From assembly GCA_015488755.1 (NCBI GenBank), contig WFNB01000091.1, forward strand, positions 1 through 51,551: 51,551 bases of DNA, in the 5' to 3' direction. Under the pieces are notes generated by a model. That model was not told the origin of the DNA. It was given only the letters and a program-made list of their open reading frames with translations, and searched no databases. Below are positions 1 through 51,551 of this stretch, piece by piece; positions within the stretch are counted from its first letter, which is position 1; every line of letters begins with the position of its first letter. The DNA is from Gammaproteobacteria bacterium (GTDB lineage: Bacteria; Pseudomonadota; Gammaproteobacteria; GRL18). Made by a program: the position numbers and the translations under genes.

Positions 1-128
1 AAATGAGCATTTGTGATTTACATTAGTAAAATTATAAATTGATAAATCAATAAGTTACATTCGACAAATAAAACAATTTTTTAAAAATTAATGAAAAATG
101 AGTTATTCTACAGCCTCGTTAAATAGAA

Positions 129-758
129 ATGAAAAATATAAAATATCTTTTAAGCTTTGTTTTATTTTCTCTTATGAGTTGTAGTCATCAGATAAAACCT
201 ATTACAGAAGCACCTTTAGAACAGATAAATATTATTTCAGATTGCAATAAGCAATGCATGGATGCGATACAAAAGAAATATGGTTTAAGAAATTCTACAC
301 TTTCCGAAAGATTTACCTACCTTGATAATGGCTTAGGTGTGATTATGCCCATAAAAATTATCTCTATTGATGGTGTTGAAAAAAAATATAATTCAATATG
401 GGATGGTAAAGTTAATTTATTTCTTCCAGAAGGAATCCATAGGATTAAGCTGACTAGATCTTATGCTTCGCAAAAACAGGTACAAACTACATTTGAAGGG
501 GAATTAAAAAAAGGACAATATAGTTTTGGCCTTTATAAAGTTGATTTTGGATATTCAGACTGTTGGTTTCCTTATGTTTATGAATATGCTACTGATACTC
601 TATTACTGCCAAAAAATGAAGAACTTGAGTGGTTTGAGGGATTTAGGTATCTTATGAATATTGATGCTATGCGCTTTGATCTGAAAGGGATAAAGTATAA
701 CTCTGAACAGTGTAATAATATGAAGAACTATCTTAAAAATAGTCACTTAACTCAATAG
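129..758 (+). CDS. Putative exported lipoprotein, function unknown
   Basis: The 209-residue product starts with a lysine-containing n-region and a hydrophobic stretch that ends in a lipobox (LMSC, Cys18), so it is probably a lipoprotein processed by signal peptidase II. The mature part has four further cysteines and a beta-rich central stretch around residues 90-140. That stretch (a glycine/proline-bounded 'LPEGIHRIKL' segment followed by alternating hydrophobics) resembles PEGA-like folds, but I do not recognise the family. There is no clear Shine-Dalgarno sequence before the ATG. It stands alone: the 128 bases upstream hold nothing recognisable, and about 350 bases follow without a gene. 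Its A+T content is high even for this window. Confidence 0.6.
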   Translation: MKNIKYLLSFVLFSLMSCSHQIKPITEAPLEQINIISDCNKQCMDAIQKKYGLRNSTLSERFTYLDNGLGVIMPIKIISIDGVEKKYNSIWDGKVNLFLPEGIHRIKLTRSYASQKQVQTTFEGELKKGQYSFGLYKVDFGYSDCWFPYVYEYATDTLLLPKNEELEWFEGFRYLMNIDAMRFDLKGIKYNSEQCNNMKNYLKNSHLTQ

Positions 759-1107
759 TTCGATTCTAAAGTGAGTGTTCATTCACCAAGATTTTTCTAG
801 AATGAAGCCACTGATGAACAAGTTGCTATGATTCAGATATTGTTAACCACATATAAATTGTAAAATGTTAATCCTTGTCATTATATTTAGTGGATAGACT
901 GCAATGTATCAATAGGCACTTTGTCAGAGATATAGCTGGTTGAACGCTTCAGTTGGCTCACATCTCTAACTAAGAACTTAAATTGGGGCACAAACTAAGC
1001 CTTGATAAGGCCAGTGGCTAGACTCTGATTTTTGAGAGGTCATTTGATAATATTAAAAATACACGTAGAATGACTTCCCTTATTCGCCTTAATTGGAAAC
1101 TATGTTT
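759..1107. other. Intergenic stretch with no recognisable gene
   Basis: All frames are short and interrupted. I saw no tRNA, clear terminator or family motif. It may be decayed sequence, but no parent can be named. Confidence 0.5.
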
Positions 1108-1599
1108 ATGACAAATAATGATGTCTTGCGTCGAGTACGTTATATTTTTGATTTTAATGATGAAAAAATGATTGCTTTATTTGCTTTGGCTGACGCTCAG
1201 GTGACACGAGAACAGGTAAGTGCTTGGCTAAAGAAAGAGGAAGATGAGGCTTATCAATTACTATCGGATCAGCAATTAGCTATTTTTTTAAATGGTCTTA
1301 TTAATGATAAACGAGGTAAACGAGAAGGGCCTGTTCATACGCCTGAAAAGCAATTAAACAATAATACGATTTTTATGAAGTTAAAAATTGCTTTAAATTT
1401 AAAAGCTGAAGAGGTGCTTAGCTTGATGGCTTTGGCTGGTTTTACTATGAGTAAGCATGAGCTAAGTGCTTTATTTCGTAAGTCCGATCATAAGCATTAT
1501 CGTGTTTGTAAAGATCAAATATTACGCAATTTTTTAAAAGGTTTACAGCTTAAATATCGTAAAACGGGTAAGACTAAAACCGATTTTAAATGGCAATAG
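1108..1599 (+). CDS. yehS: DUF1456 family protein (YehS-like)
   Basis: The protein has two tandem copies of the roughly 65-residue DUF1456 module. Each begins with an 'NND(V)LRRVRY' or 'NNTIFMKLKI' type motif and continues with a helical 'LNLKAEEVLSLMALAG' type segment. This matches the E. coli YehS layout of about 160 residues. The biochemical role of the family is not known. An in-frame TTG lies at 1093 and an ATG at 1102. The ATG at 1108 gives the family's usual N-terminus (MTNNDVLRRVRY) and has a GGA about ten bases upstream, so it is preferred. The gene ends two bases from a convergent minus-strand gene. Confidence 0.85.
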   Translation: MTNNDVLRRVRYIFDFNDEKMIALFALADAQVTREQVSAWLKKEEDEAYQLLSDQQLAIFLNGLINDKRGKREGPVHTPEKQLNNNTIFMKLKIALNLKAEEVLSLMALAGFTMSKHELSALFRKSDHKHYRVCKDQILRNFLKGLQLKYRKTGKTKTDFKWQ

Positions 1600-1601
1600 C
1601 A

Positions 1602-1838
1602 TCATAAGGGATGGCCTGCGCGTGATTCTTCAATGCTGCGTGGGACAAATTCACCAGCCTGCTTTTTGGCAATAACCTTTTGCGCAAGGTAATTGATATA
1701 GGCATTAAGACTAATAAAATATATGGCCTTTTCCTGTTCTAATGCACATCGACTGGCCTGTAGTGTTTCTTTTTCAAATGAGCTTAAAGAGAGCTGAAGG
1801 GGTAACTGGGGTCTTTGTGAATGGCTGATCATCGTCAT
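1602..1838 (-). CDS. Small hypothetical protein
   Basis: The product is a mostly helical protein of about 78 residues with no signal peptide and no family I recognise. The central part (SLSSFEKETLQASRCALEQ) is amphipathic and helical, and the C-terminus is basic then acidic. An in-frame TTG at 1880 would add 14 residues but has no ribosome site. ATGs at 1838 and 1832 follow a GAG, and 1832 has the better spacing. It converges tail to tail with the DUF1456 gene. The stop-free length and ordinary codon use support a real gene, but the call is tentative. Confidence 0.45.
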   Translation of the reverse strand: MTMISHSQRPQLPLQLSLSSFEKETLQASRCALEQEKAIYFISLNAYINYLAQKVIAKKQAGEFVPRSIEESRAGHPL

Positions 1839-1902
1839 TTTCTCGGCATCTAAAATACTTATTACACAAGTATTATGCAAATATTGTACCTTATTGTATA
1901 AA

Positions 1903-1936
1903 TTTCCCCTTTCTTGTTCTCATTAGAAAGGGGAAA
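1903..1936. repeat. Perfect 12-bp inverted repeat, possible hairpin terminator or operator
   Basis: TTTCCCCTTTCT at 1903-1914 is exactly complementary to 1925-1936 across a 10-nt loop. It lies just upstream of the 1602-1838 gene and downstream of the parvulin gene on the same strand. It may end parvulin transcription or be a regulator site. It has no long U-tract on either strand. Confidence 0.5.
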
Positions 1937-1997
1937 ATTCACTTTCAGAAGACGACTTATCTTAATTTAATCATATTTACTCAGCCAATATTATCCG

Positions 1998-2110
1998 TAT
2001 CAGGTAGGAAACCCATGTTTCAAGGGACGCTCAAGTACGTCCATGTAACGCTTTAATGAAAACATCCTTGTTTTCATAAACCCCTGTAACATGGGATTAC
2101 CAGCCTGATA
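1998..2110. repeat. Nested palindromic element, about 113 bp
   Basis: The outer arms TATCAGG (1998-2004) and CCTGATA (2104-2110) enclose CCCATGTT (2012-2019) and AACATGGG (2088-2095). Inside these is a perfect TGAAAACA-TCCT-TGTTTTCA hairpin (about 2057-2076). The pieces stack into one long imperfect hairpin, as in small non-autonomous palindromic repeats. It lies directly downstream of the parvulin gene. Confidence 0.55.
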
Positions 2111-2152
2111 CTCTGGATGTAGCATATATATGCTAAGTAGTTACATTTAATC

Positions 2153-2965
2153 TTATTTTAATTCAATCTTGGCCTTTTTATTAAGATCATCTAGATATTG
2201 TGTGAGTTTTTCTTTTATTAATTCTTTATCAATATTCTTTTTAACATCGTCATAAGCCGGTGGGGTGGCGGTACGTTCATCATCAAGTATAATCACATGC
2301 CAGCCAAATTGTGATTGAATAGGTGTTTTATTTAATTGACCTTTTTTCATGCTAGCAACCGCATTGGCAAAAGGAGCGACCATATTTTGTTTTTTAAACC
2401 AACCTAAATCACCACCTTTAGCACCCGAACCAATATCTGTTGATTTTTCTTTAGCTACGGCTGAAAAATCAGCACCGGATTCAATGTTTTTAATAATTGC
2501 TTTGGCTTCGTCCTCAGTTTTTACTAAAATATGGCGAGCCTTATATTCTTTAGCGGCATTGGCAACAATATTTTTATCATAATAAGCCTTCATTTCAGCA
2601 TCACTGGATTTGTATTTCTCAGCAATTTCAGCCAGATAATTGGCTGCAATATAGCTTTCTGTTAATGCTCGAACCCGAGCAACAATTCCGGGGTCTTTAT
2701 CAAAACCGGCTTCAATGGCTTTATCCAAAATAAGCTGACGATTCACAAGGGCTTCAATTAATAATTTCTTTTGTTCAGGGGTAATTTTTTTAAAGTCGAT
2801 TTGGCTTTGTTGAGCAGCAATTTCTACTTGGCTTTCGGGGATGCTATGGCCATTTACGGTGGCCACAATTTTATCTTCAGCAAATAAAGTAGAAGAAGCC
2901 AGTAATAAACTGGAACAAAGGATAACTAAGGGAGATTTTTTAATGAGTATATTGTTTGATAGCAT
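2153..2965 (-). CDS. Periplasmic parvulin-type peptidyl-prolyl cis-trans isomerase
   Basis: The 270-residue protein has a Sec signal peptide (residues 1-29, cleaved near LFA-ED). A SurA/PrsA-like helical chaperone region follows (about 35-135). A single parvulin (PpiC) domain runs from about 140 to 235, with the hallmarks YKARHILVKTEDEA, a GGDLGWF turn and QSQFGWHVIIL. Such proteins catalyse proline isomerisation and assist folding of exported and outer-membrane proteins in the periplasm. It is the last of three co-directional genes (yciB, yciI, ppiC), 44 bases after yciI. It is shorter than SurA and has one parvulin domain, so it is not SurA itself. Confidence 0.88.
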   Translation of the reverse strand: MLSNNILIKKSPLVILCSSLLLASSTLFAEDKIVATVNGHSIPESQVEIAAQQSQIDFKKITPEQKKLLIEALVNRQLILDKAIEAGFDKDPGIVARVRALTESYIAANYLAEIAEKYKSSDAEMKAYYDKNIVANAAKEYKARHILVKTEDEAKAIIKNIESGADFSAVAKEKSTDIGSGAKGGDLGWFKKQNMVAPFANAVASMKKGQLNKTPIQSQFGWHVIILDDERTATPPAYDDVKKNIDKELIKEKLTQYLDDLNKKAKIELK

Positions 2966-3009
2966 TGGCTATTGTCCTTAATAGAATAATGGATGAATGG
3001 TATTTTGGT

Positions 3010-3309
3010 TTAAGGTAACACTTTTTTAAAAGGTTTGACGATAACACTGTCATAAACACCTGCTTTGAGGTAGGGATCAGCATTTGCCCAGTCTTGGGCT
3101 TCTTGTAGGTTGCTAAATTCGGCAATCACTAAAGAGCCACTAAAGCCTGCTTCACCGGGATCATTACTATCAATGTTCGGGTGAGGGCCGGCAATGACTA
3201 AGTGGCCTTGGTTTTTTAAGGCATCCAAACGTGCCAGATGATCAGGACGAGCCTGTATTCGCTTGGGTAGGGAGTTTTTTACATCCGTAGACATAATTGC
3301 ATAGAGCAT
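3010..3309 (-). CDS. yciI: YciI family protein
   Basis: This is a 99-residue YciI-like protein with a ferredoxin-like alpha/beta fold (MLYAIMSTD, then a helix with [11 protein letters not shown], then HLVIAGPH). The conserved His/Asp pair of the family is present in the HLARLDAL and GPHPNID segments. The family's exact reaction is not settled; a hydrolytic or dehalogenase-type activity has been suggested for relatives. The start codon overlaps the yciB stop (TAATG), so the two are translationally coupled. yciI beside yciB is common in Gammaproteobacteria. Confidence 0.88.
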
Positions 3310-3899
3310 TAGCGTGTTTCCTCTTCATTGACCATTTCTTCAAGTTGAATATGGCGCTGTAAATAGATAATTTGTACGATCATAAAAGCAAATGTCAGCC
3401 CTAACATGCCATACATTTTAAAGTCAACCCAAATAGCTTGTCGAGCTTCGGCACTGAGATCGAGGGCATAGTAAAAGGCAACGTACAAGTTTAAAAAACC
3501 ACAGAACATAAAAAATGTGACCCACATAAGATTCAGACGTAGCCAAATTGCCTCAGGTAGTTGGATGGCATCACCGAGTTGTCTCTGGATGATGTTCTTT
3601 TTACCAATAAACTGACTAGCCAATAGCACTAGGCCAAAAATCCAATTAATGGCAGTTACTTTCCATTTAATGAAGACATCATCATGGAAAAATAAGGTAA
3701 GGCCGCCGAAAAATAAAATTACAACCAAATTGATAATATGCTGATTTTCCAGCTTTTTATGGCTAAACCATTGCACTGCTGTGTGCATAAGTGTAGCAAT
3801 AATGGCCGCACTGGTAGCGATATAAATATCATTGTCAGTGAGTTTATACGTGGTGAAAAAAATAATAATCGGTAAGAAATCGTAAATAAACTTTAGCAT
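3309..3899 (-). CDS. yciB: Inner-membrane septation protein YciB (IspZ)
   Basis: The 196-residue protein has five or six membrane helices starting directly at the N-terminus ([15 protein letters not shown]), and the family stretch [16 protein letters not shown] is present. YciB/IspZ is an inner-membrane protein tied to cell-envelope synthesis and septation in enterobacteria and Shigella. It is the first gene of the yciB-yciI-ppiC run. The C-terminus is charged and cytoplasmic ([12 protein letters not shown]). Its promoter must lie in the 268-base divergent gap shared with the PHP-phosphatase gene. Confidence 0.9.
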
Positions 3900-4167
3900 A
3901 GTCAGTTAAAACCAATAAAATAAAAGTGGGCTATTTTGACACTTTCAGTCTCTTAGAACAATGTTTTAGAGCAATGTCTAAAATTGCAAAGCGACTTGTC
4001 TGAGCAGTGTTAAACAACAGACTCTACTGCATGTTCTACTCATGTTCTACTAAGTGTTGGTTTATTTTGACTATATAAAAGTAATTTAATTCCCTAAATG
4101 ATAATAAAACCGCTAAAAATAGGTTAAAATTAACGGTTTTAATTGCCCTTTAGTCTGTTCTTAGCCT
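3900..4167. promoter_or_regulatory. Divergent promoter region with a leader hairpin
   Basis: No gene is present. The gap separates yciB (minus) from the PHP gene (plus). AAAACCGCTAA (4106-4116) pairs with TTAACGGTTTT (4130-4140) with one mismatch, about 28 bases before the PHP start. AT-rich hexamers resembling -10 boxes lie around 4070-4100, but I cannot assign one with confidence. Confidence 0.4.
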
Positions 4168-4992
4168 ATGAAAATTGATTTACACACACATTCTACTGCC
4201 TCAGATGGTCGCTTAGCACCTGCTGAATTGGTTCACCGATCAGCAGCGGCGGGTGTTGAGCTATTGGCATTGACGGATCATGACGGTGTTGATGGTCTGG
4301 ATGAAGCACGGCAAAGTGCTAAAGATATTGGTATCCGTCTAATTAACGGCATAGAGCTGTCAGTTACATGGCATAAACGTACTATCCATATTGTGGGTTT
4401 ACACTTTGACCCGAATTCTGCTCCCTTACAAGCAGGTATTGAGAGTTTACAAGATTTTCGCCGCTCCAGAGCTATAGAAATTGCTGCTAAGCTTGATAGT
4501 GCGGGTATTACGGGTGCGTATGAGGGAGCTCAAGCGTTTTCTGGTGGTAACATGTTGGGTCGAATGCATTTTGCCAATTTTTTAATTGCTGCCGGTTATG
4601 CCAAGAATGTGCGCAGTGTGTTTAAAAAATACCTAGTGAACAATAAACCCGGCTATGTCAGTGGTGACTGGGCGACTCTTAATGAAGCAGTTAGCTGGAT
4701 CACACAGGCAGGTGGTGTGGCGGTGATTGCCCATCCGGCACGTTATAAATTAACCAGAACAAAATTGCGTAAGTTAATTAAAGACTTTATGGCTGCTGGT
4801 GGTCAGGCCATTGAGGTGGTCTCGGGCAGTTATTGTATTAATGAAATGAATACGATGGCCTGTCATGCGGTGGATTTTGATTTATATGCTTCATGCGGTT
4901 CTGATTTTCATGACCCAGACTTTCCATGGATAAAATTAGGTCAATTACCTGACTTGCCAGATAAGTGCAAACCCGTGTGGGACTTATTTTAG
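4168..4992 (+). CDS. rnm: PHP-domain phosphoesterase (RNase AM / YciV family)
   Basis: The 274-residue PHP metal-dependent phosphoesterase has the metal-binding motifs DLHTHSTASDG (residues 4-14) and LLALTDHDGVDGL, and later GVAVIAHPARY and GSDFHDPD. E. coli YciV (RNase AM) and relatives remove 5'-terminal nucleotides and hydrolyse 3',5'-nucleotide bisphosphates; that role is assigned by family. The length fits the family (about 280-290). It heads a plus-strand run with yciO, an M50 protease and trpS, an order seen in many Gammaproteobacteria. No Shine-Dalgarno sequence stands out before the ATG. Confidence 0.88.
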   Translation: MKIDLHTHSTASDGRLAPAELVHRSAAAGVELLALTDHDGVDGLDEARQSAKDIGIRLINGIELSVTWHKRTIHIVGLHFDPNSAPLQAGIESLQDFRRSRAIEIAAKLDSAGITGAYEGAQAFSGGNMLGRMHFANFLIAAGYAKNVRSVFKKYLVNNKPGYVSGDWATLNEAVSWITQAGGVAVIAHPARYKLTRTKLRKLIKDFMAAGGQAIEVVSGSYCINEMNTMACHAVDFDLYASCGSDFHDPDFPWIKLGQLPDLPDKCKPVWDLF

Positions 4993-5048
4993 CTTACACA
5001 AATATCATTACTTACCGTCATAAGTACAACTAGACAGTGACATTTTGC

Positions 5049-5081
5049 GGGGCTAAAGCCCCAACTCCAGCGATGGCTGGT
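5049..5081. repeat. GGGGCTAAAGCCCC palindromic repeat
   Basis: GGGGCTAAAGCCCC (5049-5062) is a perfect palindrome and is followed at once by a second small hairpin (CCAGC-gat-GGCTGG, 5066-5081). Related palindromes occur at 18864, 41468 and 48259, always between genes. Confidence 0.6.
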
Positions 5082-5123
5082 CTGGTTTGCTAAATAATTA
5101 CCAATTACTATGAGTAACAATTT

Positions 5124-5744
5124 ATGAGTCAGTTTTTTCAAATACATCAGGATAATCCACAAGCAAGGCTCGTTCGCCAAGCGGTTGATATTATCCGCAA
5201 GGGCGGTATTGTGGTGTATCCCACAGATTCAGCCTATGCCATTGGTTGCCGTATTGGTGATAAGCAATCTATGGATAAGATACGCGCCATAAGAAGCTTG
5301 GATAAGCATCATAACTTTACCTTAGTCTGTCGTGACTTGTCTGAGATCAGTGTGTATGCACAAACGGATAATTCTCATTATCGTTTGCTTAAGGCTCATA
5401 CACCGGGGGCTTATACCTTTATTCTCAAAGCCACTCGTGAAGTGCCTAAACGTCTGATGCATCCTAAACGTAAAACCATTGGTATTCGTATCCCTGATAA
5501 TCCCATTGCTCAGGCACTATTAGAAGAGTTAGGTGAACCACTATTAAGCTCAACACTCATATTGCCCAATGAAGAACTGCCTATGACCGATCCATACGAA
5601 ATCAGGCAATTGTTGGAACATCAATTAGATTTAATTGTTGATGGTGGTTTTTGTGGCTTTGAAGCAACCACAGTGATTGATTTTGAAGATGACATCCCCA
5701 TTGTTGTTCGTAAGGGACTCGCTGATAGCTCAGTTTTTGAATAG
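5124..5744 (+). CDS. yciO: YciO-family L-threonylcarbamoyladenylate synthase homologue
   Basis: The 206-residue protein has the YrdC/Sua5/YciO fold. Its N-terminus carries the nucleotide-binding segment KGGIVVYPTDSAYAIGC. It continues with KPHNF-like 'KHHNFTLVCRDLSEIS' and the 'PGAYTFILKAT' and 'KTIGIRIPDNPIAQALLEEL' segments. TsaC/Sua5 enzymes make threonylcarbamoyl-AMP for tRNA t6A37. The YciO branch is a paralogue whose contribution to t6A is weaker or uncertain, and this sequence looks like that branch by length and context. It lies between the PHP gene and an M50 protease. Confidence 0.88.
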   Translation: MSQFFQIHQDNPQARLVRQAVDIIRKGGIVVYPTDSAYAIGCRIGDKQSMDKIRAIRSLDKHHNFTLVCRDLSEISVYAQTDNSHYRLLKAHTPGAYTFILKATREVPKRLMHPKRKTIGIRIPDNPIAQALLEELGEPLLSSTLILPNEELPMTDPYEIRQLLEHQLDLIVDGGFCGFEATTVIDFEDDIPIVVRKGLADSSVFE

Positions 5745-5804
5745 CTTGCTTTGAGTCATTTGTTTTTTTAAATAGCCTTTTATTGGATATGATATAATTG
5801 CCTT

Positions 5805-6494
5805 ATGGATGCATCAACTATACAAAAAATTACCATTTGGATACTGCCGGTACTTTTAGCGGTGTCGCTACATGAAGCCGCTCATGCTTGGATGGCGAAT
5901 AAAAAAGGTGACTCAACAGCACGTTTATTGGGGCGCCTAACGTTTAACCCCTTTAAACACATTGATCCCATTGGTACCATACTGGTACCGGCTGTGTTAT
6001 TGACCTTTACGGGCTATGCCTTTGGTTGGGCGAAGCCTGTGCCAGTGGATGCCCGTTATTTAGCTAACCCTAAAAAAGATATGATGTGGATCGCCTTAGC
6101 AGGGCCGGTGAGTAATTTTATAATGGCCATTGGCTGGGCGATTATTCTTAATGTTAGTATTTTATTTTTAGACAGCCGTTCTAGCGTCAGTTTGTTCTTT
6201 TTGCTTATGCCCGTTGCTGGAATTACCATTAATGTCATTCTTGGGGTGCTTAATTTATTGCCTGTTCCTCCCTTAGATGGCAGTCGAATTATTTCTGGTT
6301 TATTATCACCTCGGGCATCATTGGCCTATAGTAAAATTGAACCCTATGGTTTTTTTATTATTGTTGCTCTAATGGTTTCAGGCTTACTTTCTAATATTAT
6401 TTTTCCAGTGGTAAATTTGTTTTTAACCGTTCTTGCTACGCTATCTGGTTTGGACACGCAAGTATTTTATCGTTTATTAATGGCGATTCAATAA
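5805..6494 (+). CDS. Site-2 protease family (M50) membrane metalloprotease
   Basis: The 229-residue multi-spanning membrane protein has the zinc motif HEAAH (residues 23-27) in its first helix and the third-ligand motif NLLPVPPLDGS (Asp158). That is the standard FxxNLLPxxPLDG arrangement of the short, PDZ-less S2P subfamily. It probably cleaves transmembrane substrates within the inner membrane; the substrate is unknown. Its place between yciO and trpS is a conserved gammaproteobacterial arrangement. Confidence 0.9.
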   Translation: MDASTIQKITIWILPVLLAVSLHEAAHAWMANKKGDSTARLLGRLTFNPFKHIDPIGTILVPAVLLTFTGYAFGWAKPVPVDARYLANPKKDMMWIALAGPVSNFIMAIGWAIILNVSILFLDSRSSVSLFFLLMPVAGITINVILGVLNLLPVPPLDGSRIISGLLSPRASLAYSKIEPYGFFIIVALMVSGLLSNIIFPVVNLFLTVLATLSGLDTQVFYRLLMAIQ

Positions 6495-6546
6495 TATGCT
6501 TATACGCAATTATTACTTTTTAATTATTCTTAAATAGGAGCCCATT

Positions 6547-7761
6547 TTGGCCGTACCCAATCATCAACAGCGCGTTTTGTCAGGCATGAGACCGACTGGA
6601 CAACTTCATTTAGGTCATTATCATGGTGTCTTAAAAAACTGGATAAAATTACAGCATGAATACGATTGCCTGTTTTTTGCTGCTGACTGGCATGCGTTGA
6701 CTACACATTATTCTGAGACAGAAAATATTGAAGAAAATACATGGGAAATGATCATTGATTGGCTGGCAGCTGGAGTTAATCCAGGTTCAGCAAAGATTTT
6801 TATTCAGTCACAAGTGCCAGAACATGCAGAATTGCATCTACTCTTATCGATGATTACGCCACTTGGCTGGCTTGAGCGTGTGCCATCCTTTAAAGATCAA
6901 CAGCTTAAGCTCAAGGAAAAAGACCTGTCAACCTATGGCTTTTTAGGTTATCCCTTATTGCAAAGTGCCGATATTTTGATTTATCGAGCGGGTTTGGTGC
7001 CTGTGGGTGAAGATCAAGTAGCTCATGTGGAGCTGACCCGAGAAGTGGCGCGACGCTTTAATCACATTTATGGTAGAGAGCCAGGTTTTGAAGAAAAATC
7101 AGAAGCCTCAATTAAAAAAATGGGGAAGAAACAAGCCAAACTATACAAGCAATTACGTAATCGCTTTCAAGAGCAAGGCGATCATGAAGCACTAGAAACC
7201 GCTAAAGCCTTATTATCTGATCAGCAAAATATTACCTTAGCCGATAGAGAGCGCTTATTTGGCTATCTTGAAGGGGCGGGTAAAATTATCTTACCAGAAC
7301 CTCAAGCGCTATTGACTAAAGCATCAAAAATGCCGGGATTAGATGGTCAAAAAATGTCTAAATCCTATGGTAATGCGATTACCTTGCGTGATGATATGGA
7401 TATGATCGATGAAAAATTACGTAAAATGCCGACCGATACCAATCGGGTACGTTTGACCGATCCCGGTGACCCAGCCAAATGTCCTGTTTGGCAATTGCAC
7501 GAAGTGTATTCAAATGATGAAGTAAAATCATGGGTACAAGAAAGCTGCAAAACAGCCGGTATTGGTTGTCTTGATTGCAAACGCCCATTGATTGATGCGG
7601 TGCAAGCGGAGTTAAAGCCTATTCAGCAAAGAGCCAAAGAATTTAGTGAAAATAGAGCACTGGTACGTAATATTGTGGCAGAAGGGCGTGAATTTGCCTC
7701 TGATTTGGCCAGTGATACCCTTAATGACGTTCGACAAGCGATTGGCATCCAGTATCGTTAA
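6547..7761 (+). CDS. trpS: Tryptophan--tRNA ligase
   Basis: This is a class I aminoacyl-tRNA synthetase that charges tRNA-Trp. It has the HIGH-type motif TGQLHLGHY (near residues 17-25) and the KMSKS motif in GQKMSKSYGN. At 404 residues it is longer than the E. coli enzyme (334). The extra segment (about residues 175-255, containing KQAKLYKQLRNRFQEQG and RERLFGYLEGAGKIILPEPQ) matches the longer pseudomonad-type TrpS. The start is TTG at 6547, chosen because a perfect AGGAG lies at 6536-6540. A C-terminal 'GIGCLDCKRP' cysteine pair is also typical of the long subtype. Confidence 0.95.
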   Translation: MAVPNHQQRVLSGMRPTGQLHLGHYHGVLKNWIKLQHEYDCLFFAADWHALTTHYSETENIEENTWEMIIDWLAAGVNPGSAKIFIQSQVPEHAELHLLLSMITPLGWLERVPSFKDQQLKLKEKDLSTYGFLGYPLLQSADILIYRAGLVPVGEDQVAHVELTREVARRFNHIYGREPGFEEKSEASIKKMGKKQAKLYKQLRNRFQEQGDHEALETAKALLSDQQNITLADRERLFGYLEGAGKIILPEPQALLTKASKMPGLDGQKMSKSYGNAITLRDDMDMIDEKLRKMPTDTNRVRLTDPGDPAKCPVWQLHEVYSNDEVKSWVQESCKTAGIGCLDCKRPLIDAVQAELKPIQQRAKEFSENRALVRNIVAEGREFASDLASDTLNDVRQAIGIQYR

Positions 7762-7806
7762 TCTTCTTACTTATTTAGCTTTAAGTATTAACACACTGAG
7801 AAAAAA

Positions 7807-8673
7807 TTGACCGAAGAAGACCGATTAACAGCCAAAGAACAAGCACCTGCTATTGGCAAACCTCAGCAGGAAGAAATGCCCTTTGCCTATGTGCAAGGGG
7901 CTCCGGTTATGCAATTACCTCAAGATCTCTATATTCCGCCAGAGGCATTAGAAGTATTTTTAGAAGCCTTTGAAGGGCCTTTGGATTTATTATTGTATCT
8001 GATAAAACGCCAGAATCTTGATATTCTTGATATTCCCATTGCTGAAATAACCGAACAATATGTGAAGTACGTTGATTTAATGCAAGATTTCCAATTTGAA
8101 CTGGCTGCTGAATATTTAGTAATGGCTGCCATGTTGGCGGAAATAAAATCTCGAATGCTTTTACCTAGACCTGAATTGCTTGACGATGATGAGGGCGATC
8201 CCCGTGCCGAACTCATCCGTCGCCTGCAAGAATATGAACGTTATAAAAAAGCAGCCATGGATATAGATGACTTGCCAAGAATGGGGCGCGACGTCTATCC
8301 AGTGTCTTCTGACATTGATTATACAACACCTGAGCAATTGCCTGATGTGAGTATGCAAGAGCTTATGCTGGCGCTTAAAGATGTGATGGCCAGAGCATCC
8401 ATGTTTACTCATCATAATATTGAGCGGGAGACCTTGTCCGTTAGAGAGCGCATGAGCATTGTACTGGAACGATTAAACGCCACAGGCTTTACCCGTTTTA
8501 GCTCATTATTTACCTATGAAGAAGGTCGAGGTGGAGTGGTGGTTACCTTTTTAGCCATTTTAGAGTTAAGCAAACAACGCTTATTAGATATTGTACAAGC
8601 AGAAAGTTATGGCGTGATTCATGTGAAATCATTATCAGAGAGTGGCCTGTCTACTGAGGTAACACTGGATTAA
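7807..8673 (+). CDS. scpA: Segregation and condensation protein A
   Basis: This is the kleisin subunit of the SMC-ScpAB condensin complex. It has the N-terminal SMC-neck binding part (FEGPLDLLLYLIKRQNLDILDIPIAEIT), a middle acidic linker, and a C-terminal winged helix (FTRFSSLFTYEEGRGGVVVTFLAILEL). The TTG at 7807 lacks a good ribosome site. The ATG at 7876 has AGGAAG just upstream and gives the N-terminus MPFAYVQGAPV, so it may be the true start. scpB begins two bases after the stop, so the pair is coupled. No smc gene is in the window. Confidence 0.93.
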   Translation: MTEEDRLTAKEQAPAIGKPQQEEMPFAYVQGAPVMQLPQDLYIPPEALEVFLEAFEGPLDLLLYLIKRQNLDILDIPIAEITEQYVKYVDLMQDFQFELAAEYLVMAAMLAEIKSRMLLPRPELLDDDEGDPRAELIRRLQEYERYKKAAMDIDDLPRMGRDVYPVSSDIDYTTPEQLPDVSMQELMLALKDVMARASMFTHHNIERETLSVRERMSIVLERLNATGFTRFSSLFTYEEGRGGVVVTFLAILELSKQRLLDIVQAESYGVIHVKSLSESGLSTEVTLD

Positions 8674-8675
8674 TT

Positions 8676-9512
8676 ATGAGTGATAATAAAAATACCCTTC
8701 AAAGTGATATTGCCCCAAATATTCAAGAAACAGTAAATAAGCTGTCAGACTCTGAAATAACAGAGCATCGTATTAGTGTTCATTCTATAGACAGTTTAAA
8801 AAATATTGTCGAAGCGACTATTTTAGCGGCCAATAAACCCATTTCATTGGACAAAATTCTGGCTATTTTTCCTGAAAAAGAAGCCGTTAATAAGCATGCG
8901 CTTCGTAAAGTGATTGATTTATTGGTCGTAGATTATCGTTCCAGAGGTATTGAGTTGGTTGAGGTAAGCAGTGGCTATCGTTTTCAGGCTACTAAAGAAG
9001 TTGCTCCATGGGTATCACGCTTATGGGATGAAAAACCACAAAAATATTCCCGAGCTTTGCTAGAAACCTTGGCTCTAGTGGCTTATCGCCAGCCAGTGAC
9101 TCGCGGTGAAATTGAAGAGATCCGAGGTGTTAGTGTGAGTAGTCAAATCATGCGAACCCTAGTTGAACGTGAATGGGTACGTATTATTGGCCACCGAGAT
9201 GTTCCTGGAAAGCCTGCCATGTACGCTACGACAAAAACATTTTTAGATTATTTTGGTCTAACAAAATTAGATGATCTGCCGTCTTTATCTGAAATTAGAG
9301 ATCTGGATATTATTAATGCTGAATTGGACTTTGGTGATGCACAAAATAATGATGAGCAGCAAATAGAAGATAACGAAATAGCAAAAGATACCATAGACTC
9401 ATCAACGGTAGAACCCCAAAATGAAGAAAAAGAAGTAATAGAAGATGCCAACTCAGAAGACATCTCCGTTGATATTAGTGATGCTTTGGAGGCACTAAAA
9501 AAACAAGAGTAA
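8676..9512 (+). CDS. scpB: Segregation and condensation protein B
   Basis: ScpB dimers bind ScpA and shape the SMC condensin ring for chromosome segregation. The 278-residue protein has the two winged-helix domains (about 45-210) with the family segments ALLETLALVAYRQPVTRGEIEEIRG (split here as ALLETLALVAYRQPVTRG then EIEEIRGV) and GKPAMYATTKTFLDYFGL. A long acidic tail after residue 215 is probably disordered. In many Gammaproteobacteria rluB follows scpB. Here a decayed island follows and rluB is not in the window. Confidence 0.93.
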   Translation: MSDNKNTLQSDIAPNIQETVNKLSDSEITEHRISVHSIDSLKNIVEATILAANKPISLDKILAIFPEKEAVNKHALRKVIDLLVVDYRSRGIELVEVSSGYRFQATKEVAPWVSRLWDEKPQKYSRALLETLALVAYRQPVTRGEIEEIRGVSVSSQIMRTLVEREWVRIIGHRDVPGKPAMYATTKTFLDYFGLTKLDDLPSLSEIRDLDIINAELDFGDAQNNDEQQIEDNEIAKDTIDSSTVEPQNEEKEVIEDANSEDISVDISDALEALKKQE

Positions 9513-9693
9513 GCTGTATTAATTTATGCTTCTTGTGCCTTTCTACTCGATGATTTTCTAAGCTTGAAAGTGTTTTGTTGTACTGGGATTCATTAAAATG
9601 ATATTTTGATAGACTATTATCGAAATAAAAAATAAGTACATATAAATGATATAGCTTATTTGTTATATCGAATAATAACAAAATGGTTTTAAT

Positions 9694-10581
9694 ATGCAGT
9701 CCACAATCAGTAATTTCGATTTTCTGGCGGAACATGACCCTGTTTTTTTACAACTGGCCACTACGGCTGAGCAGGTATTTTCAAGTGATCCCAATACGAC
9801 ACTGATTAAATTACGCCAATTAGCCGAGGCTCTTGCACAGAATATAGCAGCTCGTACTGGAATTCGAATAGATGAGCGAACCTCTCAAGCTGATTTATTA
9901 TTTAAGCTAAACAAAGAAATAAGAATCGATCCCACCATTCGCCAAATATTTTATACGCTCCGTATAGAAGGCAATAAGGCAACGCACCAATTCATGACTC
10001 AGCATAGAGAAGCCATGGATGGTTTGTAAATGGCTCGCGCTTTAACTATCTGGTTTCATCAATTCTTTGGTGAAAAAGGGGGGACTTTCAAACCAGGGCC
10101 ATTTATTCCTCCAGTCGATCCCAATGTGTAATTGAGAGAATTGCAAACTAACATAGAACAACTTAAAACCAAATTACGAGATGCTGATGATCAATTAGAC
10201 AACTCTCTTATACAAGAACAACAACTGGCAGAACTGCATAAGAAGGAAAAAGAACAATATGAAGTATTGGCACAGCAAATAGCAGCAGGTATCATAGGCT
10301 ATATCCGTCAAGCCGCACTGGGTGGAGCTCTGGTTCCATTTGCACAGCGAGTTCAAAATGCCATGCAATCAATCTATAGTCTACAATCATGGACGCCAGT
10401 TCAGCGTAAATGACTGGATCGTTTGGCAAAACAATTAGTCCATGAAGTCGTATTGGACAGACAATTCATTAATGACCTACCTGCCTTTCAAGGTGGTGTG
10501 AAACAATTAGATAAAGTGCTCAATAAACAGCTGGACAGTGTACTGGTTGAATTAAATGAGCATTTATGGGAGACCAGCTAA
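9694..10581 (+). pseudogene. hsdR: Type I restriction enzyme R subunit (hsdR) remnant
   Basis: One reading frame of 296 codons is broken by three in-frame stops: TAA at 10027, TAA at 10129 and TGA at 10411. Ignoring the stops, the first ~190 codons match the N-terminus of HsdR helicase subunits (NFDFLAEHDPVFLQLATTAE, LRIEGNKATHQF, FKPGPFIPPVDPN, LRELQTNIEQLK). The last ~100 match the HsdR C-terminus (IRQAALGGALVPFAQRVQ, LDRLAKQLVHEVVLDRQFIN). The nuclease and DEAD-box motor domains in between are missing, with the join near 10276. Each stop is one base from the residue expected (probable Lys, Gln and Trp codons). No hsdM or hsdS is nearby, so this is a dead fragment. Confidence 0.85.
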
Positions 10582-10750
10582 CCCCGTTTTTCTTTATTCT
10601 TTCACTTCCCTCTTCTTCGCCTCGGGGCGCCTACTCTTGGTAGAGGGAGGTGAGGGGGCTTAAATTTAAAAATACAATAAAACTAAAATAAACCACTTTC
10701 TTATTTTAATTTTGCTGATAAAATAAAATAACAAATAGGCTTATTTTAAG

Positions 10751-10965
10751 TTAACCTGAACTCTGGATAAGATGATCTTGAAAATAACTTCAGAGTGTTG
10801 ATTAGCCTATACTTGTGGAAGAAGTCTCTTTGGCATGGATGCCAAAGTGAAGCCTACTAGGATGTATTCACGCCCGAAGGAAGTTCTCTTGGGGTGCGGC
10901 GACTTCTGTAACAGATGCAGGCTAATCAATACGTTATTAGTTCAGTTGTCCAGAACTCAGGTTAA
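10751..10965. mobile_element. MITE-like palindromic element, copy A
   Basis: About 215 bp bounded by imperfect terminal inverted repeats: TTAACCTGAACTCTGGATAA at 10751 and its near-complement ending at 10965 (17 of 20 match). Inside, GATTAGCCT pairs with AGGCTAATC, GAAGT with ACTTC, and TTTGGCAT-GG-ATGCCAAA is a perfect hairpin, so the whole element can fold on itself. It has no coding capacity. A related copy lies at 49215-49356 and a terminal fragment at 12031-12055. Confidence 0.75.
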
Positions 10966-11006
10966 GTTATATGCCTCACGATTGCATACCAAAACAGGAT
11001 AAAGAA

Positions 11007-11279
11007 ATGAATCGAGGCCTGACAGGTCATTATTCTTCCGCCATAGCAGGCGGAATTGCTTGTCAGGCCTTTGTGCCTGCACCATTACCTCCTAATCCAC
11101 CTTTAGAAATAGACAGCAAACTTCAAAGTCGAATTAATCAGGCCATGCTGGCACTGGGCAGACTGGATGCTATCAGTACCTTATTACCCGATGCACGCCT
11201 GTTCCTATACAGTTATGTCCGAAAAGAAGCCGTTATGTCATCGCAAATTGAAGGCACACAATCTTCTGTTGTGGTTTAA
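11007..11279 (+). pseudogene. Truncated Fic family protein (N-terminal part only)
   Basis: About 90 residues match the N-terminus of Fic-domain AMP-transferases (GHYSSAIAGG, FVPAPLPPNPPLEID, RINQAMLALGRLDAI, YVRKEAVMSSQIEGTQSS). The frame then stops after VVV, before the whole Fic catalytic domain with its HPFxxGNGR motif. The retained SSQIEG fits the (S/T)xxxE(G/N) inhibitory helix of Fic proteins. An upstream in-frame ATG at 10971 exists, but 11007 has AGGA at a good distance and gives the family N-terminus. It sits immediately after the MITE-like element. It is probably a relic; expression of the fragment cannot be judged. Confidence 0.8.
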
Positions 11280-11488
11280 TAGAACTGGACACTTTATTAA
11301 AATAATGAGAATAGTGATATATATTGAATGATACATTTTTTTCAGTCCCTGTCTATTCATATAATCCATGTTAAAATATACAAAAAGTTTCCCTGTCGAA
11401 ACGATAAGCAATTGATTTTATAAGGCCGGAAATACCAGTTTCTCGCCTTGTTTTAACTACAGAGTAATTCTTAAGGTATTGAATTTAA

Positions 11489-11977
11489 ATGAATAAAGTT
11501 AAAGTTCTTTTTGTGTGTATGGGGAATATTTGCAGATCCCCAACGGCACATGGTATGTTTGAGAGTATTGTTAATAAAGAAGGTTTATCTGATAGCTTTG
11601 AAATTGATTCGGCAGGCACTCATGCCTATCATATTGGCAAACAGCCTGATTCTAGAGCACAGGCAACAGCAAAGGGGCGTGGTTTAGATCTGAGTTATAT
11701 TCGAGCTCGTCAGGTGGATAAGGCTGATTTTGAGCACTATGATTATATTCTAGCAATGGATAATGATAACTATGCGTTATTGGATCAGGCCTGTGCCAGT
11801 GAATATAAAGATAAACTCCACATGTTCCTAGATTTTGCCTCGGAGTCTTCATTGCATGAGGTACCAGACCCATATTATGGTGGTTCTAGGGGCTTTGAAA
11901 ATGTCTTTGATATGGTTGAAGAGGCCAGTAAGGGGTTATTAGCGGATATAAAAAAGAAATACTCTATTTCTTTGTGA
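11489..11977 (+). CDS. Low-molecular-weight protein-tyrosine phosphatase
   Basis: The 162-residue enzyme has the P-loop CMGNICRS (CX5R, nucleophile Cys10, Arg16) next to the N-terminus and the general-acid loop VPDPYYGG (Asp near residue 127). This is the complete LMW-PTP set. It dephosphorylates phosphotyrosine on proteins; in bacteria the relatives act on tyrosine kinases of capsule and exopolysaccharide systems or as stand-alone enzymes. No tyrosine-kinase gene lies in the window, so the partner is unknown. It is monocistronic and ends at a strong bidirectional terminator. Confidence 0.93.
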   Translation: MNKVKVLFVCMGNICRSPTAHGMFESIVNKEGLSDSFEIDSAGTHAYHIGKQPDSRAQATAKGRGLDLSYIRARQVDKADFEHYDYILAMDNDNYALLDQACASEYKDKLHMFLDFASESSLHEVPDPYYGGSRGFENVFDMVEEASKGLLADIKKKYSISL

Positions 11978-11993
11978 TAGAAAAAATTACAGT

Positions 11994-12029
11994 AATAAAA
12001 AAGGCGTTCAATTGAACGCCTTTTTTATT
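11994..12029. terminator. Bidirectional Rho-independent terminator
   Basis: This is a perfect 36-bp palindrome centred between 12011 and 12012, with a GC-containing core (AAGGCGTTCAA/TTGAACGCCTT) and A/T runs on both sides. It lies between the convergent phosphatase gene (plus) and rne (minus) and can end both transcripts. Confidence 0.88.
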
Positions 12030-12030
12030 G

Positions 12031-12055
12031 TTCAGTTATCCAGAACTCGGGTTAA
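12031..12055. mobile_element. Terminal fragment of the MITE-like element (copy C)
   Basis: These 25 bases match the right end of copy A (10941-10965) at 23 of 25 positions. The rest of the element is absent. It abuts the bidirectional terminator downstream of rne. Confidence 0.6.
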
Positions 12056-12104
12056 GTAATATTTTAGCTAAGTCTTTATTGTTTAAGTTGATTTAGCTTG
12101 AATC

Positions 12105-15100
12105 CTACTTTGCTCCCCTGCCATCGCGCTTATCAATGAGGTTATTGCTGACACTACCCATTGATTGTGTCGTGGTTGTTCTTGAACGTCTACCTCTGCG
12201 ACCCGTTGATTTTTTCTCTCTTTTAAGCTCTATATTTTGTGTGTTTTCTGAACTTGTGCCAGACATGGATGTTTTTTGCTCCGATGTTTCTGGCTTTTTA
12301 TCAGAAGAAGGCTGCTCTTTATTAGCTGAAGGCTCTTTATTAGCTGATGGCTCGTTATCAGCTAAAGGTTCTTTTTTGCTGACAGAAGATTCTTTATTAG
12401 CAGTAGTTTTTTGCTCATCAGTTGATGAATTAGCCACTTTAGCTTGTTTTTTTCTAGCTGTTTTTTTCTTACTAGCCGCTTTTTTCTTGGCTACGGGCTT
12501 AGGCTTTTCTATTGAATTTTCAGTTTTTTCCTTGTTATATTCACTGGTGTCATTCTGTGAAGTGTCGCTGCTTTCTTCATTATTTTTATTAACCTTTGTG
12601 GCAGATGTTTTCTTTTTTGCTGCTGTTTTACGGCGAGCCTTTTTCTTAGGTGCTGATTTTTTAGCAGGGGCGAGCTTGCTGTCACTTGTTTCTACTTCAT
12701 TCTCTTTTGAACTCTCAGATGCTATCAACGATGACTCTAAGGATGCTACTTTTGGAGAGTTTTTGTTTGCCTCAGAAGTATTATTTGAGGTTTTAGTTAC
12801 AGGCTCTTTAGTAACAGCTGATGGCTCTTTATTAGCTGATGGCTCTTTATTAGCTGATGGCTCCTGCTCTTTACCCACAGAAGCTTCCTTACTAGTTAAA
12901 GGCTCTTTACTAAAGTTCTGTGATGCCGGTGCTAAAACTAACTTTTTATTTAAGCTGGTTCTTCGACCGGTACGGCGGGAGCCAGAGTTTTTAGGTGCTT
13001 TTTTCTCTATTTCTTTATTTTGTGTCTTATTTTCTATGGTTTTAGGTTCTATTTCTACGTTTTTAGTTACGAGGGTAGACGCAGATACTTCTACTTTTTT
13101 AGTGTTAGCTATTGCTTGAACCTCTGTGGTGCCTTTATTTGCAGTATTTCTGTCCTTATTATTGTTTGTTGCTTGTGGTTCAGATTTTTTATTTGCTTGT
13201 GCTGCTTGTTTGTTATCGTCATTTTTACGACGGCTTTTGCTATTTGCATGTGACTTTTTGGTGTGATTGTTTTTTGCAATAGGCTTATCATCAGAGGCAG
13301 AAAAAATAGCAGCGGTTTCAGACTCTGTTACTATTGTATTTTCATTATTATAGGGGCGCTTCTGAGAACGGTTATTGCTTTTTTGAGCATGCTTATTGTC
13401 ATCACGTCGATTATTTGGTTTTTGAGATTTTTTGCGTGAATCTTGTTTATCTCTATTATCATTTTTCCGACGTTGATCTTGCTTTCGATCATTGCGTTTG
13501 TGTGTTGTTTGTTTATTGTGAGACGTTTTTGGTGTCTCGTTGGGAATGGCAGCAATGTCTTTTTCTTGTTCAGGCTTATTAAATAATGATGACCAGATGC
13601 GCTTCATTAATGAAGGGGCATTATTAGGCTGGGTTGCTTGTAATGCAGTGGGGGCTTTTACTGCAGGTTCTTCGATATTGGCAGGTTCTATAATAACACC
13701 ATTAGCATCGTCATCATTGATAAGGTAATTAAAATGATAGCTATTGACTTGATATTTATCGGTCATATTCTCATCATTACGAATACGTTCAATACGATAA
13801 TGAGGTGTTACTAAGCTTTCATTTGGTATAAGCGTGATGGTTATTTTCTGACGGCTTTCGATGTCACTAATAATATCGCGCTTATCATTAAGTAGAAAGG
13901 TTGCCACATTAACAGGTAATTGTGCCAGAATTCTACCGGTATTTTCCTTCATAGACTCTTCTTCTAGGATCCTTAGAACAGATAGACCTAAGGAATCAAT
14001 ACCACGAATGGTACCATGACCACTACAGCGTGGGCAGGTAATTTGGCTGGATTCACCAAGAGATGGTTTTAAACGTTGGCGAGACATTTCTAGGAGACCA
14101 AAACGGGAAATACGGCCTACTTGTACGCGTGCACGATCCAATTTCAAAGCATCTTTCATGCGATTTTCAACAGCACGTTGGTTTTTAGACGCAGACATAT
14201 CAATAAAATCAATGACCACAAGGCCACCTAAATCACGCAATCGTAATTGTCTAGCGACTTCATCCGCTGCTTCTAAATTGGTATTGACTGCGGTTTCTTC
14301 AATGTCACTGCCTTTAGTTGCTCTAGCAGAGTTGATATCAATTGAAATAAGCGCTTCGGTATGATCAATAACAATGGCACCGCCAGAGGGAAGGTTCACT
14401 TCTCTTTGGAAGGCGGTTTCAATCTGGCTTTCGATTTGATAACGTGAAAATAAGGGAATATTGTCAGTATAAAGCTTTACTTTGTGCAGATGCTGAGGCA
14501 TTACCCGCTGCATAAAATCATAGGCTTCTTTATAGGTTTTTTCTTCATCAATGATAATTTCAGTAATATCGGAACGTAGGTAGTCGCGAATGGCACGAAT
14601 AACGATATTGCTTTCTTGATAAATTAAAAATGGGGCTTTACGTTCTACTGAGGCATTATCAATGGCCGTCCACAAATGCAGTAAGTAATCCAGATCAAGC
14701 TGCAACTCTTCTATGCTTTTACCAATACCGGCTGTGCGTACAATGAGACCCATAGAGTCTGGTACATTAAGCTGACTGAGTATGGCTTTTAGTTCAGAGC
14801 GTTCTTCACCTTCAATTCGTCTTGAAATACCACCTGCTTTAGGATTGTTTGGCATTAAGACCAAATAGCGGCCGGGCAAACTAATAAATGTTGTTAGTGC
14901 TGCACCTTTATTTCCCCGTTCTTCTTTATCGACCTGAACGACCACTTCCATGCCTTCTTTGACCAGTTCAGAAATATGGGCACGTTTACCACGCTCGCTA
15001 GGTTGTTTGAAATACTGGCGGGAAATATCTTTTAGTGGTAGGAAACCATGTCGGTCTGCGCCATAATCAATAAAGGCTGCTTCAAGGCTGGGTTCTACTC

Positions 15101-15242
15101 GGGTGATCCTTGCCTTGTAGATATTGGCTTTTTTCTGTGTTCTTTGGGTGGTTTCTATGTCTAGGTTAAACAAGTGTTGACCATCGACTAACGCAACACG
15201 CAACTCTTCAGGCTGAGTGGCATTAAATAACATTCTTTTCAT
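12105..15242 (-). CDS. rne: Ribonuclease E
   Basis: This is the essential endoribonuclease for mRNA decay and rRNA/tRNA maturation and the scaffold of the degradosome at the inner membrane. The N-terminal half (1-~510) is canonical: S1 domain about 35-125, catalytic aspartates Asp302 and Asp345 (in SIDINS and VVIDFID), and the zinc-link CPRC (Cys403, Cys406). The C-terminal half (about 530-1045) is disordered and highly charged, with an Arg/Asn/Asp-rich tract (about 570-680), repeats of [11 protein letters not shown] type, and Lys/Ala-rich tracts resembling histone-H1 tails. Its binding sites for helicase, enolase or PNPase cannot be placed. A long leader suggests RNase E autoregulation, as in E. 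coli. Confidence 0.97.
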
Positions 15243-15287
15243 ATAATTGTGCTCAATTTTTTGTCAAGCTCAAACTATATAAAGTGG

Positions 15288-15597
15288 TTAGGCAGATTTG
15301 CCTAAGGACAGAAAAGGTAACAATGATAAGAATAAAGTATTTTTCCTAATGCTTATAAATAAACGGCTTGTTTGGAAAATAAATTGTCTATTACAAGCAG
15401 ATAAAATAGTCGTGAGTAATAAAAGTATTATCTTATTGATCAAATGGATAAATAAGATGGCACTATTACTTGCGTATTATAATTATGGTCTTTATTCAAA
15501 CTGGCTTTGATGCTCAAGATCATAAGGAAACTTAAGCTTGCAAAGCAAAAATACCAAGCTTTTGGGGGATTTTATGCTAATTATATTAGCCTAAAAT
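15288..15597 (-). promoter_or_regulatory. rne leader region with hairpins
   Basis: TTAGGCA (15288-15294) pairs with 15299-15305, about 46 bases upstream of the rne ATG. A 13-bp stem with one mismatch lies at 15569-15581/15585-15597, and AAGCTTG/CAAGCTT arms flank 15535-15560. In enterobacteria hairpins in a long rne leader mediate feedback cleavage by RNase E. The same role here is an inference. No convincing protein is encoded. Confidence 0.4.
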
Positions 15598-15712
15598 GAA
15601 TTCGAAAAGCATGAGTATTACTAATTTAGTGTTACATTCCCTGCAACTTTATACAGGAGCTAATGTAGTGTTTTATGCGCTACCCAAACAATTTCAAAAC
15701 GCAATTTTGGGT

Positions 15713-15925
15713 ATGTGCAGAATTTATTTTTAATAATCGTGATGATGTTTTGGTGGAATTATTATTCAAAATCTTGTTTAAATTCGGGGCTATCACTTAC
15801 TTAATGTGCCTTTCTTTGTTTATTTAAAAACTTGTCAGGGGCAAGTAAGTGATACCAGACTTGCTGTGTTTTACTGTGCAATCCATAACATCAGGATGCT
15901 CATCACGAATAATAATTATGCACAT
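15713..15925. repeat. Nested inverted-repeat element, about 213 bp
   Basis: The outer arm ATGTGCAGAATT...ATCGTGATGA (15713-15744) is complementary, with an indel, to TCATCACGAATAATAATTATGCACAT at the right end (shown here by its ends, 15900-15925). An inner pair is exact: TATCACTTACTT (15791-15802) and AAGTAAGTGATA (15843-15854). A further hairpin (ACCCAAA/TTTGGGT, 15682-15712) abuts the left end. It is non-coding and lies between the divergent rne and rluC genes. Confidence 0.6.
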
Positions 15926-16147
15926 CATTGATTATAAAAATCAGTGTATTGTACTTATTTTGTTTTGCATCTTCTTTTTATTCTAGGGAATAGTCATCGT
16001 AATTTATACAAAACTTCGTTAGAATTACGCTCCGGTACGCAGTATATGAACCTTGTAAGCGTTTTAGTGTGTACTCAAGAAGATTTAAACTGGCCTAATA
16101 TAACAGTTGGCTGTCATTGCATCAATATAAAATGGCAGAAATATGGT

Positions 16148-17095
16148 ATGGAATCAAAAAAAGTACAACATCGTGTTCGGTTTGTTGAAATTAATGCCAA
16201 TAATGCTGGCCAGAGAATTGATAATTTTTTATTAAGTCAGCTCAAAGGTGTACCTAAAGGACATATTTATAAAATTATCCGTAAGGGTGAAGTACGTGTC
16301 AATAAAGGTCGGATTAAACAAACCTATAAACTCCAATATGGGGATATAGTGCGTATCCCCCCTGTCAGTTTAACCGCTAAAAAAGCAATTGCAGCACCGG
16401 GTTTATCGCTATTAAAACTGATGTCAGAATCTATTATTTATGAAGATGCTAGCTTACTGGCCATCAATAAGCCCAGCGGTGTAGCGGTGCATGGTGGTAG
16501 TGGTGTCAGCTATGGCATTATCGAGGCAATGCGGGCGTTAAAACCAGAACAAAAATTTCTTGAATTGATTCATCGTCTAGATAAAGATACTTCGGGTTGC
16601 TTGCTCATAGCCAAAAAGCGTTCTGCCTTAATTGCTGTGCAGGAGCTCTTGCGTAATCGGCAAACAGATAAGCGTTATTTAGCGCTTTTATGTGGTGTGC
16701 CAGAGTTTAATAAACAAAAAGTGACAGCACCTTTACTACGTGAAGAGTTAAAATCGGGCGAGCGTTTCGTGCGTGTGGATACTCAAGGTAAAGAATCGAC
16801 GAGCTTTTTTACTATATTGGAGCGTTTTAATAATGCCGTGTTGGCAGAAGTGAAGATTATAACGGGTCGTACTCATCAGATCCGTGTGCATGCTAAATAT
16901 TTAGGACACAATGTGGCAGGTGATAGTAAATATGGTAACTATGCTTGCAATCAGCGCTTCAAAGAAAAGGGACTTAAACGACTTTTTCTTCACTCAGCAT
17001 CCTTGTCATTTACGCATCCAGATAGCCATAAAACCATGTGTATTAAGGCGCCGCTCAGTGCGGACTTAGAAACTTTTTTAGCGCATATAAAATAG
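16148..17095 (+). CDS. rluC: 23S rRNA pseudouridine(955/2504/2580) synthase
   Basis: RluC converts three uridines of 23S rRNA to pseudouridine. The protein has an N-terminal S4 RNA-binding domain (AGQRIDNFLLSQLKGVPKGH to RVNKGRIKQTYKLQYGD) and the RluA-type catalytic motif HRLDKDTSG with the nucleophilic Asp. The frame is open from a GTG at 15944, but the 68 extra residues look unlike the family. The ATG at 16148 gives a 315-residue protein, close to E. coli RluC (319). It is followed 11 bases later by a HAD phosphatase gene, and rne is divergent, as in many relatives. Confidence 0.94.
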   Translation: MESKKVQHRVRFVEINANNAGQRIDNFLLSQLKGVPKGHIYKIIRKGEVRVNKGRIKQTYKLQYGDIVRIPPVSLTAKKAIAAPGLSLLKLMSESIIYEDASLLAINKPSGVAVHGGSGVSYGIIEAMRALKPEQKFLELIHRLDKDTSGCLLIAKKRSALIAVQELLRNRQTDKRYLALLCGVPEFNKQKVTAPLLREELKSGERFVRVDTQGKESTSFFTILERFNNAVLAEVKIITGRTHQIRVHAKYLGHNVAGDSKYGNYACNQRFKEKGLKRLFLHSASLSFTHPDSHKTMCIKAPLSADLETFLAHIK

Positions 17096-17106
17096 CTCAG
17101 AATATT

Positions 17107-17787
17107 ATGCAAGAGAACCAAACTACTCCAGTTTATAAACTCATTATCTTTGATTGGGATGGCACCTTAATGGATTCACAGGCAAAAATTGTTGCGTGCC
17201 TGAAATGTGCCGCAGACGATCTACAACTACCGGTTTTAACAGAAGTAACCCTGAAAAATATTATTGGTTTAGGACTTAGAGAAGCCATTTCTAGTTTGTA
17301 TGGTGATCTTACTGCAGAGCAAATCAGTCACTTTGCCGATCGCTACCGTTATCACTTTATTACCGCTAATGATACGCCAAGTGCCTTATTTTCTGATGTC
17401 AGGGAAATGCTGGAAAAATTGTTGGAAAAAGGCTTTATGTTAGCGATTGCGACAGGAAAAGCACGTCGAGGTTTAGAACCTGTATTACAGGAAACAGGCT
17501 TAAATAGCGTATTTCATGGCAGTCGTTGTGCGGATGAAACTCGTTCTAAGCCACACCCACAAATGCTAGAGGAATTATTAGATGAATTTGGGGTCACAGT
17601 GAGTGATGCCATTATGGTGGGTGATACAGAATATGATATGCTAATGGCTAATTCATTAGGTATGGATGCCCTGGCAGTCAGTTATGGTGTTCACGATAAA
17701 ACGAATATTGTTAAACATAAGCCATTGGCCTGTGTGGATAGCATTAGTGAGCTATCGCATTGGTTATTGCAATGTGATAGCCAATAA
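17107..17787 (+). CDS. HAD-IA family phosphatase (phosphoglycolate phosphatase-like)
   Basis: The 226-residue HAD hydrolase has motif I DWDGTLMDS (nucleophile Asp16, acid Asp18), motif II ATGKARRG, the motif III lysine in RSKPHPQM, and motif IV GDTEYDMLMA. The cap is the small helical C1 type after residue 25. It is closest in style to Gph-like phosphatases that hydrolyse small phosphomonoesters. The substrate cannot be read from sequence. It is transcribed with rluC and sppA, a conserved trio. Confidence 0.9.
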   Translation: MQENQTTPVYKLIIFDWDGTLMDSQAKIVACLKCAADDLQLPVLTEVTLKNIIGLGLREAISSLYGDLTAEQISHFADRYRYHFITANDTPSALFSDVREMLEKLLEKGFMLAIATGKARRGLEPVLQETGLNSVFHGSRCADETRSKPHPQMLEELLDEFGVTVSDAIMVGDTEYDMLMANSLGMDALAVSYGVHDKTNIVKHKPLACVDSISELSHWLLQCDSQ

Positions 17788-17823
17788 TATGATACAAATG
17801 ACTTAAACTAGGAATAATAAAAT

Positions 17824-18813
17824 ATGGATAATGATGAACAATTAAGCGCTAATTATAAAAACATGACCTCAAGTGATGGTTGGGAAAAAAAATTGATTGA
17901 AGATCTTGCCTTAGCATCCCTTAAAGAAAGGCGTGCTTCACGACGTTGGGGGATATTTTTTAAACTGTGTTTTCTAGCCTATATCGTTGGCTTAGTTTTC
18001 TTATATTATTCACCTTTTGATCCATCATCGTTGGATAAAAAAGCAGATGAATATACCGCAGTCATCAATGTCAAAGGAGCTATTTCTTCAGATTCAGAAG
18101 CCAGTGCTGATTCTATTGTGACAGCCTTGCGTAATGCCTTTGAGGATGAAAAAACCAAAGGAGTCATTCTTCGAATGAATACACCAGGCGGCAGTCCTGT
18201 GCAATCGGCTTATATTAATGATGAAATTTATCGTCTAAAAAAATTGCATCCTGACACTAAGGTCTATGCCGTTATTGCTGATATATGTGCCTCAGGAGGT
18301 TATTATATCGCCGCCGCTGCCGATGAAATCTATGCAGATAAGGGCAGTATGGTTGGTTCTATTGGGGTTCTAATGAATGGCTTTGGCTTTGAAAATGTAA
18401 TGGATAAGCTGGGTGTTACCCGTCGTTTATACACAGCGGGTGAGCATAAAGGCTTTCTTGACCCATTTACGCCTCCTGAAGAAGGGGATATTGCCCATGT
18501 GAAAACCATGTTAGCCAATATTCATCAGCAGTTTATTGATGTGGTTAAAAAAGGGCGTGGTGATAAACTCAAAGATGATCCACTCTTATTTAGTGGTTAT
18601 GTTTGGACTGGAGAACAAGCTATTAAAATGGGCTTGGTTGATAAGCTAGGCAGTACTAGTTATGTGGCTAGAGAAGTTATTGGTGCTGAAGAAACGAAAG
18701 ATTTTACGGTTTCAGAAGGTGTGCTTGACCGTTTTGCCAAGAAAATGGGCGCTTCGATTGCTTCAACTATGGCAGAAATGAGTGGCTTTGGATCGGCTCC
18801 ACAATTGCGTTAA
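17824..18813 (+). CDS. sppA: Signal peptide peptidase SppA, short form (S49)
   Basis: This 329-residue membrane-anchored serine protease probably degrades released signal peptides and other membrane-embedded fragments on the periplasmic side. One membrane helix spans about residues 43-62. The S49 domain carries the nucleophile Ser157 in ASGGYY and the general-base Lys209 in AGEHKGFLDPF, with the GSMVGSIGV segment between. This is the single-domain 36K type with both catalytic residues in one copy, unlike the double-length E. coli SppA. The start has an AGGAA upstream. Confidence 0.92.
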   Translation: MDNDEQLSANYKNMTSSDGWEKKLIEDLALASLKERRASRRWGIFFKLCFLAYIVGLVFLYYSPFDPSSLDKKADEYTAVINVKGAISSDSEASADSIVTALRNAFEDEKTKGVILRMNTPGGSPVQSAYINDEIYRLKKLHPDTKVYAVIADICASGGYYIAAAADEIYADKGSMVGSIGVLMNGFGFENVMDKLGVTRRLYTAGEHKGFLDPFTPPEEGDIAHVKTMLANIHQQFIDVVKKGRGDKLKDDPLLFSGYVWTGEQAIKMGLVDKLGSTSYVAREVIGAEETKDFTVSEGVLDRFAKKMGASIASTMAEMSGFGSAPQLR

Positions 18814-18863
18814 TAGCCTCATAAGTAAATCTTGACCCATCAAGTAGTTGATTGCTTGTTTGG

Positions 18864-18885
18864 GACTGGGGCTTTAGCCCCAGTC
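18864..18885. repeat. GGGGCTTTAGCCCC palindromic repeat, probable bidirectional terminator
   Basis: This is a perfect 10-bp stem, GACTGGGGCT/AGCCCCAGTC, with a 2-nt centre. It lies between the convergent sppA and nhaD genes. It belongs to the same family as the repeats at 5049, 41468 and 48259. Confidence 0.6.
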
Positions 18886-18905
18886 TACCTGTCTTAAATT
18901 ATCAG

Positions 18906-20399
18906 TTAGTTATTAATTGCTGTATTCATTAAGTCTGCATTAATAAGCAGATGTACCCATATACTGGCTGCGTAACCTAGAGCGATTGCCCATGACCATT
19001 TCATATGGGCAAAAAAAGTATAGGTACCCCTAGCCTGCCCCATTAGAGCAACGCCTGCTGCTGAACCTACCGATAGTAATGAGCCACCAACCCCAGCGGT
19101 GAGCGTTACCAAGAGCCAATGTCCTAAAGACATATCTGGATTCATGGTTAATACGGCAAACATAACAGGAATATTATCTACTATCGCCGAGAGCACACCA
19201 ACAATAATATTGGCTCCTAAAATGCCAGTGCCCATAATACCGGGTTCAGAATACATAAGATGGGATATTTTTGTGAGATAGCCCAAAGTGCCTAAACCAC
19301 CGACACAGAGGATCACACCATAGAAAAAAAGTAATGTATCCCACTCTGCTCTGGCAAGAATACCAAAAATATTATAGTTCTCTTTATCTTGTTCTGTATG
19401 TAAAGCGGCATTGCCCATATTGGCATTGGCTAATGATTCTACATTAGCGGAATTAGCTTCTCTTCTATTAAGGTAATAGGCAAATAATTTCAATAGACCT
19501 AAGCCTGTCATCATACCTAATACAGGAGGTAGGTGTAAGAAATTGTGAAAGCTGACCGCCATAATAATGGTAAATAGAAACAAGGCAATCATAACATAGC
19601 CGCCATATTTAACACTGACCTTTGCATTCAGAGGCTTAGGCTTACCCTTAGGAACGGAGAATGACATAATAATTGCTGGAACCAACCAATTGACTAATGA
19701 GGGGAGTAACAAAGAGAAAAATTGATCAAATTGAATAATACCTTTTTGCCACACCATAAGAGTGGTAATGTCACCAAAAGGACTAAATGCGCCACCGGCA
19801 TTGGCAGCCACGACAATATTGATGCAGGCTAGTATAATAAATGTTGGCTTTCCTACACCGACAGACATAGCGACTGTCGCCATCAATAAGGCAGTCGTTA
19901 GATTGTCTGCAATAGGAGAAATTAAAAAAGCAAGTAAGCCTGTGATCCAGAAGATCATTTTAAGAGAATAGCCACGAGATACCAACCAAGCACGAAGGGC
20001 ATCGAAGACATTACGTTCTTCTAAAGCATTAATATAGGTCATGGCCGCTAATAAAAAGAGTAATAGTTCAGCATATTCTTCAATATTATGCTTGACTGCA
20101 ATACCAGCAGCATGAGGCTCACCAATGCTATTGTAGGCAAGGCCAACCAAAACCCAAATAATGCCAGTAGCCACTAATACTGGTTTTGATTTTCTAAGAT
20201 GTAGAAATTCCTCAGCAATCACTAAGCTATAGGCCGTTAGAAAGACAATGACCGAAATAATGCCGTAAATGCTTGTTGTTAAATCAATAGAATGGCTGTT
20301 CTCAGAAGCAAAAACGGATGAAAAGGGGATAACTAAGAGGAAAAAAAAGAGGCAAGAAAAAAAATAGCAAAGATTTTTTTTCGGGTGTATTTTTATCAT
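18906..20399 (-). CDS. nhaD: NhaD-type sodium:proton antiporter
   Basis: The 497-residue inner-membrane antiporter of the ion-transporter superfamily has about 12 helices after an N-terminal hydrophobic leader. Family segments include HNIEEYAELLLFLLAAMTY, SPIADNLTTALLMATVA, NAGGAFSPFGDITTLMVW and SAIVDNIPVMFAVL. The paired Asp-Asn signatures near 'IADN' and 'VDNIP' are probable ion-binding sites. NhaD exports Na+ or Li+ in exchange for protons and occurs in marine, halotolerant and alkaliphilic bacteria. It is monocistronic and converges with sppA. Confidence 0.93.
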   Translation of the reverse strand: MIKIHPKKNLCYFFSCLFFFLLVIPFSSVFASENSHSIDLTTSIYGIISVIVFLTAYSLVIAEEFLHLRKSKPVLVATGIIWVLVGLAYNSIGEPHAAGIAVKHNIEEYAELLLFLLAAMTYINALEERNVFDALRAWLVSRGYSLKMIFWITGLLAFLISPIADNLTTALLMATVAMSVGVGKPTFIILACINIVVAANAGGAFSPFGDITTLMVWQKGIIQFDQFFSLLLPSLVNWLVPAIIMSFSVPKGKPKPLNAKVSVKYGGYVMIALFLFTIIMAVSFHNFLHLPPVLGMMTGLGLLKLFAYYLNRREANSANVESLANANMGNAALHTEQDKENYNIFGILARAEWDTLLFFYGVILCVGGLGTLGYLTKISHLMYSEPGIMGTGILGANIIVGVLSAIVDNIPVMFAVLTMNPDMSLGHWLLVTLTAGVGGSLLSVGSAAGVALMGQARGTYTFFAHMKWSWAIALGYAASIWVHLLINADLMNTAINN

Positions 20400-20512
20400 A
20401 AAGACTATCCTTTAAGAAATAAATGAATTTAGGCTACGTTAACTATAGCAAGCATAAATAAAAAATCTATAAAAAGCCTATTATCGGGATAGAGCGAGGG
20501 TGAGGGTGTTGC

Positions 20513-21715
20513 TTAGGAAAGTAAACGAATGGTTTCTTCAACTTGTTCCTTGGCTTGTTCAAGTACGCTGATACTCAGCTCAGGTGTGAGTTGTCCTAAG
20601 GCAAGTTTAGTAAAAGCAGGTACTTCATTCAATTTGGGAATGTTATCGGTATTGGGCTGACCAACTAAGGCATGCAATTGTGCCACAATAATAATATCGC
20701 AATAGTCCGGTTTTTCTCCGGGTTGGCGTAACCAATTTTGGGCTTCTCTGGCGGTGGTAATGAGATCGTCTGAAAAATTCCACTTGCTGAGAATAGCGGC
20801 TCCAACTTCGCCTTTTAGCTGTTCAATTAAAGAGGAAAAATGGGCGCTATCATCCATAATATCAGGGTGTTTATCGGCATAGGAAATAATTGGTATAGCA
20901 CCAATATCATGTAATAGTCCCGCTAACAAAGCATGCTCTGGATTAAATCCTGGGGTAATTTTAGCGAGCACAAAGCTAAGAGCGGCGACTTCCCGACTGT
21001 GTTGCCAGATTGCCATCATCTTCTTTTTTAGTACCTTATTTTTGGTGGTAAAGAGTTCTTTCATACTAAAGGAAGTGACAAGTTGAGACGTTATCTTGGC
21101 TCCAAGTCGAGTGACGGCCATCTGGCAATTATCGGTTTTACGAACAGAGCGATACAGTGCGCTATTAGCTGTTTTAATGATCTTGGTTGTGATAGCTGGG
21201 TCAGAGGCAATGATTCCAGCAATATGTTTAAAGTTACTTTTACCGTCATTTAATGATTTGCGGATTTTTATCGCAACATCTGGGACACTAGGTAATTGCA
21301 GGCGATCACTGCTCAGATCGGATAATAAACGTTTGTATAAGTAGTGATGTCTGATGTTTTCAGATTGATCTGACTCATCGACTTTTTTAGAAAACTGTAA
21401 GAGTGTTTCCAGATCAACAATAACGACCTTTATTTCACCGATGCTCTTTACACTGTAGCGGCTGGGGCGATAACGAGATAATGGACTACGGGAATTTTCA
21501 CTGCGGGAATGAACCACCCATTGAGTATTGCTATCATCTTCCAATTTGACACTGCCATCAATTAAAAAATACTGATACGGCGTATCACTATTGAGGGCAA
21601 CCAGTATTCGGTTGGCAGGAATTTTTCTTATTTGAATTAAATTGGCTAATTCAACCAACTGGCGGTCGCTAAGATGTTGAAACGGTAAAAAAAATTTTAA
21701 GAATCTTAATACCAT
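20513..21715 (-). CDS. HDOD-domain protein with an N-terminal cyclic-nucleotide-binding-like region
   Basis: The 400-residue cytoplasmic protein has an N-terminal beta-rich Crp-like region (about 5-115; FLPFQHLSDRQLVELANLI, then YQYFLIDGSVKLEDD). An HDOD domain follows at about 140-340 (LPSVPDVAIKIRKSL, IIASDPAITTKIIKTANSA, HALLAGLLHDIGAIPI). HDOD domains are HD-like but usually lack full phosphodiesterase activity and act in signalling hubs. It lies 105 bases downstream of the sensor kinase PdsS on the same strand, so it may be an output or partner of that two-component pair; this is an inference. Confidence 0.87.
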   Translation of the reverse strand: MVLRFLKFFLPFQHLSDRQLVELANLIQIRKIPANRILVALNSDTPYQYFLIDGSVKLEDDSNTQWVVHSRSENSRSPLSRYRPSRYSVKSIGEIKVVIVDLETLLQFSKKVDESDQSENIRHHYLYKRLLSDLSSDRLQLPSVPDVAIKIRKSLNDGKSNFKHIAGIIASDPAITTKIIKTANSALYRSVRKTDNCQMAVTRLGAKITSQLVTSFSMKELFTTKNKVLKKKMMAIWQHSREVAALSFVLAKITPGFNPEHALLAGLLHDIGAIPIISYADKHPDIMDDSAHFSSLIEQLKGEVGAAILSKWNFSDDLITTAREAQNWLRQPGEKPDYCDIIIVAQLHALVGQPNTDNIPKLNEVPAFTKLALGQLTPELSISVLEQAKEQVEETIRLLS

Positions 21716-21819
21716 AGCCTAAAGTTCTAATGAGTATATGTTGAGAATGGTTTCTGAAGACAAGTCAGAATAATTTTACTGCTGGTTTTATACCTGATTT
21801 TTGGCTAAATTGCACGTTT

Positions 21820-23901
21820 TTATAATTTTTGCTCAGAATAGGCCAGTGTTAATATAAAGCTAACTGACTGATCTTTTGAATTATTTCGGGCTTCTAAGGT
21901 AGCCCCATGATACTGGCTGATTAATTGGGCGATATGTAAGCCAATACCCAAGTGTGTATTCTTGCTTTTTTGATTACGATAACTGGTCAGTGAAGAAAAA
22001 ATAGCGCTTAATTTATCCTGATCAATGAACTCACCATAGTTCTTTAATTCCAAAATTAGACTGTTTTGTTTATGAGACATTGTTAGGCTGATTGCTGTGC
22101 TTTTTTTATGAAAGCTTATCGCATTGCTGATTAATTTATCAAATAATTGAGCCATTAACTCGGGAGATACCGCTAACATGGCTTTATCCATTGACGTATG
22201 GAATATAATTTTACTATCAGCGTGGCTGGCTTGAATTGAGTCGATGTAGTGAGTGAAAAAGGAGACCATATCAATGACTTCTTTTTGCGTTGATGCAATG
22301 GCTTGCTCAAGACGATTGGCCTCACTCATGCGATTAAGTAAATCATTTAGACGCAAGCAGCCTTCATAGGCACGTTGAAGGTATTTTTGCTTATCGTCTA
22401 AGGTGTTATTTTCTAATGTGCGACTCTCTACGCTGTCAATATTTTCAATGGATGATTTAATTATGGTTAGAGGTGTACGCAATTCATGAGAGAGTTTGCC
22501 TGCCAGCGAACGCAAATACTGGTTGTTTTGCTCAACCTGAGTGAGCAAGCTGGAAAAGCTTCGTGCTAAGTCACCGATTTCATCATTATCATGGCGATAC
22601 AATTGATTAGTAATGTGACCATCAGATGATAGGGCTTTATTGGTGTCATCCCGTAATTGGGTAATACGAGTTAATAGTTGTGTTGAAAAAAATAATAAAG
22701 TGACGGTTATTGCTAGAAATAAGCCAATGCTCAGCCATAGAATTTGCTCAAAAGTATTGTCTTGTAAAGCGAGTAGGGTGTCATTGCTTTGTTCTAGCAC
22801 CAAAGAGCCAATCACTTCATTATCAAAGTCATAGACAGGGACATTGACTGATAGAATCATCCGATCACTATGTGGGCTATCGAGCCATTGTACAGAAGAG
22901 TGTCCTAGTAATGTTTGTTCTATCCCCGTACTATTAATGCGACTTTGATCAGCACTAAAAAAAGAGCCTTTTTCAGGATAAGCCATAATAAATAAATAGA
23001 GTTTTCGATATAATGAGAGCAGTGAAAATTGCTCCGTTGTCTGTTTATTCCAGTTTGGGTTATGACTGGTTCGGGCACTGACATAGTGTTGTTTGTTCAA
23101 CAACCAAAGGCGGCTCTTATCGGGTACCAATTGTTCTAGTCGTAGGGTACTGAGAGGGTCAGTTAAAATAATTGGCTTAAGTTGCTTGCTAGTTAGTGTT
23201 ACAGAAGCATTAGGTACTTGTTTAGGTGTTTGCTGTGTGAAAGATACATAATGATTCACCTGAGTAATTGGGACTCTAAGCTCGAAGAAATAGCCCTGTG
23301 GATTTTCATGCCATTTTCCTAAAAAGGCTGTTTGCTGAGTTAAGTCATTAAGGATAGTGCCATTGAGCCGATCATAAGAATGACTGTAAAAATGATAATG
23401 TTGGATTTTATGAGCATAATCGAGATAGTGAAATTGGATAATTTCAGATGCTTTATTGGCGCTAAAATGTACGGTTCCAAAGGCACTTGTATTTTGCTGT
23501 TGGCTGTTCTTTATGTGGACTAAAAAATAATAATACTGTTCATCACTGCTGCATAATAATGATAAATTTTGTCCTTTTCTTTTGGGTAAACTTGACCAGT
23601 CTGAACTCAAGCCATCAATCGTAATGGGCTTATTTTGTGGATAGCAATAAATAGCGGCGGTATTGTTTTGGGTGAGGTGATTTAATGTCAATAAGGATGC
23701 ATTACCCTGAAAAGCAGAAGCAATGGTTTTGGCAATGACTAACATAGACTCAGAATGGTTTTTCTTTAAAAAGACCTCTAAGCCCTTGAGGTAACTAAAA
23801 CCTGCAATAGGTAAAATAACCATTAAGAGGGTTGCTAGTAGTAATTTACCACGTAGACCAATAAGGCGAAATTTATGGGATTTTGTCCTGTTATCAGACA
23901 T
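21820..23901 (-). CDS. pdsS: Sensor histidine kinase of the PdsS (dedicated sortase system) type
   Basis: The 693-residue membrane histidine kinase has a first membrane helix at about 20-37 and a large periplasmic sensor (about 45-385). The sensor contains a CBM9-like segment (ITIDGLSSDWSSLP, residues 93-106). A second helix at about 386-406 is followed by HAMP at 407-460, HisKA with His472 (KLSHELRTPL) and a HATPase domain with the N-box ISNAISF and GIGLHIA. Length and order match the kinase family found with marine proteobacterial sortase loci. No sortase, sortase substrate or LPXTG-type protein occurs here, so the target is elsewhere or different. Confidence 0.8.
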   Translation of the reverse strand: MSDNRTKSHKFRLIGLRGKLLLATLLMVILPIAGFSYLKGLEVFLKKNHSESMLVIAKTIASAFQGNASLLTLNHLTQNNTAAIYCYPQNKPITIDGLSSDWSSLPKRKGQNLSLLCSSDEQYYYFLVHIKNSQQQNTSAFGTVHFSANKASEIIQFHYLDYAHKIQHYHFYSHSYDRLNGTILNDLTQQTAFLGKWHENPQGYFFELRVPITQVNHYVSFTQQTPKQVPNASVTLTSKQLKPIILTDPLSTLRLEQLVPDKSRLWLLNKQHYVSARTSHNPNWNKQTTEQFSLLSLYRKLYLFIMAYPEKGSFFSADQSRINSTGIEQTLLGHSSVQWLDSPHSDRMILSVNVPVYDFDNEVIGSLVLEQSNDTLLALQDNTFEQILWLSIGLFLAITVTLLFFSTQLLTRITQLRDDTNKALSSDGHITNQLYRHDNDEIGDLARSFSSLLTQVEQNNQYLRSLAGKLSHELRTPLTIIKSSIENIDSVESRTLENNTLDDKQKYLQRAYEGCLRLNDLLNRMSEANRLEQAIASTQKEVIDMVSFFTHYIDSIQASHADSKIIFHTSMDKAMLAVSPELMAQLFDKLISNAISFHKKSTAISLTMSHKQNSLILELKNYGEFIDQDKLSAIFSSLTSYRNQKSKNTHLGIGLHIAQLISQYHGATLEARNNSKDQSVSFILTLAYSEQKL

Positions 23902-24009
23902 AGGATATAGGGGCTATATTGGTCATAGTTACTATATTGTTTTAACACATGGTTTTATATGTTGAATAAATAGTTGTACTGGATAGACTTGTTTTGAGTT
24001 GTTCATGTG

Positions 24010-24702
24010 CTAATGGCAATGCCAGCGATAGCCTGCGCCATAAATGGTTTCGATGCAGTTAAACTCTTTATCGAGTAACATAAATTTTTGTCGCATGCGC
24101 TTAATATGAGAGGTGATCGTGCTATCATCCACGACGGTACTGGCATCGGTCATTAACTGCTCTCTTGATTTAACATGGCCGGGATGTTTTACCAGAGAAT
24201 AGATCATCCAAAATTCGGTTAAGCTTAATTCAATAAGCTGCTTATCCCATTGCACCTCAAGGCGTTCTAAGTTTAAAGTCAATTTATTTATGGTTAATAA
24301 TTTATCTTCATTGCTCTGCTGATTAAGAGCTTTAATACGACGGAATAAGGCTGATATTCGGGCACTTAAGTGTGGCAGACTAATGTCTTTGGTTAAATAG
24401 TCATCTGCTCCTAGACGTAAGCCAGAGATAGTATCAAGGTCATTATCTCTGGCGGTTAGAAAAATAATGGGTAGGCTCTCGGATTGTTGCCGTAATTGTC
24501 GGCATAAGTCAAAGCCACCCTCTATCTCGTCATCAAGACCAATATCTAATAAGACTAAATCCGGTAAAGATTGCTTAAATGCCTCTTCAGCCTCTGATTT
24601 TGTACCATAGACAGTCACTTGATACCCCTGACGTAACAACATTTCCTGATAATTGTCTCGGATGGCCGGTTCATCTTCTACTATCACAATATTTTTTGCC
24701 AA
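24010..24702 (-). CDS. pdsR: OmpR-family response regulator of the PdsR type
   Basis: The 230-residue regulator has a receiver domain (1-~120) with the acidic pocket Glu9/Asp10, phospho-acceptor Asp53 (LVLLDIGL) and conserved Lys in YLTKD. A C-terminal OmpR-like winged helix follows (about 135-228; LSLTEFWMIYSLVKHPGHVKSREQL and YGAGYRW). It precedes the kinase gene by 108 bases on the same strand and is its obvious partner. The pair resembles the regulator/kinase family described from marine sortase clusters. DNA targets are unknown. Confidence 0.85.
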   Translation of the reverse strand: MAKNIVIVEDEPAIRDNYQEMLLRQGYQVTVYGTKSEAEEAFKQSLPDLVLLDIGLDDEIEGGFDLCRQLRQQSESLPIIFLTARDNDLDTISGLRLGADDYLTKDISLPHLSARISALFRRIKALNQQSNEDKLLTINKLTLNLERLEVQWDKQLIELSLTEFWMIYSLVKHPGHVKSREQLMTDASTVVDDSTITSHIKRMRQKFMLLDKEFNCIETIYGAGYRWHCH

Positions 24703-24880
24703 AATAAGTGCTTCCTTAAATAAAATAGTTAGTAATCCAATACGACTGTTTTAAACGCCATAATTTAGCCATAATGTGTCACTATCTTGCCAGATACTGA
24801 TCGCCAGCCTGACATAGTTGCATGATTAAATAAATGCCTCTGAATAATTATTATTAAAATAAGATAAACTGAGGATCATA

Positions 24881-25057
24881 ATGATAAATATAAATAAATG
24901 CCACTGCCCGTCATCAGAAGATTTTTTTTATTGGCCACCAGAAGAAATAGCACATTATAATAACTGGTGTGAAATTAGACAATTACAGCATCGAAGACGT
25001 TTGCTTAGTGTTGCTGAAGATAAAAAAATAGTGATTATAAAACACAGCCATAAATAA
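24881..25057 (+). CDS. Small hypothetical protein, 58 residues
   Basis: ATG at 24881 is preceded by a good GAGG (24870-24873). The frame runs 58 codons to TAA at 25055. The product begins MINININKCHCPSSEDFFYW and has a central YNNWCEIRQLQHRRR segment. It is rich in Cys, Trp and His early and basic later, with no signal or membrane helix. The CHC motif and a third Cys could bind metal, but I do not know the family. It lies between the divergent pdsR and downstream ribA. Confidence 0.5.
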   Translation: MININKCHCPSSEDFFYWPPEEIAHYNNWCEIRQLQHRRRLLSVAEDKKIVIIKHSHK

Positions 25058-25225
25058 ATTAGAGAAGCATAGGCAAAATTGAAGAGAAATTTTCCATAAT
25101 GGATTAGATAATGCTAAAATACTCTGATAAATTGAGCGTCTGTCGGTAACTCATTAAATAATGAATTGGCTCGGACATTGATGGTCATCAGTTAACAGCA
25201 AGTCATAATTCAATGAGGAATCACA

Positions 25226-25810
25226 GTGGCATTAAAGTTTGTTGAATCAGCAAAACTTCCTACCCAGTGGGCAGAATTTACTATTTATGGTTTTGAAGAT
25301 GATCATACGGGCAAAGAGCATATTGCCTTGGTTCTTGGTGATGTTGCTGATGGTCAACCGGTTGATATGCGTATGCACTCGGAATGTTTAACGGGTGATG
25401 CGATGTTTAGTATGCGCTGTGATTGCGGGCCCCAATTAGAAGCAGCTCTTAAGCATATTGCTGAAGAAGGCCGAGGCATTGTACTCTATTTACGTCAGGA
25501 AGGCCGAGGTATTGGCCTTATCAATAAAATTAAGGCTTATCACTTGCAGGATAATGGTGCTGACACAGTGGAAGCAAATGAACAACTTGGTTTTGATGCT
25601 GATCTTAGAGAATATGATATTGCCCATGTGATGCTCAGCCATTTGCAGGTGAATAAAATTCGCCTTATGACTAATAATCCACGCAAAGTAAGCGCCTTAG
25701 AAGAACAAGGTTTAGATGTCGTTGAACGTCTGCCATGGAAACATGGTGAAAACCCTCATAACTCACATTATCTATCCACTAAAGCAGGTAAGCTTGGACA
25801 TATACTCTAG
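25226..25810 (+). CDS. ribA: GTP cyclohydrolase II
   Basis: RibA opens GTP to the diaminopyrimidine that starts riboflavin synthesis. The 194-residue protein has the zinc site [18 protein letters not shown] (three Cys), the [17 protein letters not shown] substrate loop, and the catalytic Asp/Arg region near [13 protein letters not shown] and the Tyr/Arg-rich [14 protein letters not shown]. Length equals the stand-alone E. coli RibA. It is monocistronic here. The leader (25058-25225) shows none of the conserved FMN-riboswitch core, so no riboswitch is called. AGGAA precedes the start codon (GTG). Confidence 0.96.
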
Positions 25811-25860
25811 CTTCATAGCATCTGTTTCTAATATTTCTGAGTTCTTCTCTCTTGAATAAC

Positions 25861-25927
25861 AAAAAATTGGCACCAATGATTTTAAAGTACTTTTTATGTT
25901 ATTTAAAACCATTCATGCCAATTTTTT
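25861..25927. terminator. Long-loop hairpin downstream of ribA
   Basis: AAAAAATTGGC (25861-25871) is exactly complementary to GCCAATTTTTT (25917-25927). The interior has TTTAAAG/ATTTAAA self-pairing. The right arm ends in a T run, so it may terminate ribA transcripts on the plus strand. Confidence 0.5.
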
Positions 25928-25964
25928 TGGCTGTGGGCACTTCTAAGTAATAGATTTAGAAAGA

Positions 25965-26050
25965 AGGTATTCATGTTGCTCTTTTTTTGGTTTACAACTG
26001 TTTGAACGCAGTGAGTTTTGTAAGCCAAAAAAAGAGTGATGTGAATGCCT
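25965..26050. repeat. Imperfect inverted repeat, about 86 bp
   Basis: AGGTATTCAT-gttg-CTCTTTTTTTGG at the left pairs with CCAAAAAAAGAG-tgat-GTGAATGCCT at the right, and TTTACAA/TTGTAAG arms lie inside. It is non-coding, between ribA and lemA. It may be a small palindromic repeat element; no second copy is seen in this window. Confidence 0.5.
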
Positions 26051-26205
26051 GCTGTTACTTTTTGATGGTTGACCGGCAAGGTGTGGTATGCTGTTTAATG
26101 ACCAGCCTTGTTTTCCTTTAATACACCTAAGTCTTTGGCTTTTTTACTATTTTTCTGCTATCTTTAATCAAAGATAACAAATGATAGCAATTAAAGGAGA
26201 ATCTT

Positions 26206-26778
26206 ATGGATGTAGGGACATTTATCTTTTGGGGTGTTGTCATCCTTGCTGGGCTTTATTTTGTCGGTATTTATAATAATCTTGTTCGTATAAAACACAA
26301 TGTTTCTCAAGCTTGGTCAAATATTGATATTTTGCTCAAGCAACGTCATGATGAATTGCCCAAGCTAGTCGAAGTGTGTAAGCAATATATGCAATATGAG
26401 GGCTCGGCATTAGAAAAAATTATAGCGGCTCGTTCAGGTGTTTCTCAGGCAAGACAATCGGGTGATATTGCCGCTCTTGGTGCGGCAGAAGGGCAATTAC
26501 GGCTAGGACTAGGAAGTTTATTTGCTGTCTCAGAAGCGTATCCAGAACTTAAAGCCAATGAAAATTTTCAACATTTGCAAAATCGTATTACTGGCTTAGA
26601 AGATGCCATTGCCGATCGCCGTGAATATTATAATGATAGCGTGAATATCAATAATATTCGTATTGAACAATTTCCTGATTTATTTATTGCCCGTTTTTTT
26701 AATTTTAAAGAGCAGCAGCTCCTTGAGTTTGATGAAGAAGAAAAGCAAGATGTTGATATGAAGTCTTTGTTTAACTGA
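26206..26778 (+). CDS. lemA: LemA family protein
   Basis: The 190-residue protein has one N-terminal membrane helix (about 5-24) and a helical-bundle body with the family hallmarks YNNLVRIKHNVSQAWSNID, LLKQRHDELPKLVEVCKQY and YPELKANENFQHLQ. LemA proteins are membrane-anchored with the bundle outside; their molecular role is not settled. A strong AAAGGAG lies before the start. A 12-bp tandem duplication (TTGTTTAACTGA, 26767-26790) spans the stop codon. It pairs with the downstream GIDE-domain gene, an association seen in many bacteria. Confidence 0.92.
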   Translation: MDVGTFIFWGVVILAGLYFVGIYNNLVRIKHNVSQAWSNIDILLKQRHDELPKLVEVCKQYMQYEGSALEKIIAARSGVSQARQSGDIAALGAAEGQLRLGLGSLFAVSEAYPELKANENFQHLQNRITGLEDAIADRREYYNDSVNINNIRIEQFPDLFIARFFNFKEQQLLEFDEEEKQDVDMKSLFN

Positions 26779-26803
26779 TTGTTTAACTGATTGTTGAGCG
26801 CTT

Positions 26804-27778
26804 ATGTTTGAATGGATAAAACAACAGATTATTTCTGCCGATCTGGTTGGTTTTTGGTTATTTCTTTTGGGGCTAGCGACTTTATGTGGCTTAAGCCTAT
26901 ATGGTATTTTTCGTTATTTTCATCGTGGTCGGATCATTGATGATACCCCTACGTCTAAAATTCGTTCTGCCCATCAAGGCTTTGTCGAGCTAGAAGGGCG
27001 AGGTCGCTTAATGAAAGGAACACCGATTGTGTCACCTTTAAGCGGTATGCAATGTCTTTGGTATAGTTATACTATTTCTAAAAAAAATAATGACTACAGT
27101 TCCAGAGGCTATGACTTAGAGAGTATGTTTAACCGCTTTGGCTCAGGCTCTGAGCATTGGGAAACAGTTCGTTCAGAAACCAGTGATGATTTATTTTTGC
27201 TGGCTGATGAAACAGGCATTTGTGTGATTGATCCTGATGGTGCGACAATTACCCCCTCTTTTTCAAAAACATGGTATGGCTCTTCAGCAAATGCCATGGC
27301 CTCCTCTCCTTCTAATAACCGTTTTTTTGGCGGTCATTATCAATATAAAGAAAAGCGCATTGACGTTGGTGCTGATCTCTATGTGCTTGGGCGTTTTAAA
27401 AGTATTGGTGGACGGCGAGAAAAATTAGATAAGTCAGGAGAGGTTAGGGAGCTTCTGGCAAAATGGAAAACTCGGCCTAATTTTCTATTAGCACATTTTG
27501 ATGAAAATGGTGATGGTGAAATTGATGTGCAGGAATGGCAAAAAGTAATGGCAGCAGCAGAGCAAGAAGTAGAAAACAGTTTTTCAGAACGTTTGGTGCA
27601 ACCAGAAATTCATACGGTCTCCAAGCCTATTGATAGCCGCCGTCCTTTTATTATTTCGGTCGAATCCCAAGAAAGCATTTCTAAACGCTACAAATGGTAT
27701 TCCAGAGGCAGTATCTTTGGGTTTTTCTTTTGTGGCATTTCTTTGGTCTGGGCTATAGGCATACGTTTAAGCCAATAG
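26804..27778 (+). CDS. GIDE-domain membrane protein with an EF-hand loop
   Basis: The 324-residue protein has membrane helices at about 13-36 and 302-321. Between them lies a GIDE domain (about 55-200; GFVELEGRGRLMKGTPIVSPLSG is its start, split here as GFVELEGRGRL and PIVSPLSGM), related to the E3-ligase MUL1 region but without a RING finger. Residues 233-244, DENGDGEIDVQE, form a perfect 12-residue EF-hand loop, so calcium binding is likely. It begins 25 bases after lemA. LemA-GIDE pairs are thought to act in an envelope process that is not defined. Confidence 0.82.
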   Translation: MFEWIKQQIISADLVGFWLFLLGLATLCGLSLYGIFRYFHRGRIIDDTPTSKIRSAHQGFVELEGRGRLMKGTPIVSPLSGMQCLWYSYTISKKNNDYSSRGYDLESMFNRFGSGSEHWETVRSETSDDLFLLADETGICVIDPDGATITPSFSKTWYGSSANAMASSPSNNRFFGGHYQYKEKRIDVGADLYVLGRFKSIGGRREKLDKSGEVRELLAKWKTRPNFLLAHFDENGDGEIDVQEWQKVMAAAEQEVENSFSERLVQPEIHTVSKPIDSRRPFIISVESQESISKRYKWYSRGSIFGFFFCGISLVWAIGIRLSQ

Positions 27779-27794
27779 TGACACGATTTCCCAG

Positions 27795-28661
27795 CTAGTA
27801 ATGTAAATTATCTGCTGCATCAAGCGTATTTTGCAGTAATGTAGCCACGGTCATGGGGCCAACACCGCCAGGTACAGGAGTAATATAAGCGGCTCTTTCT
27901 TTAGCGGTAGCGAAATCAACATCACCTACCAACTGGCCATTGTCTAAGCGATTGATACCAACATCAATGACAATGGCACCTAGCTTAATCCATTTACTAT
28001 TTACAATACCTGGTTTGCCTACGGCAACCACCAGAATATCCGCTTTGCTGACGTGATCGGCCAAATCTTTAGTAAAACGATGGCAGGTTGTTACGGTACA
28101 GCCTGCTAATAATAATTCTAAACCCATTGGACGACCAACGATATTGGATGCGCCGACAATACACACATTCATACCCTTAATGCTTTGCCCCGTATGCTCA
28201 AGTGTTTGCTCCAATAAGGTCATCACACCACGAGGTGTACAAGGGCGTAATACGGGCATACGCAACGCTAAGCGGCCAATATTATAAGGGTGGAAGCCAT
28301 CAACATCTTTATCTGGGTGGATTTTTTCAATAATTGTATCTGGATTAATATGAGCAGGAACGGGTAGTTGTACTAAAATACCATCAATCGAATCATCATT
28401 ATTTAATTGCCCAATAAGTGTTAACAAGGATTCTTGTGATGTGTCTTCAGGTAAATCATGGGCAATAGAATGAATGCCTATTTTTTCACAGGACTGACGC
28501 TTATTGCGTACATAAACTTCAGATGCTGGATCATTGCCCACTTTAATCACGGCAAGCCCAGGGATGCGTAAGCCTTGCTGGCGACGTTTTTCAACTCGTA
28601 GCGTTAACTGCTCTTTAATATCATTAGCAACTTGCTTTCCATCTATTATCTGTGCGCTCAT
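27795..28661 (-). CDS. folD: Bifunctional methylenetetrahydrofolate dehydrogenase/cyclohydrolase
   Basis: FolD interconverts 5,10-methylene-THF and 10-formyl-THF using NADP, in one-carbon metabolism. The 288-residue protein has the catalytic region [13 protein letters not shown] (Lys/Tyr), the [13 protein letters not shown] segment, the [11 protein letters not shown] motif, and a Rossmann part with [16 protein letters not shown] and VDVGINR. It ends with [18 protein letters not shown]. All expected motifs are intact and the length is standard. It converges with the GIDE gene at a 16-base gap. Confidence 0.97.
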
Positions 28662-28795
28662 TGTATTGCTTATCCGAGTTTAAGGGCTTAAAGAATTTTT
28701 ATGAGCGACATTTTACTAAAAAAACTAGGCTAATAGGAAATTTATTAGTACAAATTACTGAATTAAAATTCATTTGAACTTTTTTTAAAAAGTGC

Positions 28796-28824
28796 TTGCA
28801 ATAGGGCAGTAAACTCATTAATAT
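28796..28824 (+). promoter_or_regulatory. Sigma-70 promoter of the tRNA cluster
   Basis: TTGCAA (28796-28801) and TAATAT (28819-28824) are separated by 17 bases and followed by ACGCACC. The GC-rich discriminator is typical of stringently controlled tRNA promoters. The start would be about 135 bases before the first tRNA. Confidence 0.7.
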
Positions 28825-28969
28825 ACGCACCACTTGATGATTAGTCGCTGTTTTCTATATCGTAAACTTATAGATATATAGTAATATCTATATTACTATG
28901 AGTATGCATTTTCATAAAGATATTTGTAAATTGATATGGAGTCACTTACAGTATTAACTAAGCATTAAT

Positions 28970-29046
28970 CGGGGTATAGCGCAGTCTGGTAGCGCGCTTG
29001 CTTTGGGAGCAAGATGTCGGGAGTTCGAATCTCTCTACCCCGACCA
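28970..29046 (+). tRNA. tRNA-Pro(TGG)
   Basis: The 77-nt gene has acceptor arms CGGGGTA/TACCCCG, an encoded CCA end and TTCGAAT in the T loop. Its anticodon TGG (29004-29006) lies in a CTTGC/GCAAG stem. It is first in a four-tRNA cluster. Confidence 0.97.
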
Positions 29047-29089
29047 ATTATATTTCCCAGTTTCTAGTGAAAACTAGAATATAGGTTCT

Positions 29090-29166
29090 GCGCCCGTAGC
29101 TCATCTGGATAGAGCATCGGCCTTCTAAGCCGAGGGTAGCAGGTTCGAGTCCTGCCGGGCGCACCA
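29090..29166 (+). tRNA. tRNA-Arg(TCT)
   Basis: The 77-nt gene has acceptor arms GCGCCCG/CGGGCGC and an encoded CCA. The anticodon loop CTTCTAA gives anticodon TCT. It is second in the cluster. Confidence 0.97.
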
Positions 29167-29243
29167 TTTGCCTTGCCGGATTTGAAAAAATCCAGTTTAT
29201 ACTATTTAATCCGATCTCGTATCCTATTAAATAGAACCTTTGT

Positions 29244-29320
29244 GGTGAGCGTAGCTCAGTTGGTAGAGCTCAGGATTGTGACTCCTGCGGTCGAGGGTTC
29301 GAACCCCTTCGTTCACCCCA
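29244..29320 (+). tRNA. tRNA-His(GTG)
   Basis: The acceptor GTGAGCG/CGTTCAC is preceded by the extra 5' G (position -1, at 29244), which faces C73, a tRNA-His hallmark. The anticodon loop TTGTGAC gives GTG. CCA is encoded. Confidence 0.97.
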
Positions 29321-29347
29321 TTTACCTGCTACAAAGAAGTATCACAT

Positions 29348-29432
29348 GCGGATGTGGTGAAATTGGTATACACGCTGGTTTTAGGTACCAGTGCCGCAAG
29401 GCGTGAGAGTTCGAGTCTCTCCATCCGCACCA
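29348..29432 (+). tRNA. tRNA-Leu(TAG)
   Basis: The 85-nt gene has a long variable arm (TGCCGCAAGGCGT) as expected for a class II tRNA, acceptor arms GCGGATG/CATCCGC, anticodon TAG in a CTGGT/ACCAG stem, and an encoded CCA. It is last in the cluster; a weak ATTAGC/GCTAAT hairpin follows at 29445-29463. Confidence 0.97.
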
Positions 29433-29543
29433 TTTATTTATACCATTAGCTTTTAGCGCTAATTTCTTGCACTACCATTCTATAATTTTAACTTTTTCTC
29501 TCGCTCTTCTTATTTTCACACTTGTATTTGATCAATAAAATGT

Positions 29544-30932
29544 TTAATCCAGATTCATTTTCTTTAAACGATATCTAAACTGACGATAGGTGATCCCTAA
29601 TAGCTCGGCAGCCGCTTTTCTATTCCAACGAGTTTCTTCAAGTGCTTGACGTATTTGCTGTTCATCATCCAGTGGTGATGAGAGTTTGTACGCGGTTCTT
29701 TGAGTAGCAGTAGTGCTATCTTGTGATGGCACAATGGCATCTTGTAGAGAGAGTTCACTGCTTTGGATTAATGAGCTGTCACACAAAGCAACGGCTCGTT
29801 CAAGGATGTTTTCTAGTTCCCTAACATTGCCGGGAAAGGCGTAATGTTCTAGTGTATTGATTGCTTCATTGGATAATTGGTATTGGGTGCCATCAGAGGA
29901 AAGCCTCTGGAGAAAAAAATCAGTGAGTAAACGAATATCACCTTGGCGTTCCCTAAGAGGGGGCATTGCTAACTCAATAACATTGATCCGATAATAGAGA
30001 TCTTGGCGAAAATCATCATTGGCAACTAGCTGTTTGAGGTCTTTATGAGTTGCACTAATGATCCGAACATCAATTTTTTCTTCTTGTTGGGCACCTACTG
30101 AGCGAATGGCTTTTTCTTGTATTGCCCGTAATAATTTAACCTGCATTGATAGAGGTAAATCAGCGACCTCATCAAGGAAAAGGGTGCCACCATTAGCAGC
30201 TTGAAACAGGCCTTGTTTGTCTTTATTTGCCCCAGTAAAGCTTCCCTTGATATGGCCAAAAAACTCACTTTCCATGAGTTCAGATGGGATAGCACCACAG
30301 TTAACAGGGGTAAAGGGCTTATCTGAACGTGCGCTAAGTGCATGTATTTGTTTTGCTGCGAGTTCCTTGCCAGTACCGGATTCACCGCTAATATAAACAG
30401 GAGCCTGACTCTTGGCTAGCTTGGTAATGAGTTTATTGGTTTGTTGCATGGTGACCGAATCACCCAATAAGCGTGAGATATCTTGTTTTTCTGTTGATGT
30501 CTGCACTACCTCTGAAGAGGTTTCTGATACCAGTTGATTTTTCTGTTGAGTGTGTGTTTCTTTTTGAGCCAGCTTAATAGCGGCATTGACGAGATTTCTT
30601 AATTCTGCCAACTCTAATGGTTTGGATACAAAATCAAATGCGCCTGCTTTGAGTGCTTCAATGGCAGTATCCATATTGCCATGGGCACTGATCATGGCAA
30701 CTGGGATGTGTTTGTATTGACTTTGTACCTTTTTAACCAGTTCAATGCCATTGCCATCAGGTAAACGCATATCGGTCAGGCAAATAGAAATTTTATGCTC
30801 ATTTAATAAGCGGTAGGCTGTTTTTAAGTCACCGGCGGATAAGGTGTCAATGTCCATGCGATTGAGTGTTAATTCTAATAACTCACAAATATCGGGCTCG
30901 TCATCAACAATAAGGGCTAAGTGTCTGGTCAT
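29544..30932 (-). CDS. pilR: Sigma-54-dependent response regulator PilR
   Basis: The 462-residue NtrC-type activator has a receiver domain (Asp54 in CLTDMRL). Its AAA+ domain has Walker A GESGTGKE (183-190), the sigma-54 contact loop GSFTGA (230-235, one change from GAFTGA) and Walker B GGTLFLDE (from 248). A Fis-type C-terminal helix-turn-helix follows (NRKAAAELLGITYRQFRYRL). With PilS it classically activates pilA and type IV pilus expression. No pilin gene lies here, so its targets are elsewhere. It follows pilS by 20 bases. Confidence 0.92.
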   Translation of the reverse strand: MTRHLALIVDDEPDICELLELTLNRMDIDTLSAGDLKTAYRLLNEHKISICLTDMRLPDGNGIELVKKVQSQYKHIPVAMISAHGNMDTAIEALKAGAFDFVSKPLELAELRNLVNAAIKLAQKETHTQQKNQLVSETSSEVVQTSTEKQDISRLLGDSVTMQQTNKLITKLAKSQAPVYISGESGTGKELAAKQIHALSARSDKPFTPVNCGAIPSELMESEFFGHIKGSFTGANKDKQGLFQAANGGTLFLDEVADLPLSMQVKLLRAIQEKAIRSVGAQQEEKIDVRIISATHKDLKQLVANDDFRQDLYYRINVIELAMPPLRERQGDIRLLTDFFLQRLSSDGTQYQLSNEAINTLEHYAFPGNVRELENILERAVALCDSSLIQSSELSLQDAIVPSQDSTTATQRTAYKLSSPLDDEQQIRQALEETRWNRKAAAELLGITYRQFRYRLKKMNLD

Positions 30933-30952
30933 TTTTATTATATTTTGTATGA

Positions 30953-32650
30953 TTATGTTTGTGTGGTATTGGCACTATCTTCTTGTTTTTTTCGCCTTGG
31001 GTCAACAAAGGTTATTTGAAAACAGGCACCTTCTTTAATATCAATATATTCTAGTTTAGCACCATTACATAGGGACATCTCTCGTGCAATATAAAGTCCC
31101 AGTCCAGTACCAGTGGCTTCTGTGGTAAAAAAAGGCTCAAATAATTGTGATAAATCTTTTTTTGGAATGCGTGTACCATAATTCATCACTTGCAGATAGA
31201 CTGTGTTATTGCTTCCATTAGTACCTGCGGTGATCACCACAGGGCGAAAATGATGATTATATTCAATAGTATGGCGTAATGCATTTTGGATCAAATTATT
31301 AATAATCTGATGTAAATGTTGTTGGTCAAAGAGTATCTCAAGATCATCCGATTCAAATTTCAGATAAAATCGTTCCCTTGGCAATTGAATATATTCGTCT
31401 AGAAACTCTTGTATCCATTGATACAGTTTGATATTTTTTTGTTCAGGTTGTTGCCGGCGACTGAGATCCAATACCGTACCAATAATATCATTAACACGAA
31501 TGGATTGCTTCTCAATGATTTCAGTTAAACGATGATCCATTTTGTCCAAAGAAGGTGATTCGCTTAATAGTTCACCTGCATGGCGAATAGCGGCCAGAGG
31601 ATTGCGTAATTCATGGGCAATACTGGCTGTCAAACGCCCTAATGATGCCAGTTTTAATTGTTGAGCCGTTTGTGTCAGCTCAGCGTTGTCCTCAATAAAA
31701 ATAACCGTACCACTTTGAGGTGTGGTACCCAGTGAAGCAAATTTAATCGTAAACTCAGAGGTATCCTTTTTCATGATTAAACTATGAGTTTGATAGTTGC
31801 TATTTCTTTGCCAGTTTTTAAATAATACATTTAATTCAGGTGAATAATGAAAAAGATTGGTTTTTTTATAGCGATCTTCTTTATTTAATTTAAGCAGGCT
31901 AATGGCGGTATTATTAACCACTTTTATATTGGCTAAATAATCAATGACAATAACAGCGGTTTGCATACGCTGCATAATAAATTGAGTAAGTTGTTCCATA
32001 TTTTCCAGATCAACTTGTTTTTGACTGGCAATTTCAATACTATCTTCGCTTTTTTTCACCAGATAATTAGTGAGTAAGGCAATTAAAAATAAAATTCCCC
32101 CTAATAAACCACTCTGGGCATAATTATTTGAGATGTCATAAGTGAGCTGCAAATAACTTTGATCGGCAAATAAAATTAATGTGGTTAGAGCGGCATAAAA
32201 AAGGGAAGAACGCCCAAAGGATAAAATGCTAATAGCTGCAATTGGGATTAATAAGAGTAAACCTACGCCACTTTTTACACCACCGCTGGAATGCATAATA
32301 AGAATAAGAGCGCAGAGATCAAAAATAATATGACTATGAGTTTGAAACCAGATAGCTGGCCAATGCCAGCGAATGGTAATGCCGTTAAGAATGCTACCGA
32401 TAAGATAGGCTAAACTAACTACTTGAAAGAGTTTGGGGTAGAGAGCACCAAAAGGGCCAATGGTTGAATTAGCAAAGATTAAACTGACAAAAAGACCGGA
32501 GATTAATAGGCGATACAAGTTTAATAGGTGCAGTGGTCGCCACTGTTTTTGCTCCTGAGAAAATTCAGGCTTAAAATCAGGCAGAAAAAACGTATGGCTC
32601 TTTTCTTGGGGTCTTGAGATACGTTGTGTGATAGAAAGCTTTTTGGGCAT
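30953..32650 (-). CDS. pilS: Sensor histidine kinase PilS
   Basis: The 565-residue kinase has six N-terminal membrane helices (about 45-200) with almost no periplasmic domain, as in PilS. A coiled segment and a PAS domain (about 215-330; QTAVIVIDYLANIKVVNN) follow. HisKA carries His346 (SIAHELRNPLAAIRHAGEL), and the HATPase has the NNLIQNALRH N-box and GTGLGLYIARE. It senses pilin levels or a membrane signal and phosphorylates PilR. It lies 15 bases after a PP0621-type gene and just before pilR. Confidence 0.92.
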   Translation of the reverse strand: MPKKLSITQRISRPQEKSHTFFLPDFKPEFSQEQKQWRPLHLLNLYRLLISGLFVSLIFANSTIGPFGALYPKLFQVVSLAYLIGSILNGITIRWHWPAIWFQTHSHIIFDLCALILIMHSSGGVKSGVGLLLLIPIAAISILSFGRSSLFYAALTTLILFADQSYLQLTYDISNNYAQSGLLGGILFLIALLTNYLVKKSEDSIEIASQKQVDLENMEQLTQFIMQRMQTAVIVIDYLANIKVVNNTAISLLKLNKEDRYKKTNLFHYSPELNVLFKNWQRNSNYQTHSLIMKKDTSEFTIKFASLGTTPQSGTVIFIEDNAELTQTAQQLKLASLGRLTASIAHELRNPLAAIRHAGELLSESPSLDKMDHRLTEIIEKQSIRVNDIIGTVLDLSRRQQPEQKNIKLYQWIQEFLDEYIQLPRERFYLKFESDDLEILFDQQHLHQIINNLIQNALRHTIEYNHHFRPVVITAGTNGSNNTVYLQVMNYGTRIPKKDLSQLFEPFFTTEATGTGLGLYIAREMSLCNGAKLEYIDIKEGACFQITFVDPRRKKQEDSANTTQT

Positions 32651-32665
32651 GGGATAGACTAGTAG

Positions 32666-32950
32666 CTATGATTGCTTGTTATGGGTATTTTTTTGATGTT
32701 CATTATATTGATCAAGATGCTGATAGCTACAAAAGAAATGCTTCTGCTCATAGACACCCTCATTTTCAGGAATATGTACATTACAATATGTGCAGGCTCT
32801 AATTTGCTCAACTTCTTTTGTTTGTGATGTATTTTTTTTGCGTGCTCTTCTTTCGACTTCCTGCACTCTGGCTGACCAAGTGTTATTTAAAAAACGATAG
32901 CCCATCCAAACTAGAAATAGAATACCAGAAACAAGTAAAATTCGACCCAC
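32666..32950 (-). CDS. PP0621 family small membrane protein
   Basis: The 94-residue protein has one N-terminal membrane helix (about 3-22). A basic linker and a small four-Cys/His motif follow (CTYCNVHIPENEG then FFCSYQHLDQY), like a treble-clef zinc ribbon. This is the architecture of the PP0621 family usually found just upstream of pilS. The role is not known. It is co-directional with pilS at a 15-base gap and probably starts that operon. Confidence 0.85.
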   Translation of the reverse strand: MGRILLVSGILFLVWMGYRFLNNTWSARVQEVERRARKKNTSQTKEVEQIRACTYCNVHIPENEGVYEQKHFFCSYQHLDQYNEHQKNTHNKQS

Positions 32951-33012
32951 GGCAGTGTCCTTCTAAGCATGATGTATGTAGAAGCATAATAGCAGATATT
33001 GATGTTTTTTTT

Positions 33013-33038
33013 TACTGCTAAAGTTTACTTTAGCAGTA
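33013..33038. other. Perfect 11-bp hairpin upstream of sucC
   Basis: TACTGCTAAAG (33013-33023) pairs exactly with CTTTAGCAGTA (33028-33038), followed on the plus strand by TGTGTTTTTT. It lies in the region between divergent PP0621 and sucC. It may be an attenuator of upstream plus-strand transcription or an operator. Confidence 0.45.
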
Positions 33039-33138
33039 TGTGTTTTTTATAACACTGAAAATAATTAAAAAATACGTTAAAATGGTGGGTTATAGACATA
33101 TTCAAATACAATACATTAATAGAAATTGGTGAAATATC

Positions 33139-34317
33139 ATGAATTTACATGAATATCAAGCAAAACAAGTGTTTGCTGATTACGGTATCCCCGTTCCTGC
33201 AAACCGAACCATTCGTGCCATTGATGAAATAGAGCAAGCCGTCAGTGAATTGGGTGGTAATGAATGGATGGTTAAAGCACAAGTACATGCCGGAGGTCGG
33301 GGCAAGGCGGGTGGTGTAATCAAAGCCCATTCTATTGATGAAATTAAAGCCTTTGCTGAAAAAATGCTTGGTACTCATTTAGTGACTTTTCAAACCGATG
33401 CTCAGGGACAACCTGTTAATACTTTATTAATTGAAGTGCCTAGCTCAATTTCTCGTGAACTCTATATGGGAGTTTTAGTGGATAGAGCCACTCGACGGGT
33501 CACGATTATGGCCTCAGAAGCTGGTGGTATGAATATCGAAGAGGTGGCAGCAAGTAACCCAGAAAAAATTATTACCCTAGCGATTGATCCGATTAATGGT
33601 TTGATGCCTAATCAAGTTCGTGAAGCGGGCTTTGCTATGAATATTCCTCCTGCACAGCAAAAGGGCTTAATGACTATGATGCAGGGTGTTTATAAGATTT
33701 TTATGGACAAAGATGCCTCACAGGTTGAAATTAATCCTCTTGTGGTGACAGGTGATGATGTCATTATGGCTTTGGATGCAAAAATTTCTCTGGATGATAA
33801 TGCCTTATATCGTCATAAAGATATGCAAGCCTTGCGTGATACGACGCAAGAAGATGAAAAAGAAAATCGAGCCAAAGAATTTGAATTAAACTATGTACCC
33901 CTAGATGGTGATATTGGTTGTATGGTTAATGGTGCAGGTCTGGCTATGGCCACTATGGATATTATTAAAAATAATGGTGGCGATCCGGCAAACTTTTTGG
34001 ATGTGGGTGGTGGTGTGACCAAAGAACGGGTTGCAGAGGCCTTAAAACTGATTTTGTCAGATCCTAACGTGAAAGCAATTTTAATTAATATTTTTGGTGG
34101 TATTGTTCGCTGTGATCTTATTGCCGAGGGTATTATTGCCGCTGCTCAAGAGGTTGAATTAACAGTGCCTGTAGTGGTTCGTCTTGAAGGGACAAATGTT
34201 GAATTAGGACGGGAATTACTTGCCAAAAGTGGTTTGGATCTAATTTCCAATGGTGATTTCACGCAAGCGGCACAAGCCGTTGTTAAAGCGGCACAGCAAA
34301 CAGGAGCAAAGGCATAA
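33139..34317 (+). CDS. sucC: Succinate--CoA ligase (ADP-forming) beta subunit
   Basis: With SucD it makes succinate and ATP from succinyl-CoA in the TCA cycle. The 392-residue protein has an N-terminal ATP-grasp domain ([32 protein letters not shown]) and a C-terminal CoA-ligase part ([30 protein letters not shown]). Length and motifs are complete. Its stop overlaps the sucD start by one base (TAATG). No sucAB genes are in the window. Confidence 0.97.
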
Positions 34318-35183
34318 TGTCTATTTTAATTAATAAAGACACGAAGGTTATTTGTCAGGGCTTTACAGGGCAACAAGGTAGTTTTCATTCTGAACAAGCG
34401 ATTGCTTATGGTACCAATATTGTGGGTGGTGTTACGCCCGGTAAAGGCGGTCAAACGCATTTAGATCGTCCTGTTTTTAATACGGTAAAAGAAGCAGTAC
34501 AAGCAACAGGTGCTGAAGCCACCATGATTTACGTACCGGCTGCGTTTGCCGCAGATGCCATTTTAGAAGCGGCAGGTGCAGGTATTAAAGTTATTGCCTG
34601 TATTTCCGAGGGCATTCCCGTATTGGACATGCTAAAAGTAAAGGCCAGTCTAGCTGCTGATGTACGTCTTATTGGTCCCAACTGCCCAGGTTTAATTACG
34701 CCTGGAGAGTGTAAAATTGGTATTATGCCAGGCAATATTCATCTTAAGGGCAAAATTGGTATCGTGTCACGTTCAGGTACGTTAACCTATGAGGCCGTAC
34801 ACCAAACAACTATAACAGGTCTTGGACAAAGCACCTGTGTGGGAATTGGTGGCGATCCGATTCATGGTATGAATTTTATTGACTGCCTTGCGTTATTTGA
34901 GAAAGATCCACAAACCGAAGGGATTATTATGGTGGGTGAGATTGGTGGTACGGCCGAAGAAGAAGCTGCTCAGTTTATTAAAGATCATGTGACTAAGCCT
35001 GTGGTTGCTTACATTGCTGGTGTGACAGCACCTAAAGGCAAACGCATGGGACATGCAGGAGCAATTATTGCCGGTGGTAAGGGCACAGCAGAAGAAAAAT
35101 TTATTGCTTTAGAAGCAGCAGGAGTCAGTATTACTCGATCACCTGCTGAAATGGGTCAGACCATGTTGGCTATTATGAACTAA
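34317..35183 (+). CDS. sucD: Succinate--CoA ligase alpha subunit
   Basis: This is the partner of SucC and carries the phosphohistidine. The 288-residue protein has the CoA-binding Rossmann part ([28 protein letters not shown]) and the active-site region [17 protein letters not shown] with the phosphorylated His of the GHAGA motif. Both are intact. It is translationally coupled to sucC. A 14-bp inverted repeat follows 10 bases after the stop. Confidence 0.97.
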
Positions 35184-35193
35184 TAATCGCTTG

Positions 35194-35240
35194 ACTCTGA
35201 ACTTTGAGTCTGTCTTTGTTTGTTATTCAAAGTTCAGAGT
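35194..35240. repeat. Perfect 14-bp inverted repeat downstream of sucD
   Basis: ACTCTGAACTTTGA (35194-35207) is exactly complementary to TCAAAGTTCAGAGT (35227-35240), with a 19-nt loop. It lies between convergent sucD and the TPR/beta-barrel gene. It has no T-run, so it may be an RNA 3'-end stabiliser rather than an intrinsic terminator. Confidence 0.55.
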
Positions 35241-35309
35241 GTACCGTGTTGACTCTCCTCAAAAAATCTACTGCTCTTTTTTATAAGTACTGTTTTATAA
35301 GCCATTGTT

Positions 35310-36623
35310 TTAGAAATACATCTGTAAACTAAAAATTACTTGATGACGTTGATAATCTCTACGAGCATCAGATGACTTATTTTTTGTCCATGAGTGTTGG
35401 GCTTTTAATGAGAGATATTGGTTTAGGCGAATAAGTCCACCCCAAGAAAGTTGCACTTGTTTATCATTACGCTCAAATGAGTTTACTTTAGGGTAATTAC
35501 TAAGGCGATATTTGCTACTGGCATTTACTAATATGTCATCACTTAATGCATACGTTATTTGACCATTGAGACTATGGCGTTGTGGAGAATAACTGTATTT
35601 TGCTTTATCTTGACGATCATTAAGTTCTAATTCGTAGTAAAATTGTGTTTTATAGTTTTTCTTATGGTAGTACGTAGTAAGTCTTAATTTTTGCCGTACG
35701 CCTTCCAAAAAATCATAGCGTTTATTTTGTGATGTAATTGCTTCATAAGAATACTTTAGTGAGGAATAAGATGAATCATTATCATAGTATGTTGATTTCA
35801 GTTCAAGGCCTTCTATTTTCTGATAATCTTGTCCGCCATATTTTGACCATTGGGTCGTTAAGCTGGGTTGTATTTCCCAATTTTTACCTAAGCCTTTATA
35901 TTGTATTGGAAACTTAAGAAATAATGATGTTTGGGTATAATCACTAATATTGATGGTGTCATAATTAACATCATAAAGATAAGCATCTAATATAATATTG
36001 ATAGGAAATTTTTTAGAAACCTCCTGCTGAGTGAGTGATAATGTTGTATAAAATAATAGTTCAGTATAGGTATCATCAACACCACTGCCTAGATCAATTG
36101 GAGTAAAATTAACATTATCATCATAGCCTTTACTTATTTTAAGTAGGGTTTGCCATGGCTTGTGCTCTGAAGTATGTTGCTTTTCTAAGCGTTTTTTGGC
36201 TAGTTTTGTTAATGTTGGGTTTTGACTGGTTTTTATAACAATTTGTAAATGTTGTTTAGCAATTGTTATTTTATTTTTCTTAAGGGCTACAAGAGACAAA
36301 TTATAATGGCCTAAAGGAGAAAATCCAGGGTCACTTAATGTTTTTGAAAAATTTTCCCATGCTTTGTCCAGTTGTTTTTCTTTAAAATAAAGTACCCCAA
36401 GGTTATGGTAAAGCTGAACCTCATGGTAACCCTCCCGTTGTGCTTTTTTAAAAAACTGCAATGCTTTATCTGTTTCCCCTTTTTTATAGTTACTCACACC
36501 ATCTAAAAAATATTTTTCAGCATTATTATTTTTTATTGTATTATCTGCTTGAGCCGTGAATGTTAATAGTAAAAAACATAAAAAAGTTGTATACAAATGG
36601 TATTTTAATATCATAGAAGACAT
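35310..36623 (-). CDS. TPR plus beta-barrel outer-membrane protein, Slam-like
   Basis: The 437-residue protein has a Sec signal peptide (about 1-27). A TPR array follows (about 35-150; NAEKYFLDGVSNYKKGETDK, YHNLGVLYFKEKQLDKAWE). From about 160 to 437 it is beta-rich with alternating aromatics, starting at GYDDNVN (166-172) and ending in a terminal Phe, the usual signal for barrel insertion by BAM. This is the layout of surface lipoprotein assembly modifiers (Slam), which move proteins across the outer membrane. It could instead be another TPR/porin-like protein. It is the last gene of the ECF-sigma cluster, after a terminator. Confidence 0.75.
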   Translation of the reverse strand: MSSMILKYHLYTTFLCFLLLTFTAQADNTIKNNNAEKYFLDGVSNYKKGETDKALQFFKKAQREGYHEVQLYHNLGVLYFKEKQLDKAWENFSKTLSDPGFSPLGHYNLSLVALKKNKITIAKQHLQIVIKTSQNPTLTKLAKKRLEKQHTSEHKPWQTLLKISKGYDDNVNFTPIDLGSGVDDTYTELLFYTTLSLTQQEVSKKFPINIILDAYLYDVNYDTINISDYTQTSLFLKFPIQYKGLGKNWEIQPSLTTQWSKYGGQDYQKIEGLELKSTYYDNDSSYSSLKYSYEAITSQNKRYDFLEGVRQKLRLTTYYHKKNYKTQFYYELELNDRQDKAKYSYSPQRHSLNGQITYALSDDILVNASSKYRLSNYPKVNSFERNDKQVQLSWGGLIRLNQYLSLKAQHSWTKNKSSDARRDYQRHQVIFSLQMYF

Positions 36624-36711
36624 TCTATTTTCTCTGGTTTATTATCTTATCAAAAATAAATCACTCGCTTTAATTGATTTATTTCAGATTATTGCTCAAT
36701 TTTAAATAGAA

Positions 36712-36745
36712 AAATATCTCTTTGAGTGTGCTCAAAGAGATATTT
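36712..36745 (-). terminator. Rho-independent terminator inside the ECF cluster
   Basis: A 15-bp perfect stem (36712-36726 with 36731-36745) has a 4-nt loop. Read on the minus strand it is followed by TTTTTCTATTT. It sits between the exported-protein gene at 36802 and the TPR/beta-barrel gene, so part of the transcript probably stops here. Confidence 0.75.
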
Positions 36746-36801
36746 GTGCTTAGAATTCCATGCTGTGTTTTTAGCATGTCAGTTAAATGTAAGTAAAATT
36801 T

Positions 36802-37362
36802 TTAATTATCACCATCTGTAGGTAATGTAGGAAGAACAGGAGTATTTGGTGCATTAGGAATATTAGGTGGTAAATGTTCAGGTATCTCATTAGGTAAATT
36901 ACCCCCTGGTCCTAATGGTAAATCTGAATTAATAGGCCTATCATCAGGATCACTGGGGAAGTTTTCTGGAACAATCCCTGGAGAATGATTGGGTAGAATC
37001 TCTGGTAACTCAGGAGGCATATCTTCTGGCAAGTCGCCTCCAGGGCCACCATTTGCCTCAATGGGTAAGTACGCAAATTCATTGTTACTTTCAGACATAA
37101 TGCTGGCCGCCGCATCTACAGAGGGAGACTTTTTCTGTAATTCTTGAGCCACTTCAGAGCCGTCAGGAATAGACAATTGGCTACGTGCCTCTACTTGGGA
37201 AAGCATACTGTTTATCGTGACATTTGATGTATCATTAGTTGATGAAAAATTAATTTTATTAATTGAATCAGTATTCATAATTTGCAGTGTTGTATTATCC
37301 GCATGGCTTAGTATAGGTAGTAAACTCATACTGATTAATATATTCATGCTTAATTTGTTCAT
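36802..37362 (-). CDS. Exported proline-rich protein B (paralogue of 37732-38085)
   Basis: The 186-residue protein has a signal peptide (about 1-21, cleaved near SHAD). Its N-terminal third is homologous to the upstream neighbour: MNKL...ILIS..LLPI, TLQIM..D.I, INFS, then SE(V/I)AQE. The second half is a Pro/Gly/Asn-rich low-complexity tail with two degenerate units starting GGPGGDLPEDMPPELPE and GPGGNLPNEIPEHLPP. There are no cysteines and no membrane helix, so it is probably periplasmic or secreted. A strong AGAGGAA precedes the ATG. I do not recognise the family. Confidence 0.65.
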   Translation of the reverse strand: MNKLSMNILISMSLLPILSHADNTTLQIMNTDSINKINFSSTNDTSNVTINSMLSQVEARSQLSIPDGSEVAQELQKKSPSVDAAASIMSESNNEFAYLPIEANGGPGGDLPEDMPPELPEILPNHSPGIVPENFPSDPDDRPINSDLPLGPGGNLPNEIPEHLPPNIPNAPNTPVLPTLPTDGDN

Positions 37363-37731
37363 AAGTATTTCCTCTATTGTTTTCTTATATTATGCTACGA
37401 TAGAAGGTGTTTATTACATGGCTTTTGAAACAGTATGATCCTGTAAGTCAGGCATTAGGCCTATTAGATTGTTTTCCATGGTTTCTTTATTCCTTCATTG
37501 CTTATTAGAACGATTGTTTTATAGATAAAGTTCCATGTTCAAAAAAATAATTTAATTTACTGCTAACGCTATATATGTTATTAATTAAAAATGGTGATTT
37601 TTACTCTAATATTATAACTTGAATATTAGAAACTAAGGATGTTAAAAATCACCAAAAGAGGGGGGGAGTTTTTTTAGATAACATAATCATATCTAAGAAA
37701 TAATTTTTATTTATTTCTATTTGTTTGCTAT
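37363..37731. other. Intergenic gap between the two exported paralogues, with a cruciform
   Basis: No gene is seen. GGTGATTTTTAC (37593-37604) pairs with 37641-37653 (one bulge), and inside it TCTAATATT (37605-37613) pairs exactly with AATATTAGA (37622-37630). A G7 run followed by a T7 run lies at about 37659-37675. The structure could be a processing or attenuation site in the cluster mRNA. Confidence 0.5.
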
Positions 37732-38085
37732 CTAAAAATTCGTTTTGTTTGAAAATGTGGCTGTTTCTGGTGGTGTACTAGAAAGTTCTGATGGTAAATT
37801 GTTAGGTTCCTCGTATATTGATGTTGCTGTGGGATCCGGATGTTCAGTCAATGGTTCTTGGGCAATCTCAGACCGTTCAGACAAAGGTAAGTCTATTGTT
37901 GGGTCATAAGGAGCTAGAGATTCTTTTTTCTTAGCTTTTGGTAGGGAAAAATTAATATTATTAACCCCTTGTGCTATTGCATCTGCATCCATAATCTGCA
38001 GTGTAATATCATCAAAATCATCTGCTAGTGTATTAATAGGTAATAAAATAAGACTGATTAGTATGCTAAGAGTAAGCTTATTCAT
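37732..38085 (-). CDS. Small exported protein A (paralogue of 36802-37362)
   Basis: The 117-residue protein has a Sec signal peptide (about 1-21, MNKLTLSILISLILLPINTL then AD). The mature part starts with acidic residues and ITLQIMDADAI. It continues as a hydrophilic Pro/Ser/Glu-rich chain with SEIAQEP, lacking the long tail of its paralogue. It follows the anti-sigma gene by 47 bases on the same strand. It may be a target, signal or cargo of the sigma/anti-sigma pair. The family is unknown. Confidence 0.62.
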   Translation of the reverse strand: MNKLTLSILISLILLPINTLADDFDDITLQIMDADAIAQGVNNINFSLPKAKKKESLAPYDPTIDLPLSERSEIAQEPLTEHPDPTATSIYEEPNNLPSELSSTPPETATFSNKTNF

Positions 38086-38132
38086 AGATAATTTTCTCTA
38101 GTGTTTTATTTGAATTGATAGGTAAAATTAAA

Positions 38133-38774
38133 TTATAGTATTAGATTATTTTCTTCTTTGGAACGTATGTGTAAACGGAATGATTTACTTTTATTAATAT
38201 GGGCGATTCGAGCAACAAGATCACCTTTTCCTACCGTTAGTGCAATAAGAGGGAGTGTTAATATGTTACTTCCCTTTTTAATATCCACTCTCCAATCCAG
38301 TTCTTTTTGACCAGGATAACCAGCAATTTCAAACCCCTCTGGAAGTTTTAGGTTAAATTTAACAGCCTTAAAGTCACCTGGAGAATCAAATATCATTTGT
38401 ACCGTGCGTGTTTTATTAAGCGCCATTGATATCAGGGGAAACTGATTGTTTTCTGGAGCGGTTGCTATTGTGTTGCTACTCAAAAACCAAACAACCAAAC
38501 TTGCAGCAATGGCACTAGTAAAACCTGAAATAAAATATTTCTGTTCAGGTTTATGGTTATGATGTGCCTTCTGCATTGCCTCTTTTAGAAAGTCTGGGTT
38601 CACATCTTCTACCGGCAGATTTTTTAATGCATGACGTAAATCCTTCTCCTTGGTTAATTTTGTGTAGCAAGTGCCACAGGTTTTTATGTGAGCAGATATC
38701 GCATCATGTTGTAATATAGGTAACTGAGAATCTAAAAAATGTTCAATATTAACGTCTACTTGTTGGCATTTCAT
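38133..38774 (-). CDS. Membrane anti-sigma factor with a zinc-binding ZAS motif
   Basis: The 213-residue protein has an N-terminal zf-HC2 anti-sigma domain with HxxxCxxC at His29, Cys33 and Cys36 (HIKTCGTC). A cytoplasmic linker, one membrane helix (about 81-100) and a beta-rich periplasmic domain (about 113-213) follow. It would hold the adjacent ECF sigma factor inactive until an envelope signal arrives. It begins three bases after the sigma gene's stop. The periplasmic domain (FNLKLPEGFEIAGYPGQ) is not one I can name. Confidence 0.85.
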   Translation of the reverse strand: MKCQQVDVNIEHFLDSQLPILQHDAISAHIKTCGTCYTKLTKEKDLRHALKNLPVEDVNPDFLKEAMQKAHHNHKPEQKYFISGFTSAIAASLVVWFLSSNTIATAPENNQFPLISMALNKTRTVQMIFDSPGDFKAVKFNLKLPEGFEIAGYPGQKELDWRVDIKKGSNILTLPLIALTVGKGDLVARIAHINKSKSFRLHIRSKEENNLIL

Positions 38775-38777
38775 ATT

Positions 38778-39332
38778 TTATCCCTTAGTAATATTAGCAT
38801 GATAGTTTTGTTGATAAGGTTCCCTACTTAGTAATGTTCGTAATTGTGAGCGAGCACGACTTAAACGGGATTTAATTGTACCTATGGGAATATCGAGTAT
38901 GTTAGCAAGTTCTTTGAGAGTATAGCCTTCAATATCAGAGAGTATAATTAGAACACGCTGATCATCATTTAATGTGTTTACTATGTTTATTAACTGTTGT
39001 TGTGAGGATGTCTCCTCAGCTAATGCTTCTGGCGTTGTGTTATTGCTAGTAAGACGGTCTAATTTTGTTTCATCATTATCCAACCATGCCATGGGGGAAC
39101 GCTGTTCTCGTCGTTTGATATCTAGATAGAGATGATAAAGCACCCGTACCATCCAAGCTCGTAAATATTCAATAGACTGCATTTCATTTCGTTGTGGGTA
39201 AAGCTTAATTAACAACTCTTGAATTAAGTCTTCGCTATCGGGTGTGTTACCGCATAGGCGATAGGCGACCCGATATAAATGTTTTATATGTGGTTGAAGA
39301 ATGGTCTCGAATGTTTTCTTGCCAAAGCGCAT
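38778..39332 (-). CDS. ECF-family RNA polymerase sigma factor
   Basis: The group 4 sigma factor has region 2 (YRVAYRLCGNTPDSEDLIQEL, split here as YRVAYRLCGN and DSEDLIQELLIKLY) and region 4 (LSDIEGYTLKELANILDIP and GTIKSRLSRARSQL). An earlier in-frame ATG at 39359 exists. The ATG at 39332 has GGAAA at good spacing and leaves room for the likely promoter at 39366-39393, so the 184-residue form is preferred. It heads a cluster with an anti-sigma factor, two exported proteins and a Slam-like barrel protein. Confidence 0.9.
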   Translation of the reverse strand: MRFGKKTFETILQPHIKHLYRVAYRLCGNTPDSEDLIQELLIKLYPQRNEMQSIEYLRAWMVRVLYHLYLDIKRREQRSPMAWLDNDETKLDRLTSNNTTPEALAEETSSQQQLINIVNTLNDDQRVLIILSDIEGYTLKELANILDIPIGTIKSRLSRARSQLRTLLSREPYQQNYHANITKG

Positions 39333-39365
39333 TAGTTTCCAACTATTTTTTAATTTCATACCATC

Positions 39366-39393
39366 TTAACGCTCAATCATATAAAAAGGTTCC
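39366..39393 (-). promoter_or_regulatory. Probable ECF-type autoregulatory promoter
   Basis: On the minus strand GGAACC (39393-39388) and CGTTAA (39371-39366) are 16 bases apart. A GGAAC -35 with a CGT-type -10 is the classic ECF sigma pattern. The start would be about 25 bases before the preferred sigma ATG at 39332. Confidence 0.55.
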
Positions 39394-39502
39394 CAAAGCA
39401 GTAAAACTTTGCTATTAAAATAGGAAATGACTAAGATTGATGCAAGATTTTTAGAGTGTTATGGCGTTTGGGTAAGTCTTGGAGTCTCATTGTAATTGTT
39501 CG

Positions 39503-40387
39503 CTAATGATCTGAATAGATTGTAGGAATGGCTTGTCGTTTGTGTTCTGTCTGACTATAAATCTGAATAATATGATTTTCTACATCTTTAGCCACATTTC
39601 GTCCCTCAAGAAAATCATCAATTTGGTCATAAGTCAGTCCTAAAGCATCTTCATCGGCTTTAGAGGGGGCTAGAGATTCCAAGTCGGCTGTTGGTGTTTT
39701 ATTGATGAGTGTTTCAGGTGCTCCCAGTATGTTAGCAATTTGTCGGACTTGGCGTTTATTTAAACCAAATAAAGGCGCTAGATCGCAAGCACCATCACCA
39801 AACTTGGTATAAAAACCGGTGACATTTTCTGCTGAGTGATCGGTTCCGATAACCAAGCCTTTTACCAGCCCAGCAATTTCAAATTGTACAGCCATACGTG
39901 CTCTGGCCTTGACATTACCTTTGGCAAAATCAATCGTAGCTTCGGATTGTTTCATTAAGCCTTGGCTATTTAAGGCACTAAAAACAGCCTCATGAATACC
40001 ATCAGTACCAGGTTTAATATTAACCGATAAGTTATGATCAGCCTGAATAAACTGTAGTGCTAACTGAGCATCTTCTTCATCGGCCTGAATGCCATAGGGT
40101 AGACGAATAGCAAAAAACTGATAGGTTTGATTGCCTGTTGTCATATTAAGATCATCAATGGCTAGTTGTGCCAGTCGACCACAGGTACTAGAATCAACCC
40201 CGCCACTAATACCTAGCACTAAGCTTTTAAGGCCGGATGACTTGAGTTGTGCTTGTATAAAAGCAATGCGTCTTTGGATTTCAAACTCAGGATCAATTTC
40301 AGGTAAGACTTTCATTTCACTAATAATTGTTTGTGCATCCAAGGGGGATTCTCCATTTAAGCTAAATATATGGGTAAATTTTATCAT
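39503..40387 (-). CDS. nadE: NAD(+) synthase, ammonia-dependent
   Basis: NadE amidates nicotinate adenine dinucleotide to NAD. The protein has the PP-loop SGGVDSS (residues 61-67), the [11 protein letters not shown] region, [21 protein letters not shown] and the [23 protein letters not shown]-terminal part. There is no glutaminase domain, so ammonia is the expected nitrogen donor. The 294-residue reading uses ATG at 40387. An ATG at 40315 gives [16 protein letters not shown] and 270 residues, closer to E. coli NadE (275), so the true start is uncertain. Confidence 0.95.
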
Positions 40388-40421
40388 TGCCTTTGGATTA
40401 TTGTAACAATTCTATGCAAAT

Positions 40422-40449
40422 TTGAAACTTTGGAAACTATCTGTAGTAT
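40422..40449 (+). promoter_or_regulatory. Candidate promoter of the PII gene
   Basis: TTGAAA (40422-40427) and TAGTAT (40444-40449) are 16 bases apart, about 70 bases before glnB. TATACT at 40447 is an alternative -10 with a 19-base spacer. No sigma-54 GG-GC box was seen. Confidence 0.4.
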
Positions 40450-40522
40450 ACTCATAAGAAGAAATTAACCAGCCTTTGAAGGCTTTGGCTCATTAGCGAA
40501 TATTTATTGAGGAATAGCATAA

Positions 40523-40861
<339 letters not shown>

Positions 40862-40894
40862 TAGAATAGAAGGTCACTATTTTTAAACAATTTT

Positions 40895-40917
40895 CCCCCA
40901 CAACCTGTGTGTGGGGG
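40895..40917 (+). terminator. GC-rich hairpin downstream of glnB
   Basis: CCCCCACA (40895-40902) pairs with TGTGGGGG (40910-40917) around a 7-nt loop, 34 bases after the glnB stop. The tail is only CTTTTCCC, so termination efficiency is uncertain. Confidence 0.55.
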
Positions 40918-41083
40918 GGACTTTTCCCACCTTTCTTTGTGTTTCGTTACTTTTCACACTTTCAAGTGCTTTGCTTAGATGTTGTTGCAAGTTATAACAA
41001 ATTGTAACATTTTGTTTTTCTTGATTATATTTTAGTGACATCTTAATACGATAATAAAATCTATTAAATTTCGGGAGTTTATT

Positions 41084-41386
41084 ATGATAGCATTTGTTAT
41101 TTCTGCTTTAAGTCTTTTTATCGCTCTAAATATAGTTGCTTACTTTTTTAGTGAAGATAAAGACCTTAAACTTTATTTTTTTGCCTCACTGATCTATGGT
41201 GCATTGTCATTAATTCCTATGTCAATAGTATCAAGTATTATTGCTTTAGTGGGGATGTATGCTGTTTTTATAATAACAAAATATAAATCAAATGGTTTGT
41301 TTCTATTTTCTATAATCAGTTGGGCAGTAAGTGTTGTTCTTAATACCTTGGTGGGTTTTGTTTTTATTGCTAAACTTATGAGCTAA
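41084..41386 (+). CDS. Small integral membrane protein, function unknown
   Basis: The 100-residue protein is almost wholly hydrophobic, with three or four membrane helices (about 1-20, 28-48, 50-65 and 72-97) and short charged turns (SEDKDLK, TKYKSNG). GGGAG lies upstream at good spacing, which supports the start. It is alone between glnB and the convergent bamD. I do not recognise a family. Confidence 0.6.
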   Translation: MIAFVISALSLFIALNIVAYFFSEDKDLKLYFFASLIYGALSLIPMSIVSSIIALVGMYAVFIITKYKSNGLFLFSIISWAVSVVLNTLVGFVFIAKLMS

Positions 41387-41467
41387 ATTATTTTATTACT
41401 CTATTTTGGAAACTCACTAAGTTGGCTTTTAAGTGCTTAGTTTATAGATATTTATGCTGTAGCTGTA

Positions 41468-41487
41468 GGGACTGGGACTTCAGTCCC
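41468..41487. repeat. GGGACTTCAGTCCC palindromic repeat
   Basis: GGGACT-TC-AGTCCC (41474-41487) is preceded by another GGGACT. It resembles the GGGGCTAAAGCCCC repeats at 5049, 18864 and 48259. It lies between convergent genes. Confidence 0.5.
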
Positions 41488-41550
41488 GCTCCCAGTGGTG
41501 ACTCTGTTATTTTTGAAGTATATTTCTAAATAGTGATAATGCCTACTCTC

Positions 41551-42393
41551 TTATGATTCCGGCTTAAGCCAATCAGGTATACCAGGAATCACACCTTCTT
41601 CATCATAAAATACCTTTTCATGGAACTTATCTGCATTGGCATCATAAACTCGTTGCGCATCTTGTGCTAAGCGGGGCTGATCTAATTTTGTATAGGCGTC
41701 AACCATAATGAGTAAGGCCTCTTTTACCGCAGGTGTTTTTTGATAATGCTTTACCACATAGGATGCTCGGCCAGCCGCTGCAATGTATGCTTCTCTTCTC
41801 ATATAATAACGGGCCACATGCAGTTCGTGTTTGGCAACTTTGTTGCGTAAATAGCGCATGCGAACAATAGCATCCTTAGTATATTTACTATTAGGATACT
41901 TACTGGCTAAAAGACTAAAATAATTAAATGACTCTAATGATGAATTTGGGTCACGCTTAGATTCATCTTGTGGGAAAATAAACTCAAAAACGCTTTTACG
42001 AGCGGGAAAAGTTGTTAAACCGCGTAAATAATAAGCATAATCGACATTAGCATGGCGTGGATGTAACTTGATAAAACGATCAGCTGCGGCAATGGCGGAT
42101 TCTGGCTCATCATACTTATAGTAGGCATAGGCGGTTTCAAGCTGGGCCTGTTGGGCATAAGCGCCGTGAGGATAGCGGGCTTCAAGTTTTTCATAGAGCT
42201 CAATGGCTGTTTTATATTCACCTTCGGATAAATTGGCCTTGGCTTCGGCATAGAGCTTACTGGCTGACCAACTTTTTGTTTTATCTATTTCTTCAGGAAA
42301 CCACGAAGCAACAGTTGAGCAACCGCTGGTAAATACACTGCTTGCAAGTAGCAAGAGAATAAGACGAAATGGTTTAAAAAACGCTGTAGGCAT
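41551..42393 (-). CDS. bamD: Outer-membrane assembly factor BamD
   Basis: This essential lipoprotein of the BAM complex inserts beta-barrel proteins. The frame opens at 42465, but ATG at 42393 gives MPTAFFKPFRLILLLLASSV with the lipobox FTSGC (Cys25), so that start is preferred (280 residues). The mature part is TPR-like (YAEAKANLSEGEYKTAIELYEKLEARYP, split here as SEGEYKTAIELYEKLEARYP and HGAYAQQAQLETAYAYYKY). It is divergent from rluD, the usual gammaproteobacterial arrangement. Confidence 0.94.
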   Translation of the reverse strand: MPTAFFKPFRLILLLLASSVFTSGCSTVASWFPEEIDKTKSWSASKLYAEAKANLSEGEYKTAIELYEKLEARYPHGAYAQQAQLETAYAYYKYDEPESAIAAADRFIKLHPRHANVDYAYYLRGLTTFPARKSVFEFIFPQDESKRDPNSSLESFNYFSLLASKYPNSKYTKDAIVRMRYLRNKVAKHELHVARYYMRREAYIAAAGRASYVVKHYQKTPAVKEALLIMVDAYTKLDQPRLAQDAQRVYDANADKFHEKVFYDEEGVIPGIPDWLKPES

Positions 42394-42489
42394 AATGCTA
42401 TGTGACCCATAATGACTGTTTATTATAAAACTATCCATTATACTGCTTTCATGACGAAATACCATTAAGAAATAGGTTATACTTGTCTA

Positions 42490-43500
42490 ATGAAGACAGA
42501 AGAAATGACACAACAGACCGACTTGCCTGAGCAAGACGAAAATACACCCACACAGCATTTAGAAATCCCCCTAGATGCCTATGGGCAGCGCTTGGATCAA
42601 AGTGTTGCTGCGCTCTTGCCAGAATACTCCCGATCCCGCTTACAGCAATGGATTAAGCAGGGTAAAGTCCTAGTCAATGGTGAGCAGAGCAAAGCAAAAG
42701 CAAAAGTGCTTGGCGGTGAGAAAATCTCCGTAGTGATTGAAGAAGAGCAGCAAGGTGAGTGGCAAGCAGAGGCAATTCCATTGACCATTGTCTATGAGGA
42801 TGATGCATTATTAGTGATTAATAAGCCCATTGGCCTAGTGGTGCATCCTGCAGCGGGTAACCAATCGGGTACTTTGCTTAATGCTTTATTATTTCACTGT
42901 CCAGAGTTAATTAATGTACCTAGAGCAGGCATTGTGCATCGCTTGGATAAGGACACCTCTGGTTTATTGGTGGTAGCCAAAACACTGATTGCGCAAACTC
43001 ATTTGGTTAAACAATTACAAGCACGAGCCTTTGAACGGGAATATGAAGCCATTGTTATGGGTGAAATGATCAGCGGTGGTACGGTTAATGAACCTATTGG
43101 ACGGCATCCGGTACAGCGCATAAAGATGGCTGTTATGAGAAATCCTGATAGTGGTAAAGAGGCCATAACCCATTATCGTATTAAAGAGCGTTATCGTGGT
43201 TATACCTGTGTGCAAGTAAAACTGGAAACAGGGCGTACCCACCAGATCCGTGTTCATCTGGCTCATATTAACTTTCCAATTGTGGGTGATCCTACGTATG
43301 CGGGTCGTCTTCGACTACCACCTAATTGTGAGCCAGAATTAAAGCAGTATCTGCACCAGTTTAAACACCAAGCTCTGCATGCTCGAAAATTAGGTTTAAA
43401 ACATCCTGAAACCGGTCAATGGCTGGCATGGGAAGCAGATGTACCCGATGATTTTGCCCAATTAAAGTGTTTATTAACTCGTTATAGTGAACAGCCATAA
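42490..43500 (+). CDS. rluD: 23S rRNA pseudouridine(1911/1915/1917) synthase
   Basis: RluD modifies helix 69 of 23S rRNA and is important for ribosome assembly. The 336-residue protein has an S4 domain (GQRLDQSVAALLPEYSRSRL, KVLVNGEQSKAKAKVL), a catalytic domain with HRLDKDTSGLLVVAKT, and the ETGRTHQIRVHLAHI motif. A second in-frame ATG five codons later (42505) is an alternative start. It is followed after 9 bases by pgeF. Divergent bamD completes the known cluster. Confidence 0.95.
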   Translation: MKTEEMTQQTDLPEQDENTPTQHLEIPLDAYGQRLDQSVAALLPEYSRSRLQQWIKQGKVLVNGEQSKAKAKVLGGEKISVVIEEEQQGEWQAEAIPLTIVYEDDALLVINKPIGLVVHPAAGNQSGTLLNALLFHCPELINVPRAGIVHRLDKDTSGLLVVAKTLIAQTHLVKQLQARAFEREYEAIVMGEMISGGTVNEPIGRHPVQRIKMAVMRNPDSGKEAITHYRIKERYRGYTCVQVKLETGRTHQIRVHLAHINFPIVGDPTYAGRLRLPPNCEPELKQYLHQFKHQALHARKLGLKHPETGQWLAWEADVPDDFAQLKCLLTRYSEQP

Positions 43501-43509
43501 AGTTACGCA

Positions 43510-44271
43510 ATGCCCTCTTATATTATCCCTCAATGGTCTGCTCCTGAAACAATTAAAGCCCTACAAACTACTCGGCAAGGGGGTTATAGTCATGCGCCCT
43601 TTAATGGTTTTAATTTAGCGCAACATGTTCATGATGATCCTCAACAGGTGCAATGCAATCGCCAATATTTAAGCAAACAATTACCGGCAGAGCCTCTATG
43701 GCTTAATCAGGTGCATAGCCATCACATTGTCGCTTTTGATGATGTATGTTCTGGCGTGGATGCCGATGGCAGTTATACGCAAACGATAGGACATGTGTGT
43801 TTGGTTATGACAGCAGATTGTCTGCCGGTATTATTGTGTAATAAACAGGGGACTGTTGTGGCTGCTGTTCATGCTGGATGGCGTGGCTTGGCTCATGGCA
43901 TTATCGAACAGGCGGTCAATAAAGTGATGCGTGTTGGACAATGCCGAAGCAGTGATTTATTAATTTGGCTGGGCCCCGCCATTGGGGCTAATAAATTTAT
44001 TGTGGGTGAGGATGTTCGACAAGCCTTTTTAGCGACATCATGGGATAGAGCACACATCCATGCTTGTTTTACACAAACAGCACGTAAAGATAAATATAGG
44101 GCTGATATTTATCAGTTAGCAAAAGCACAATTATGGCACTTAGGTATTGAAAATATCTCGGGTGGGAATTATTGTACTTATACGGATGAAGAACTTTTTT
44201 ATTCCTACCGTCGTGAGGCGATTACTGGACGTATGGCAACGATGATTTGGCTTGTTGATAAACCCACATAA
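43510..44271 (+). CDS. pgeF: Peptidoglycan editing factor PgeF (YfiH family)
   Basis: The 253-residue protein is of the laccase-domain family that in E. coli removes wrongly incorporated L-Ser from UDP-MurNAc precursors; homologues also show purine nucleoside phosphorylase activity. Metal-site motifs are present: LWLNQVHSHHIV, DCLPVLLCNKQGTVVAAVHAGWRGL, and the third His/Cys near IHACFTQ and YCTY. It is probably co-transcribed with rluD. Confidence 0.93.
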   Translation: MPSYIIPQWSAPETIKALQTTRQGGYSHAPFNGFNLAQHVHDDPQQVQCNRQYLSKQLPAEPLWLNQVHSHHIVAFDDVCSGVDADGSYTQTIGHVCLVMTADCLPVLLCNKQGTVVAAVHAGWRGLAHGIIEQAVNKVMRVGQCRSSDLLIWLGPAIGANKFIVGEDVRQAFLATSWDRAHIHACFTQTARKDKYRADIYQLAKAQLWHLGIENISGGNYCTYTDEELFYSYRREAITGRMATMIWLVDKPT

Positions 44272-44319
44272 CTATTCATATAACTATGGCTTGGGTGTAT
44301 CAGCATATTATAAGTAATT

Positions 44320-44345
44320 AAATCTATGAGTAAAATCTATGAGTA
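44320..44345. repeat. 13-bp tandem duplication over the gcvR start
   Basis: AAATCTATGAGTA occurs twice in direct succession (44320-44332 and 44333-44345). The first copy creates an ATG at 44326 that opens a 6-codon frame ending at 44346, overlapping the true start at 44339 out of frame. Confidence 0.7.
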
Positions 44346-44872
44346 AACAGAGCAATGAATGGCACATGTTGACCCTAGTTGGTCAGGATAAACCCGGTAT
44401 TGTCGCACAGATCACATCGGCACTCTTTCGTACAGGTGCTCAACTGGGGGAAGCGTCAATGATGCGCCTTGGTGGTAATTTCACCATTATGCTTATGGTA
44501 AAAAGTGGGCAATCCTTGAATGAGTTAGAACAAAGTATTGCTCCTGTGGTTGCTGCACTTGAGTTACATAGCTCATTTCAAAGTATTAATGCCAGTCTGC
44601 ATCAGCATGAGCTCCCCAATACTCGTATCACAGTGTATGGTGCTGATCGGGCGGGTATTGTTGCTGATACGACCAGTTGTTTATTAGATGCAGGTTTTAA
44701 TATCATGGACTTAGCATCGGATGTGGCTGGCGATGAAGCCGATCCTATCTATATTATGCATATTGAAGGCATTGCTCAGAATGGTTCAGAAGCCATAGAA
44801 ACGGCTCTTGAACAGATAAAAATAAAAGGTGTTAATATTGATGTGACACCCATTGATATTATGATCGCTTAA
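44339..44872 (+). CDS. gcvR: Glycine cleavage system transcriptional repressor-like ACT protein
   Basis: The 177-residue protein has two ACT domains (about 8-80 and 95-172; LVGQDKPGIVAQITSALFRT and VYGADRAGIVADTTSCLLDA), the full GcvR composition. In E. coli GcvR binds glycine and blocks the activator GcvA. No gcvA or gcvTHP lies in this window. It sits between pgeF and def. There is no Shine-Dalgarno sequence, and a duplicated start region may affect translation. Confidence 0.88.
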   Translation: MSKQSNEWHMLTLVGQDKPGIVAQITSALFRTGAQLGEASMMRLGGNFTIMLMVKSGQSLNELEQSIAPVVAALELHSSFQSINASLHQHELPNTRITVYGADRAGIVADTTSCLLDAGFNIMDLASDVAGDEADPIYIMHIEGIAQNGSEAIETALEQIKIKGVNIDVTPIDIMIA

Positions 44873-44883
44873 GTGGAATTATT

Positions 44884-45384
44884 ATGGCTGTATTGGATAT
44901 TTTAAAGTACCCAGATGAGGCACTTAAACAAATTTCACAACCGGTTGAACAGTTTGATGAACAGCTGCTTTGCTTTTTAGCAGATTTGGAGCAGACTATG
45001 AGAGCAGGGCCAGGTGGGGTTGGTATTGCTGCCCCTCAAGTGGGCTATTTTAAGCGCATTGCTATTGTGGATGTCTCAGTAAAACCAAAAATCAAACATA
45101 ATGGGTGCATGATCCTGATTAATCCCGAAATAAAAACATGGGATGGCATGAAAGTAGGTCGTGAAGGCTGTATGTCTGTACCGGATTATACCGGTAATGT
45201 GATCCGAGCTGAAAAAATTACTCTACAGGCTAATAATCCTCAGGGTGAGTTAATTGACTATGAATGTATTGGCTACGAAGCACGAGCTGTGCAACATGAA
45301 ATGGATCATTTGGATGGCTTACTTTTTTTAGATCGACTTGTTAGCCGTAGAATGGATTTATTTAAACGCAAGGTTTATAAATAG
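44884..45384 (+). CDS. def: Peptide deformylase
   Basis: The 166-residue metalloenzyme removes the N-formyl group from nascent proteins. It has motif 1 GVGIAAPQVG, motif 2 EGCMSVP (ligand Cys96; Met replaces the common Leu), and motif 3 QHEMDHLDG (His138, catalytic Glu139, His142). It begins 11 bases after gcvR. No fmt gene follows, so this is a separate paralogue or a displaced copy. Confidence 0.95.
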   Translation: MAVLDILKYPDEALKQISQPVEQFDEQLLCFLADLEQTMRAGPGGVGIAAPQVGYFKRIAIVDVSVKPKIKHNGCMILINPEIKTWDGMKVGREGCMSVPDYTGNVIRAEKITLQANNPQGELIDYECIGYEARAVQHEMDHLDGLLFLDRLVSRRMDLFKRKVYK

Positions 45385-45433
45385 TCCAATTTATTATAGC
45401 ATTTCTTTTTTGGATTGGTCATTCATGTAAAAC

Positions 45434-45442
45434 TTATCCACA
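45434..45442 (+). promoter_or_regulatory. Exact DnaA box
   Basis: TTATCCACA matches the strongest DnaA-box consensus. A second exact copy, same orientation, is at 45497-45505. Confidence 0.55.
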
Positions 45443-45486
45443 GGCTAATTAATTGATAGTTATTGAAAATAATTTTTATGTTAGCT

Positions 45487-45516
45487 GTTGAAAAAGTTAT
45501 CCACAACCCCATATTA
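45487..45516 (+). promoter_or_regulatory. Sigma-32 heat-shock promoter of clpB, containing a DnaA box
   Basis: GTTGAAA (45487-45493) and CCCCATATTA (45507-45516) are 13 bases apart and match the sigma-32 consensus (CTTGAAA and CCCCATnT). The spacer holds an exact DnaA box, TTATCCACA (45497-45505). Transcription should start near 45523. Confidence 0.75.
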
Positions 45517-45549
45517 AGATCATCAAAACATTTTTAAGAGGGTATGCCA

Positions 45550-48177
45550 ATGAGAATGGATAAACTGACCAGCAAATTTCAACAAGCCATTGCCGATGCA
45601 CAAAGCTTGGCAATTGGTCGTGACCACCAGTTTATAGAATCTATCCATGTAATGGTTGCATTATTGGATCAAGAAGGCGGTACGGCAAGGCATTTACTGA
45701 CCCAATCCAATGTCAATATTAATCTACTACGCTCGCAACTAGCCAAAGCGCTGGATCAAATGGCCAGTATTGATGGTTTTTCTGGTGATGTGCAAGTCTC
45801 TCCTGAGTTAACACGTCTATTAAATATGACGGATAAACTTTCTCAGAAACGTAAGGATCAATTTATTTCCAGTGAGCTATATTTACTTGCTGCCATTGGT
45901 GATAAGGGGCAACTTGGGCGCATTTTATCAGACTTAGGTGCGGATAAAAAAGTCGTTGAACAAGCTATTGATGCGATGCGTGGCGGGCAGACAGTCAATG
46001 ATCCTAATGCTGAAGAACAACGTCAGGCGCTAGAGAAATATACCATCGATCTGACCGAACGAGCGGAACAAGGGAAGCTTGATCCTGTTATTGGTCGGGA
46101 TGATGAGATCCGCCGTACTGTACAAGTGTTACAACGTCGTACAAAAAATAACCCAGTCTTAATTGGTGAACCCGGTGTGGGTAAAACCGCTATTATCGAA
46201 GGTTTAGCACAGCGTATTATTAATGGTGAAGTGCCCGAAGGTCTTAAAAACAAGCGTATTTTATCATTAGATATGGGCACCTTGATTGCTGGAGCTAAAT
46301 TTCGTGGTGAGTTTGAAGAGCGCCTAAAAGCGGTATTAAGTGATTTATCCAAACAAGAAGGCAGTGTGATCCTCTTTATTGATGAATTGCACACGATGGT
46401 TGGTGCTGGTAAAGCCGAAGGCTCTATGGATGCAGGCAATATGCTCAAGCCTGCTTTGGCTCGAGGTGAACTGCATTGTGTTGGAGCAACCACTTTAGAT
46501 GAATATCGTGAATATTTAGAAAAAGATGCGGCTTTAGAGCGCCGTTTTCAAAAAGTGTTGGTGGATGAGCCAACCTTAGAAGATACCATTGCTATTTTGC
46601 GTGGTTTAAAAGAAAAATATGAATTGCATCATGGGGTTGATATTACTGACCCAGCAATTGTTGCTGCGGCCAGTTTATCGCAACGCTATATTACAGAGAG
46701 AAAATTACCCGATAAAGCCATTGATCTTATTGATGAAGCAGGCAGTCGTATCCGTATGGAAATTGATTCCAAACCAGAAAAAATGGACAAGCTGGAACGC
46801 CGTATTATTCAACTAAAAATTGAACGAGAAGCCTTAAGTAAGGAATCGGATCCCGCATCAAAAAAACGTTTAGGCATATTAGAAGAAGATATTGCCGCAC
46901 TGGAGTTAGATTTTTCTGAATTAGAAGAAATCTGGAAATCAGAAAAAGCCGCAGTACAAGGGACGCAACACATTAAAGAAGCATTGGATCAGGCACGCAA
47001 AGATTTAGAAACTGCCCAACGAGCAGGTGACTTAGGACGTATGTCTGAATTGCAATATGGGCGCATTCCAGAGCTTGAGAAACAATTGGATATGGCATCA
47101 CAATTAGAGATGATTGATCCGACTGATCAGCCTAAGTTACTCAGAAACTCGGTAACAGAAGAGGAAATTGCGGAAGTTGTTGCTAAGTGGACAGGTATTC
47201 CCGTAGCCAAGATGCTGGAAGGTGAAAATGATAAATTGCTGCATTTAGAAGCAAAGCTTCATGAACGGGTGATTGGCCAGTCAGAAGCCGTTACCGTGGT
47301 TGCTAATGCCATTCGGCGCTCTCGTGCGGGTTTATCCGATCCCAGACGACCTAATGGATCCTTTTTATTCCTTGGCCCTACTGGAGTGGGTAAAACAGAA
47401 TTAACCAAGGCCTTAGCCGGTTTCTTATTTGACACCGAAGATGCCATGGTTCGCTTGGATATGTCGGAGTTTATGGAAAAACATGCCGTTGCCCGATTAA
47501 TTGGAGCACCCCCAGGCTATGTTGGTTATGAAGAAGGTGGTTATTTAACAGAGGCTGTCAGACGTAAGCCTTACTCTGTGATTTTGCTGGATGAAGTTGA
47601 AAAAGCACACCCTGATGTGTTTAATATTCTTTTACAGGTCTTAGATGATGGTCGTCTGACTGATGGTCAGGGACGGACAGTGGATTTTCGTAATACGGTG
47701 ATTATTATGACATCCAACTTGGGGTCTCAGCGCATTCAAGAGCTTAGCATGCATGCTTCTGGCAAACCAGATAATGCAGAGGCAGATTACCAGTTAATGA
47801 AAGCTGAAGTAATGGAGGTCGTGTCACAACATTTTCGCCCAGAATTTATTAATCGAGTCGATGATGTGGTTGTTTTTCATCCTCTTGATAGAGAGGCGAT
47901 TCATCAGATTGCAGACATTCAAATGGCTGATCTGCGTGGCCGTTTGTATGAACGTGATTTGGATATGGTCGTTTCTGAAGCAGCAATGACTCAAATTGGT
48001 AATGCTGGTTTTGATCCTATTTATGGTGCCCGCCCCCTAAGACGAGCCATACAGCAGGCTTTGGAAAATCCACTTGCTCAAGAGATATTAGCAGGTAACT
48101 TTATGCCCGGTGATGTCATTGATGTGGATGTTTCAAGTGATGATCCTCAGGGGCGTATTGTTTTTAAACGACGTTAG
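45550..48177 (+). CDS. clpB: ATP-dependent disaggregase ClpB
   Basis: This hexameric Hsp104-type chaperone rescues aggregated proteins with DnaK. It has an N-domain (1-~145), NBD1 with Walker [10 protein letters not shown] and Walker [14 protein letters not shown], the coiled-coil middle domain (about 400-530, [17 protein letters not shown] region), and NBD2 with [15 protein letters not shown] and [18 protein letters not shown] at 45550 ([14 protein letters not shown]) matches relatives and has AAGAGGG at 7 bases; the ATG at 45544 is too close. The length is 875 residues, as usual. Confidence 0.97.
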
Positions 48178-48258
48178 ATGATGTGCTTATTGGCTAGTTG
48201 CTTGATTTTTCTAGATTAAAGGCACATTAGAAATAGGGCTTTAGTCACATTTATTTGC

Positions 48259-48278
48259 GGGGCTAAAGTCCTAGCCCC
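48259..48278. repeat. GGGGCTA palindromic repeat
   Basis: GGGGCTA (48259-48265) pairs with TAGCCCC (48272-48278). A fourth member of the GGGGCTAAAGCCCC-type family, between convergent clpB and the CsiV-family gene. Confidence 0.5.
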
Positions 48279-48300
48279 AAAAGCCATACGCATTAATATC

Positions 48301-49101
48301 TTATTCCTGAGCAGATTGTGAGGGATTAATGCGATAAGGTGTAATGTATACCAGCATACCAAAAATAGGATTATCAATATAATGCAGTTCTTTACTGCGC
48401 ATTTTTCTATTTTGCTTAAAGCGATACACTTGTTTTATGCATTGCTTACTCGGTGTTGTTTCCTGTGGTTGATCGAATTCTTGCTTATTGTTTGTTTTTG
48501 GATACACACATTGCTGTGCTTGCAAATTAACTTTTATATGTAAATAGCGGGATACATAGAGTTCTAATTCACCTTCTGGGATCAGACTGTCAGAAAACTG
48601 ATCAGAGACAAGTTTAATTGGTAAGGCTCTATTTTTTGGTAATGAACGTTGTGTCCAGCCAAAATGTGCTAATAGTTTATAATTGGGTGAATAGCGTAAG
48701 TGAGCAGCAGAATCTGATAATTTGTAATTAGCAGAAGAAAGCACCGCAATACCATTTCTTAAAGGTAAAAACTGTTTTCTTTGCATATCATATTCAGCTA
48801 ATGCTGGCGTATCATCATTGAGTGACTTATCTATTGTGCTTAATGCTTGTTCGTCTGATAATAAGTTGTCATCAGATAATTCAAGCGTCTGCCAAAATTC
48901 ATCGTGCTTACCCTGTTCATTGATATGTCTGAACAAGATCACTTCCACAATATAATATTGTTTTGCTTGATTATCCTCAACTGTTTGATTTTGCCCAATA
49001 CTCTCCTGAGTTGAACCTTCGGCATATACAAAGTGGCTGAGCAATAAAGCGAATAAAAGAAATATAATAGATTTGATACATTGCATACTGGATGATCTCA
49101 T
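48301..49101 (-). CDS. CsiV-family periplasmic protein
   Basis: The 266-residue protein has a signal peptide (about 1-27, cleaved near YAEG). The CsiV-family segments YYIVEVILFRH near the mature N-terminus and YKLLAHFGWTQRSLPKN are present, with a C-terminal beta-rich part (LELYVSRYLHIKVNLQ, YRFKQNRKMRSKELHYIDNP split here). CsiV of Shewanella was linked to outer-membrane or divisome function with peptidoglycan binding; the exact role here is unknown. It usually sits near mfd, which is not in the window. Confidence 0.8.
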   Translation of the reverse strand: MRSSSMQCIKSIIFLLFALLLSHFVYAEGSTQESIGQNQTVEDNQAKQYYIVEVILFRHINEQGKHDEFWQTLELSDDNLLSDEQALSTIDKSLNDDTPALAEYDMQRKQFLPLRNGIAVLSSANYKLSDSAAHLRYSPNYKLLAHFGWTQRSLPKNRALPIKLVSDQFSDSLIPEGELELYVSRYLHIKVNLQAQQCVYPKTNNKQEFDQPQETTPSKQCIKQVYRFKQNRKMRSKELHYIDNPIFGMLVYITPYRINPSQSAQE

Positions 49102-49214
49102 TTGATAAGCTTTGTATTATACAAAATATAAGAGATGATACGAGACTTATTCTTGTATTTATAGGTTAAAACAGGTGACTGATACTATGAAGATTTATTT
49201 AGGTTTAAGGTAAG

Positions 49215-49356
49215 GTCACTTTGGCATAGATACCAAAGTGAAACCTACAGGGAGCTATTTATGCCCGAAGAAAGTACTTTTGGAAGTGGCGACTTCTTTA
49301 ACAAATTCAGGCTAATCAATACCTTATTAATTTCAGCTATTCAGAATTCAAGTTAA
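49215..49356. mobile_element. MITE-like element, copy B (left part degenerate)
   Basis: It aligns with the right two-thirds of the 10751-10965 element: TTTGGCAT-like hairpin, ATGCCCGAAG, GGCGACTTCT, AGGCTAATCAATAC and the terminal TTCAGC...AAGTTAA end. The left terminal repeat is absent or too diverged. Its right end overlaps the stop codon of the acyl-carrier-like gene. Confidence 0.65.
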
Positions 49357-49649
49357 TTAAAATATTGCGGAGAAATATCATGAAATTCATGATCAACAAC
49401 CCTCTTATGTAAGTCACCAATAGTAACCATAGAATTCATATTAATATCTAAACCATCAAAGTATTCAGAAATGCCTTCTTGCAACTCTATAGCCTTAGCT
49501 TGTTGCATACCTAAATCGGTGCGCAATTCGAGATTATCACTAATCTCATCCATTTCAACTTCAAAGGTATCCGCAATGAGTGCATTTAAACTCATATCCA
49601 TGAGTGCTTTAACGGATGCTAATTCATTATTACCAGCTTTAATACACAT
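49353..49649 (-). CDS. Acyl-carrier-protein-like protein lacking the phosphopantetheine serine
   Basis: The product is of about 98 residues. From the ATG at 49649 (AGGA at 7 bases) it reads MCIKAGNNELASVKALMDMS. Numbered from a weak TTG at 49670, the ACP-like fold spans about 27-95, with helix 2 as DLGMQQAKAIEL (residues 52-63). Carrier proteins have DSL there; here Gln56 and Gln57 replace Asp and Ser, so no 4'-phosphopantetheine can attach by the usual way. The stop codon lies in the end of a MITE-like element, so the C-terminus may be altered. The role is unknown. Confidence 0.6.
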   Translation of the reverse strand: MCIKAGNNELASVKALMDMSLNALIADTFEVEMDEISDNLELRTDLGMQQAKAIELQEGISEYFDGLDINMNSMVTIGDLHKRVVDHEFHDISPQYFN

Positions 49650-49805
49650 CTTTCTTATCCTATGCCACAAACTTATATCATCCTGATACCCAGCTTGTAA
49701 TGAAAAATAGATTATAATTATTATATAACGATATTAGTATAATCTAATTTTATAAAATAATAAATTGATATATATCATTAGGAAAGTAAACGGTGGTAAA
49801 AAGAA

Positions 49806-50474
49806 TTATAGAAACTGATTTTGTAAAATTTTGTTGGTAAAGGATGTTCTTAAATAAAAGCCTCTGGGTAGGGTTTGTTTTTTTAAGCCATTGTCTCCAA
49901 AGGTAGTGGTTAGAACACTTGCATTGGCTGCTTTTGGACGAATCTGCAAATACTCACCCTGATGAGCGGTAATAGTTTCTACTTTTCCCAAACTGATAAG
50001 CTCCATAAATTCTTCCCAGTCTGCTTGTAAAATCATCATATCATCTTCTGATGGTGACCAGATAAAACCTTGTCCTATTTTTCTCTGAGCAATGCTAATA
50101 GTAGGATCAGCTTCAATGGGTAACCATAAAACTCGTGAAAGCTTGTGGTAAACACAAGAATCTTGCCATGACAGTCCAATGTGTCTGATAAGAGGGACGG
50201 CACAGACAAAAGTGGTTTCTTTTGCTTTGTGTTGAGCACTTAAGGGGATGGTTTTAAGTTCGATACCCAGATTTTGAAAATCAGGCTTTGATTGATTGCC
50301 AGCGCTGGCACCTAGGTGAAGTTCAACCAGTTGCCCAATCCAACCCTTATCACGTTTTAGGTTTTCAGGCACTGTCCAGTTGGCTTGGTCGGCTAATTCT
50401 GATAAGCGTTTGCCTGCAAGGGCAAGCACTCGAGAACTCAGTTCTTCTTCTGATTCGGGTCTTAGAGATTGCAC
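49806..50474 (-). CDS. mutH: DNA mismatch repair endonuclease MutH
   Basis: MutH nicks the unmethylated strand at hemimethylated GATC sites after MutS/MutL recognition. The 222-residue protein has the PENLKRDKGWIGQLVELHLGA region and the catalytic D-E-K set in KPDFQNLGIELKTIP. Its presence implies Dam methylation in this organism. The start is GTG at 50474 (MQSLRPESEEEL); there is no ATG nearby and no clear ribosome site. A 59-codon membrane-protein gene ends 11 bases upstream, so translation may be coupled. Confidence 0.93.
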   Translation of the reverse strand: MQSLRPESEEELSSRVLALAGKRLSELADQANWTVPENLKRDKGWIGQLVELHLGASAGNQSKPDFQNLGIELKTIPLSAQHKAKETTFVCAVPLIRHIGLSWQDSCVYHKLSRVLWLPIEADPTISIAQRKIGQGFIWSPSEDDMMILQADWEEFMELISLGKVETITAHQGEYLQIRPKAANASVLTTTFGDNGLKKQTLPRGFYLRTSFTNKILQNQFL

Positions 50475-50485
50475 AAGTCGTCGTA

Positions 50486-50665
50486 CTAGACTGATTTTAT
50501 TAATAAAAAAACAAAAGCCATAACCAGTACCAGAGGGATTAATACAGCGACCAGATCATTGCTAGATGCTTTGGGGCTATCTTTTAGCATTCCTTTTGCT
50601 TTAGGGAGTAAATACACTATCATCATTATAAGAAATAATGCCGAGAAGATTTTCATCCAGTCCAT
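50486..50665 (-). CDS. Small two-helix membrane protein, 59 residues
   Basis: ATG at 50665 opens 59 codons to TAG at 50486-50488. The product has two hydrophobic helices (about 5-20 and 38-57) joined by a charged loop (LPKAKGMLKDSPKASSNDL). It ends 11 bases before mutH on the same strand and probably shares its transcript. AGG lies nine bases before the start. The clear helix-loop-helix pattern suggests a real gene. The function is unknown. Confidence 0.55.
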   Translation of the reverse strand: MDWMKIFSALFLIMMIVYLLPKAKGMLKDSPKASSNDLVAVLIPLVLVMAFVFLLIKSV

Positions 50666-50775
50666 AGTGAATTGCCTGTATCTTAGTTAGATAAGAATAA
50701 TTTAAGCTTGTTATTTTAGAGGCTAGGGGTGATCATTGTAAATAGGAAAGTTCAGCTCGTGCCGTTGCTAAAAAA

Positions 50776-50803
50776 TAATGCCATCTGAAATGAGATGGCA
50801 TTA
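50776..50803 (-). terminator. Rho-independent terminator of the Bax-inhibitor-family gene
   Basis: TAATGCCATC (50776-50785) pairs exactly with GATGGCATTA (50794-50803), with an 8-nt loop. On the minus strand a TTTTT run follows, 16 bases after the yccA stop codon. Confidence 0.8.
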
Positions 50804-50818
50804 CAGCAGATGATTTAT

Positions 50819-51481
50819 TTAATCATCAAGTGCACCTAATAAAGATAGGAGATTAACAAAGATATTATATAAGCTTAAATATAAACCAACAGTGGCCATA
50901 ATATAATTTCTTTCGCCACCATTAATTATACGACTGGTGTCATATAAAATAAAACCACTCATAATAAGAATAATTGCTGCGGATAATGCCAGAGATAATG
51001 CTGGAATTTCCATAAAAATATTGGCTAGAGCAGTAATCAGCACTAACACCATACCGACCACTAGCATACCGCCCATAAAGCTAAAATCACGACGAGTCGT
51101 TAATGCATAGCCTGATAAGGCTAGGAAAATAATGCCAGTACCACCCAGAGCTGTCATAATTAACTGACTACCATTACTCATGTGCATATAGTGATTAAGC
51201 ATAGGACCTAAGCCTAAGCCAAGTAAACCGGTAATAGCAAAAACAACACCAATACCTGCGGCACTATTGGCTGTTTTTGGTAGCACAAACCAGATAAGAC
51301 CCATGGCACCAAATGATGCGACAAGTGGCATATAGAAGGGTAGATTCATATTCATGGAAATAAATGCTGTAAACGCACTGAAAAGGAGCGTAACAGAAAG
51401 TAATGCATAAGTATTTTTTAATACTTTATTGGTTTCTAGAACAGCTGTTTGCGATTGTGCAAGCTCTACTGGTCGATTCAT
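50819..51481 (-). CDS. yccA: Bax inhibitor-1/YccA family membrane protein
   Basis: The 220-residue protein has seven membrane helices with short loops. The BI-1 family traits are present: a cytoplasmic N-terminus (about 1-22), the segment GFILYDTSRIINGGERNYI with a conserved Asp, and the acidic C-terminus LGALDD. In E. coli YccA binds and inhibits FtsH; other relatives are calcium-leak channels. Its activity here is inferred from family only. It ends at a strong terminator. Confidence 0.92.
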   Translation of the reverse strand: MNRPVELAQSQTAVLETNKVLKNTYALLSVTLLFSAFTAFISMNMNLPFYMPLVASFGAMGLIWFVLPKTANSAAGIGVVFAITGLLGLGLGPMLNHYMHMSNGSQLIMTALGGTGIIFLALSGYALTTRRDFSFMGGMLVVGMVLVLITALANIFMEIPALSLALSAAIILIMSGFILYDTSRIINGGERNYIMATVGLYLSLYNIFVNLLSLLGALDD

Positions 51482-51551
51482 TGCTGGTTAGCCTCCGGCT
51501 ATAGACATAAAAAGAATTAATAATAACACATCTGTAATCTAAGACCTGATA

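Follow-up and report, generated by a model that had tools for sequence, protein, structure and literature searches.

The window, i.e., the whole 51,551-nucleotide stretch of DNA analyzed here (contig WFNB01000091.1 of the gammaproteobacterial assembly GCA_015488755.1), carries a cluster of five co-directional genes on its minus strand. A sequence-only reading had described them in the order ECF sigma factor, anti-sigma factor, exported protein A, exported protein B, and TPR-barrel protein, and all five ORFs were found in this order. The genes and the features associated with them are as follows.

39368..39393 (−): putative ECF promoter P1, before the sigma gene, GGAACC-N16-CGTT
38778..39359 (−): ECF sigma factor gene, 193 aa, with Sigma70_r2 and r4
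38133..38774 (−): anti-sigma gene, with a ZAS zinc domain, a predicted membrane helix, and a periplasmic Ig/MG7-like beta-sandwich
37732..38085 (−): gene of exported protein A, 117 aa, with a Sec signal peptide, no Cys, and a low-complexity tail
37939..38022 (−): N-terminal motif of A, DDFDDITLQIMDADAIAQGVNNINFSLP, conserved among 34 sequences, in which T28 never varies and P49 hardly does
37509..37534 (−): putative ECF promoter P2, before the B gene, GGAACTTTATCTATAAAACAATCGTT, one of two genome-wide strict matches
36802..37362 (−): gene of exported protein B, 186 aa, a paralogue of A with a Pro/Asn/Glu-rich tail
37243..37299 (−): N-terminal motif of B, DNTTLQIMNTDSINKINFS
36712..36745 (−): terminator-like hairpin between the B gene and the barrel gene, a 15-bp perfect stem followed by a T run
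35310..36623 (−): TPR-barrel gene, the candidate exporter, 437 aa, PF10082 by Pfam and a remote Slam/T11SS relative
36180..36527 (−): TPR domain of the barrel protein, on the periplasmic side, residues about 33–148
35313..36161 (−): 14-strand barrel domain, residues about 155–437

The cluster is not a single simple operon, since B is preceded by an ECF-type promoter of its own and a terminator-like hairpin lies between it and the barrel gene. A search of positions 35100–39700 against Rfam gave no match.

The presence of a sigma factor and a ZAS-motif membrane anti-sigma factor was borne out. The Sigma70_r2 and r4 domains were both found in the sigma factor, which consists of regions 2 and 4 only and is adjoined by an anti-sigma factor with a His/Cys zinc motif, as is characteristic of the pairs with a class I zinc anti-sigma. 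The residues of the zinc signature (C3, H29, C33, and C36) were invariant across 47 homologues. In the predicted structure of the anti-sigma factor (pLDDT 86), the zinc-domain helices lie on the cytoplasmic side, helix 86–99 may be read as a membrane helix, and a beta-sandwich at residues 112–210 is placed in the periplasm. The best matches of this beta-sandwich in a fold comparison included the macroglobulin domains of complement C3–C5 (Z about 9–10); the fold is widespread among protein-binding domains, and by itself indicates no function.

Proteins A and B had been said to share their signal peptides and mature N-termini, and the alignment confirmed this, its score being reached by 0 of 1000 shuffles. 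The small proteins of this family begin with a Sec signal peptide, followed by about 25–30 residues in common (consensus DDVTIxVMExxD...IELP), in which T28 is invariant and P49 nearly invariant among 34 sequences in the numbering of A. The sequence beyond this motif is unconserved and of low complexity, with a median composition of 31% acidic, 17% basic, and 8.5% bulky hydrophobic residues, and it often consists of short tandem repeats, e.g., SRDDAND, DEKDEAH, PSKDT, or KFERPKFE. Judged by this composition, the tails are predicted to be natively disordered. A and B contain no Cys, and the alignment of the cleavage sites revealed no lipobox Cys at the mature N-terminus, so they are not lipoproteins. 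When the small proteins were searched against Pfam, chance or low-complexity matches alone were obtained; the C-terminal 8-strand TbpBBD/lipoprotein C barrel was absent by Pfam from A, B, and their relatives, the tails of which are of low complexity.

The last gene had been described as encoding a TPR plus 14-strand-like barrel protein that ends in Phe, and the AlphaFold2 model of the product (pLDDT 81, pTM 0.59) did contain 14 strands. The further claim that the barrel is Slam-like stood in one respect and fell in another. The best named family in Pfam was PF10082 (BBP2_2), with 31.2 bits against a gathering score of 23.7, together with generic TPRs. This match spans residues 349–434 only, i.e., the C-terminal part of the barrel, and 14 of 16 relatives also matched PF10082. 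The Slam family, PF04575, was not listed for the window protein up to E 1 in the Pfam search, and in the search of the class two family members matched it, but below the cut-off (E 2.9e-4 and 6.9e-4). The part of the claim that stood is remote homology along the full length. In a profile–profile comparison with PF04575 proteins of the same class, the full-length barrel protein matched at 99.9% (E 2.5e-32, 394 columns) and the barrel part alone at 99.6% (E 7.9e-24), with reversed controls of 4% and 0.9% for the latter. The profiles thus place the barrel protein, as a remote full-length member, in a broadly defined Slam/T11SS superfamily but outside the Pfam family as drawn. The solved folds nearest to the barrel domain were OmpG and CymA, those nearest to the TPR part were IpgC and other TPR proteins, and the TPR-barrel protein BcsC ranked high among the Foldseek matches. 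Slam structures were absent from the PDB fold-match lists, and this absence is no evidence against relatedness.

To define the conservation of the cluster, homologues of the barrel protein, many at 28–31% identity, were taken from GTDB contigs and whole genomes, and the ORFs at their loci were annotated with profiles for the sigma factor, anti-sigma factor, barrel, and small protein. At 42 of the 45 barrel loci with at least 2.5 kb of upstream sequence, the sigma and anti-sigma genes were located just upstream on the same strand, and at 37 the motif protein was also recognized by its profile; at most of the loci with no motif-profile match, a diverged small secreted low-complexity ORF occupied the same slot. 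At one more locus (L095), the set was complete but the barrel gene lay on the opposite strand, and the complete set was also present in three further genomes. Among 23 genomes of the genus and family to which the window belongs, close homologues were found in only one (G004), where the shortness of the contig hides the neighbors. These sequence comparisons show that a four-part module of sigma factor, anti-sigma factor, one small exported protein, and TPR-barrel protein is conserved in many uncultured Gammaproteobacteria. The pairing of A and B, which had been proposed as a trait of the system, was ruled out as a conserved feature: since most relatives have a single motif protein, A and B are a local duplication.

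We analyzed co-occurrence in 369 genomes of one class, in which most of the relatives are metagenome-assembled; a sample taken at the level of the phylum likewise contained genomes of this class only. Among these, the barrel was detected in 41 genomes, which span tens of families, the motif protein in 34, and the anti-sigma factor in 38. All 34 motif-positive genomes were barrel-positive (Fisher p 1.7e-41), with detection biased to this context in that the motif profile was trained on proteins adjoining barrels, and the anti-sigma factor was present in 37 of the 41 barrel genomes (p 3.5e-45); nearby genomes in the sample are non-independent. Homologues of A and B living free of the barrel or sigma genes had been named as the observation that would contradict the proposal, and at the threshold used, a motif match was found in 0 of the 328 barrel-free genomes. 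Two genomes count against a strict rule of barrel and partners. G033 (locus L165) has the sigma factor, anti-sigma factor, and a motif protein that was below the threshold of the genome search, but no barrel was detected in it; G160 has a barrel and none of the partners.

The promoter pattern GGAAC[CT]-N15-17-CGT was found upstream of the sigma gene at 21 of 46 loci, against a shuffle mean of 0.2, mostly 27–36 bases ahead of the called start. A GGAAC-type promoter ahead of the own operon is a trait of ECF sigma factors with a class I zinc anti-sigma. In the window, P1 lies very near the called start of the sigma gene, and the real start may therefore be a downstream ATG. The strict pattern GGAACYTT-N14-CGTT had exactly two matches in the 3.5 Mb genome, one before the sigma gene (P1) and one before B (P2), and the reversed pattern, used as a control, had zero matches in the whole 3.5 Mb. 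The looser pattern GGAACY-N16-CGTT had 9 matches against 12 for its reversed control, i.e., there was no excess, and therefore only the strict pattern, the matches of which are confined to the cluster, is informative. The simplest reading of these matches is that the sigma factor controls itself and hardly any further targets; a role as a broad envelope-stress regulator was unsupported. Terminator-like hairpins were found in the gap between the motif gene and the barrel gene at 12 of 42 loci, including this window, against 0.4 expected, and in 0 of the 37 gaps between the anti-sigma and motif genes. Their recurrence after the motif gene would fit the production of cargo in excess of the exporter.

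The module resembles the Slam/T11SS systems (DUF560, PF04575 SlipAM) in several respects. Both have an N-terminal TPR domain and a C-terminal barrel, with 14 strands in the model here; the homology extends, remotely, along the entire length by profile–profile comparison; two signatures are common to both, G-Y-D-x-N close to the first strand and N-x-S-N...Y-x-R toward the end; and a cargo candidate gene adjoins the barrel gene. The differences are that the window protein is under the PF04575 cut-off, that the candidate cargo is unlipidated and disordered and has an N-terminal motif in place of a C-terminal 8-strand domain, and that the module has a dedicated ECF sigma/anti-sigma pair. The word “sigma” occurs 0 times in two surveys of the T11SS (PMC8406197, PMC12282271).

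On this basis, we infer transport, and with slightly better than even confidence we read the module as a T11SS-like exporter for natively disordered, N-terminally marked cargo with its own sigma factor. The original proposal that the barrel exports A and B under control of the sigma factor is thus retained in outline, with the near one-to-one tie between A/B proteins and barrel and the ECF-type promoter at 21 of 46 loci in its favor, although A and B are not lipoproteins and lack the C-terminal 8-strand barrel by which Slam/T11SS cargo is marked. In this model, the small proteins would cross the inner membrane via Sec and remain unfolded owing to their native disorder; the N-terminal motif would be recognized at the TPR domain or the barrel entrance, and the 14-strand barrel would then conduct the proteins to the cell surface or into the medium. 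An envelope or surface signal, acting via the periplasmic Ig-like domain, would make the anti-sigma factor release the sigma factor, which would then transcribe its own operon, B, and the barrel gene, and the terminators between the cargo and barrel genes would provide many cargo molecules per exporter. Slam translocates unfolded protein, aided by the holdase Skp (PMC9090332), and a natively disordered cargo would have no need of being kept unfolded. Known T11SS cargo is recognized by its C-terminal 8-strand barrel (PMC8406197, PMC12282271); this barrel is absent here, and the export mark would therefore have to be the N-terminal motif.

A rather unlikely alternative is that the small protein is a signal instead of a cargo: its motif would dock on the Ig-like domain of the anti-sigma factor or on the TPR domain, its disordered tail would lie in the barrel or thread through it, as in RcsF/OMP complexes, and envelope or surface damage would shift its position and free the sigma factor. 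In a mirror-tree analysis, motif distances gave a partial correlation of 0.22 (p 0.006) with the anti-sigma factor and 0.14 (p 0.05) with the barrel. Since the correlation with the anti-sigma factor is no weaker than that with the barrel, the anti-sigma factor may be a binding partner of the motif, either in place of the barrel or alongside it. This covariation would favor a signaling role, as do the genome G033, in which sigma factor, anti-sigma factor, and motif protein occur without a barrel, the close promoter matches, which serve the cluster itself only, and the beta-sandwich of the anti-sigma factor, which is typical of protein binding. There are also precedents for an outer-membrane barrel with an extracytoplasmic partner in RcsF/OMP and FecI/FecR: the threading of RcsF through OMP barrels is established, and the Fec system likewise has an ECF sigma factor with a membrane anti-sigma. 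However, the module has no TonB receptor, FecR-type anti-sigma, or lipoprotein sensor, and, in a further difference from both systems, its close promoter matches lie within the cluster only. A and B, having no Cys, would have no lipid anchor, unlike RcsF. The tails vary without limit, and the terminators that recur downstream of the motif gene suggest that motif protein is made in excess of the barrel. Furthermore, in three genomes (G024, G291, and G181) the barrel is accompanied by three motif proteins per genome, mostly scattered and with differing repeat tails, and the anti-sigma factor is absent from all three. The motif in these genomes cannot solely serve the anti-sigma factor, since motif proteins and barrel are kept without it, and their simplest reading is that several cargoes may be served by one exporter. 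The export and signaling models can also be joined: the Slam-related barrel would export disordered proteins chosen by the motif, the anti-sigma factor would read the state of export via the same motif, and the backlog or depletion of cargo would set expression. We regard this feedback scheme, too, as fairly improbable.

It is unlikely that the barrel carries something else, being either a porin or, like PgaA/BcsC, an exporter of polysaccharide, and that the charged disordered proteins are periplasmic hydrophilin-like or ion-buffering stress proteins that have only their regulation in common with it. The window protein is above the gathering score of BBP2_2, named putative beta-barrel porin 2, its fold matches include the porins OmpG and CymA as well as the TPR-barrel BcsC, and several tails resemble the charged repeats of stress proteins. 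The BBP2_2 family is, however, uncharacterized, and a match to it reveals nothing about function, nor about the TPR domain; against a porin or polysaccharide exporter also stands the profile homology to the Slam family across both the TPR domain and the barrel. PgaA and BcsC share the combination of periplasmic TPRs and an outer-membrane barrel. Their TPR arrays are much longer, and they are set in polysaccharide operons without sigma/anti-sigma genes or a motif protein; polysaccharide synthesis genes were not noticed next to the loci inspected. A periplasmic stress protein would need neither a strictly conserved N-terminal motif nor near-absolute linkage to a barrel. Finally, the barrel protein might be a genuine member of Slam/T11SS whose ordinary cargo is encoded elsewhere in the genome, with A and B in an accessory role. 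This would suit the common architecture and remote homology, but is very improbable, given that the window protein does not reach PF04575, that the barrel's neighbor is the motif protein instead, and that the TbpB-type cargo domain (PF01298) had no match in 8 genomes, the control genomes being equally silent.

Returning to the export of disordered, motif-bearing proteins, we consider that the module is probably an undescribed route for exporting unfolded proteins. The sequence-only reading knew of no described system with this combination, and we found none in a literature search that covered mainly open-access papers; DUF560 with an anti-sigma factor, or type 11 secretion with an ECF sigma factor, were joined nowhere in it. 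The T11SS-type barrel itself is already known, and the new parts would be the class of cargo and the dedicated regulation placed on a T11SS-like barrel. According to the T11SS surveys, most barrel clusters are without known cargo, and unknown targeting domains have been suggested (PMC8406197, PMC12282271). For a remote branch of the T11SS, the module offers a testable answer, namely that natively unfolded proteins, the genes of which adjoin the barrel gene, are marked by a short motif at the N-terminus. It spans tens of gammaproteobacterial families, and its regulon seemingly consists only of itself. If the export model is true, outer-membrane secretion would gain a class of cargo and a targeting rule, together with a compact two-gene system for the export of disordered polypeptides, and a set of small proteins without a Pfam match would become recognizable in genomes.

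In one sampled genome, G033, the sigma factor, the anti-sigma factor and a motif protein were kept together (locus L165:4188-5896), and the barrel was not detected in the genome; this is a counterexample. Extra or degenerate anti-sigma copies were also observed at a distance from any barrel in genomes G123 and G338 (loci L166-L168). A strand of the anti-sigma factor with the family consensus xVTLxxxLP (residues about 136-145 in the window protein) is similar to the A/B motif DVTIxVM...IELP, possibly a case of strand mimicry between the cargo motif and the anti-sigma domain.

Between P2, the putative ECF promoter, and exported protein B lies a short ORF, accompanied by a possible ribosome site, that is possibly a leader peptide:

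37417-37482, minus strand, 21-codon ORF, MENNLIGLMPDLQDHTVSKAM

In a second ORF, elsewhere in the window, the C-terminal half is long and of low complexity and carries repeats resembling an 11-residue unit:

12105-15242, minus strand, long RNase E/G-type ORF

In one family (genomes G024, G291 and G181), scattered motif proteins have a C-terminus in which a single Cys precedes Arg-rich residues (CPRRNS, CIRNRR, CPRRR and CPYRAPRRTARIR); this ending is possibly a C-terminal tag:

L154:4012-4467, scattered motif protein with Cys/Arg-rich end
L156:2274-2615, the same
L158:1222-1890, the same
L159:3600-4028, the same

Directly after PF04575 (Slam-type) barrels in sampled gammaproteobacterial genomes, we observed an exported protein that is FecR- or LysM-like in appearance:

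L097, L099-L105 and L108, PF04575 barrel, then FecR-/LysM-like exported protein

These neighbors could represent a further undescribed class of cargo or regulator.
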